Below, one piece after another: positions 1-38,827 of a DNA stretch of 38,827 nucleotides. The position numbers and the translations under genes were made by a program. The stretch spans positions 1 to 38,827 of the forward strand of contig SKUB01000194.1 of NCBI GenBank assembly GCA_007122315.1. The letters run 5' to 3'. The stretch's first letter is position 1, and the number at the start of each line of letters is the position of its first letter. The notes under the pieces are model-generated. The model was not told where the DNA came from, did no database searches, and saw nothing but the letters and a program-made list of their open reading frames with translations. The DNA is from Pseudomonadales bacterium. Lineage in GTDB: Bacteria; Pseudomonadota; Gammaproteobacteria; Pseudomonadales; Azotimanducaceae.

Positions 1-738
1 AGTGGCGCCAGTGAGCAGAGCAGAAAAACGATGCTGATGCCGCCGAGGATCGCGAGCTGCTGCGGCAGCCCGAAGGGCAGGTCAATCACTGCCGCGAGCC
101 CACTGTTGATCTGGATCACGCCGAGCCCGACGGTGGTGGCCACACCGAAGATCGTCGATACCACGGCGAGCGTGTTGATGGCGTGCCCGAAACCGCCGTC
201 GACGCGATCGCCGAGAGAGGAACGGAAGGTCTCGCTGATCATCCCGGGGCGTTGCTGCCGGAAGCGGATGTAGGCAATGGCGAGCCCCACCACCGCGAAG
301 TTGGCCCACTGATGGAAGCCCCAGTGGAACAGGGAATAGCGCAGGCTCAGGCTCGCTGCTTCGGGTGTCTGCGCTGCCGCTTGTCCGAGTGGTGGATCCA
401 GATAGTGTGTGAGCGGCTCGGCGATACCCCAGAACACGAGGCCGACGCCCATCCCGGCGGAGAAGATCATCCCCAGCCAGGCGCCGTAGGAGAACTCCGG
501 CACTTCGCCGTCGGCGCCGAGGCGGATCTTGCCGTAGTCGCTCAGGCCGACCCCGATGCAGAACACCAGAAAACCGGTGGTCGCAAACAGATACAGCCAG
601 CCGAAGTGGATGGTAGTGAATTCCAGCGCCGCGGCGGCGCCCACTGCGAGCTGCACCGGCCAGCCGATGCCGAGAATCACGAAGGCTGCGAGCAGGCCGA
701 GGGAGACGTAGAACACCCAGCCCAGTTGATCGTGCTGC
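1..738 (-). CDS. BCCT-family transporter, C-terminus cut by window edge
   Basis: This is the N-terminal part (246 codons) of a betaine/choline/carnitine-type secondary transporter of the inner membrane. The reading frame stays open to the window edge. The translation starts almost directly with a membrane segment (DQLGWVFYVSLGLLAAFVIL), then shows the family signature around FSAGMGVGLVFWGIAEPL and, further on, LFHWGFHQWANFAVVGLAIA and FGVATTVGLG. I chose the GTG at 738 because an AGGAG (plus-strand 747-751) lies 8 bases upstream. An in-frame ATG at 779 would add 14 residues but lacks a clear ribosome site. Substrate cannot be told from this part; family members carry quaternary ammonium compounds with Na+ or H+. 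The family call is secure, the start less so. Confidence 0.88.
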
Positions 739-779
739 ACGATTCGAACTCCTGCTCCGTCGCGGGCAGCGAAGGTCAT

Positions 780-1005
780 CAGGGCTCCACGACCGCCTCA
801 TCCGTCTCCAACGGCGGGTGGCGTCCTATGGCCTGCCAGCCTGACACGACTGGGCCCTGTTTCCCAATGCAGACGCCGTCAGACCGTGGCGAGGCAGGCA
901 GATACTGAACGCGCATTGCAGGTAACCAAGCACCGACCCGCAGGCAGGCAAGAAGCTTTCGGAGTCACGCCACCATGACGGTCATTCCTTCGGCCCAGAT
1001 CGAGA
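780..1005. other. Intergenic gap between two minus-strand transporter genes
   Basis: About 230 bases between the end of the GPH symporter and the start of the BCCT gene. It should hold the BCCT promoter on the minus strand, but I see no convincing -35/-10 pair. A short GC-rich direct repeat (gcaggcag, near 891-900, and gcaggca, near 941-949) is the only structure noticed. No coding potential that I trust. Confidence 0.4.
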
Positions 1006-2382
1006 TCAGGTGGTCTGGCTGGCTGGAGCGCGGCTTTCGCGACGCTGATAGGCGCGGCGCAAACGCTCCAGTCGGGGCTTGCTTACCGGATAGCGAAGGA
1101 TGACCGCGATTGCGATCAGATAAAGCAGTGGCGGCAGAAGCGAGATCGTATAGCGCACCGCATTTATTTCCGCTGGGGAATTTTCGGCCCGGGGGTCGAA
1201 ACCGAACAATCCGAGCAGGGGCAGCGAAAGACCCACCGCCATGGCCTGCGTGGCCTTCGCACCGAGTGACCATACCGCCATGTAGGCGCCGGCAATGTTG
1301 TCCCGGCTGCGCCGGGTCGCGATCTCGACGACGTCCGCCTTCATGGACATGGACAGCGCCATGAAATTGCCGCCGGCGAAGCCGATCACCGCCGTGATCA
1401 GCACGAAGGGAACGATCTGCCCCGGTGCGAGGAGCAGATAACAGGGTGTGGTCAGTGCCATGATGCCGGTGCCGAGCATCCAGGCCTCACGCTTGCCAAT
1501 ACGATGTGACAGCCAGACCCAGAACGGCAGGCCGACGATATTGAGGACGAAATAAGCCAGCAGAATGGGCTGCGCCTGGCGCTCGAGGTCCATGGCAAAA
1601 GTGGTGAAGAGCATGAACAGTGTGCCGATCATGGTCGTGCCGAGCGACATCAGAGTGAAGCCGATGAACAGCACCATGAAGGAACCGTTGCGCATCATCA
1701 GATTGAGGTTGCGCAGCATCGGCTGCGGCTTGACCTCGATCAGGACCCGTTCCGGCAGTTTCCACAGGGTGATCCCAACGAGCAGTGGCAGCAGGACGAG
1801 AGCCATGCCGCCGATTATCGTCAACGCTTCGCTCGCCACCGCGCCGTAGCCGAACATCTGGGCGGAAAGAACGGGAATCAGCAGCACCGAGATGTTGCCA
1901 GTGAATCCGAACGCCTGGCGCCAGCCGGTAATCCGTGTGCGCTCGTCGACGTCGTCGGAGAGCTCGGCACCCCAGGCGTAATAAGGGATGTTGATCATGG
2001 TCCAGCCGAGCCAGAGCAGCACCGACCAGATGAACAAATAGGCGTTGGTTACCTCGCCACTCGGCGCGAACAGCTGGTAAGCGGCGACCATCATGAGCGG
2101 TGTCCCGGCGGCCATCCATGGCTTGCGCCGGCCGAAGCGGGTGCGGGTTCGATCGCTCAAGGCCCCGATCAGCGGGTCGGTGACGACATCACTGATGCGC
2201 GCCACCATGAGCAGCAGCCCAATGTCCGTGATGCTGAGCCCCATGTCGCGCGAGTAAAACAAGGGCAAATACAGCGCGACCGGAATCACAGCCAGATAAA
2301 CGGCGAATTCCGGCAGGCCGAACAACGCAAGCTGCGAGTGCGTGAGTGGCACCCGCTTGCCGCTGGGGGTGCGTCGGCTCAT
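1006..2382 (-). CDS. GPH/MelB-type MFS sugar-cation symporter
   Basis: A 458-residue inner-membrane symporter of the glycoside-pentoside-hexuronide (MFS_2) family. The sequence DPLIGALSDRTRTRFGRRKP (about residues 51-70) is the family hallmark between helices 2 and 3, and roughly twelve hydrophobic segments follow. Length is typical. Members usually move glycosides or uronides with Na+ or H+, though relatives in catabolic islands of TonB-receptor-rich bacteria often have unknown substrates. It is divergent from the ABM-fold gene at 2433 with only 50 bases between. No Shine-Dalgarno sequence precedes the ATG: the upstream stretch is AT-rich and reads like a promoter, so a very short or absent 5' leader is possible. 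The C-terminus is basic and polar. Confidence 0.9.
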   Translation of the reverse strand: MSRRTPSGKRVPLTHSQLALFGLPEFAVYLAVIPVALYLPLFYSRDMGLSITDIGLLLMVARISDVVTDPLIGALSDRTRTRFGRRKPWMAAGTPLMMVAAYQLFAPSGEVTNAYLFIWSVLLWLGWTMINIPYYAWGAELSDDVDERTRITGWRQAFGFTGNISVLLIPVLSAQMFGYGAVASEALTIIGGMALVLLPLLVGITLWKLPERVLIEVKPQPMLRNLNLMMRNGSFMVLFIGFTLMSLGTTMIGTLFMLFTTFAMDLERQAQPILLAYFVLNIVGLPFWVWLSHRIGKREAWMLGTGIMALTTPCYLLLAPGQIVPFVLITAVIGFAGGNFMALSMSMKADVVEIATRRSRDNIAGAYMAVWSLGAKATQAMAVGLSLPLLGLFGFDPRAENSPAEINAVRYTISLLPPLLYLIAIAVILRYPVSKPRLERLRRAYQRRESRAPASQTT

Positions 2383-2432
2383 ATAGTTTGGTATCTAAGC
2401 ATCTGTTCAATTCTATCTGGAGAGATCGCGAC

Positions 2433-2741
2433 ATGGAAAGGGATGAGGCGTTCATGGTCGTCGTGGAGTTCGACACCAGCCCCGAGAACCAGGATCGTGC
2501 GCTCGAGGAGATCGGAGCCTACGTAGCGGAGTTCCTCAGCCGGCAGGATGGATTCCAACGCAGCTTTCTCAGCCGCTCGACCGATGGCAAGGGTCTGGTG
2601 CATTGCGCGCTGTGGCGCTCGGAGGCGGACTTCGACGCCGCTGGCGTGAAGGCCCGGGAACATCCGGCGATGCCCGGCCTAAGGCAGTATCAGCCGCGCG
2701 GACAGCGCTACCAGGTGTGGCAGGAGTTTCGCGGGGACTGA
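2433..2741 (+). CDS. ABM-fold (antibiotic biosynthesis monooxygenase-like) small protein
   Basis: A 102-residue protein with the pattern of a dimeric alpha/beta-barrel ABM domain: an opening strand (FMVVVEFDTSPENQDRALEEI), a middle strand after DGFQRSFLSRSTDGKGLVHCALWRSEADFDAA, and a closing strand YQVWQEF. ABM proteins act as small cofactor-free oxygenases, heme-degrading enzymes or intermediate-handling proteins, and no catalytic set can be read here. The frame is open further upstream (to 2346), but that would overlap the divergent symporter. The ATG at 2433 has GGAGAG upstream and begins the fold. It sits at the head of the plus-strand catabolic run. Confidence 0.75.
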   Translation: MERDEAFMVVVEFDTSPENQDRALEEIGAYVAEFLSRQDGFQRSFLSRSTDGKGLVHCALWRSEADFDAAGVKAREHPAMPGLRQYQPRGQRYQVWQEFRGD

Positions 2742-2938
2742 GACAGGGGCTGTCCGAAGCGGGACGAAGCCCAGAGCATTTGGCAGCGGATTCCGGCCAC
2801 AAGCAGAGATCCGCCTGTCAGTTCGAGACCGGTCGTGGCTCAGCGCACGGGGGGCCGAGCCTGCCGACACCCATGAATGCCCCGCTCGCAACAGCTATCA
2901 TGTGCTTCCACAATCCAGTCGGGTTCTCAGCTGAGCGC

Positions 2939-3505
2939 ATGAAAGCATCAAAGGATCCATCCCTGTCCGTCCAGGAGACGACAGACCTGCGCCCTGTAAC
3001 GGGCCGGATCATGGCGGGGCTCACACAGGCATTGGACTGGTTCGACAACAGCCTTCAGAACGTGGTCGCTTCTCGCGGCTTCGAGCCCTTCCACCGAACC
3101 CAGTCGATGATCATCATGCACATCGCGCTGGGCCTCGATGCACCGGCCGATATCGCGCGCGAGATGGGCCTGACGCGTCAGAACGTTCACCACATGGCCA
3201 AGGAACTGATCCGAAGCGGGGTGATCGAGAGCGAACGCGACCCCAGCGATCCGCGCCGCACCGTTTATCGGCTCAGCGAGCATGCCCGCGAACTCCGCGG
3301 CGTTGCCCTCTCGACCATGATCGAGCTCGAGAACGTGCTCGAGTCCAGGATCGGCCCGGAGAGAGTGGCCGCCCTGCGTGAGGCACTGAACATCGACTGG
3401 GGTCCCGACGTGGCGGACGAAGCAGAACTGAAAGTGATCCGAGCTGCTGCCAAGCGTCAGAGGCGCTCTTCCTCCAGCTCCAAGGCAGCGCGCCCCCGCA
3501 GCTGA
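2939..3505 (+). CDS. MarR-family transcriptional regulator (copy 1)
   Basis: A 188-residue winged-helix regulator. The DNA-binding part is clear: APADIAREMGLTRQNVHHMAKELIRSGVIE (helix-turn-helix with recognition helix) followed by a wing with DPSDPRRTVYRLS. The tail is basic (KRQRRSSSSSK). The frame is open for over 300 bases upstream. I chose the ATG at 2939 because it puts a normal-length N-terminal dimerisation region before LTQALDWFDNSLQNVV; ATGs at 2873, 2900 and 3011 are alternatives, and none has a good ribosome site. It shares layout and wording (WFD, SRQ/TRQ-N/A-HH/HY) with the regulator at 15710-16174. It lies just upstream of the receptor at 3716, whose promoter holds a strong palindrome, so that is a likely target (inference). 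Confidence 0.85.
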   Translation: MKASKDPSLSVQETTDLRPVTGRIMAGLTQALDWFDNSLQNVVASRGFEPFHRTQSMIIMHIALGLDAPADIAREMGLTRQNVHHMAKELIRSGVIESERDPSDPRRTVYRLSEHARELRGVALSTMIELENVLESRIGPERVAALREALNIDWGPDVADEAELKVIRAAAKRQRRSSSSSKAARPRS

Positions 3506-3635
3506 TTCGACCAAAGCACTCGCCACCGCTATCCGCATCGACTCCCATTCCCTGCACCTCATCCCGATGGTGAGCACTCGCTCCGCCACGCTACAGCTCG
3601 ACCTCGGGCGCGTAATGGGGTCGGATCTTGCGCAC

Positions 3636-3659
3636 GCAAAACCCATACCCGGGGTTTGC
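3636..3659. promoter_or_regulatory. Imperfect inverted repeat upstream of receptor promoter
   Basis: GCAAAACCC and GGGGTTTGC are separated by six bases, with one mismatch in nine. It overlaps the predicted -35 region of the receptor promoter and sits just upstream of the stronger palindrome at 3670-3696. A second protein-binding site is plausible; a short cruciform or chance is also possible. Confidence 0.35.
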
Positions 3660-3682
3660 AACATCTCCGGTTAGTGTAAAAT
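3655..3682 (+). promoter_or_regulatory. Putative sigma70-type promoter of the first TonB receptor
   Basis: TTTGCA (3655-3660) and TAAAAT (3677-3682) are 16 bases apart and resemble -35 and -10 boxes. The -10 lies inside the left arm of the palindrome at 3670-3696, so a bound repressor would block polymerase. Confidence 0.45.
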
Positions 3683-3696
3683 CACTTTACGCTAAC
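3670..3696. promoter_or_regulatory. Palindromic operator, GTTAGTGTAAA-N5-TTTACGCTAAC
   Basis: The two 11-base arms are complementary except for one position. The core GTAAA-N5-TTTAC recurs exactly upstream of the DUF3237 gene (17338-17352). The site lies about 13-20 bases before the receptor start and over its predicted -10 box, the usual position for a MarR-type repressor site. The MarR gene just upstream (2939-3505) is the obvious candidate binder (inference). Confidence 0.7.
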
Positions 3697-3715
3697 TCCT
3701 GGGGAGGAGATGACT

Positions 3716-5935
3716 GTGAACCATTCGCTAAGTCGGGGATTGGGCTTTTTCGTGCTTTGCCTGCTGCCTTTCGTGGCGCTCGCCGCGGCGCCGGGGGTAA
3801 TCGATGAAGTGGTTGTGACGGCGCAGAAACGAGAGCAAAGCCTGCAGGAAGTACCCATCTCAGTGTCCGTGCTGTCAGGACAGGTGGTCGATGACCTCGG
3901 CTTGTACCGGTTCGAGGATCTCGCGACGCTGATTCCGAATCTGCACATTGACGAATCGCTCGGTAGTCCAGTGATCCATGTTCGAGGGCTCGGATCCGGC
4001 GCTGAAAACTTCGCTTTCGAGCAGTCGGTTGGTCTGTTCGTGGACGGAGTCTACTCGGGCCGCAGTCATCTGTTCGAAAACCCCCTGTTCGACGTGGCGC
4101 AAATCGAAGTGGTCCGTGGCCCTCAGGGTGCCCTGTTCGGCAAGAACACCAACGCTGGCGCGATCAGCGTCACGACGCGACGCCCCACGGACACCTTCGA
4201 GGCGTCCATCCGTGGCGGCTACGAGTTCGAGTACGACGGCCACTTCGTCGAAGGAATCGTTTCCGGACCCATGGCCGATAGGCTCCTTGGTCGTCTGGCG
4301 GTGCGCACACAGAAGCAGGGAGGCTTCCTCGAGAACCGGGCGACCGGAAACGACGAGCCTGAAAAGAAGTCATTCATGGCCCGGGCGACGATGGTCTTCG
4401 ATGCTACCGACGACATCGAAGTCATCGGCAAGCTCGAGTACAGCGAATCCGATACCAAGGGCGGCTGGTTCCAGATCAGCAACTTCGGCACTGGACCGCT
4501 GACGAATCTCTGGCGGGCAACGGATCCTTTCGCCGAGGATCGGCTCGATCAGCGCATTTCCTCCGACACAGGGCTCGACCCGCAAGGCAACGAGTCGGAC
4601 ACGCTGAACGCCGCACTGACCGTGAACTGGTCGCTCGGGGAGTTCACGCTAACCTCGATCACTGGGTTCGGCCGCTTCGATTACACGAAAGTCGTCGAGT
4701 TTACGGGGACGGCACTCCGGCTCGGTCAAAGCACGATTCCTGAGGACTTCGAGCAATGGAGTCAGGAGCTGCGCCTGATATCGCCGGCGAATGACACTTT
4801 TGAATACGTGGCAGGCCTGGCCTACACGAACCATGACATGAAGTTGGGCCAGATCACTGAAATCGCTTCGTTCGGACCGTTCTCTGGCGTCACCACAAGA
4901 CTCTCGGAGCAAGACGGCGAGTCCTGGTCCGTTTACGGCTCTGGGACCTACTACATCGCGCCCGATTGGCGCTTGACAGGAAGCCTGCGTCACAGCCGCG
5001 AGCGCAAGAACGGCCGCACCGTGCACACCACCACCGGGGTCCTGCCGCCGACCTGGTTGCCCTACGACCTCAGCGGCAGGCGCAAGGAGAACCACACCAA
5101 CGGCTCGCTGAATCTGCAGTGGGATGTGACAGACGACGTGATGACTTACGTGTCCTACGCTACTGGAGCCAAGGTCGGTGGATTCCTTTCTAACGACAGC
5201 TCGCTGCTCTTTCGCATCATGCAAGGCGTCAACGACTTCGAGTACGAAGACGAAATCGCCAAGTCCTGGGAACTCGGCGTGAAGGCGACACTGCTGAACA
5301 ATCGGGCACGGATAAACGTGGCGGTGTTCCGGACCGAATTCGACGATCTCCAGACATCCAGCTTTCAGGGAGAGTTCTTCATCATCGGCAACGCAGCAGA
5401 AGCGCTGGTCCAAGGCATGGAGGCTGATGCATCACTGCTGCTGTCGGACAATCTCAGCATCACCTTGGCGCTTGCCTACCTGGATGCCGAGTACAAGGAC
5501 TATCCCGGTGGCCCGTGCCTCTTCGGCGCTACCGAAGCGGATGGTTGTGATGTCGCCACGGGCACACAGAACCTCAAGGGAACGCGACTGGTGCGCGCGC
5601 CCGAGTGGGAAGGCAGCGTGACGGCGGATTGGCAACAGCCCCTGACCCATCAGCTGACGCTTGGCGCCCAGATCAATCTGACCTACAAGGATGATTTCTT
5701 CCACCAGCCGAACCTCGACCCTGGTCACCGCGTCAGCGCCCACACGAAGATCAATGCCAGACTCGGCGTCGGAGCGACGGATCGACGCTGGGAAGTGGCG
5801 CTGGTTGGGCGCAACCTCACCGACAAACTGACCAAGAACTGGTCGTTCAATACACCCTTCTTCGCTGACGGTTCGCGCACGGCGTCGATCGCGCCGCCGC
5901 GCATGATCACGCTCGAGGCCAGCTACCGCTTCTAG
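3716..5935 (+). CDS. TonB-dependent outer-membrane receptor (first)
   Basis: A receptor of about 739 residues that imports a ligand across the outer membrane using TonB energy. It has a signal peptide (LGFFVLCLLPFVALAAA), then a TonB-box/plug start (DEVVVTAQKREQSLQEVPISVSV), the plug motif VVRGPQGALFGKNTNAGAIS, and a 22-strand-barrel-type remainder ending in an aromatic residue (LEASYRF). It belongs to the type common in aromatic- and steroid-degrading bacteria rather than classical siderophore receptors, and the ligand is unknown. The ribosome site GGAGG (3703-3707) is 8 bases before the GTG at 3716 and only 2 before the ATG at 3710. The other two receptors here show 7-8 base spacing, so I prefer GTG. 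The monooxygenase follows after 12 bases, so they are probably co-transcribed. Confidence 0.93.
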   Translation: MNHSLSRGLGFFVLCLLPFVALAAAPGVIDEVVVTAQKREQSLQEVPISVSVLSGQVVDDLGLYRFEDLATLIPNLHIDESLGSPVIHVRGLGSGAENFAFEQSVGLFVDGVYSGRSHLFENPLFDVAQIEVVRGPQGALFGKNTNAGAISVTTRRPTDTFEASIRGGYEFEYDGHFVEGIVSGPMADRLLGRLAVRTQKQGGFLENRATGNDEPEKKSFMARATMVFDATDDIEVIGKLEYSESDTKGGWFQISNFGTGPLTNLWRATDPFAEDRLDQRISSDTGLDPQGNESDTLNAALTVNWSLGEFTLTSITGFGRFDYTKVVEFTGTALRLGQSTIPEDFEQWSQELRLISPANDTFEYVAGLAYTNHDMKLGQITEIASFGPFSGVTTRLSEQDGESWSVYGSGTYYIAPDWRLTGSLRHSRERKNGRTVHTTTGVLPPTWLPYDLSGRRKENHTNGSLNLQWDVTDDVMTYVSYATGAKVGGFLSNDSSLLFRIMQGVNDFEYEDEIAKSWELGVKATLLNNRARINVAVFRTEFDDLQTSSFQGEFFIIGNAAEALVQGMEADASLLLSDNLSITLALAYLDAEYKDYPGGPCLFGATEADGCDVATGTQNLKGTRLVRAPEWEGSVTADWQQPLTHQLTLGAQINLTYKDDFFHQPNLDPGHRVSAHTKINARLGVGATDRRWEVALVGRNLTDKLTKNWSFNTPFFADGSRTASIAPPRMITLEASYRF

Positions 5936-5947
5936 GGAGGTGTGACC

Positions 5948-7111
5948 ATGAAGGAACAGCAACTCATCGACCGGGTCAAGGCCCTGGTGCCGTTGCTCGA
6001 GCAGCATGCCGATCAGGCCGAGCAGGAGCGGAAACCGGTCGATGAGGTGATGAAAGCCATCGAGGATACGGGAGCGTATCGGTACTTCGTTCCGAGAACC
6101 TATGGCGGATACGAATTCAGTCTGGAAGGCTTCATGGATCTTGGGATGGCGCTGGGAGAGGGCTGTCTGTCCACCGCCTGGGTCGTGACGTTCTGCATGG
6201 AGCACAACTGGCTGCTGGGCCTGTTCGGCAAGGAAGCCCAGGATGACATCTTCGGACGTCAGCCCTACATCATCGCCCCAGGCGCGCTGGCGCCGAAGGG
6301 CCAGGCCGTGCCGGCAGAAGGTGGGTACGTCGTCAGCGGGCGCTGGGAATGGGGCACCGGCGTGATGCACGCTGACTGGGTCATGGTCGGAGCATTGACG
6401 CCCAGCGCGGAGGGGGAACGACCTGATCTGTGCATGTACGTCATTCCACGAGAGCAGGCGGAGGTGATCGATACCTGGCATATGGCTGGCATGGTCGGTA
6501 CCGGCAGTAATGACATCGCAGTGCATGACGTGTTCGTGCCCGGCCACCGCAAGGTGAACCTGATGGAGCTTCGTGCAGGCGACAGTCCCGGCGCGCGCGT
6601 CCATGACTCGCCGACCTACCGCATGCCCATGCTGCCCGTTCTGGGGCTGACCGCAGCGGCGCCAGCGGTCGGATGCGCGCGCAAGGCAGTCTGTCTGTTT
6701 CGCGAACGCCTGCAGGGGCGCACGGTGTACGGCACCACGACTCGTCAGGGTGAACGTGGCGTCGCCCAGGTTCGCCTGAGCCATCTCGAGACGGCCGTGA
6801 AAGAGACGGAGATCCAGCTGCTGACACTTGCGCGCGAGGTAAGCGACTGGGGCGCGCGTGGCGAACCCTGCCCGGAGCTGGAGCGGGCAGCGCTAAGGGT
6901 GCGCATCGGCCGCGTTGTGCGAAGTGCCCGCGATATCGTGCGGGACACGGTGGAGGCCAGCGGGGCGCACGCCCACTTCCTCGACAATCCGCTGCAGCGG
7001 GCGCTCCGGGACGTGCATACCCTGTCCTGCCACACCGTATTCGACTTGGACATCTCGGCCGAGAATCATGGGCGCCTGCTGCTCGGATTACCGGCAAACT
7101 CTCCCGTCTGA
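5948..7111 (+). CDS. Group D flavin-dependent monooxygenase, oxygenase component
   Basis: A 387-residue protein with the acyl-CoA-dehydrogenase fold used by two-component hydroxylases such as HsaA and the p-hydroxyphenylacetate C2 oxygenase. Visible are the helical N-terminal part (YRYFVPRTYGGYEFSLEGFMDLGMALGEGCLSTAWV), the beta domain (GGYVVSGRWEWGTGVMHADWVMVGA and MAGMVGTGSNDIAVHDVFVP), and the C-terminal helices with ASGAHAHFLDNPLQRALRDVHTLSCHTVFD. Such enzymes use reduced FMN or FAD from a separate reductase to hydroxylate a phenol or similar ring. The reductase encoded at 7925 is the likely partner. The start is the ATG at 5948, 7 bases after GGAGG; an upstream in-frame GTG at 5942 is too close to that site. 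A true acyl-CoA dehydrogenase is less likely. Confidence 0.85.
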   Translation: MKEQQLIDRVKALVPLLEQHADQAEQERKPVDEVMKAIEDTGAYRYFVPRTYGGYEFSLEGFMDLGMALGEGCLSTAWVVTFCMEHNWLLGLFGKEAQDDIFGRQPYIIAPGALAPKGQAVPAEGGYVVSGRWEWGTGVMHADWVMVGALTPSAEGERPDLCMYVIPREQAEVIDTWHMAGMVGTGSNDIAVHDVFVPGHRKVNLMELRAGDSPGARVHDSPTYRMPMLPVLGLTAAAPAVGCARKAVCLFRERLQGRTVYGTTTRQGERGVAQVRLSHLETAVKETEIQLLTLAREVSDWGARGEPCPELERAALRVRIGRVVRSARDIVRDTVEASGAHAHFLDNPLQRALRDVHTLSCHTVFDLDISAENHGRLLLGLPANSPV

Positions 7112-7194
7112 ACAGCAAGCCTGCAGGAATGCGCTTCGGGTATCGGCCCTGGGCTGGCGCGGACGTTGCGAAGATGTTCCATTTGCAATCGGGG

Positions 7195-7227
7195 TTGCAG
7201 TTCCCGCCCAACCACTTAGGATACTAA
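7195..7227 (+). promoter_or_regulatory. Possible internal promoter with small palindrome
   Basis: TTGCAG (7195-7200) and TAGGAT (7217-7222), 16 bases apart, could form a promoter in the 139-base gap before the CMD-family gene. TTAG-N4-CTAA (7216-7227) is a short palindrome over the -10. Both elements are weak matches. Confidence 0.3.
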
Positions 7228-7250
7228 CCAAATCGACGAGGAGATGGCTC

Positions 7251-7910
7251 ATGCCGAGGCTACGTCAAGTCAGGCGTCAGGATGCAGCTCCCGAGGTGCT
7301 TCGCTACTACGATGCACTTTTCGGTGAGCGCGATCCGGTGGAGGAACCCGGAACAGCCACTGGCACCCCAGGAAACTGGTGGACCGTGTTTGCCCTGCGG
7401 CCGTACGTGTTCAAGCATGCAACATCGCACTTCGGCATGTTCGGAATGTTCGCAAGCGAGTCGGTGAGCGAACTCGATCCGGTGATCCGGGAGCTCGGCA
7501 TTCTCCGCGCAGCATTCGCCGCCGGCAGTCAGTTCGTCTATTCCCAACACTGCAAGGCAGGACGGCGCAACGGCTTGGCGGAGGAGAAGATCGAGGCCGT
7601 TCCGCATTGGAATGTGGTCGACTTGTGGACGCCCCTCGAGCGGGCTGTGCTCGCGTACACCGACGCGCTCATCTACGATCGCGGCCGGATATCCGATGGT
7701 GTGTTCGATGCCCTGCATGCAGAAATGTCGGACGAGGACATCCTCGAACTCACATACCACATCTGCGGGTACAACACCCACGCAATGATGTGCAAGGCCT
7801 TGCGGCTGGAGTTCGATGACGTACCGGAGCGGATCCGCGAGGTCCCCGTACCCAAGGACGGCGAACTCGGCAGCGACTGGGCCGGAGGGGCCTGGTCAAA
7901 GAAATCCTGA
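7251..7910 (+). CDS. Carboxymuconolactone decarboxylase (CMD/AhpD-like) family protein
   Basis: A 219-residue all-helical protein. The stretch ELGILRAAFAAGSQFVYSQHCKAGRRNGLAEEKIEAV (about residues 82-118) is the CMD core, with the family's H-C pair (QHCK) and the following helix start GLAEEKI. A later helix has ELTYHICGYNTHAM. Members include 4-carboxymuconolactone decarboxylase and AhpD-like peroxidase partners; the reaction here is unknown. The ATG at 7251 has GAGGAG 7 bases upstream, which decides it over the out-of-frame ATG at 7244. The neighbouring hydroxylase and reductase suggest a job in the same pathway. A second CMD-family gene lies at 13301-13885 but is not closely similar by eye. 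Confidence 0.8.
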   Translation: MPRLRQVRRQDAAPEVLRYYDALFGERDPVEEPGTATGTPGNWWTVFALRPYVFKHATSHFGMFGMFASESVSELDPVIRELGILRAAFAAGSQFVYSQHCKAGRRNGLAEEKIEAVPHWNVVDLWTPLERAVLAYTDALIYDRGRISDGVFDALHAEMSDEDILELTYHICGYNTHAMMCKALRLEFDDVPERIREVPVPKDGELGSDWAGGAWSKKS

Positions 7911-7924
7911 AGAGGGGATAGACA

Positions 7925-8509
7925 GTGGGAAGCAGCGCCTCGATCCTCGCATTCGCGGGCAGCACCCGGACGGAGTCAGCGAACAAGAAGCTTCTCGCCA
8001 TCGGAGTGCAGGCGGCTCGCGATGCCGGTGCTGAGGTGACCACCGTGGACCTCCGGGACTTTCCGCTGCCGATCTATGACGGTGATCTGGAGCAGCAGGA
8101 AGGCGTGCCCGCTCAGGCGATGGAGCTGAAGGCGCTGTTCCGAAGTCATCGCGGCCTGCTGATCGCGACGCCGGAGTACAACACGTCCATCAGCGGTGTG
8201 CTGAAGAACATGATCGACTGGGTCAGCCGTCCTGTCCCCGACGAACCCTTCCTGGCTCCTTTCACCGGCAAGGTCGCGGGGCTCCTCTCCGCTTCATTGG
8301 GCCCGGTTGGGGGCTTACGTGCCCAGGCGCATCTGCGTCAAATTCTGAGCGGCATTGGCGTCATCGTGATCCCGGAGCACTGGAGCGTTCCTGGACTGAA
8401 TGACGGTACATTCGACGCTGACGGCAACTTGAACGACGAAAACGGTCAGAGGATGGTCTGCAGAGTAGGCGCCAGCCTCACGGGCTTCCTTCAGCGCCTT
8501 GAAGCCTGA
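7925..8509 (+). CDS. NADPH-dependent FMN reductase
   Basis: A 194-residue flavodoxin-fold protein of the NADPH-dependent FMN reductase family. It has the FMN phosphate loop near the N-terminus (ILAFAGSTRTESANKKLL) and the flavin-binding motif TPEYNTSISGVLKNMIDWVSRP (about residues 81-102). It reduces FMN (or azo/quinone compounds) with NAD(P)H in the cytoplasm. Placed 14 bases after the CMD-family gene and in the same run as the oxygenase at 5948, it is the natural supplier of reduced flavin for it (inference). The start is a GTG with AGAGGGG about 7 bases upstream. A quinone reductase role is the main alternative. Confidence 0.88.
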   Translation: MGSSASILAFAGSTRTESANKKLLAIGVQAARDAGAEVTTVDLRDFPLPIYDGDLEQQEGVPAQAMELKALFRSHRGLLIATPEYNTSISGVLKNMIDWVSRPVPDEPFLAPFTGKVAGLLSASLGPVGGLRAQAHLRQILSGIGVIVIPEHWSVPGLNDGTFDADGNLNDENGQRMVCRVGASLTGFLQRLEA

Positions 8510-8542
8510 GCGCAGGGCGTGACGGGGCTGGAGCGTCGACGC

Positions 8543-9031
8543 ATGGATCAGCGCAGTTCGAGTCCAGACCAGCGGCCAGTTCCGGCCGACGACTTCACAG
8601 ACCCGATGCGCAGCATCGGTTACCTGTGCCGCATCAACTTTCGCCTGTTCGCCAGCGAGCTTCAGTCCCGCCTTGCTTCCCATGGCGTCAGCAGCGGTCA
8701 ATGGCGTTCGCTGAGAGTGCTCTGGGAAGAAGACGACATCACCCAACGGGAGCTCAGCGAGCGCGTGGGCGCCAAGGAGGCGACCACGGTGCCCATGATC
8801 CGAAGCCTTGAGAAATCCGGCTTCATCGTTCGGCGCGAGGACCCTCATGATCGGCGCAAAGTTCGAATCGTCTTGACGCCAAAGGCCAGAGCGCTGCGCA
8901 AGAAGCTCATGCCCTACGTCGCTGAAGTGAATCGCCTCGCCACCACCGACATCGATCCTGAGGAACTCGAGATCACGCGCCGTGTGCTGGCCACCATCTG
9001 GCACAATCTGTCTGGCCAGGAAAGGGGTTAG
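8543..9031 (+). CDS. MarR-family transcriptional regulator (copy 2)
   Basis: A 162-residue regulator with a classic MarR layout: N-terminal dimer helix (MRSIGYLCRINFRLFASELQSRL), helix-turn-helix (ITQRELSERVGAKEATTVPMIRSLEKSGFI), wing (REDPHDRRKVRIVLTPKAR) and C-terminal helices. The ATG at 8543 has GGAG nine bases upstream; an upstream GTG at 8519 is a weaker option. It is strongly similar in layout and wording to the regulator at 10188-10649 (both have LTPKAR, PYxAExN and DP(M/L)(R/K)S-GY), so the two look like diverged duplicates. It sits between the reductase and the GST gene, 3 bases before the latter. The effector is probably an aromatic acid or phenol, as for many MarR proteins in catabolic clusters. 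Confidence 0.9.
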   Translation: MDQRSSSPDQRPVPADDFTDPMRSIGYLCRINFRLFASELQSRLASHGVSSGQWRSLRVLWEEDDITQRELSERVGAKEATTVPMIRSLEKSGFIVRREDPHDRRKVRIVLTPKARALRKKLMPYVAEVNRLATTDIDPEELEITRRVLATIWHNLSGQERG

Positions 9032-9034
9032 TCA

Positions 9035-9751
9035 ATGCCCAGACTCCAGCTGTACTCGGGGCCCACTCCCAACGGACGCAAAGTCGGCATCATGCTCGCC
9101 GAGTGCGACGTCGACTTCGATGGTCACTTCATCGATATCATGTCCGGTGATCAGCTGACTCCGGCGTTTCTGGCGCTGAATCCGAACAACAAACATCCTG
9201 TCATCGTCGATCCTGAGGGACCTTCGGGTAATCCGGTTACGGTCTGGGAGTCGGGCGCGATCCTGATGTATCTTGCTGAGAAGTGCGGGCAGCTGCTGCC
9301 CACTGACCCGGAGCGAAGGATCGAGGCACTGAAGTGGCTGTTTTTTCAGGTGTCGACGCAAGGGCCAATGGCCGGGCAGTTCGCCCACTTCGCATTCTAT
9401 GCCTCCCCTGAACACCAGTACCCTTACACCATCGAGCGCTATCGCAACGAAATGCAGCGGCAGCTGAAGGTTATGGACGCACAGCTTGCGAACAGGGAGT
9501 ACTTCGCATGCGAATACTCCATAGCAGACATCGCACTCTATCCCTATGCGGTCACAGCAGTGCAGCGCGAAGCTGAAGGCCTGCCTCACCTGCGCAGTTG
9601 GCTCGATCGCATAGGTCAGCGAAAGGCAGTGCGCGTGGGCATGTCTCTCATGGAGGACTGTGTCCAAGCGGCCACCATTGCCGGCGGCTTGAAGGGTCTG
9701 AACGACGAGCATCGCTCAGTGCTGTTCGGTGAGCGGCAGTATCGTCGCTGA
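9035..9751 (+). CDS. Glutathione S-transferase family protein
   Basis: A 238-residue cytosolic GST. The thioredoxin-fold half begins LYSGPTPNGRKVGIMLAE and has the cis-proline/glutathione-contact region LNPNNKHPVIVDPEG followed by WESGAILMYLAEKCG (the ESxAI glutathione gamma-glutamyl contact). The helical half contains YSIADIALYPY, the usual N-capping box region. The TPNG start resembles the YghU/YfcG (nu-class-like) group, which uses threonine/asparagine rather than tyrosine or serine. In aromatic pathways GSTs isomerise ring-fission products, reduce ethers or remove halogens; which applies here is unknown. It is the last gene of the plus-strand run, 3 bases after the MarR gene, and converges with the NTF2-like gene. 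Confidence 0.88.
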   Translation: MPRLQLYSGPTPNGRKVGIMLAECDVDFDGHFIDIMSGDQLTPAFLALNPNNKHPVIVDPEGPSGNPVTVWESGAILMYLAEKCGQLLPTDPERRIEALKWLFFQVSTQGPMAGQFAHFAFYASPEHQYPYTIERYRNEMQRQLKVMDAQLANREYFACEYSIADIALYPYAVTAVQREAEGLPHLRSWLDRIGQRKAVRVGMSLMEDCVQAATIAGGLKGLNDEHRSVLFGERQYRR

Positions 9752-9777
9752 CTTGCCACGGATGCACGGCGAACTAT

Positions 9778-10170
9778 TCAGAGAGCGGGACGCCCTGTCG
9801 CCTTCCGCAGACGATTGGCCTGTCCCGTATCCAGATACTCGTCGATGCGCTTGATGCGCCCGCCTTCGATCCGAAGCAGGATGCAGGCGGGAATCGCGAT
9901 CTCTGCGCCGCCTGCAGGAGTGGCTCGCAGGACGTGGCGCTGCAGGATACGCCCGTCGTCGAGTTGCAGGCGTTCGGCCACGTCGTAGGTGAGGTGGTCG
10001 ACGCTTCCGCACAATCCCGCCAAAGTCTGCAGATTCGCTGCCTTGTCCTGACAGCGGTTGCTGAAGTTGTGCCACACCTCGATGTCCTCTGCGTAGAGGT
10101 CCCCAACTGCACTCACATCCTTCGCTGCGATCGCAGCGAACAGTCTTTCCGCGGTCTCGAGCTCAGTCAT
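9778..10170 (-). CDS. NTF2-like (SnoaL-type) small protein
   Basis: A 130-residue protein with an NTF2-like cone fold pattern: opening helix (TAERLFAAIAAKDVSAVGDLYAEDIEVWHNF), strands with DGRILQRHVLRATPAGG, and the ending IPACILLRIEGGRIKRIDEYLDTGQANRL. Such proteins act as isomerases, dehydratases, cyclases or ligand holders. It is the last gene of the minus-strand operon. The ATG at 10170 has GGAG six bases upstream. A GTG at 10191 would overlap the stop of the upstream MarR gene by four bases (GTGA) and is a real alternative. The substrate is unknown. Confidence 0.78.
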   Translation of the reverse strand: MTELETAERLFAAIAAKDVSAVGDLYAEDIEVWHNFSNRCQDKAANLQTLAGLCGSVDHLTYDVAERLQLDDGRILQRHVLRATPAGGAEIAIPACILLRIEGGRIKRIDEYLDTGQANRLRKATGRPAL

Positions 10171-10187
10171 GCCCTGCTCCAGGTCTG

Positions 10188-10649
10188 TCACCGTTTACCT
10201 GTGGCTGCGAGATGAGCCATCAGGTTCTCGCGCATGCGGATCGTCGCGCGAAGGAAGGCCGCGAGATCCCGCTTCGAGATCCCCTCGGTCGCGATTGCGT
10301 TGATTTCAGCGGCATAGGGCAGGAGTTTGTCCTCGAGCCTCCTCGCTTTGGGCGTGAGTTGAATGCGGATGCGCCGCCGATCCTCCACGTCACGTTTGCG
10401 TCGAATCAAGCCCGCGCGCTGCATGTTGTCGAGCAGGATCACGGTCGAGGACTCGGTCAGGTTTATCTCGTCCGCGAGTTCCCGCTGCGACATGTTTTCG
10501 CGTCGCCACAGCGCTCGCAGGACGTACCAGAAGCCATTGGTGATCTTGTGTTTGCCGATGTGCCGCTGCAGCTGGCGATCGAACGCGCGATGGGTCGCCC
10601 GAACCTGATAGCCGTAGCTCTTCAGGGGATCTGGGTCGAAGTCAGTCAC
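10188..10649 (-). CDS. MarR-family transcriptional regulator (copy 3)
   Basis: A 153-residue MarR protein. Helix-turn-helix: MSQRELADEINLTESSTVILLDNMQRAGLI; wing: KRDVEDRRRIRIQLTPKAR. The GTG start has AGGA nine bases upstream. It lies inside the operon with the bicupin and aldolase and is probably co-transcribed with the genes it controls. It is a close relative of copy 2 at 8543-9031, which is encoded in the convergent operon, so the two may bind similar sites or respond to successive intermediates (inference). A perfect ATCAC-N7-GTGAT palindrome in the divergent promoter at 13949-13965 is one possible target. Confidence 0.9.
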   Translation of the reverse strand: MTDFDPDPLKSYGYQVRATHRAFDRQLQRHIGKHKITNGFWYVLRALWRRENMSQRELADEINLTESSTVILLDNMQRAGLIRRKRDVEDRRRIRIQLTPKARRLEDKLLPYAAEINAIATEGISKRDLAAFLRATIRMRENLMAHLAATGKR

Positions 10650-10661
10650 AGCGGAGCGTCC

Positions 10662-11288
10662 TTATTCGGGGCGCGGCAGTTCGAAGGTCTCCCGCACAAT
10701 GCTGTAATCGAAGTACCCGAGGCGTGCGACCTGAGCCAGAGCCAGGGAGTCGACTCGCCCGTCTCGAATCAGATGGTCATCGATGTGAATTCCAACCACC
10801 GCAGCGAGTACCAGGTGGCTTACACGCCCCTGCGGCTTTGCGGGCAGGCGGATGATATCGAAAACCTCACACTCCATGCAGGCAAGGGCTTCACCGACGC
10901 GAGGTGCCCGGACCCATCTCGCAGGAACCGCGGTCAAGCCTGCTGCGTCGAACTCGCTCTCACCGGGAGGTAGCGCCCTCGAAGTCTCGTTCATGGCCCG
11001 TGCAAGATGGGCGGAGACCACATTGGCAGTCAGCTCGGGCACCTCCCTCAAGTTACTGAGCGTGTCCTTGCATCGCCCGTCCGGTCCCGCTTCGAGCGCA
11101 TTCGGCGCGAAGCCGATCAAGGGGGGATCAGCGGAGAGGCCGTTGAAGTATGAGAACGGGGCCAGATTGGGCCTCCCCTGGGTATCGACGGTTGCGATCC
11201 AGCCGATGGGCCTGGGCGCAACGAGGGCGTTGAAAGGATTGTGCGTCAGGGGAGCCGGTTTGGGATCCACGCGTGGATCGTAGAACAT
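10662..11288 (-). CDS. Flavoredoxin-like flavin reductase (split-barrel FMN-binding)
   Basis: A 208-residue protein of the flavin-reductase-like split-barrel family. The N-terminus NALVAPRPIGWIATVDTQGRPNLAPFSYFNGLSADPPLIGFAPN is the FMN-binding signature of the flavoredoxin/DIM6-NTAB group. The frame is open to 11414, but that extension lies within the aldolase gene; the ATG at 11288 fits the family length and follows the aldolase stop by four bases. It reduces flavin or carries electrons, possibly for an oxygenase. Its operon has no flavin monooxygenase, so it may serve the Rieske oxygenase, the hydroxylase at 5948, or an unlisted step. A direct role on a substrate is also possible. Confidence 0.82.
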   Translation of the reverse strand: MFYDPRVDPKPAPLTHNPFNALVAPRPIGWIATVDTQGRPNLAPFSYFNGLSADPPLIGFAPNALEAGPDGRCKDTLSNLREVPELTANVVSAHLARAMNETSRALPPGESEFDAAGLTAVPARWVRAPRVGEALACMECEVFDIIRLPAKPQGRVSHLVLAAVVGIHIDDHLIRDGRVDSLALAQVARLGYFDYSIVRETFELPRPE

Positions 11289-11292
11289 GCAG

Positions 11293-12195
11293 TCAGTCCC
11301 GCAGCCAGGGATTCGAAGCCAGGAGGGCGTCGAGGCGTTTCGCGACAGTCGGATCGGGAGGTGCCATGGGTAGACGATGCTCGTTGGACGGGATGATGCC
11401 CAGCTGCCGAGCAAGATACTTGATCGGAATCGGATTGGTGTCCCAGAAGACGGCGCGGTTCAGGTCCAGCAGTTCGTAATGGTGTTTGCGTGCCTGCTCG
11501 AGATCACCGGCAAGGATCGCTTCGCACAGGGCGGCGATCCGCTTCGGAACCAGGTTACCGACCGCATTCATCACACCGCACGCACCCAGTGCCAGCATCG
11601 GCAGACTGAGCTCCTCCAGGCCAACGAAGATTCGAAAGGAGTCGCCGAAGGTACGCAGGCAATCACTGACCAGGCCGAGCTCGACGGACGCATGCTTCAT
11701 GCCGCAGAACGTGGGCGTTCGCTTTGCTATGGCCTCGAGTGTGGCTAATTCCAGCGTGACCGCAGCCCGCCCCGGGATGTGATAGATGAGCAGGGGAAGG
11801 TCGGTCCTGCGTCCGACTTCAGCGTAGTATTCGACGAGTCCCCGCTGAGGCGGACGAAGATAGTAGGGCGTGACCACCAGAAGGGCATCAGCACCCGCTT
11901 TCGTGGCGTGCTCGGTGAGCGCGCAGGTCTCCGCGAAGGACTGGGAACCGGTTGCAGCCACGACAGTTGTCTGCCCAGCGGCCGCCTCGATCGCCACGTC
12001 CACCAGCTGATTGCGTTCGGCGATGGTGAGGGTGCTGGGTTCCGCCGACGTACCATTGACGAGCACGCCGTGACCACCCGCCTCGATATGACGGCGTACA
12101 AGGCTTGCGTACGTATCGAAGTCGATCCCGTCACCCTTGAACGGCGTGATGAGCGGCGTGATCGAGCCCTGAAGAGGGTGATCAGCGGCGTTCAT
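11293..12195 (-). CDS. DapA-family aldolase/hydratase-aldolase
   Basis: A 300-residue TIM-barrel lyase of the dihydrodipicolinate synthase/N-acetylneuraminate lyase family. The Schiff-base lysine is K167 in FCGMKHAS; the proton-relay tyrosine is Y138 in LLIYHIPGR, with R143 as the carboxylate-binding arginine. The family GTTGE motif appears as GTSAE (48-52), so the second threonine is a serine and the glycine an alanine. Together with the operon context, this argues against the lysine-pathway enzyme. Relatives in aromatic catabolism (for example hydratase-aldolases of naphthalene breakdown) split an unsaturated ring-fission product to pyruvate and an aldehyde, and I infer a similar role after the bicupin step. 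Its start overlaps the bicupin stop (ATGA). Confidence 0.85.
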   Translation of the reverse strand: MNAADHPLQGSITPLITPFKGDGIDFDTYASLVRRHIEAGGHGVLVNGTSAEPSTLTIAERNQLVDVAIEAAAGQTTVVAATGSQSFAETCALTEHATKAGADALLVVTPYYLRPPQRGLVEYYAEVGRRTDLPLLIYHIPGRAAVTLELATLEAIAKRTPTFCGMKHASVELGLVSDCLRTFGDSFRIFVGLEELSLPMLALGACGVMNAVGNLVPKRIAALCEAILAGDLEQARKHHYELLDLNRAVFWDTNPIPIKYLARQLGIIPSNEHRLPMAPPDPTVAKRLDALLASNPWLRD

Positions 12196-13304
12196 GACGA
12201 GCTCCGGCTGGTGGCAAATCCTGCGTCACTGCCGAGGATCCGACCCGGCTCGCTCAGGTCCTCCTGCCATAGAAGCGATTCCATGAAGATGTTCAGGGGT
12301 TGGTCCTGAATCGTCAGTTCGTAGACCGGCTCACCTTCGTTGGAGGCGTGGTTGTGCACAGCCCATCCCGGAGCCGACACCATGAGGTCGCCGGCCCGCC
12401 AGTCGTAGCGTCGGCCTTCGACCCTGCTGTATCCACTGCCGTGGAAGTAATAGTTGATCGCCGATGAAACGTGCCGGTGCGGACGATCCGTGATACCCGG
12501 TGGGCGAATCGTCATGGTCGCGAAGAAGTTCGGCGTCGTACCATTGAAGCGTTCCGTGCGCGGGTTGTAGAGAAGATACAGGCGCCTGCCGGTGTAATCA
12601 CTGCCCAGAGCCGCAAGCTGGTCGAGGTGCGCCTTCACAGTCTGCCAGGGCCAGTGCAACGGGGGCGACGGCACTTCGGGCGGGTTGATCAGGGTTTCGT
12701 AAGGCATCAGACCGGCACCGTCTTCGCCAATCTCGAGCGTTGGCAAACGTCCGGCGGAGGGCGCTTCCACAGCGCCCCGACCATTGCCTGGCCCGGTTGC
12801 CGGAGCGCCCTCTTCCACGAGGTGTACGCGCATCATCTCCAGCAACGCCGCATTGGAGTAGGTCAGGCGAACCTGAAGGTCCTTGCCTGTATTCCGATGG
12901 AAGTACGTCTGCCAGGAGGGATGACTCCAGACGTCATAGCGCTGAAAGGGGATCGTCCGATCTCCGATGTGCGCCGAGCCGCTACCCCGAATGCAGAAAC
13001 TGACCTGAGTCGAGTTGTGACGGATCGGCACGCTCTCCTCGCCAGGTTTGAGCACATCGAGGCTGACTTGTACGCCGGGCGTCAAGCCGCGACCCGGATC
13101 GGGTGCTGAGGGGTGCACGAACAGGACCTGCCTGCGACCGTTAGCGGGCCGAGGCAGCTCCGCAAGACGCGCCACCTCGGAGTCGATCAGCTCACCCGAG
13201 ATGATTACAGGCGGCCAGTCCCGAGCGGGTTTTGCCTGTTCCGGGCTGAACGGAGCGATGGTCGCTCCGCTGCGATCAACGACGGTTACCTGGGGTAGGC
13301 TCAT
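12192..13304 (-). CDS. Gentisate 1,2-dioxygenase-like bicupin
   Basis: A 370-residue protein with two cupin domains, similar in plan to gentisate, salicylate and 1-hydroxy-2-naphthoate ring-cleaving dioxygenases. N-terminal cupin: LKPGEESVPIRHNSTQVSF to GSGSAHIGDR and HPSWQTYFHRN (85-138). C-terminal cupin: TIRPPGITDRPHRHVSSAIN to HGSGYSRVEG and PGWAVHNHASN (264-322). In canonical enzymes the N-terminal HxH plus a later His bind Fe(II). Here that site reads IRH with a tyrosine (Y134) in place of the last His, while the C-terminal cupin has H276, H278 and H317. The metal site therefore seems moved to the second cupin. It overlaps both neighbours by four bases. The ring-cleavage role is likely but the substrate is open. 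Confidence 0.82.
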   Translation of the reverse strand: MSLPQVTVVDRSGATIAPFSPEQAKPARDWPPVIISGELIDSEVARLAELPRPANGRRQVLFVHPSAPDPGRGLTPGVQVSLDVLKPGEESVPIRHNSTQVSFCIRGSGSAHIGDRTIPFQRYDVWSHPSWQTYFHRNTGKDLQVRLTYSNAALLEMMRVHLVEEGAPATGPGNGRGAVEAPSAGRLPTLEIGEDGAGLMPYETLINPPEVPSPPLHWPWQTVKAHLDQLAALGSDYTGRRLYLLYNPRTERFNGTTPNFFATMTIRPPGITDRPHRHVSSAINYYFHGSGYSRVEGRRYDWRAGDLMVSAPGWAVHNHASNEGEPVYELTIQDQPLNIFMESLLWQEDLSEPGRILGSDAGFATSRSSS

Positions 13305-13885
13305 GGCTTGTGCTCCTCGTCCGCTCCAGGCATGGAGGGCTCAGCGAAAATTGACGGCACCGGCGCCGCGATACCCAGAGAGTTGACCAGGAGCGCGTGC
13401 GCTACATAACGCGCCATGAGCATCAGCACCGCTACGGCGTCCCGGTACCCAAGCTCATCGACGACTGCTGACAGCTCCGAGCTCACATCACGCCCCCGGC
13501 GCTGGACGGCGGTAAGAACGAAGCGCTGAACGATCTTTTCCTGCTCATCAAGTCTGGCGCGATCGGGATCGAGTCGCTCGACCTCGGCGACCCAGCTCCT
13601 GGGCAGTCCCAGCTTCAGCGCGAGCCGCTCGTGTTGATTGCGCTCGTAGTCCACACGCTCCAGACAGGCCACGGTCAGCACCACAAGTTCGACCAGCCGG
13701 ATGTCCAGCTCGCCCTTGGATGCCTCGGTGAAATCGATGAACGCAGCCAGCGCCGCCTCCTGATGGGCAGTCGCCGCGAAGAATTCGCCCAGATAGCCAA
13801 GGCGGTCGTACTTGTCGCGCAGACGTCGTGATATGGAATCAGGGAGCTCGTCGAACTCGAGGCGGGGAATCTCCGGCTTCAGCAT
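13301..13885 (-). CDS. CMD-family protein, first gene of the bicupin operon
   Basis: A 194-residue helical protein of the carboxymuconolactone decarboxylase family. The core is VELVVLTVACLERVDYERNQHERLALKLGLPRSWVAEV (about residues 65-103), where the E-x-x-x-H segment sits at the usual place; the Cys typical of AhpD-like members is not seen there, so it is not a redox CXXC type. It leads the minus-strand operon and has a strong ribosome site (AGGAGG, ten bases from the ATG at 13885). It overlaps the bicupin by four bases. Many such proteins in aromatic operons have no assigned reaction. It differs clearly from the CMD protein at 7251. Confidence 0.78.
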   Translation of the reverse strand: MLKPEIPRLEFDELPDSISRRLRDKYDRLGYLGEFFAATAHQEAALAAFIDFTEASKGELDIRLVELVVLTVACLERVDYERNQHERLALKLGLPRSWVAEVERLDPDRARLDEQEKIVQRFVLTAVQRRGRDVSSELSAVVDELGYRDAVAVLMLMARYVAHALLVNSLGIAAPVPSIFAEPSMPGADEEHKP

Positions 13886-13920
13886 CGACGGTGCGCCTCC
13901 TGGAAAAAGCGGCGTTGAAA

Positions 13921-13948
13921 TTGACTTGCTTTGAATACGAAGTAATAT
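13921..13948 (+). promoter_or_regulatory. Sigma70-type promoter of the Rieske oxygenase genes
   Basis: TTGACT (13921-13926) and TAATAT (13943-13948) are 16 bases apart, both near consensus, in the 131-base gap between the divergent operons. The gap is clearly richer in A and T than its surroundings. Confidence 0.6.
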
Positions 13949-13965
13949 ATCACGAAGTCGGTGAT
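13949..13965. promoter_or_regulatory. Perfect palindrome ATCAC-N7-GTGAT, likely operator
   Basis: The repeat directly follows the -10 box of the Rieske promoter, covering the expected transcription start, where a repressor would act. A directly repeated ACGAAGT (13938-13944 and 13952-13958) overlaps it. One of the neighbouring MarR proteins could bind here (inference). Confidence 0.45.
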
Positions 13966-14016
13966 GGTCAATCGACCCGTGGATTCTCGATTGATTGCTT
14001 CCAAAAGAGCACGCTC

Positions 14017-15243
14017 ATGACGCACAACGAACGAGTCTGGCCCGGCGACGATGCGACCAGACTGCCGTACTGGATTTACAGCGACCCGGACATCTACCAA
14101 CGCGAGATGAGCCGGATCTTCCGTGGCTCGATCTGGGCGTACGCTGCCATTGAGGCGGAGATTCCAGAACCAGGCGATTTCCGCGTTACTCGTATCGGCG
14201 ACCGTTCAGTGATCGTGATTCGCGATGAGCATGGTGTGATACGCGCATTCGTCAATCGCTGTGCGCACCGGGGAGTCAAGCTCTGCCGGCAGCAGCGAGG
14301 GAACACCCGTTTCTTTGTTTGCCCGTATCACCAGTGGTCCTACGATGCGCAAGGACGGCTGAAAGGCGTCCCGTTCATCAAAGGGGTAAAGCAGATGGGT
14401 GGAATGCCCGATGACTTCCGCCGCGAGGACCACGGGCTCCCCACCCTTGCGGTAACGGTACGCAACGGGGTCGTGTTCGTCTCGTTTCATGAATCGCCGC
14501 CACCGTTTCCGGAATACCTTGGCGAAACGAACCTACGCTACTTCGACCGGGTCTTTGACGGTCGAAAACTGCGACTGCTCGGCTACTCGAGGCAACTCAT
14601 TCCGGGCAACTGGAAACTGATGTTCGAGAACATCAAGGATCCCTACCACGCATCCCTGCTTCACGTCTTTCTGGTGACTTTCGGGCTGTTCCGGGCTGAT
14701 CAGAAGTCCCAGGTCCGAATGGATGCGACAGGGATGCACGCCCTGTTGATTTCCCAGCGTGGCGAGGCCGGCAAGTCGACGGACACAGCGGATATAAGCA
14801 ATTTGCGCGAAGACTTTACCCTGGAGGATCCGCGCCTGCTTGATCCGGTGCGCGAGTACAGCGACGACGCCACCGTGGTGATGCAGACGATCTGGCCCAA
14901 TCTCATCGTGCAGCAGCAGTCGAACACCCTTGCCCTCCGGCAGCTGCAGCCTCGCGGTCCTGAAAGCTTTGAACTGCACTGGACGTTCTTCGGCTACGAG
15001 GACGACGACGAGACCATGACGCGCCGCCGGCTTCGGCAGGCCAATCTCATGAGCTCTGCAGGCCTGGTCTCAGCAGACGACAGCGAAGTGATCAAACTCG
15101 CCCAGGACGGGACCAGGGAGCATCCCAAAGACGCTGGCGTCCTGCTGATGGGCGGAAGGGACACTGAGGATGTTCCCCACATGGTGACCGAGGCTGCCAT
15201 CAGAGCATTTTACGTCCGCTATCGAGAGGTCATGGAGCTGTGA
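14017..15243 (+). CDS. Rieske aromatic-ring oxygenase, alpha subunit
   Basis: A 408-residue catalytic subunit. The Rieske [2Fe-2S] motif is CAHRGVKLC followed by CPYHQW (C-x-H, then C-x2-H; about residues 84-108). The mononuclear iron site shows as NIKDPYHASLLHVF (D-x2-H-x4-H), with the distal Asp expected near the C-terminal region. It adds oxygen to an aromatic ring, probably as an alpha3beta3 complex with the next gene. By overall look it is nearest the salicylate hydroxylase/anthranilate dioxygenase group. The frame is open upstream to 13828, but that runs into the divergent gene and its promoter, so the ATG at 14017 is preferred; its ribosome site is weak. No ferredoxin or ferredoxin reductase is present in the window. 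Confidence 0.93.
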   Translation: MTHNERVWPGDDATRLPYWIYSDPDIYQREMSRIFRGSIWAYAAIEAEIPEPGDFRVTRIGDRSVIVIRDEHGVIRAFVNRCAHRGVKLCRQQRGNTRFFVCPYHQWSYDAQGRLKGVPFIKGVKQMGGMPDDFRREDHGLPTLAVTVRNGVVFVSFHESPPPFPEYLGETNLRYFDRVFDGRKLRLLGYSRQLIPGNWKLMFENIKDPYHASLLHVFLVTFGLFRADQKSQVRMDATGMHALLISQRGEAGKSTDTADISNLREDFTLEDPRLLDPVREYSDDATVVMQTIWPNLIVQQQSNTLALRQLQPRGPESFELHWTFFGYEDDDETMTRRRLRQANLMSSAGLVSADDSEVIKLAQDGTREHPKDAGVLLMGGRDTEDVPHMVTEAAIRAFYVRYREVMEL

Positions 15244-15722
15244 GTGCTGCCATCGATGTCGCAACGCAGCATGAACTCGAGCAGCTCCATTCGAGGTACG
15301 CCGCGTTGCTCGATGACGGTCCGCTTGCACAGTGGCCGGAGCTATTCACCGAAGAGTGCCTTTACCTCCTCATACCGCGGGACAACCACGATCTGGATCT
15401 GCCGTTGGCGATCATGCGTTGTGAAAGCCGGGGCATGCTGCGGGACCGGGTGCGTGCCGTCGAGCAGACGGTGATGCACGAACCGCGCTACCTTCGCCAT
15501 CACATTACCAACGCTACTGCCGTCTGGGCCGATGGCGAGCTCCATGGGGTAGCTCACTACAGCGTCCTGGAGGTGCTGCCAGACGCCCTGCCGCGGGTGC
15601 TGAGCTGTGGCCGCTACGTGGATCGCGTCGTGCGCTGCGACGACGGCCGCCTCAGATACGCAGAAAGACGCTGCATCTACGATTCCGTTCTGGTGCCGAA
15701 TACCATCGTCTACCCGGTTTGA
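15240..15722 (+). CDS. Rieske aromatic-ring oxygenase, beta subunit
   Basis: A 160-residue NTF2-like beta subunit. The pattern ELEQLHSRYAALLDDGPLAQWPELFTEECLYLLIPRDN at the start and ERRCIYDSVLVPNTIVYPV at the end are typical of small subunits of salicylate-5-hydroxylase or anthranilate dioxygenase type enzymes. It stabilises the alpha subunit and may tune substrate range. The GTG start overlaps the alpha stop by four bases (GTGA), so the pair is translationally coupled. The 3' end overlaps the convergent MarR gene by 13 bases. Confidence 0.92.
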   Translation: MSAAIDVATQHELEQLHSRYAALLDDGPLAQWPELFTEECLYLLIPRDNHDLDLPLAIMRCESRGMLRDRVRAVEQTVMHEPRYLRHHITNATAVWADGELHGVAHYSVLEVLPDALPRVLSCGRYVDRVVRCDDGRLRYAERRCIYDSVLVPNTIVYPV

Positions 15723-16174
15723 CGATCTTCCAGCTCCCGGATCATGGGAGGCAGCCCCCAGTCCTGGACCAGCGCCTTATGCAGCGCGCGTTCAGCGGAG
15801 ATGCCAATGCGCTTGGCAAGTTCCGCCTCGAGCGCTGCGACGATTGCCCGCACCCGAGCGGCCAGGCGCCTGCCATTTCTGCTCATACAGACGATGCGGC
15901 CGCGAGCGTCCTCCGGATCGTCGACCACCTCAATGATGTCGAGTTCGACCAACTCCCGAATCGTGTAATGGATGGCCTGGCGACTGACGCCCAAAGCTCG
16001 CGCAAGCTCCACGGGGCGTCCATCGCTGTAGATGAGGTTGGTCATGAGCATGGCCTGCTGACGCGACAGCCGCGGGATACCGAAGTGCTCCACGGATTGC
16101 TGCAGCGCGATGTCGAACCAGTTGTACGCCTTCATCAGCAGGGCGAGCATCGATGGGGATGGGTGATCAGGCAT
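15710..16174 (-). CDS. MarR-family transcriptional regulator (copy 4)
   Basis: A 154-residue regulator with helix-turn-helix GRPVELARALGVSRQAIHYTIRELVELDIIE and wing DPEDARGRIVCMS. The N-terminal part (LMKAYNWFDIALQQSVEHFGIPRLSRQQAMLMTNL) closely parallels copy 1 at 2939 (ALDWFDNSLQNVV...HRTQSMIIMHI), so these form a second look-alike pair. The ATG at 16174 has GGAG five bases upstream; one at 16204 is an alternative. It is encoded convergent to the Rieske genes and upstream of nothing on its own strand except them in antisense. The GTAAA-N5-TTTAC palindrome at 17338 is 1.2 kb away and is a candidate target, as is the identical core at 3675-3689 (inference). Confidence 0.88.
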   Translation of the reverse strand: MPDHPSPSMLALLMKAYNWFDIALQQSVEHFGIPRLSRQQAMLMTNLIYSDGRPVELARALGVSRQAIHYTIRELVELDIIEVVDDPEDARGRIVCMSRNGRRLAARVRAIVAALEAELAKRIGISAERALHKALVQDWGLPPMIRELEDRQTG

Positions 16175-16263
16175 GGCGGCTCCACGAGGAAGAAAGGCTG
16201 GCATCGCGGATACCCGGCCTGGCCCATCTGCCAGCGCCTGCAGATGGGCCGGACCGTTCGGCT

Positions 16264-16812
16264 TCAGGCTGCGGATCGAGGTGGAACCTTGATGTCTTCG
16301 GGCGTGCCCACTTCACGGGTCCAGGCCGCGAACTCGAGCATGATGCCGTCCGGATCCCGGAAATAGAGTGAACGGACGAACGTCGTGGGCGTGATCTCCG
16401 GACTGGCGCCGTTCTCGGAGTCGTCGTGGTTCACGACCTGTGTGACCTCGATACCGGCTTCTGCGAGGCGCTCTCGATACTCATCGATCTTCTCCGGAGG
16501 AACATCGAAGGCGATATGGTTCATGGAAGCGTGAGCAGTCGTCAGTGAACCCTGACCAACCATATGGGCTGGATGCGTGATCCCGGGCTCGCCAGGGGGA
16601 GCATCAGGAAACCAGAAGAATGCCAGCGCATCCCCGTTACCGATGTCGAAGAAGAAATGCTGGCCGAGGCCTCGAGGAAGTTCCAGGGTCTTGATCAGGG
16701 GCATGCCCAGAACGCCCTCATAAAAATCGACCGTGCGCTTCATGTCGCGGCAGGTGAGCGCGAGATGGTTCACGCCACGGATCTCGAACTTCTCATTCTT
16801 GCGTTTGCTCAT
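16264..16812 (-). CDS. VOC-superfamily (glyoxalase/extradiol-type) protein
   Basis: A 182-residue vicinal-oxygen-chelate protein with paired beta-alpha-beta-beta-beta modules. The start of module 1 is IRGVNHLALTCRDMKRTVDFYEGVLGMPL and of module 2 MNHIAFDVPPEKIDEYRERLAEAGIEV, closing with LYFRDPDGIMLEFAAW. The likely metal ligands are the His of VNHLAL, the His of MNHIAF and the Glu of MLEF. This supports an active divalent-metal enzyme: isomerase, epimerase, ring-cleaving dioxygenase or lyase. The ATG at 16812 has AGGAGAG five bases upstream, which decides it over 16839. It follows the DUF3237 gene by 39 bases, in the same operon. Confidence 0.85.
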   Translation of the reverse strand: MSKRKNEKFEIRGVNHLALTCRDMKRTVDFYEGVLGMPLIKTLELPRGLGQHFFFDIGNGDALAFFWFPDAPPGEPGITHPAHMVGQGSLTTAHASMNHIAFDVPPEKIDEYRERLAEAGIEVTQVVNHDDSENGASPEITPTTFVRSLYFRDPDGIMLEFAAWTREVGTPEDIKVPPRSAA

Positions 16813-16851
16813 GTTTTCTCTCCTGTCTCGCAGTAGCAATGAATCACCGGC

Positions 16852-17319
16852 TCACATCACTTCGAACACGTCGTAAGCGACCCCGCTTGCAGTAAGGTGC
16901 CCGACCGCCACCGCAAGAATACCGTTCAACCAGGTATAGCGATCAGCGCTCGTCTCGAAACGTGGGGCGGTGCGGAAGTAAACCTGCTCCTCGCTCAGCT
17001 CGCCGGACTCGATGCGTTGGCGTAGATCCCGAGAGTAGGGATGCAGGAGACCGCGATAGGTCACGTGAATCAAGGCGTCGTCATGCGTGCAGAAAGTGGC
17101 ACGAACATCAAGATGGAGAATGCCCTGCGTGTCGACCAGCGCCCAGTCGCCTCCGCCTGGCAGCAACTTACCCTGCAAGCGCTCACCCTCCACTGTGCCA
17201 CCGGTGATCAGCACGGTCGTCCGGCGCCCGAACGGCGTGGTTCCGAAGGCCTGGACGGCTGGGTCAAGAAAGGCTTCATAACGGCAAAGATGCCGCAGAC
17301 CTGGCGGTGTGGCTGGCAT
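16852..17319 (-). CDS. DUF3237-family protein
   Basis: A 155-residue protein of the DUF3237 (UPF0311) family. The signature parts are TGGTVEGERLQGKLLPGGGDW, LHLDVRATFCTHDDALIHVTYRG and YFRTAPRFETSADRYTWLNGILAVAVG. The fold is a beta barrel and no reaction is established for the family as far as I know; members are frequent in aromatic and steroid catabolic clusters. The ATG has GAGGAG five bases upstream. The promoter at 17346-17374 and the palindrome at 17338-17352 sit directly upstream, so this small operon is probably the best controlled unit of the region. Confidence 0.85.
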   Translation of the reverse strand: MPATPPGLRHLCRYEAFLDPAVQAFGTTPFGRRTTVLITGGTVEGERLQGKLLPGGGDWALVDTQGILHLDVRATFCTHDDALIHVTYRGLLHPYSRDLRQRIESGELSEEQVYFRTAPRFETSADRYTWLNGILAVAVGHLTASGVAYDVFEVM

Positions 17320-17337
17320 GTCCGCTCCTCACATTAC

Positions 17338-17352
17338 GTAAAAAGTTTTTAC
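17338..17352. promoter_or_regulatory. Perfect palindromic operator GTAAAAAGTTTTTAC
   Basis: Seven-base arms around one central base. The core GTAAA-N5-TTTAC is the same as in the palindrome before the first receptor (3670-3696). It covers the predicted -10 box of the DUF3237 promoter and lies 19 bases upstream of its ATG, as expected for a MarR-type repressor site. Confidence 0.65.
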
Positions 17353-17374
17353 TATTGACCAGCGACGCCGTCAA
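17346..17374 (-). promoter_or_regulatory. Sigma70-type promoter of the DUF3237-VOC operon
   Basis: On the minus strand TTGACG (17369-17374) and TAAAAA (17346-17351) are 17 bases apart. The -10 lies inside the palindrome 17338-17352. The divergent receptor gene has a TATTAT (17415-17420) that could be its -10, but I see no well-placed -35 for it. Confidence 0.5.
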
Positions 17375-17458
17375 GCGGCAGACTCCTTTGAACACCGATG
17401 GTTAGCTCCCTTAGTATTATGGAGACGTCGGACATCGAGCCCTGGGGAGGGTAAAAAC

Positions 17459-19651
17459 ATGGTGAAGCTGATGCGCGGCGTAACTGCCGCTGCCATAACG
17501 TTGCCGACCATTTCGACAGCACCGGTGCTTGGCGCACAGGAGGGGATGGTGATCGAAGAGATCATCGTCAGCGCGCAGCGTCGTGACGAAAGCCTTCAGA
17601 ACGTTCCTATATCCATATCTGCATTCGACTCGGAGTCGTTGGCGGTCAACGAGATCCGCAGCCTGGACGAAATCGCGGCGCGGACTCCAGGACTCGTATC
17701 GACCCCGCGCAACCCCGCACAACCTCTGTTCTTCATTCGCGGCATCGGCTCGAACCTGATCGACGCTGCCGCCGAGGCGTCTGTCGTCGTGTTCGTAGAT
17801 GATGTCTACATCGGCCGCGGCGGCGGCATGAACTTCGACCTCTACGACCTCGACCGCATCGAGGTACTGCGCGGCCCGCAGGGCACACTGTTCGGACGCA
17901 ACGTGGTCGGCGGACTGATCCACGTGGTCACCGCAAAACCAGAAGCGGAGACGACGGCTCGGATTCAGGCAACCGCCGGTAACTACGACCGCATCGACAT
18001 GAACGCCGCTCTAGGTGGTGCTCTGGCGGACGATCTGTTCGCAAAGGTGGCAGTCTCGAGCCGCAAGCGTGACGGCTACGTCCGCAACGACACCACCGGC
18101 AACAAGGTATTTGATGAGGACAGCCGTTCGCTCCGCGGTCAACTTCGATGGTTGCCCAACGATGACCTCGACGTCCTGTTGACGGGCGATGTCTATCGCG
18201 AGCGGACCAACGGGGATCCACGGAAGGTACTCGGGGAGGGCGACCAGTTCGACATTTCGAGCCCCGATCCATTGACCGTGGAGGCGCGGGAAGATGGTTT
18301 CCAGAATCGTGATCTATGGAGCCTGTCGCTCAACGCCACGGCAGATGTCGGCTTCGGAGAGTTGACTTCAATTACGGCCTATAGAGATCTCGACTACAGC
18401 TTCTTCTCCGACTTTCTTGGCGTTCCATTGACCGACGTGACCATCGGGAGCCTCAATGCCATCGACGAACGGTCGCAGCAATACAGCCAGGAGCTGAGGC
18501 TGGCGGGCCTGGCGCAGGAGGGCAGCCTCGAATGGGTCGGGGGTCTCTACTACATCCGCGAGCGGACCAAGCGTGACGACTTCCTGCAGCAGGACTTCGA
18601 CACCGCAACAGGAGGCATGCCGCTCGGCTTGAGTGGTCAGGTTCTGTTTCCTCAGGACAACACTACTGATGGGTATGCACTGTTCGGCGAAGTCACCTGG
18701 CACGCCAGCGAGCGCTTGCGGTTGACTGCTGGCGCACGCCAAAGCTGGGATCGCAAACGCGTTCGACTGCAAGGGATCGACGTCACCCAGGCGGGTCTGC
18801 CTCTCAAGCCGCCGCCGCTTCAGCAGGAGTTCGACGTCAGCGAGAGCGAACGCTGGAATGCGTTCACGCCCAGATTCGCGGTGTCCTACGACCTGCAGGA
18901 TGATGTGATGGTGTATGCATCAGCTGCTAGAGGGTACAAAAGTGGCGGCTTTCAAGGCATCCCCACGGACGGCGCGAGTGCGTCGGTTCCCTACGATCCT
19001 GAATTCGCCTGGAGCTACGAAGCAGGCATCAAGTCCCGCTTCTGGGACGGTCGCGCGCAGGTCAACGCCAATCTGTTCTACACGGACTACACGGACCTCC
19101 AGGTCTCGCAGCTCATCGGCGCAGATCAGGTCGTGGTCGGCAACGCAGCTGATGCCGAAGTAAAGGGCATCGAGATCGAGTGGATCGCTCTGCTGGCTCG
19201 GGATCTTCGATTCACCGGAAGCTACGGCTACCTGGACGCGACCTTCGATCGGTTCGATGCGCCGCCCGCATCAGGCGGCGACCTGTCGGGCAACCGTCTC
19301 CCGCGTGCTCCCAAGCACAAGCTGAATCTCGCGCTTCAGTACGAGCGGCCACTGGTCCCTGGATGGCAGGTGCTCGCCCGGGTCGACTGGTCGTACTCGA
19401 GCTCCTTCTTCTTCGACCCGCGGAATCGGACGTTCCCCGCTGAGGGCGATCGGCAGGGTGCCTACGATCTGCTCGACGCGAGAATCGCGCTGACGCGCTC
19501 TGACGATCGACTCGAACTGGCCCTTTGGGGCAAGAACCTGACCGATGAGCGCTACAAGACCTACATTGGCGTGTTCGCGCCGCTGAACCAGGCGTTCGTC
19601 ACGTTTGGTGTCCCACGCACTTATGGGGCGACGCTGACCTGGAGAATGTGA
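17459..19651 (+). CDS. TonB-dependent outer-membrane receptor (second)
   Basis: A 730-residue receptor with a short signal peptide (GVTAAAITLPTISTAPVLGAQ), TonB box and plug start (IEEIIVSAQRRDESLQNVPISISAF), plug motif VLRGPQGTLFGRNVVGGLIHV, and barrel sequence with VYASAARGYKSGGFQG. It ends RTYGATLTWRM; the last residue is Met after a W-R, a slightly unusual end because most barrels finish in Phe or Trp. Ribosome site GGGGAGG lies eight bases before the ATG. It is 52 bases upstream of the MFS gene at 19704 and likely in one operon with it, giving outer and inner membrane uptake of one substrate (inference). Confidence 0.93.
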   Translation: MVKLMRGVTAAAITLPTISTAPVLGAQEGMVIEEIIVSAQRRDESLQNVPISISAFDSESLAVNEIRSLDEIAARTPGLVSTPRNPAQPLFFIRGIGSNLIDAAAEASVVVFVDDVYIGRGGGMNFDLYDLDRIEVLRGPQGTLFGRNVVGGLIHVVTAKPEAETTARIQATAGNYDRIDMNAALGGALADDLFAKVAVSSRKRDGYVRNDTTGNKVFDEDSRSLRGQLRWLPNDDLDVLLTGDVYRERTNGDPRKVLGEGDQFDISSPDPLTVEAREDGFQNRDLWSLSLNATADVGFGELTSITAYRDLDYSFFSDFLGVPLTDVTIGSLNAIDERSQQYSQELRLAGLAQEGSLEWVGGLYYIRERTKRDDFLQQDFDTATGGMPLGLSGQVLFPQDNTTDGYALFGEVTWHASERLRLTAGARQSWDRKRVRLQGIDVTQAGLPLKPPPLQQEFDVSESERWNAFTPRFAVSYDLQDDVMVYASAARGYKSGGFQGIPTDGASASVPYDPEFAWSYEAGIKSRFWDGRAQVNANLFYTDYTDLQVSQLIGADQVVVGNAADAEVKGIEIEWIALLARDLRFTGSYGYLDATFDRFDAPPASGGDLSGNRLPRAPKHKLNLALQYERPLVPGWQVLARVDWSYSSSFFFDPRNRTFPAEGDRQGAYDLLDARIALTRSDDRLELALWGKNLTDERYKTYIGVFAPLNQAFVTFGVPRTYGATLTWRM

Positions 19652-19703
19652 GCATTCAGGCTATCGCTGGCGGTCCCGTTTTCGCACCGCGGAGGGAGTG
19701 CGC

Positions 19704-21041
19704 GTGAGCGAGCTCGACAGGAAGGCGGAAACCGGGCAACCGGCCGCCAGCGGCAGCGCCGCGGAACGTGAAGGCGGTTACCGCTACTACGTACTTGGCG
19801 TGCTGCTGTTCGTCTATTGCATCAACATTCTCGACCGGCAGATCCTCGCCATCCTCATGGAGCCGGTGCGGCTGGAGTTGGGGCTGAGCGACACCCAGTT
19901 GGGGTTCATGTCCGGCATCGCCTTTGCGCTGTTCTACGCAACGCTCGGCATTCCCATTGCCCGCCTGGCCGATCGCACCTCCCGCACCGGCGTCATCTCC
20001 ATCTCCATTGCTCTATGGAGCGTGATGACGGCGGTCAGCGGTCTGGCCCAGAACTTCTGGCAGATGCTCGCCGCACGCATTGGCGTCGCGGTCGGCGAAG
20101 CGGGCGGGACGCCACCGTCCCACTCACTTCTTGCGGACTATTTCGGCGAGCAGCAACGGGCAACGGCGCTGGGTATCTTCTCCCTTGGCGGCCCGCTGGG
20201 CATGATGATCGGACTGTACTTCGGAGGCTGGCTGAACGAGTGGTTCGGCTGGCGCATCACCTTCATCGCCGTCGGCTTGCCCGGCGTGGTCGTCGCGCTC
20301 CTGGTTTGGTGGACGGTTCGAGAAAAGCCTCGCGTCGCCCGTCCGCCGTCCGCCGAAGCCCCGCCGGAGTATTCAATCGCGGACGTCTTTCGCTATCTGT
20401 GGCAGCAGCGGACATTTCGCTACATGTCTCTCGCCTCCGCCTGCCAAGCCTTCGTCCTGTACGGTGTCGCGCAATGGTATCCAGTGTTCTTCATCCGCAT
20501 CCATGAGATGTCTACTGGCGAAATCGGCACGTACATGGCCCTTGTGTTCGGCATCGGCGGTGGTCTTGGAACTTTCCTCGGCGGTTATCTTGCTGATCGC
20601 ATGGCGGTCCGCGACCGACGCTGGTATCTCTGGGTACCGATGCTGGCAACCGCTGGCGCGACACCGTTCTTCTTCGGGGTGTTCTTTGCTCCAACAGCCG
20701 GCCTCGCGTTTCTATACATGATTCTACCAACACTTCTGGTAAGCGCATTGTTCGGGCCGGTGTTCTCGACAACGCAAGGCCTTGTTCCGCCGGAGATGCG
20801 CGCAACTGCAGCGGCAGTGCTGTTGTTCGTAATCAACATCATTGGTCTCGGCCTGGGGCCGCAGGTCGTCGGTCTACTGAGCGACCTTCTGCGTCCACAG
20901 TTTGGTGTGGATTCGCTGCGTTACGCGCTCATCTGTGTGTCGATGCTGACAGTGGTGGGAGCAGTGCTCTACTGGATTGCCGCCCGGACGCTTCGTGCAG
21001 ATCTCGATCGCGTGCCAAGCGTGGTCAATTCCAGCAGATGA
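19704..21041 (+). CDS. Spinster-type MFS transporter
   Basis: A 445-residue inner-membrane carrier with twelve predicted helices. Features: YYVLGVLLFVYCINILDRQILAILMEPV in helix 1, LGIPIARLADRTSRTGVISIS (the MFS loop 2-3 signature in the form G-x3-A-x-L-A-D-R), and VAVGEAGGTPPSHSLLADYF in helix 4-5. This is the spinster/ACS-like group frequent next to TonB receptors in alpha- and gammaproteobacterial catabolic clusters. The GTG at 19704 is seven bases after GGAGGG; the GTG at 19698 is too close to it. It converges with the hydrolase, with one base between the stops. The substrate is probably that of the receptor upstream. Confidence 0.9.
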   Translation: MSELDRKAETGQPAASGSAAEREGGYRYYVLGVLLFVYCINILDRQILAILMEPVRLELGLSDTQLGFMSGIAFALFYATLGIPIARLADRTSRTGVISISIALWSVMTAVSGLAQNFWQMLAARIGVAVGEAGGTPPSHSLLADYFGEQQRATALGIFSLGGPLGMMIGLYFGGWLNEWFGWRITFIAVGLPGVVVALLVWWTVREKPRVARPPSAEAPPEYSIADVFRYLWQQRTFRYMSLASACQAFVLYGVAQWYPVFFIRIHEMSTGEIGTYMALVFGIGGGLGTFLGGYLADRMAVRDRRWYLWVPMLATAGATPFFFGVFFAPTAGLAFLYMILPTLLVSALFGPVFSTTQGLVPPEMRATAAAVLLFVINIIGLGLGPQVVGLLSDLLRPQFGVDSLRYALICVSMLTVVGAVLYWIAARTLRADLDRVPSVVNSSR

Positions 21042-21042
21042 A

Positions 21043-22161
21043 CTATGCGCCCCGCGATGCCAGCCATTCAGCAATAATGTCGGCAATCGCGTCGCGTGCG
21101 TCTGCGGGTTCGACCAGGTAATGGTCCCCTGACGTGAACCGCAACGTCTTGTCCGCGCTTGCGAGTGCATCGTGAATCGCGTGGGCGTCGCTCGGGAAAA
21201 CGCCGGTATCGGCGAGGCTCTGCACCACCAGAGCGGGAACATCGATCCGCGCCAGGTGAGGCGCGCCACGGCATTGTGACTCCCGCAAGCTCCACATGGA
21301 AAGCCAGGAACGCAAAGTATTGGTCAGGCCGATGCCACGGGGGGCAAAGTTCGCTTGTTTCGGGTCCCCCGCATAGCACTGACCAATCGGGCGCTCAGAC
21401 GGATCCAATTGCGCGTCCATGAGGCGCAGGTCCGCCCAGGTGCGCTGCATGAGAAACGCCCGGTCGCGCATCCCGTGCGTGGCGAGCCGCTCCAGTTCGC
21501 TATGAACCCAGTCCGTGATCCGGTGGTTGCGCGCTTCCTGGGCGGCGCGATAGCGGGCAACGAATGCTTCCGAGTACGGTGGGCCGTTGGCAGGTTCGTA
21601 CATGTTGAGTGATGAATCCACGCTCGTTGGGTCAAATTCGTCTGTGACCGACGGATCCATCCAGGCAGTCAGCACCTCAGGCCGGCCGGGGTGCGCGTTC
21701 AACGAAACGTAGAAGTCGCAGGGCAGAAGATCTCCCACCGCGGCGGGGAGATCGAGACCGTAGCTCGGCTTCAGATTGGGCTTTGTCGCCTGGGATTGGT
21801 AGGCACCCATCAGCGAGCCACCTCCGGAGTTGCCGAGAATGACCACGCGCTCGACACCCGCCTGCTCCCGCAGCCAGCGGACACCGACGCCAATGTCTAT
21901 CAGAGCATGTTCAAGCAGGAAGAATGCCTCATTGCCCCGAAACCGGGTGTTCCAACCGAGAAATCCATAGCCTCGCTGCGCCATGTACTCGCCGAGATAG
22001 TGCTCACTGAAGTCGACGTTGTAGTGGGTGGCGATGAACGCTGTCGTCGGCCGCTCGCCCTTGGGAGTATGGTAGAGGCCCTGACACGGATGAAAGCCGG
22101 CTCCGTTGCGCGGGGCAGTGGGGGAAAGCATGGATACGAAAGCGCGATCGATGTCCTGCAC
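21043..22161 (-). CDS. Alpha/beta hydrolase
   Basis: A 372-residue hydrolase. Nucleophile elbow GNSGGG (about residues 109-114), catalytic Asp probably in VVQSLADTGVFPSDA, and His in SGDHYLVEP near the C-terminus. A cap of about 160 residues sits between core strands and includes the proline-rich MYEPANGPPYS. No signal peptide, so cytoplasmic. It could open an ester, lactone or ring-fission product. It lies 71 bases downstream of the third receptor, separated by a strong hairpin (22194-22227), so expression may be partly uncoupled from it. Confidence 0.85.
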   Translation of the reverse strand: MQDIDRAFVSMLSPTAPRNGAGFHPCQGLYHTPKGERPTTAFIATHYNVDFSEHYLGEYMAQRGYGFLGWNTRFRGNEAFFLLEHALIDIGVGVRWLREQAGVERVVILGNSGGGSLMGAYQSQATKPNLKPSYGLDLPAAVGDLLPCDFYVSLNAHPGRPEVLTAWMDPSVTDEFDPTSVDSSLNMYEPANGPPYSEAFVARYRAAQEARNHRITDWVHSELERLATHGMRDRAFLMQRTWADLRLMDAQLDPSERPIGQCYAGDPKQANFAPRGIGLTNTLRSWLSMWSLRESQCRGAPHLARIDVPALVVQSLADTGVFPSDAHAIHDALASADKTLRFTSGDHYLVEPADARDAIADIIAEWLASRGA

Positions 22162-22193
22162 GCGGTCACTCCTGAACGGGGGCGGAAAGGAAC

Positions 22194-22227
22194 TGCCCGG
22201 CGCCCACCATCGAGGTGGTACCGGGCA
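22194..22227. terminator. Strong two-part hairpin after the third receptor
   Basis: TGCCCGG pairs with CCGGGCA (7 bases), and inside it CCACC pairs with GGTGG around a five-base loop. It begins six bases after the receptor stop on the minus strand. The following minus-strand bases are only mildly T-rich (GTTCCTTTCC), so it may be a weak terminator, an attenuator or an mRNA-stabilising element. Confidence 0.45.
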
Positions 22228-22232
22228 ATAAC

Positions 22233-24518
22233 TCAGCGCTGGAAAGCAAACGTTACGCCGTAGGTTCGTGGATAACCGAAGAATTTCTGGTTGAAAAACT
22301 GGGCAGTGGGTACGAACCCGTTGACGTAGGTCTTATCTGTGCAGTTCTTGCACCAAAGCTGCACGCGCCAGCGTTCATCGTTACTCCGCCAGCCTGCACT
22401 GGCATCGAGGAGCCAGAAGCCTCCCGTTCGGGCCTTGGGGTGGTTGCCTACGCCGTCCGTGAAGAAGCTGCTTTCGTAATCGCCGGCAGCGCGAGCAAAG
22501 AAGTTGCCATAGCGTGTTGGGATCGTGTAATCCGCCGACAGGTAAAGCTGCCACTCTGGCGCCCTCGAAAGCTCCAGATCTGAATTGTCGGTCTCGATGA
22601 CAAACAGGTTATCCCCGACTTGCAGCACATCACCGCACTCGGACACAGGATCGACAGCCATGACCGGACCGGTGAGGCTTGCGCAGAATGAATCATATCC
22701 CGCATCCAAGTAGCCGACGGACGCACGCAGGCGAAGCCTGTCTATCGGCACTGCCAATAACTCCAGCTCGAGCCCCCGGTTCGTCGCTTCGCCGATATTC
22801 TGGGTCGCAGTCTCTTGCCCGGTGGGGTTCGCCTCCGAAGGAATGAAGACGTCGAACTGCAGATTTTTGAAGTTGGTGTGAAATGCCGTGGCATTCGCCT
22901 GGAGTCGGCCTTCGAGCCATTCACTACGAACGCCGATCTCAAATGAGTTGGCTTTCTCGTCATCGGTGGGTCCGACGGCGAACTGCGAGCTGGCTCGCGG
23001 GCCGAACTCGCCAGCCTTGAATCCCTGGGTGAACGAGAAGTAGGCCATCAAGTCATCAGTGAAGCGGTAGTCGAAGCCCGTCTTGAAAGACGTATTCGTG
23101 CTGCTGAGGCGTCCAGTGAGCGGTGTCGGCTGGGCTCGCATGAACTCCAGCGAGGGTACCGTGCTGGGATCCTGATCATCCAGATCAGGCATGAACGTAC
23201 CCGGATTGCGCCGGAAGTTTTTCTTCTCCCGCGTGTGGCGTACACCGAAGGTGAAGTTCAGGTCGTCTGTGACAGCGTAGATCGCCTGACCGAACACCGC
23301 ACGGCTGTCGTTGTCCTGCTCCGCATAGTCGCTGGACGGACCGAGCTGAGGAAACGACTGCACGAGCTCGTGTTCCTGCTCGAAATAGTACAGGCCGAAG
23401 ACGAGATCGAGATCCCGGCGCCAGTCATCGAACTCCATGAAGTTGGAGTGCAGGCGCAGTTCCTGGCTGAACTGGCTGTGCTCCTGTTCACGGAACGTTG
23501 TGAAGAAGGGTACTTCAGTCTGGTCGAAGTCACTGGCGATGAAGTCGTCCGTCGAGACGTACCCGGTGACGGAGGTCAGGGTAAACAGATCGAAATCCCA
23601 GTCGACGATCGCTGTCAGGCCCCATTGATCCGTGTTGTGGAATTCGGGCGCGTCACGGCCCACCCTGAACGGATCGGAGCTCGGAGCTCCAACCTGCAGC
23701 AATTGACCAGGGTCCGGATCGTTGGTTCCACCCGGCGGGTCGTTGCGGGCTTTGAGCCACTGACCAATCACGGTAGCGGTGATGTCCGGCGTAGGCGTGA
23801 AAACAAGGGTGCCGCGGACCGAGTCCATGTCCTCCCCGTGGAGGTCATCCTCAGTCACGATGTTCGTGAAGTGACCGTCGTAGTTCTGCAGGAGAACGGA
23901 GACCCGCGCCGACAAGAGGTCTTCCACGATGGGCGCCTGAACAGCGCCGCGGAAATCGAGTCGACCGTAGTTGCCTGCGGTGAGCTCAGCCTTGTAGTCG
24001 AGATTCCCATCTGGCCGGATGGTGTGGACATTGATACCACCCGCGAGGGAGTTCTTGCCAAAGGTTGTTCCCTGGGGGCCCCGCAACACTTCGACCGACT
24101 CGACATCGAAGAAATCGATCAGCGAAGCAACGGGCCTCGACATGAACACACCGTTTACGGACACTCCGACCCGCATCTCGTTGGTCGACTCGATGTTCTG
24201 CTGGCCCATCCCGCGGACGTGAATCGCTGCCGAGTTCGGGAATGTGGTGACTGGCTGGATGCGGACGTTGGGTGAGGCCGGTCCGACGTCGCGGAGATCG
24301 AGCGCCGTGATGGCTTCGAGCTGGGCCTCATTGAATGCGGTGACGGACAGCGGCGTGTCCTGGACCCGTTCCTGACGGTAGCGCGCTGTCACGACGATCT
24401 CCTCGATCGGCTGCGCACGCGATTCGCTGGACTCCTGAGCGCCTGCAGTGCCATGCACAAATAGAAGCGGTAGCAGTGCAAGCGTAAGAGGGCGCGAGCG
24501 CCCCGTCGATACGTTCAT
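22233..24518 (-). CDS. TonB-dependent outer-membrane receptor (third)
   Basis: A 761-residue receptor. The signal peptide (RPLTLALLPLLFVHGTAGAQE) is followed by TonB box/plug IEEIVVTARYRQERVQDTPLSVTAF, plug motif VLRGPQGTTFGKNSLAGGINV, and barrel segments with LMAYFSFTQGFKAGEFG, ending RTYGVTFAFQR. Ribosome site GGGGAGG is seven bases from the ATG. A pair of cysteines in WCKNCTDK near the end is notable for a barrel. It is divergent from the enolase-superfamily gene at 24715 across a 196-base intergenic region, which carries an inverted repeat (24561-24587). The ligand is unknown; with three receptors in 21 kb, different forms of one substrate or mixed substrates are possible. Confidence 0.93.
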   Translation of the reverse strand: MNVSTGRSRPLTLALLPLLFVHGTAGAQESSESRAQPIEEIVVTARYRQERVQDTPLSVTAFNEAQLEAITALDLRDVGPASPNVRIQPVTTFPNSAAIHVRGMGQQNIESTNEMRVGVSVNGVFMSRPVASLIDFFDVESVEVLRGPQGTTFGKNSLAGGINVHTIRPDGNLDYKAELTAGNYGRLDFRGAVQAPIVEDLLSARVSVLLQNYDGHFTNIVTEDDLHGEDMDSVRGTLVFTPTPDITATVIGQWLKARNDPPGGTNDPDPGQLLQVGAPSSDPFRVGRDAPEFHNTDQWGLTAIVDWDFDLFTLTSVTGYVSTDDFIASDFDQTEVPFFTTFREQEHSQFSQELRLHSNFMEFDDWRRDLDLVFGLYYFEQEHELVQSFPQLGPSSDYAEQDNDSRAVFGQAIYAVTDDLNFTFGVRHTREKKNFRRNPGTFMPDLDDQDPSTVPSLEFMRAQPTPLTGRLSSTNTSFKTGFDYRFTDDLMAYFSFTQGFKAGEFGPRASSQFAVGPTDDEKANSFEIGVRSEWLEGRLQANATAFHTNFKNLQFDVFIPSEANPTGQETATQNIGEATNRGLELELLAVPIDRLRLRASVGYLDAGYDSFCASLTGPVMAVDPVSECGDVLQVGDNLFVIETDNSDLELSRAPEWQLYLSADYTIPTRYGNFFARAAGDYESSFFTDGVGNHPKARTGGFWLLDASAGWRSNDERWRVQLWCKNCTDKTYVNGFVPTAQFFNQKFFGYPRTYGVTFAFQR

Positions 24519-24560
24519 GATTCGACCTCCCCGGTCAGCGTTCTCTGTTTCTTCAGCTGA

Positions 24561-24587
24561 TGCTAACGATGGTGCGAATGCTTAGCA
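24561..24587. promoter_or_regulatory. Inverted repeat TGCTAA-N15-TTAGCA before the third receptor
   Basis: Six-base perfect arms lie just downstream, on the minus strand, of a TATACT box (plus-strand 24593-24598) that could be the receptor's -10. A regulator site at the transcription start is plausible; arms are short and could be chance. Confidence 0.35.
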
Positions 24588-24714
24588 AGCAAAGTATATT
24601 GAATAGTTCGACGCCCCGAATCAACACAATTACTTACCAAACTGATCATCCGCAATCAAAGTAAATGTAGCCATTACCCGTTCCGCACGATCAAGCATCG
24701 ATAAGGGGAGCCTC

Positions 24715-25887
24715 TTGAGAATTCTGGATGTGAGAGACGTCACTGTCGGCCTGCAAGGCGCCGTGACCAATGCGGTGGTCAGCTTCCGGCATCACACAGT
24801 GTCCATAGTGGCGCTGGTCAGCGATCAGATACGAAAGGGCCAGCAGGTCATCGGGTTCGGATTCAACTCGATCGGACGCTTTGCCCAGAGCGGTATCATT
24901 CGGGAGCGGCTCAAGCCGCGGGTGCTAGGTGTCGATCCAGCTGATCTGCTTTTTCCGGACGGATCCGCGTTCGATCCGGAAGCCCTGCTGCGGGTCGCGA
25001 TGCGAGACGAGAAGCCCGGCGGACACGGCGACCGCGCCGGCGCCGTAGCTGCCCTGGAGTTGGCGATCTGGGACCTGAACGCGAAGCTGGCAGACGAGCC
25101 GGCCTACGTCACGATCGGGCGCCACTTCGGATATCAGCAGCCGACCGGGACGGCGGCCGTCTATGCGGCGGGTGGCTACTACCACGGAGATTCCGGTATG
25201 GCTGGCCTCAGGGAGGAGCTGGCGGCCTACGTCGACATGGGTTTCGATGCGTTCAAGATCAAAGTCGGTGGCGCCCCCCTACAGCACGATCTCGAGCGCA
25301 TCAACACTGCGCTGGAAATCGCAGGCGACTCCTCGCGACTGGCAGTGGATGCAAATGGACGATTCGGGGCCTCCGAGGCCGCTACATTCGGGCAGGCCAT
25401 CGCCGGGCTCGGTCTGCGCTGGTTCGAGGAGCCCGGCGATCCGCTGGATTTCGAACTGCTGCGAGGGGTCGCTTCGGCCTATCCCGGCGCCCTCGCGACC
25501 GGCGAAAACCTGTTCAGCTGCGTCGACGCCCGTAATCTGGTCCGCTACGGCGGCATGCGGCCTGGAGCAGACATTTTTCAGATGGATCCCGGTCTCAGCT
25601 ACGGAATCGGCGAATACGCCCGCATGCTCGACGTTCTGGAAACGTACGGCCATGACCGCAGCCAGTGCTTCCCTCATGGCGGGCATCTCATCAATCTGCA
25701 TGTAGCCGTCGGGCTTGGACTCGGCGGCTGCGAGGCTTATCCAGGCGTATTCGGCCCTGTAGGCGGCTATTCCAGACAGTGTGAAATTCGAGATGGGCAG
25801 GTAAAGGCGCCGGACGCGCCGGGTTTCGGTCTGGAAACGAAGCAGGATCTGCGCCCCATGCTGCAGCAACTGGGAGAGGGATCATGA
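24715..25887 (+). CDS. Enolase-superfamily dehydratase, D-tartrate dehydratase-like
   Basis: A 390-residue acid-sugar dehydratase of the mandelate racemase/muconate lactonising enzyme family. The KxK base is KIK (181-183); metal ligands are probably D212 (VDANGRF), E238 or E239 (WFEEPGD) and E264 (GENLF); the general acid/base on the other face is H321 in FPHGGH. These spacings, and the following GLGLGGCEAYPGVFGPVGGYS, fit the D-tartrate dehydratase subgroup. It would abstract a proton next to a carboxylate and lose water. It starts with TTG, four bases after GGGGAG. It overlaps the PanE-like gene by four bases. An aromatic-pathway cycloisomerase is less likely because the KxK and His pattern is of the tartrate/mandelate type. 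Confidence 0.83.
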   Translation: MRILDVRDVTVGLQGAVTNAVVSFRHHTVSIVALVSDQIRKGQQVIGFGFNSIGRFAQSGIIRERLKPRVLGVDPADLLFPDGSAFDPEALLRVAMRDEKPGGHGDRAGAVAALELAIWDLNAKLADEPAYVTIGRHFGYQQPTGTAAVYAAGGYYHGDSGMAGLREELAAYVDMGFDAFKIKVGGAPLQHDLERINTALEIAGDSSRLAVDANGRFGASEAATFGQAIAGLGLRWFEEPGDPLDFELLRGVASAYPGALATGENLFSCVDARNLVRYGGMRPGADIFQMDPGLSYGIGEYARMLDVLETYGHDRSQCFPHGGHLINLHVAVGLGLGGCEAYPGVFGPVGGYSRQCEIRDGQVKAPDAPGFGLETKQDLRPMLQQLGEGS

Positions 25888-26858
25888 AGATCGCGGTCAT
25901 CGGCTGCGGCGCCATGGGTTCCATCTACGCTGGCTTGCTGGCGGCCAGAGGCCATGACGTTCTCGCCATTGATCGTGACGCAACCCACGTCGCAGCCATC
26001 AACACCAAGGGTCTGCGCCTTTCCGGCGCCAGCGGTGAGCGATCCGCGAAACTCACCGCCCGCGAACAGTGCCCGGACGAACCGATGGACCTGGTGATCA
26101 TTTCGGTCAAGGCCCGCCACGTCCGGCAGGCTGCCGAAGACAGCCGGGGTCTGCTGGGACCCGAGACGCACGTCGTCACGATTCAGAACGGGCTCGGTTC
26201 GGCTGCGCAAGTTGCCGAGGTCCTCGGCGAAGACCGGCTCATTGTAGGGGTCGCGCAAGGGTTCGGAGCCTCACGACCAGAGGCGGGACATGCACATCAC
26301 AACGCCATGAAGGTGATCCGGATGGGCGCCCATTCGCGCTGTCCACGCGCTGCCCTGGAAGCCGTCTGCCGATGCTTTACCGAGGCGGGGCTGGAGACCG
26401 AAGCAGTTGACGACGTCCTGGCGGTGCAGTGGGAAAAACTGATCTGCAACGTGGCTTACAGCGCACCGTGTGCCGTCACCGGCATGACCGTAGGTGAAGT
26501 GATGCAGGATGACTACATGGGTGCAGTCAGTCGCATGGCCGCCATGGAAGCGTGGCGAGTTGCCCGGGCGCTGAATGTCGCCATCGACGTGGACGATCCG
26601 GTGACCCTGGTTCGTGATTTTGCCTCCCGCATGCCCGACGCGAAACCCTCGGTCCTGCTGGACGTGGAGGCTGGCAAGCCGAGCGAAGTGGATGTCATCA
26701 ATGGAGCGGTTCCTCGGGAGGCACGGAAAGTAGCACTCGAAGCCCCGGTCAACGCGACGCTGACGGCGCTGGTGCTGACACTCGAGCGACGCGGCAGAGT
26801 CGGCTCGAGGCTTCCGAACGAGCCCAACTCGACGTGGGCACCCGACACGAAGGAGTGA
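25884..26858 (+). CDS. 2-dehydropantoate 2-reductase-like (PanE/ApbA family) reductase
   Basis: A 324-residue NADP-dependent reductase of 2-keto acids. The Rossmann nucleotide site is AVIGCGAMGSIYAGLLAARGHDV at the N-terminus; the catalytic lysine lies in VQWEKLICNVAYSAPCAVTG, and the C-terminal substrate domain contains KPSVLLDVEAGKPSEVDVINGAVPREA, which is characteristic. Start ATGA overlaps the dehydratase stop, so the two are translationally coupled. Beside a tartrate-type dehydratase, whose product would be a 2-keto acid, it more probably reduces that keto acid than makes pantoate (inference). The true panE elsewhere in the genome cannot be judged. Confidence 0.85.
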   Translation: MKIAVIGCGAMGSIYAGLLAARGHDVLAIDRDATHVAAINTKGLRLSGASGERSAKLTAREQCPDEPMDLVIISVKARHVRQAAEDSRGLLGPETHVVTIQNGLGSAAQVAEVLGEDRLIVGVAQGFGASRPEAGHAHHNAMKVIRMGAHSRCPRAALEAVCRCFTEAGLETEAVDDVLAVQWEKLICNVAYSAPCAVTGMTVGEVMQDDYMGAVSRMAAMEAWRVARALNVAIDVDDPVTLVRDFASRMPDAKPSVLLDVEAGKPSEVDVINGAVPREARKVALEAPVNATLTALVLTLERRGRVGSRLPNEPNSTWAPDTKE

Positions 26859-26883
26859 CCCGGGACACATCACGGTCCGGGTC
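26857..26883. terminator. Hairpin between the PanE-like and ketosynthase genes
   Basis: GACCCGG and CCGGGTC form a perfect 7-base stem around 13 bases, starting inside the stop codon of the reductase. No T-run follows, so a terminator function is weakly supported; the gap to the next gene is only 72 bases. Confidence 0.3.
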
Positions 26884-26930
26884 TGCTCGCGTATGCTGGC
26901 GGCCACAGCCTGCAGCATGGGGAACCCTGT

Positions 26931-28829
26931 ATGGATCGCGTGGTGCCCTTCTCCGGAGTCTACATCGACAGCACCGGCAGCTTCCTGCCGGGCCCGCCGA
27001 TCGACAACGCAGCGATGGATCGTTTCGTCGCACCGCTGAACCGGATGTCCAGTCGCATCAAGCGACGCATCCTGGCAGAGAACGGGATCGCGACGCGCCA
27101 CTACGCCATCGACGAACAGGGCACGACCCGCTTCAGCGTGACGGCCATGGCCGCCGCCGCCGTGCGGGACTGTGCAGCGAAGGTCCGGGATGAGCCCGTG
27201 GGCCTTCTGGCCAGCGCCACGTCAGGAGCTGATCTGCTGCTGCCCGGTCTCGCGAATCAGGTTCAGGCAGAACTCGGCTGGGCTCCGCTCACCACGGCGA
27301 GCCATCACGGGGTGTGCGCCTCCGGCATGCAGGCGCTGGCGGATGCGGCCCGCGCGGTGGATCGGGGTGAGCACGCAGCGGCGATGGTGGTCGCGAGCGA
27401 GTCCCCGTCGCGACTGTTCAAGTGCACGCGCTTCGCGCCCGGCGATTACGACCTCGACTTCGATGCCCACTTTCTGCGCTGGATGCTTTCGGACGCCGCG
27501 GGCGCCTGGCGAGTTTCAGACCGGCCGCCATCCGACCGGGTCAGCCTGAAGCTGCACTTCGTGCACAGCCGCAGCCATGCCGGCGACTATCCCCTGTGCA
27601 TGCAGATGGGTCTGCCCCATGGCGGCGGCAGCGGCTGGCTGGATCATCCCAATGCAGCCGCGGCGGAACGCGCCGGAGCGCTGCTGCTGCGTCAGGACAT
27701 CCGCCTGCTGCCGCATCTGTTCGACGTCGGCATTCACGCCTATGCGGACCTGGTCCGGGCCGGTGCCGTGGATCCGGCGGGCATCGATCACTTTCTCTGT
27801 CACTACTCCTCGGCACGCTTCCGCGGCGTGGTTCGCGAGTGCCTGGAACGTGCGGAGCTGGCGATTCCCGAGCAGCGCTGGTTCACCAATCTGGGTCGCC
27901 GCGGCAACACCGGCGCGGCGTCCATCTTCGTGATGCTCGACGACTTTCTCACTGAACGCGCCGTCCGACCGGGCGAGAAAATCCTGCTGTTCGTACCCGA
28001 GTCGGGGCGCTTCACAGTGTCCTTCGCGCTGCTCGAGGTGGTGGCGCCGGGCGCCGAACGCGGCGAGTCCGTTCTCGTGCAGCGAGTGGCGGAGCCGGCG
28101 CTGGACCTGGATGCCCCACCGCCACCCCATGATCCCGCCGCCATCGACGCCGCCAGCAAACCGGAGCTGGCTGGGCTTCTGCTGGAACTCGCAGGCGTCT
28201 GGAGCGACTTCCGCTCCCGCGCTTGGCGCTCCGGTCCGGTGCGACGCATCGTCGCAGGCCGCTTCCGGCAGCAGGACTACCTGCGCTGGATGGAGGACTG
28301 GATTCCTCAGGTCCGGGAAGGAACTCGCTGGATGCGCACTGCGATGACGAATCTCACCGAGCGCTACGCTGCCTTGGCGGTTCTCATCGAGGACCACGCC
28401 GACGACGAGCAGGACGACTATCAGATCCTGTTCGCGGATTACCGCCGCGCCGGAGGTCACATCGACGATCTCGAGGCCCTGCGTCGCAACCCGGGGGGTG
28501 AAGCCCTGAACGCCTTCCTGCATGCCCGCGCCGAACAGCCGGACGCCGTCGGCCTGCTCGGCGCGATCTACATCATCGAGGGTTCCGGGCAGCGCCTGAT
28601 TCCCGCCCTGTTGCCATTGATTCGGCGCCAGCTCGCCGAGCTCGGGCCAGTGTTCCGCTTCCTCCACTATCACGGCGAGAACGACATGGCGCACCTGGCG
28701 CGCTGGCTGCGCGCCGTCGAGCTGGTCCTCGACAACGCTGAGGACAAGCAGATGGTGATGGATGACATCATTCGCACGGCACGGCGAACGGCCGAGCTGT
28801 ATCTCATGCAGCTCGAGGACGCCGCATGA
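26931..28829 (+). CDS. DarB/StlD-like ketosynthase fused to a heme-oxygenase-like diiron domain
   Basis: A 632-residue fusion. Residues about 10-370 are a KAS III-type thiolase fold with the layout of DarB/StlD ketosynthases: FLPGPPIDN and ATRHYAID near the start, nucleophile C129 (HHGVCASGM), probable H291 (HFLCHYSSARF) and N326 (RRGNTGAAS). A linker rich in Pro and Ala (about 385-410) leads to residues about 415-632, an all-helical heme-oxygenase-like domain. There, E487, E550 (GAIYIIEG) and H581-x3-D585-x2-H588 match the usual diiron ligand pattern. The expected His in the helix after E487 is not clear: the place reads DDYQILF, with H489 close by. It would condense acyl chains and oxidise the product or an iron-bound intermediate (inference). 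The next gene overlaps its stop by four bases (ATGA). Confidence 0.78.
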   Translation: MDRVVPFSGVYIDSTGSFLPGPPIDNAAMDRFVAPLNRMSSRIKRRILAENGIATRHYAIDEQGTTRFSVTAMAAAAVRDCAAKVRDEPVGLLASATSGADLLLPGLANQVQAELGWAPLTTASHHGVCASGMQALADAARAVDRGEHAAAMVVASESPSRLFKCTRFAPGDYDLDFDAHFLRWMLSDAAGAWRVSDRPPSDRVSLKLHFVHSRSHAGDYPLCMQMGLPHGGGSGWLDHPNAAAAERAGALLLRQDIRLLPHLFDVGIHAYADLVRAGAVDPAGIDHFLCHYSSARFRGVVRECLERAELAIPEQRWFTNLGRRGNTGAASIFVMLDDFLTERAVRPGEKILLFVPESGRFTVSFALLEVVAPGAERGESVLVQRVAEPALDLDAPPPPHDPAAIDAASKPELAGLLLELAGVWSDFRSRAWRSGPVRRIVAGRFRQQDYLRWMEDWIPQVREGTRWMRTAMTNLTERYAALAVLIEDHADDEQDDYQILFADYRRAGGHIDDLEALRRNPGGEALNAFLHARAEQPDAVGLLGAIYIIEGSGQRLIPALLPLIRRQLAELGPVFRFLHYHGENDMAHLARWLRAVELVLDNAEDKQMVMDDIIRTARRTAELYLMQLEDAA

Positions 28830-29728
28830 AGCACGCACCCGATTTCGAGACCCTGGCCCACGACACGGACGACCCCAATCCGTGGCTGGCGCTGTATCTC
28901 GATCGCAGCACACCGCTCGGTGATCAGGTCAAGCAGGCCTGGCTTGCGGACTCGAGCTCGCCGTCGCGGCAGTACCTGCTGCCCGTGGTCCGGCCGCTGG
29001 CGCGACTGACCATCGTCCTGTTTCAGCTGCTGAAAATCGTCCTGCCTCGCAACCTGCGTGCCTCCGGCCCACTGCACGGGCTGCTGGTCTGGGGCCTGAC
29101 CCGCTTCGTCCGTCCGGAGGCCAACTGGCTCATCCTGCGGCACTTCCACATCGGTAGCGACATCCTCGCCTTCATCGCCCGCAACGCACCGGAGGGCATC
29201 GACGTCCCGACGGATCCACTGCGGCCGCAGAGCATCGCGGATCTGCGCGACCACGTTTTCGTCCGGCACGACCTGAACCTGTTCAACTTCGTGATCGCGC
29301 TGAACAAGCAACTCAAGGTCCATGATCTACGCATGGAGCCACCCCAACAGGTGGACTTCAGTGATCTCGCGGAGCCCCCTGTGCGCCTCGAGGACATGCC
29401 CAATCGCTGGAGCAACGTGCTCGATCTTCAAACCGCCATCGAGCTGTTCACGCCCGCCTATCAGCTGTTCCTGTCCGACGACGACTTCTGGCGTGCCACC
29501 AACTCGCTGCAGCTCGACGAGACCATTGCCAGCTACTGTGCCGACATCATGCAGGGCCACCAGCATCTTGCGCTGGTGAACAACCGCCATCCTCTGGTGC
29601 CACTGACCACCCTGCGCGCAGGTTTCCGGCTGGTGCTGCACGGCCTGGCTTCGGAAACGCTGCATGCGCTGTTGCGCCGCTACCAGCAGCAGAGCGAGCT
29701 CGCCGGGGACCGTACTGCTGCTCCGTAA
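28826..29728 (+). CDS. Unrecognised protein coupled to the ketosynthase-diiron fusion
   Basis: A 300-residue protein I cannot assign to a characterised family. It has no signal peptide. A hydrophobic and basic central part (LARLTIVLFQLLKIVLPRN, then LHGLLVWGLTRFVRPEANWLILRHFHIGSDILAFIA) could touch a membrane or bury a lipid chain. Later come RHDLNLFNFVIALNKQL and HQHLALVNNRHPLVPL, and there are many His and aromatic residues. Conserved-looking starts such as NPWLALYLDRSTPL suggest a real family. Start ATGA overlaps the upstream stop, so it should be made in fixed ratio with the fusion enzyme and may bind it or handle its acyl product. Function unknown. Confidence 0.8.
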   Translation: MKHAPDFETLAHDTDDPNPWLALYLDRSTPLGDQVKQAWLADSSSPSRQYLLPVVRPLARLTIVLFQLLKIVLPRNLRASGPLHGLLVWGLTRFVRPEANWLILRHFHIGSDILAFIARNAPEGIDVPTDPLRPQSIADLRDHVFVRHDLNLFNFVIALNKQLKVHDLRMEPPQQVDFSDLAEPPVRLEDMPNRWSNVLDLQTAIELFTPAYQLFLSDDDFWRATNSLQLDETIASYCADIMQGHQHLALVNNRHPLVPLTTLRAGFRLVLHGLASETLHALLRRYQQQSELAGDRTAAP

Positions 29729-29739
29729 CAGCTGCGCGA

Positions 29740-30570
29740 TCAGACCGGCGGTTCGATGGGCCGGTCGTGGGACAGAGAGGGAACCCTGCCGCGAGCGAGG
29801 TCGACCTGCTCGAAATCAAGGTCGGCGAGCACCAGGCCGGGCGCATCGCCCCCGTCCGCAAGCACTTCGCCCCAGGGTGCGACCACCAGTGAGTGACCGA
29901 AGGTCTTGCGGCCGTCCTCATGGTCACCGCACTGGGCCGCAGCCAGCACGAAACAACCCGTCTCGATCGCGCGGGCGCGCAGCAGCGTGTGCCAGTGGGC
30001 TGCGCCAGTCTGCCGGGTGAACGCAGACGGCACCGAAAGCATGCGGGCACCCGCTTGCGCGAGCATGCGGTAGAGATGCCCGAAGCGCAGGTCGTAGCAG
30101 ATGGTCATGCCGTAACCGCCCCAGGGCGTTACACCCAGGACGGCGCGCTCACCGGGCCGGAAGCCGCTGCTTTCGCGATAGCTCTCGCCGCCTTCGAGAT
30201 CCACGTCGAACATGTGGATCTTGTCGTAGCGCGCCCTGACTTCTCCGTCAGGGTCGATGAGGAGACCACGGTTGGCGAAACGGTCATCGTCATCGATGCG
30301 CACGACCATCGACCCCACGTGCAGCCAGATGTGGAGCTCCGAGGCCAGGGCACGCCAGGCGGTCAGGGCAGGGTCCTCCGACTCGGCGCAGACAAGTTCA
30401 CGGGCCAGGCTGCGCCGGCGCTGCATCAGGTTGGCCACTTCCGGCAAACAGACGAGTTCCGCGCCGGCCGCGGCCGCAGCACGAATGGGAGCTGCGGTCA
30501 GTTCGATGTTGCGCTCGATGCTGGGTGCCGCTGTGAACTGGACCAGGCCGATCTTGAGGCGCGCGTTCAT
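29740..30570 (-). CDS. Nitrilase-superfamily amidase, Nit1-like
   Basis: A 276-residue carbon-nitrogen hydrolase. The catalytic triad is visible: Glu in CLPEVANL (E44), Lys in RYDKIHMFD (K115) and Cys in ICYDLRFGHLYR (C158). The length and the wording YDKIHMFDVDL with FRPGE fit the Nit1/deaminated-glutathione amidase branch, which repairs the side product of transaminase action on glutathione. It removes the amide as ammonia in the cytoplasm. It is convergent with the unknown protein at 28826 (11 bases between the ends) and 33 bases downstream of the FRG-domain gene on the same strand. Confidence 0.88.
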   Translation of the reverse strand: MNARLKIGLVQFTAAPSIERNIELTAAPIRAAAAAGAELVCLPEVANLMQRRRSLARELVCAESEDPALTAWRALASELHIWLHVGSMVVRIDDDDRFANRGLLIDPDGEVRARYDKIHMFDVDLEGGESYRESSGFRPGERAVLGVTPWGGYGMTICYDLRFGHLYRMLAQAGARMLSVPSAFTRQTGAAHWHTLLRARAIETGCFVLAAAQCGDHEDGRKTFGHSLVVAPWGEVLADGGDAPGLVLADLDFEQVDLARGRVPSLSHDRPIEPPV

Positions 30571-30603
30571 GCGACTGACTCCAAAGCTGCTTGGGCGTTC
30601 CTA

Positions 30604-31449
30604 TCAGTGTTTCGAGTCGGCGGGCGGTTCGAGCTGCGCGTCTTCCGCCAGCAGCTTGGGACTGGGGCTGTAGTAACGACGCAACCAGCTGCACAAGCCC
30701 TCGAGCCCGGGAAACAGCGTGCGTTCGTTGATGTTCGCGAGATCCACCTTGTCGCGCACTTCCCACTTCAGGCGGGCCGGAATGATGATCTTGCGGCCTG
30801 ACCCAGGGTGCTGCGCAAGCCAATCATCGATGGCAATCTGGTTGTCCGACACCACCGAGAAGAACGCGTACTGCTGGTAGATTCGGGGATCGATGGAGGG
30901 CGGCTCGAAGAACACCGTGAACGGTTCCGGGGCGAATGCGGCCATCTCCTCGAAAGAACGGATCTCCCGCGCCAGCATCTCGCCGGTGAAAATGCTCGCG
31001 CCTTCCCGATCCAGGGCGGCGCGCAGGGGTTTCGGCAGCTGCTGGTGGACGTGGGTGTAGTCCACCACCCAGACCACACCGTCACGATCGAAACGTGTCA
31101 CATTCGCGGTCGCGAAATGAAGCGCCACGTAGGGCGAGTTGGTCCAATCGAGCAGGCGCGTCGGCAGGCCATAGTGCTGGGCCACGGACACCCAGTTCCA
31201 CAACGAATCCTGCTCCACGACGCTGCCGTGGGCGTACTTGCGGAAGTTGCGGACGAGGTGGCGTTCGAGTTCCGCGTAGCGGCCACCGAGACGCATCAGC
31301 GTGGTCGCCAGCGGATAGCCCGCGTCGGACAAGCCGCGAAACGCATGATGAGAGCGGAAGCGACCGATCTTCTCGTTCCAGGAATCCGCGAACAGTTCCT
31401 CCTGAAGGTGATTCCAGGACTCGATCACAACGGTGTCGATGGCGCTCAT
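30604..31449 (-). CDS. FRG-domain protein
   Basis: A 281-residue protein with the FRG domain, named for the FRG motif (HHAFRGLSDAGYPLATTLMR, near residue 35). The conserved core is VAQHYGLPTRLLDWTNSPYVALHFA, followed by VVWVVDY and later YQQYAFFSVV. The domain is of unknown biochemistry and turns up in stand-alone genes and in mobile or defence-related loci. The frame is open to 31497, but the ATG at 31449 has GGAGG upstream and gives the better N-terminus. The protein is soluble with no membrane segment. The neighbours (amidase, Usp) are ordinary, so no special defence context is evident. Confidence 0.83.
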   Translation of the reverse strand: MSAIDTVVIESWNHLQEELFADSWNEKIGRFRSHHAFRGLSDAGYPLATTLMRLGGRYAELERHLVRNFRKYAHGSVVEQDSLWNWVSVAQHYGLPTRLLDWTNSPYVALHFATANVTRFDRDGVVWVVDYTHVHQQLPKPLRAALDREGASIFTGEMLAREIRSFEEMAAFAPEPFTVFFEPPSIDPRIYQQYAFFSVVSDNQIAIDDWLAQHPGSGRKIIIPARLKWEVRDKVDLANINERTLFPGLEGLCSWLRRYYSPSPKLLAEDAQLEPPADSKH

Positions 31450-31518
31450 GGAGATGAGGGCCTCCGGCAGATTGGGCCATGGCGGCCATGTTCGCACGTC
31501 GCCCGGGCCGGAGCGATG

Positions 31519-32367
31519 TCACGACGATGACGCGGGCACCAGGAGCACCAGGCGGCGCGCATGACGACAGACGGCCTCGGCCGTGCTGCCGAGCAGGAGG
31601 TCCTCGATGGGGTTGCGACCCCGTTTGCCGACGATGATCAGGTCCGCCTCGCGCTCGGCGGCCACCCGCTCGATCTCCTCCGATGGTCGGCCCTCGCCGA
31701 GCAGAACGGTATCGAAACCCGGATCCGGCGCCTGCTGCTCGAGATGCTGGATGTGAGCCGTGATCAGCTCCCGTTCCGCCTCGAGCTCGGGCCGTTCATT
31801 CCACTGTCCTACGGAGACGACTACGCCACGCCGACAGTCCTTCAGCAGAGACATGAATGCGGCCTCTGCCGCAGCTACGGCCGTGGACCCGTCCGTTGCC
31901 AGTAGCGGGCGGCAGACGCCCGCTGTGGGCAGAATCACGGACTGATCGATGGGCGCGAGCAGAACCGGAAACGTCGCATGGCGGATCAGATCCAGCGCGG
32001 TGCTGCCGAGAAACAGATCGCGCAGGGTGCTGTGACCGTGGCTGCCCGCAAGGATGGCTGAGGCCTGACAGTCCCGGGCCACACGCAGCAGTTCGGTCAC
32101 GATCGGGCCGATGGTGACTTCCGTTTCCACTTCGAAACCGTCTTCCCGCAGCGAGCCAGCCAGGGTGTCGAGCCGTTGCTGATAGTGGTCACGGTGGGAG
32201 ACGTCCGGCACGCGCCCATAGACCGAAGCCACGACGTGGACCAGGGTCAGGCGGCGGCACCCGAGGGCGCGCAGTCGCGGCAGCTGACCGTGAAGCCGTT
32301 CGCCCGTCGGCGAGAAGTCCACCGCGACGAGCACCTGATCGAAGATCCTGGTCTGTCCGCTCCTCAT
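31519..32367 (-). CDS. Tandem universal stress protein
   Basis: A 282-residue protein with two UspA domains. Domain 1 (about 5-140) ends AGSHGHSTLRDLFLGSTALDLIRHATFPVLL; domain 2 (about 145-282) ends VGKRGRNPIEDLLLGSTAEAVCRHARRLVLL. Both carry the G-x2-G-x9-G-S/T ATP-binding pattern in recognisable form. Its start overlaps the arsenite-efflux stop by four bases (ATGA), so it is co-translated with that gene. The role is general stress response, and coupling to arsenic resistance is a feature of some bacteria (inference). Confidence 0.9.
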   Translation of the reverse strand: MRSGQTRIFDQVLVAVDFSPTGERLHGQLPRLRALGCRRLTLVHVVASVYGRVPDVSHRDHYQQRLDTLAGSLREDGFEVETEVTIGPIVTELLRVARDCQASAILAGSHGHSTLRDLFLGSTALDLIRHATFPVLLAPIDQSVILPTAGVCRPLLATDGSTAVAAAEAAFMSLLKDCRRGVVVSVGQWNERPELEAERELITAHIQHLEQQAPDPGFDTVLLGEGRPSEEIERVAAEREADLIIVGKRGRNPIEDLLLGSTAEAVCRHARRLVLLVPASSS

Positions 32368-33446
32368 GCCGAATCCTCCGCCGCTTCGGGAAACCAGTGC
32401 CGCGTGCGATTGGCGATGCGCACCAACGCCAGCATCAGTGGGACCTCCACCAGGACACCCACAACCGTGGCGAGTGCTGCGCCCGACTGCAGCCCGAACA
32501 TGGCAATGGCCGCCGCCACCGCCAATTCGAAAAAGTTGCTGGCACCGATCATCGCGCCGGGTGCGGCCACGGCATGCCTTACCTTCCAGGCGCAGGCCCA
32601 GCGGTAGGCGATGAAGAAGATCAGGAAGGTCTGGATGACCAGTGGCACCGCTATCAGCAGGATATGCAGCGGGTTCTCGAGGATCGTCTCACCCTGAAAA
32701 GCGAACAGCAGGACCAGGGTGACCAGCAGGCCGATGGGCGTGACCGGCGCCAGGCGCTTGAGAAACACCGTGTCGAACCACTCGATGCCACGACGCCTGA
32801 TCAGCAGGATCCGAGTCAGATAACCGGCAGCGAAAGGAATGACGATGTAGAGCACGACGGAGAGCGCCACCGTGTCCCAGGGTACGACGATGTTCGACAC
32901 GCCCAGCAGCAGGACCACTATAGGCGCGAAAGCGAACAGCATGATGATGTCGTTCACCGCGACCTGCACCAGGGTATAGGCGGCATCGCCGCGAGTCAGA
33001 TAGCTCCAGACGAACACCATGGCGGTGCAGGGCGCCGCGCCGAGCAGGATCGCGCCGGCCAGATACTGCCGACCGAGTTCGGCCGGAATGAACGGCGCGA
33101 ACACCACCATGAGAAAGAACCAGGCGATCACGAACATGGAGAAGGGCTTGATCAGCCAGTTGACCATGGTGGTGATGGCGAGCCCCTTGGGCTCGCGACG
33201 CACCTCGAGAATGGCGCTGAAGTCGATCTGCACCATCATCGGGTAGATCATCGCCCAGATCAGAATCGCAACCGGAACCGATACCGAGGCGTACTCGAAA
33301 CGTGCCAGGGTTTCCGGCACAGCGGGCAGAAGCTGCCCCAACGCCACGCCGGCGATGATGCACAGCGCCACCCAGACCGTGAGGTAGCGCTCGAACAACC
33401 CCATGCCCTCTTTCGTGGACACTTCGACGACGTCGGCCTGGCTCAT
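32364..33446 (-). CDS. acr3: Acr3-type arsenite efflux carrier
   Basis: A 360-residue inner-membrane carrier with about ten helices that exports arsenite. Family signs: MIYPMMVQIDFSAI (helix 2 region), NWLIKPFSMFVIAW, LLGAAPCTAMVFVWSYLTRGDAAYTLVQVAVND (with the essential Cys in GAAPCTAM) and, near the C-terminal part, APGAMIGASNFFELAVAAAIAMFG. Acr3 works with proton motive force. It is the second gene of an arsR-acr3-usp unit, 77 bases after arsR. No arsC-type reductase or arsH lies in the window. Confidence 0.93.
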   Translation of the reverse strand: MSQADVVEVSTKEGMGLFERYLTVWVALCIIAGVALGQLLPAVPETLARFEYASVSVPVAILIWAMIYPMMVQIDFSAILEVRREPKGLAITTMVNWLIKPFSMFVIAWFFLMVVFAPFIPAELGRQYLAGAILLGAAPCTAMVFVWSYLTRGDAAYTLVQVAVNDIIMLFAFAPIVVLLLGVSNIVVPWDTVALSVVLYIVIPFAAGYLTRILLIRRRGIEWFDTVFLKRLAPVTPIGLLVTLVLLFAFQGETILENPLHILLIAVPLVIQTFLIFFIAYRWACAWKVRHAVAAPGAMIGASNFFELAVAAAIAMFGLQSGAALATVVGVLVEVPLMLALVRIANRTRHWFPEAAEDSA

Positions 33447-33523
33447 GCTATGCGTACCGCCCTGTTCGATCCGAATCGTTCGTTGTGGGTGAACATGCGT
33501 GAGTGAAAGTCCGCTGCAGGCCT

Positions 33524-33886
33524 TCAGGATTCCGGGCGAGGCAATTCAGCATCCGCACCGAGCCGCTTGGACAACGCCACCACTTCCGCGCACAGCTCAG
33601 GCTCGCCGCCACAGCACTCCTCGGTGAGATAGGCGAGCAATTCGAACATGCCCGGCAGGTGCGCGCGGTAGCGCTGATAGCGCCCCTCCTGGACCACGGT
33701 CAGCAGGCCCGAGCGGGTGAGCGCTTTCAGATGAAAAGACAGGTTGGTGGGCGCGAGGTCGAGTGCGGCCGCAATGTCTCCGGCCACCATGCCCGAGGAA
33801 CCTCGCCTCAGCAGCAGGCGGAAGATGTTCAGCCGCACGGCGGATGCGAGCGCTTCGAGTCTTGCGATGGCAGCGTCCTGATTCAT
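33524..33886 (-). CDS. arsR: ArsR-family metalloregulator
   Basis: A 120-residue winged-helix repressor. Helix-turn-helix: VAGDIAAALDLAPTNLSFHLKALTRSGLLTV; wing: QEGRYQRYRAHLPG. The arsenite site appears to be near the C-terminus, C91, C92 and C99 (EECCGGEPELC), like the C-terminal three-cysteine type, rather than the CVC in helix alpha3 of the E. coli protein. With the predicted -10 box starting just before the ATG, the mRNA would have almost no leader. It represses its own operon until arsenite binds. Confidence 0.92.
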   Translation of the reverse strand: MNQDAAIARLEALASAVRLNIFRLLLRRGSSGMVAGDIAAALDLAPTNLSFHLKALTRSGLLTVVQEGRYQRYRAHLPGMFELLAYLTEECCGGEPELCAEVVALSKRLGADAELPRPES

Positions 33887-33887
33887 T

Positions 33888-33913
33888 ATTCAACCATACA
33901 AATAACGTTGAAT
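33888..33913. promoter_or_regulatory. Palindromic ArsR operator ATTCAAC-N12-GTTGAAT
   Basis: Perfect 7-base arms two bases from the arsR start. It spans the space from the spacer to the -10 of the promoter at 33893-33921, so ArsR binding would shut off transcription. The ATTCAA half-sites are of the type seen for ArsR proteins. Confidence 0.7.
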
Positions 33914-33921
33914 TAACGCAA
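33893..33921 (-). promoter_or_regulatory. arsR promoter, possibly leaderless transcript
   Basis: On the minus strand TTGCGT (33916-33921) and TATGGT (33893-33898) are 17 bases apart. The ATG of arsR is six bases after the -10 box, so transcription could start at or beside the start codon, with no ribosome site. Confidence 0.5.
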
Positions 33922-33972
33922 GACTTCCTCCCCCTTTTCCCCTTCCGCTGTGGCAAGCCGCTCGAGGTGCAG

Positions 33973-35493
33973 TCACGCCGCCTGGCGGTCGCCGGTCGCC
34001 TGGAGCACACCCTCACCGGCTTGCAGGCGCCGCTGACGCAGGTGAGTGATCAAGGGCACCAGGAAGGACAGCAGTGCCAGCGCCAGCATCGTCACCGTGA
34101 TCGGTCGGGTGAAGAACACCTCCCACCCATCCATCATGATCGCCCGCCGGAAGTTCGTCTCCGCGATGGCACCCAGAACGAGCCCGAGAATCACCGGGGC
34201 GAGCGGAAAGCCGTGGCGTCGCATGAGCCAGCCGAAAATCCCGAAAGCCACGCAGCAGAAGACGTCGAACATGGCGTTGCGGACGGCGAACGCGCCGATC
34301 AGCGCCATCGTGGTGATCAACACGTACAGCACTTCCTTCGGGATGTGGGCGACCTTCACCCAGAGCCGCCCTCCGGCGAGGCCCACGAACAGCAGCACGA
34401 ACTGGGCAATGAGCATGGCGCCGAAAATGGCGTAGATCATTTCCGGATTGCGGACGAAGAGCTGCGGCCCCGGCGTCAGATCATGGATCATCATGGCGCC
34501 GATCAGCACGGCCGTCGTTGCGCTCCCCGGAATGCCCAGCGCCAGCAGGGGCACCATGGCACCCCCAACGGAGCCAGAGTCGGCGGCCTCGGATGCCGTG
34601 ACGCCTTCCGGACTGCCGTGCCCGAACGCGTCCTTGTCGCGGCTGAAGCGCTTCGCCAGCCCGTAGCTGATGAACGACCCGATGGTGGCACCCGCACCTG
34701 GAAACACGCCCACAAGCGTCCCGATGGCAGAGGACCTGAGCGTTACCCACTTCAGCTTCCAGTAATGGCTGAACCGCGGCCAGCGGTCATGGATGCTCGC
34801 GGAGCGCTGAATCCTGACGTCACCCTGCTCGATCCCGCGAAACACCTCGCTGAGCGCGAACAGGCCAATCAGCGCCGGGATCAGCAGGAAGCCGTCCGAC
34901 AGCTCCAGTACGTCGAAGGTGAGCCGCTCGGCACCGGACATGGCATCCGTGCCTACGGTGGCCAGCACCAGGCCAACCAGCATGGCGATGAAGGCCTTGA
35001 TCCAGTTGTCGCCGGCCAGCGTCGCAATGGTAGCCATGCCGAACAGGGCGAACGCAAAGTACTCCGAGGGATGGAAGCGGACCGCCGCCGCAGCCAGCGG
35101 CACCGAGAAGCCGATCAGGATGAGGGTGCCGAACATGCCGCCGAAGGACGAGGCGATGATGGACGTGCCAAGCGCCAGAGACGGCTGCCCCTTCTTCGTC
35201 AGGGCATAGCCATCGATGGCGGTGACCACCGCCGACGGCGTCCCGGGCGCGTTCACCATGATGCCGGTGATGGAACCGCCGTAACTCGAGCCGATGTAGA
35301 TGCCCACCAGGAGGATCAGGGCCAGCGTCGGCGACATGCTGTAGGTGAACGGCACCATCAGCGCCACGCCCATGGACGGCGACAGGCCGGGCATCGCGCC
35401 GATGAGAATCCCGAGCACGATACCGCTGACAATGGTCAGCAGGGGCAGCAACGCGAGCACGGTGCCAAGCCCGCCGAACAGCGACTCAAGCAT
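33973..35493 (-). CDS. tctA: Tripartite tricarboxylate transporter, TctA large membrane subunit
   Basis: A 506-residue inner-membrane protein with about twelve helices. The N-terminal motif GAMPGLSPSMGVALMVPFTYSMSPTLALILLVGIYIGSSYGGSITGIMVNAPGTPSA is diagnostic of TctA; a second copy (GVFPGAGATIGSFISYGLAKRFSR ... GIPGSATTAVLIGAMM) repeats it. It forms the translocation channel of a binding-protein-dependent, ion-driven carrier for citrate or other carboxylates. It follows the fused TctC-TctB gene by 24 bases in one operon. Start ATG at 35493 has only a weak ribosome site. Confidence 0.93.
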   Translation of the reverse strand: MLESLFGGLGTVLALLPLLTIVSGIVLGILIGAMPGLSPSMGVALMVPFTYSMSPTLALILLVGIYIGSSYGGSITGIMVNAPGTPSAVVTAIDGYALTKKGQPSLALGTSIIASSFGGMFGTLILIGFSVPLAAAAVRFHPSEYFAFALFGMATIATLAGDNWIKAFIAMLVGLVLATVGTDAMSGAERLTFDVLELSDGFLLIPALIGLFALSEVFRGIEQGDVRIQRSASIHDRWPRFSHYWKLKWVTLRSSAIGTLVGVFPGAGATIGSFISYGLAKRFSRDKDAFGHGSPEGVTASEAADSGSVGGAMVPLLALGIPGSATTAVLIGAMMIHDLTPGPQLFVRNPEMIYAIFGAMLIAQFVLLFVGLAGGRLWVKVAHIPKEVLYVLITTMALIGAFAVRNAMFDVFCCVAFGIFGWLMRRHGFPLAPVILGLVLGAIAETNFRRAIMMDGWEVFFTRPITVTMLALALLSFLVPLITHLRQRRLQAGEGVLQATGDRQAA

Positions 35494-35517
35494 GGCAGGT
35501 ATTCCGGTAGCGCAGCA

Positions 35518-37062
35518 TCACCACCACATTCCGCGTGGCAGATCGACCAGCAGCAGACGCTGGAAGATCAGTTCCGAGAACAGCAGCCAGCTCACGGTCA
35601 CCGCGGCGATCACCGGCATGCGGCGATAGCCCAGGTACACGATCAGCGTCGGCATGTAGATCAGCGTGGCAGGCAGGTAGCCGAGCACCGGCAGCAGCAG
35701 CAGATAGCCGATGAACAGGCCCATGCTGACCAGCAACCGCAGCGTCTGCTGCGTCTCCGGCTCCGGCGGCGGGGCCCGCAGGCAGTAGCCGATCTGCAGC
35801 ACGATCAGCGGCAGCAGGAGCAGCATCCACAGCCGCGGGATGCCGGCGGCGCCCACGGGATCGATGGGATTCGCAGCCGGCAGGTGAATGCTCATCAGCA
35901 GGGCGATTACCGTGGCGAACCCGAGCGCGCCGAGCAGCAGGAGCTGACCCGTTCTTTGCCGATGGCGGGTCCGTGGCAGCATGAACGCGAGCCCGCCCAG
36001 CATCAGAGCGGAGCCGCCGACCGCACCGTAGAGTCCCGGCCCACGGCCCAGCGCCGCGAGGGTGCCACTGGATTCCCGGGCATCAGGCAGCAGTCCGAGC
36101 TGCCCGAGATAGGTTCGAAACTCACTGCGATCCCGCTCCACGACGCGGGTGAACGCCTCCGCATCGCGGTAACGGAGGTTCACCGCCTCGCCTGCCCACG
36201 CTTCCTGCCAGCGCGGATCGTCCAGCACTTTACGTATCACTGCGGTATACCAGTCCCGGATCGGCTCCGGCACCTCCTTGCGAAAGGCGAAGCCACGCCA
36301 GATCAGCTCGTCCTCGAGACCGTCGAATCCGAGCTCGGCGAACGTCGGCGCGTCGGGAAACTCGGGCAGGCGCTGCTCCGCCGCCACCGCCACGATCCGC
36401 AACCGGTCAGAGGTCTGCGCATCCCGGGGATTGCCCAGATACACCGTACCGAGGTTTCCGAGCAGGGCCGCCACCGCTTCGCCGCCGCTGGCGTAGGGGA
36501 TCCAGCGCATGTCGATGCCGACCGTGTCCGCCATCCTGACACCCGACACGTGCTTCACGCCGCCGATATCCACACCCAGCCAGAGCTGGTCGCCCGGCGT
36601 CCTTCTCAGCGCATCCCAATCCGCCGGACCCTCCGCCGCGTTGGTGATGAGGACGTGGGCGTTGTCCATGACGTAAGCGTGCCAGTGGAGGCGGTCGATG
36701 AGATCTTCGCGGCCCGTGGCCACCATCTTGGAGATGTTCGAGCGGGTCACGGCGAGGAAGCGATGACCATCGGCCGGCTCCCGCAGCGCCTCTTCGAACG
36801 CGACGATACCGCCGCCTCCGGGACGGTTGATCACCGCAAACGGATGCTCAGCGTGTTCCTGTGCGAGGCGCGCGAAGCGACGAGCGGTGACGTCGATGAG
36901 CCCGCCAGGACTGGTGTAGACAACGAGGCGGATCGGCTGGCTCGGGAAACCCGGCACCACCGGCAGGCCATTCTTGTCGACCACCCCGTAGCCCACTGCG
37001 GCGGGTGTCGCCGCTGCGAGCAGGGCGATCAGGGACAGCAACATGGCGAGGCGTGAAGACAT
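35518..37062 (-). CDS. Fused TctC-TctB: binding protein joined to the small membrane subunit
   Basis: A 514-residue protein. Residues 1-25 are a signal or signal-anchor (LAMLLSLIALLAAATPAAVGYG). About 40-335 match TctC periplasmic binding proteins: IRLVVYTSPGGLIDVTARRFA, INRPGGGGIVAFEEALREPADGHRF, WIPYASGGEAVAALLG and AEQRLPEFPDAPTFAELGFDG. From about 355 four to five membrane helices follow (LYGAVGGSALMLGGLAFML; LLLLGALGFATVIALLMSIHL; LWMLLLLPLIVLQIGYCL; LLVSMGLFIGYLLLLPVLGYLPATLIYMPTLIVYLGYRR), as in TctB. The two are normally separate genes. The ligand is thus held at the membrane rather than shuttled freely. Ligand unknown. Confidence 0.85.
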   Translation of the reverse strand: MSSRLAMLLSLIALLAAATPAAVGYGVVDKNGLPVVPGFPSQPIRLVVYTSPGGLIDVTARRFARLAQEHAEHPFAVINRPGGGGIVAFEEALREPADGHRFLAVTRSNISKMVATGREDLIDRLHWHAYVMDNAHVLITNAAEGPADWDALRRTPGDQLWLGVDIGGVKHVSGVRMADTVGIDMRWIPYASGGEAVAALLGNLGTVYLGNPRDAQTSDRLRIVAVAAEQRLPEFPDAPTFAELGFDGLEDELIWRGFAFRKEVPEPIRDWYTAVIRKVLDDPRWQEAWAGEAVNLRYRDAEAFTRVVERDRSEFRTYLGQLGLLPDARESSGTLAALGRGPGLYGAVGGSALMLGGLAFMLPRTRHRQRTGQLLLLGALGFATVIALLMSIHLPAANPIDPVGAAGIPRLWMLLLLPLIVLQIGYCLRAPPPEPETQQTLRLLVSMGLFIGYLLLLPVLGYLPATLIYMPTLIVYLGYRRMPVIAAVTVSWLLFSELIFQRLLLVDLPRGMWW

Positions 37063-37262
37063 GAACTCCGTACAGGCCGCGCCGCGAGGGCGTCGTGGGT
37101 CAACCTGTCACGATAACCCCAGAATATGACAATCGGGTGTCGGAGCCCGTTGCCCGCAGCCGGAAACCGGCTTGCGCTGCCACAGTCATCGGCCGGACAC
37201 TGCGCGACTGCGCGGACGCTGCAACTGGCGCCGCCCGTTCCAACCACCACAGGAGAACCGCA
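37063..37262. other. Intergenic region between fused TctC-TctB and the VOC gene
   Basis: Two hundred bases with divergent promoters expected. I see no clear -35/-10 pair. A perfect hairpin AGCCGG-AAA-CCGGCT (37158-37172) is the only structure. No small gene is apparent. Confidence 0.4.
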
Positions 37263-37640
37263 ATGATCGGTTACGTCACCATCGGCACCAAAGACATGGC
37301 AAAGGCCTGCGCGTTCTACGACGCGCTGTTCGCCGAGCTCGGCGGCAAGCAGCTGTTCGGCATGGACCGCATCAAATTCTACGGAACCGGTCCCGGCGCC
37401 CCCATGCTTGCAGTCTGCATTCCCTATGACGAAAAGGAGCAGCACCCGGGCAACGGCGTCATGATCGCGATTCCCGCCAAGGGCATCGAGCAAATCACGA
37501 AGCTCTACAACAAGGCCATCGAGCTCGGCGCTACCGACGAAGGCGAGCCCGGCGAGCGGATTCCTGGCGTGTTTACGGGCGCCTACGTCCGCGACCTCGA
37601 CGGGAACAAGCTGTGCTTCTTCGAAATGAAGACGGGCTGA
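37263..37640 (+). CDS. Small VOC-superfamily (glyoxalase/bleomycin-type) protein
   Basis: A 125-residue one-module-pair protein: MIGYVTIGTKDMAKACAFYDALFAELGGKQLF at the start and GVFTGAYVRDLDGNKLCFFEM at the end, matching the glyoxalase/bleomycin-resistance fold. The first metal-ligand position holds Tyr/Thr rather than His (GYVTIGTKD), so it may not bind metal as a glyoxalase I does; the C-terminal Glu (FFEM) is kept. ATG at 37263 has AGGAG six to seven bases upstream, which decides it over a longer reading from 37095. The function is unknown. Its stop directly abuts the stop of the convergent lipoprotein gene. Confidence 0.85.
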   Translation: MIGYVTIGTKDMAKACAFYDALFAELGGKQLFGMDRIKFYGTGPGAPMLAVCIPYDEKEQHPGNGVMIAIPAKGIEQITKLYNKAIELGATDEGEPGERIPGVFTGAYVRDLDGNKLCFFEMKTG

Positions 37641-37994
37641 TCAATCCCCGGCCGCCGGCAGCACCGATTCCACTTCTATCCGGCGGCCCCGGTCGGACGC
37701 GTAGCTGAAGCGTCCGACCACCTCCACGACCTGCCCGATCTGACCCTCAAAGCGCTCGGAGGGTCGCAACTCAATCCGATTCAGCCCGGCGTCCTCGATC
37801 CAGACGTGGTGGGGGTCATCGAACTCGCGCAGGGTTCCGGTGGTCCTGACCCGGCGCCCGTCGAAGCTGTCCTGCTGGGCCACCAGCACGTCCAGCGGCA
37901 CCGGGACCGCGTCCTCGGCACAGCCGGACAGCGCCGGCCCCAGGACGGTGACCAGAATCAGGACAAGCGCTCGCTGGCAGCAGGCCGCAACCAT
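37641..37994 (-). CDS. Small lipoprotein
   Basis: A 117-residue exported lipoprotein. The signal VAACCQRALVLILVTVLGPALSGC ends in the lipobox LSGC, with C25 as the lipidated residue. The mature part looks like a short beta-barrel (OB-like): RRVRTTGTLREFDDPHHVWIEDAGLNRIELRP and QVVEVVGRFSYASDRGRRIEVESV. ATG at 37994 has AGGAG six bases upstream; longer frames (38012, 38072) put charged residues before the signal and have no ribosome site. No function known to me. Confidence 0.75.
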   Translation of the reverse strand: MVAACCQRALVLILVTVLGPALSGCAEDAVPVPLDVLVAQQDSFDGRRVRTTGTLREFDDPHHVWIEDAGLNRIELRPSERFEGQIGQVVEVVGRFSYASDRGRRIEVESVLPAAGD

Positions 37995-38200
37995 CTCTCG
38001 CTCCTTATGCATCCCATCACGGTAGCGGGCAGGCTTCCTCGAGCCGGACAGAATTGCAACGCAGCGAACCACCGCAGCAGGGAAGGACCGCCAACGACAG
38101 CCACGGGATCAAGTGCCCACGCGGTGTGGGGCATTCGTTCGTGCCACTCAGTCGCCTCAGGCCGTGATCCAGCTCTTGGGCAGCGAACCGTGCTGCAACC

Positions 38201-38827
38201 TCATCCATCCAGCGCCGCCAGCATACGCTTGAGCGCGAAATGACGATAACTTCCAAGCACAAGCGTCGAGACGGCTTCCCACATCACGCCGTCCTCCGCA
38301 TTCAGTGCAATCCAACCGTTGTGACCCGTGTAGGCGGGCACGCGATAGCGTTCGTCGAAAGTCAGCGTGGCCTGCTGTTCCTTACCGACCCAGCCATGGA
38401 CTTCGAGGCGCCGCTCGTAGCGGGAGACCGTGCAGAACGTTCTCTTGCCGGCCTGCCAGACCGGATTTCCGAACTGCCGAACCTCGCGCACCTCGGGCAA
38501 CGCGAGGCAGAAAGGACGCAGTCGCTCAACCAGCGCCACAGCGTGAGGCGCAGCCAGCGGGTCGATCTGCTCCGGATCCAGGTCTTCGGTGGGGGGCTGC
38601 ACGGGAACGGGTTTCTCCATCCGGGAACGCAGAGCAGCGGGCGCCACCTCTTCATACGCCACCCGCACCAACTCCGCGATCCGATCCCAGGCAAGCCCCT
38701 GATCGAGCTCCACCCCCAGCCAACCGCGAGGCCCCACATAGGGCGGCACGTAGAAACACCTGGGTTCCCGTTCCGTGTAGTGCTCCTGAGCACCAGCGGG
38801 CAGCTTCAGCCACACCGCCAAGTGACC
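38201..38827 (-). CDS. Tandem YjbR/MmcQ-like protein, N-terminus cut by window edge
   Basis: The reading frame runs to the window edge, so the start is missing (209 codons seen). Two YjbR/MmcQ-like units are present: the end of the first (HLAVWLKLPAGAQEHYTEREPRCFYVPPYVGPRGWLGVELDQGLAWDRIAELVRVAYEEVAP) and a complete second (RLRPFCLALPEVREVRQFGNPVWQAGKRTFCTVSRY...GHNGWIALNAEDGVMWEAVSTLVLGSYRHFALKRM). This fold has a double-wing DNA-binding-like shape; no reaction is known. The duplication is visible as the repeated GW(I/L)(A/G) segment and following D-x2-x-W. Confidence 0.8.
   Translation of the reverse strand, partial: GHLAVWLKLPAGAQEHYTEREPRCFYVPPYVGPRGWLGVELDQGLAWDRIAELVRVAYEEVAPAALRSRMEKPVPVQPPTEDLDPEQIDPLAAPHAVALVERLRPFCLALPEVREVRQFGNPVWQAGKRTFCTVSRYERRLEVHGWVGKEQQATLTFDERYRVPAYTGHNGWIALNAEDGVMWEAVSTLVLGSYRHFALKRMLAALDG

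Follow-up and report, generated by a model that had tools for sequence, protein, structure and literature searches.

What would a bacterium make with a ketosynthase and a predicted metal-dependent oxidase joined in one polypeptide? This question is raised by a pair of genes in a 38,827-nucleotide stretch of DNA (contig SKUB01000194.1 of assembly GCA_007122315.1, from a Pseudomonadales bacterium), referred to here as the window. An earlier note, made from the sequence alone, had described the first gene as a ketosynthase (KS) fused to a heme-oxygenase-like diiron domain, and had proposed that the two halves form a condense-then-oxidise assembly line. We followed up this description by profile searches, structure modelling and comparison with other genomes.

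Anatomy of the gene pair

Both the fusion ORF and its four-base overlap with the second gene are present as described, the overlap being ATGA (Table 1). The second gene had been considered to be of no assignable family, but it is a clear member of PF22523 (DUF6999), with an E value of 1.2e-124 and a score of 415.2 bits at a cut-off of 27. The linker between the two halves of the fusion protein has pLDDT values below 50 at residues 383-399 and 401-403 of the AlphaFold2 model, and its length varies from 31 to 106 residues among the fused rows and the reference. As documented below, the fusion of a StlD/DarB-like ketosynthase with a heme-oxygenase-like domain is genuine.

Table 1. Positions of the gene pair and of its domains and conserved sites in the window
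Feature	Position	Strand	Evidence
KS::heme-oxygenase-like fusion ORF, 632 aa, ATG start	26931..28829	+	ORF call, translation
StlD/DarB-like ketosynthase domain, residues 1-372	26931..28046	+	NF005293, StlD alignment, structure comparison
KS catalytic codons C129, E157, H291, N326	27315-27317, 27399-27401, 27801-27803, 27906-27908	+	
Linker, residues 373-407, low model confidence	28047..28151	+	AlphaFold2 pLDDT
Heme-oxygenase-like (Haem_oxygenas_2) domain, residues 408-632	28152..28826	+	PF14518, 3dde profile match
Oxidase-domain conserved sites H489-x3-E493-x2-D496, E550, H581-x3-D585-x2-H588	28395-28418, 28578-28580, 28671-28694	+	
ATGA stop/start overlap, fusion ORF to DUF6999 gene	28826..28829	+	Sequence
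DUF6999 protein (PF22523), 300 aa, ATG start, all-helical predicted fold	28826..29728	+	Pfam, structure model

The ketosynthase half resembles StlD and DarB

The N-terminal half has a KAS III fold nearest to that of StlD, together with a Cys-His-Asn triad. It matched the NCBIfam StlD/DarB model NF005293 with an E value of 3e-92 and 309.6 bits, short of the curated cut-off of 450, and the DarB model NF053539 with 252.7 bits, short of the cut-off of 550. Because both scores lie below the cut-offs, we call the domain StlD/DarB-like and do not file it in the NCBIfam StlD/DarB family; for the same reason, it stands outside both of these curated groups, and the reaction it performs may not be theirs. 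Among structures, StlD (PDB 5gk0) was matched with an E value of 3.4e-53, and the fold of the AlphaFold2 model matched the StlD chain 5gk2_D with a VIA Z of 48.9 (rmsd 2.2, 361 aligned residues, 34% identity). A next-best fold match was OleA, chain 4kti_B (VIA Z 38.8, rmsd 2.3, 326 aligned residues, 19% identity).

C129, H291 and N326, which had been picked out beforehand as the DarB/StlD-like KAS III residues, aligned with the Cys, H302 and Asn of StlD in the 5gk0 alignment and, like E157, were invariant in 91/91 fused rows, some of which are copies of the same gene fetched twice. H291 lies opposite chain position 322, which is StlD H302 according to the title of 5gk2, so that the two numberings differ by 20. 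Counted in this way, E157 lies opposite StlD E154, a cyclisation residue. Thus, the fusion KS has the fold, the triad and the E154-aligned Glu in common with StlD and DarB, and differs from them in scoring under both NCBIfam cut-offs, in carrying an oxidase domain and in having DUF6999 as the next gene.

The oxidase half has a changed set of candidate metal ligands

The C-terminal half was recognised by profile as a heme-oxygenase-like domain and was modelled as all-helical. PF14518 (Haem_oxygenas_2) scored 27.8 bits on the whole fusion protein, just under the cut-off of 28.9, and 30.8 bits, above this gathering score, on the oxidase domain alone; it matched 28/28 oxidase domains at E<=0.01. 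A profile of these 28 domains found 3dde, which has a heme-oxygenase-like fold, with an E value of 3.9e-11. In the AlphaFold2 model of the fusion (pLDDT 86.7, pTM 0.74) the C-terminal half is helical throughout; matches to the KS half took up the fold lists for this full-length model, which therefore speak neither for nor against a heme-oxygenase-like fold.

The metal ligands listed in the earlier note stood in part. E550 and the H-x3-D-x2-H residues (H581, D585 and H588) were invariant in 28/28 and 91/91 rows, whereas E487 was Glu in just 7/28 and 24/91, and the invariant His, Asp and Glu residues of its helix were found to be H489, E493 and D496, conserved in the same 28/28 and 91/91 rows. 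A plain ligand set was not supported either, as the helix His of five generic relatives (L014-L018) is Asp in the fusion family and a new invariant His stands upstream of it. The generic relatives have Tyr at position 489 and E-x2-H (5/5), with His at 496, in place of E493-x2-D496, while E493, E550, H581, D585 and H588 are kept. In the fusion family, the invariant H489 lies four residues ahead of the helix Glu, E493, and beyond E493 that helix has no invariant His in the aligned oxidase domains. By profile alignment, 3dde has His at the equivalents of both 489 and 496. UndA has E-x2-H at the helix site corresponding to E493-x2-D496. In view of the Tyr and His that the five generic relatives have at positions 489 and 496, the metal site of the fusion family looks remodelled. 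All seven invariant His, Asp and Glu residues are candidate metal ligands; if all of them bind, the site would consist of three His and four carboxylates.

With the heme-oxygenase-like dimetal oxidases (HDOs) UndA, SznF, BesC and CADD, the fusion domain has in common PF14518, the helical domain, the helix Glu and the later H-x3-D-x2-H; E-x2-D in place of E-x2-H, and the His four residues before the Glu, set it apart from the generic relatives. According to a 2026 review of HDOs (PMC13108848), their sites are mostly 3H/3C; in about a quarter, an auxiliary helix contributes a further Glu to give 3H/4C, and there is also a mononuclear form. If all seven residues bind, the fourth carboxylate of the fusion domain would have another origin than in SznF, where the auxiliary helix supplies the additional Glu (PMC13108848). 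Section 4 of the review contains no His/Asp swap like that of the fusion family, and neither "fusion" or "fused" nor "ketosynthase" is used anywhere in its text. The spacing of the helix Glu and His varies among HDOs, as exemplified by the wider interval between E143 and H153 of DtpC (PMC13232832, excerpt). A figure legend in PMC10849742 notes that SznF relatives are diverse in the conservation of their ligands, so a departure from the usual ligands is in itself no novelty among HDO relatives.

Linkage of the fusion with DUF6999 across genomes

A scan of the genomes of 84,980 species with the DUF6999 alignment gave 348 related stretches. The best 80 of them, loci of named genomes, were examined, and near relatives are over-represented in this set because it was ranked by likeness to the DUF6999 of the window. 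In all of these 80, homologues of KS and oxidase lay directly upstream of DUF6999 on the same strand (80/80), and in 79/80 they formed one ORF, the exception being L067. Among the 79, the KS match was in two pieces in L048 and L093, and L046 was cut by a contig end. Clearly, the fusion, for which a search had been suggested, occurs in many genomes. Variovorax, Luteimonas, Alcaligenes and Collimonas are culturable genera among the kept 80.

In a draw of 398 Pseudomonadota genomes, which included the window's own, DUF6999 was present in nine, each time with KS and oxidase beside it (9/9; fused in seven, separate adjacent genes in two). Of 369 genomes drawn from the class, seven had DUF6999, namely G000 and G137, already counted, and five new ones. 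Three of these five had KS and oxidase as well, fused in G467 and as separate genes in G523 and G738; G520 carried an intact but orphan DUF6999 gene, its whole genome offering the fusion no match beyond a weak KAS III one, and G500 a broken DUF6999 gene next to a KS remnant. Over both draws, the full set of KS, oxidase and DUF6999 was thus found in 12/14 genomes with DUF6999. Among 14 control genomes, Caulobacter vibrioides alone had DUF6999.

Whether the second gene always follows the fusion, as the earlier note had asked, can be answered from one side: our linkage searches started from DUF6999, and from there KS and oxidase nearly always precede, with G520 and G500 as the exceptions. The fusion without DUF6999 was sought among 58 relatives only. 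In these 58 genomes, the window's own included, the fusion protein had a match in 17. The fusion or its pieces were present in six (G000, G001, G003, G004, G005 and G036). Three (G041, G043 and G049) had KS, then oxidase, then DUF6999 as individual genes, three others (G028, G055 and G056) had KS without an adjoining oxidase, and five had distant matches only. In the close relatives, DUF6999 comes after the fusion wherever a contig end does not cut the fusion.

The lineages with separate genes keep the order KS, oxidase, DUF6999, side by side; in G049, two TAA codons lie between KS and oxidase. A tree of the 28 oxidase domains and the five generic ones requires two changes between the fused and the separate state, as the fused L007 (G036) groups with separate-gene rows. 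Two fusions, or one fusion and splits, are both possible, because the branches concerned are only moderately supported (90/84 and 80/62) and those of L007 and L008 are long. There is practically no probability that an error of sequencing or assembly created the fusion. The window's assembly consists of 396 contigs, and frames are broken in some relatives (G005, L048 and L093), but the one-ORF arrangement recurs in nearly all of the kept loci, isolates included, and together with the order kept in the separate-gene lineages this disposes of a joining of genes by sequence error. The anatomy of the module is firm: the fusion, its conservation, the gene order and the conserved catalytic and candidate metal residues are established here.

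Genes around the module

In the loci of named genomes, a fatty-acid hydroxylase (PF04116) usually comes first, followed by a fatty-acid desaturase (PF00487), KS::oxidase and DUF6999. The hydroxylase and desaturase were identified with Pfam in L039, L040, L042 and L044, and elsewhere by likeness to the L042 proteins. Of those among the best 80 of 348 that had at least 2.5 kb before KS (75 loci), 61 had the desaturase, 64 the hydroxylase and 59 both. The presence of these genes in many loci fits a condense-then-oxidise lipid route. The window's own group has neither gene beside the module; elsewhere in the window's genome there are three desaturase-family and two hydroxylase-family matches. In four of the seven separate-gene loci (L036, L037, L043 and L141, not L035, L045 and L142), KS is preceded by a different protein, of 190-225 aa, whose hydrophobic stretches and many invariant histidines recall membrane hydroxylases; it matched no Pfam family at the cut-off. 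Outside the core, no clustered family occurred in more than 18/80 loci, as judged from crude gene calls in flanks of up to 10 kb.

The fusion and DUF6999 genes overlap by four bases in 43/80 loci and by any length in 62/80, as counted with a simple start-choice rule. The MLE and ApbA genes upstream were excluded from the module, as only L030 of the 27 loci scanned has both adjoining it. L038 has a distant ApbA-like match.

The operon is present in the Alcaligenes loci L069, L077 and L083. Since other Alcaligenes carry it, a region listed as 'NRPS, resorcinol' in an Alcaligenes genome (PMC10213877, excerpt) may be this locus. In the open-licence literature, we found no paper describing the fusion of a KS with a heme-oxygenase-like domain. 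In passages of two papers that use both heme-oxygenase-like and ketosynthase terms (PMC10849742 and PMC13061610), type I PKS domains stand apart from HDO-type enzymes and are not joined to them as here, and the Pbo cluster of Pseudomonas syringae, considered as a relative, appears in the passages on it as an NRPS/PKS cluster without such a fusion.

The DUF6999 protein

The model of the DUF6999 protein is all-helical (pLDDT 88.9, pTM 0.88). Its fold gave no Foldseek match at E<=0.001 in PDB or among the viral models of BFVD, its profile no sequence match in PDB at E<=10, and the best structural match had a VIA Z of 3.8 and an rmsd of 6.6. The weak Foldseek rows include the diiron enzymes PolF, CmlI, HrmI and HamA, but with TM values of 0.09-0.14 they carry no weight. 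A relation to the fused domain, as a diverged heme-oxygenase-like protein, was rejected, as hhalign gave a probability of 0.1% (A3 against A4 alignments) and no fold match was obtained.

Residues D26, R105, H106, N120, H148, D149, D200, D231 and H272 are among the invariant polar positions in 33 rows, and the most hydrophobic stretch comprises residues 50-75. That the protein binds metal, or that it is located at the membrane, is in each case a guess. The pattern H106...H148-D149...D200/D231 gave us the idea of an HD-type metal protein; a Pfam scan of 33 members showed no HD family, and no fold match pointed to one. We found no open-licence paper naming DUF6999.

Possible chemistry of the module

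The chemistry of the module is inferred: its substrates and metal, the order of steps, the end product and the part played by DUF6999. The reading that we prefer, tentatively and at somewhat less than an even chance, is that of a lipid module in which condensation and ring closure of two acyl chains by KS are followed by oxidation of the product in the fused domain, with DUF6999 as a dedicated partner. Where they lie upstream, the desaturase and the fatty-acid hydroxylase would tailor the chains of the acyl supply. The KS would then join two fatty acyl thioesters and close a ring, as StlD and DarB do. The products of StlD and DarB are 1,3-cyclohexanediones, and the aromatase of these systems, DarA/StlC, is a separate protein. 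In the DAR pathway, as far as the cited excerpts go, DarB is the cyclase and DarA the aromatase (PMC3949708), and cyclohexanediones are intermediates (PMC4414361). The fused dimetal domain might stand in for this aromatase and oxidise the ring product with O2, either by aromatisation to a resorcinol or by hydroxylation of the ring or chain. The same kind of KS followed by an oxidative step is thus proposed as in DarABC; in contrast to DarABC, the oxidative step would use the fused dimetal domain instead of DarA, and the partner would be DUF6999. The latter is probably made by translational coupling with the fusion, and perhaps handles a greasy intermediate at the membrane or performs a further step. 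Cyclisation followed by oxidation is supported by the kinship to StlD, the invariant triad and E157, the seven invariant His, Asp and Glu residues, the linkage, the overlaps and the lipid-gene context. Against it stand the lack of a desaturase and hydroxylase in the window's own operon, the KS scores below the curated cut-offs and the orphan DUF6999 of G520.

The two halves could also act in the opposite order, the oxidase domain desaturating or otherwise oxidising an acyl thioester and so providing KS with an unsaturated acceptor for ring closure. StlD/DarB-type chemistry requires an unsaturated partner. A desaturase is already present in 61 of the 75 loci, however, and we consider this order unlikely, although characterised HDOs act mostly on fatty or amino acids, desaturation included (PMC13108848). 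No ring at all would be formed if KS performed an OleA-like head-to-head condensation to a beta-keto acid, from which an UndA-like oxidative removal of carbon would give a long-chain ketone or olefin. OleA is indeed a next-best fold match, and the HDO UndA converts fatty acids to 1-alkenes (PMC13108848, available text), but StlD is closer in both Z and identity, and the residue opposite its E154 is invariant, which makes such a route improbable. Slightly more improbable still, in our estimate, is a non-catalytic oxidase domain, binding metal for stability, oxygen sensing or protection, with KS as the sole enzyme. It would agree with candidate ligands that differ from the set of the generic relatives, and it has a loose precedent in the HDO-like protein DtpC, which is linked to the survival of oxidative stress in Acinetobacter (PMC13232832, excerpt), but the invariance of all seven His, Asp and Glu residues suggests a working metal site.

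Cyclisation by KS and subsequent oxidation by the fused domain thus remains our preferred reading. Its most far-reaching form is a new class of lipid biosynthesis in Pseudomonadota, with a cyclising KS and an in-chain dimetal oxidase of remodelled site, with oxidative ring chemistry not reported for HDOs, and with DUF6999 as a dedicated partner of a new fold and, through its invariant His and Asp residues, a second metal-dependent enzyme; this we hold to be doubtful, but worth stating.

Implications

Both halves of the fusion are of known kinds; the novelty lies in their joining, in the changed ligands and in DUF6999 as a near-constant partner. DUF6999 stretches such as the 348 found in the scanned species, many of them in culturable bacteria, are ones for which we found no product or function. 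This product-orphan pathway is directly testable, because the condensing enzyme and the oxidase are in one chain and their partner is alongside. The fusion may widen the range of metal chemistry in an oxidase superfamily that is growing fast, and the module places DUF6999 in a functional context.

Genes around the module

In the separate-gene loci, where the ketosynthase (KS), the oxidase and DUF6999 are adjacent unfused genes, the KS was directly preceded in four of seven cases by a hydrophobic protein of 190–225 aa with many invariant histidines. A Pfam search of this protein returned no family reaching the cut-off. Among the 27 loci scanned, the MR_MLE and ketopantoate-reductase-like pair adjoined the module only in L030. 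In G001, a genome of the same genus, the fusion was present twice (L004 and L019), with 86% and 85% identity to that of the window.

Coordinates of genes flanking or related to the module
Gene	Locus	Position	Strand	Remark
Enolase-superfamily (MR_MLE); ketopantoate-reductase-like	window	24715-25887; 25884-26858		mutually overlapping, upstream of fusion
FRG-domain protein, universal stress protein, ACR3-type arsenite efflux transporter	window	30604-33446	-	past module
Hydrophobic protein with invariant His	L036	7813-8487		immediately before KS
Hydrophobic protein with invariant His	L037	5546-6139		immediately before KS
Hydrophobic protein with invariant His	L043	11444-12022	-	immediately before KS
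Hydrophobic protein with invariant His	L141	2614-3186		immediately before KS
DUF6999	L138	8892-9992	-	intact
DUF6999	L139; G500:C95	1760-2367; 1437-1595		broken, adjoining KS remnant

DUF6999 and its occurrence without the complete module

The DUF6999 protein of the window (28826-29728) carries an H...HD...D pattern resembling that of HD-domain metal proteins; kinship with them was supported neither by family, in a Pfam scan of 33 members, nor by fold, in the PDB.

Around the intact DUF6999 gene of L138, neither KS nor oxidase was found within the 18 kb stretch, and the sole match to the fusion in that genome was a weak one to a KAS III. The broken DUF6999 gene adjoining a KS remnant (L139, G500) represents a module that is either decayed or poorly assembled.
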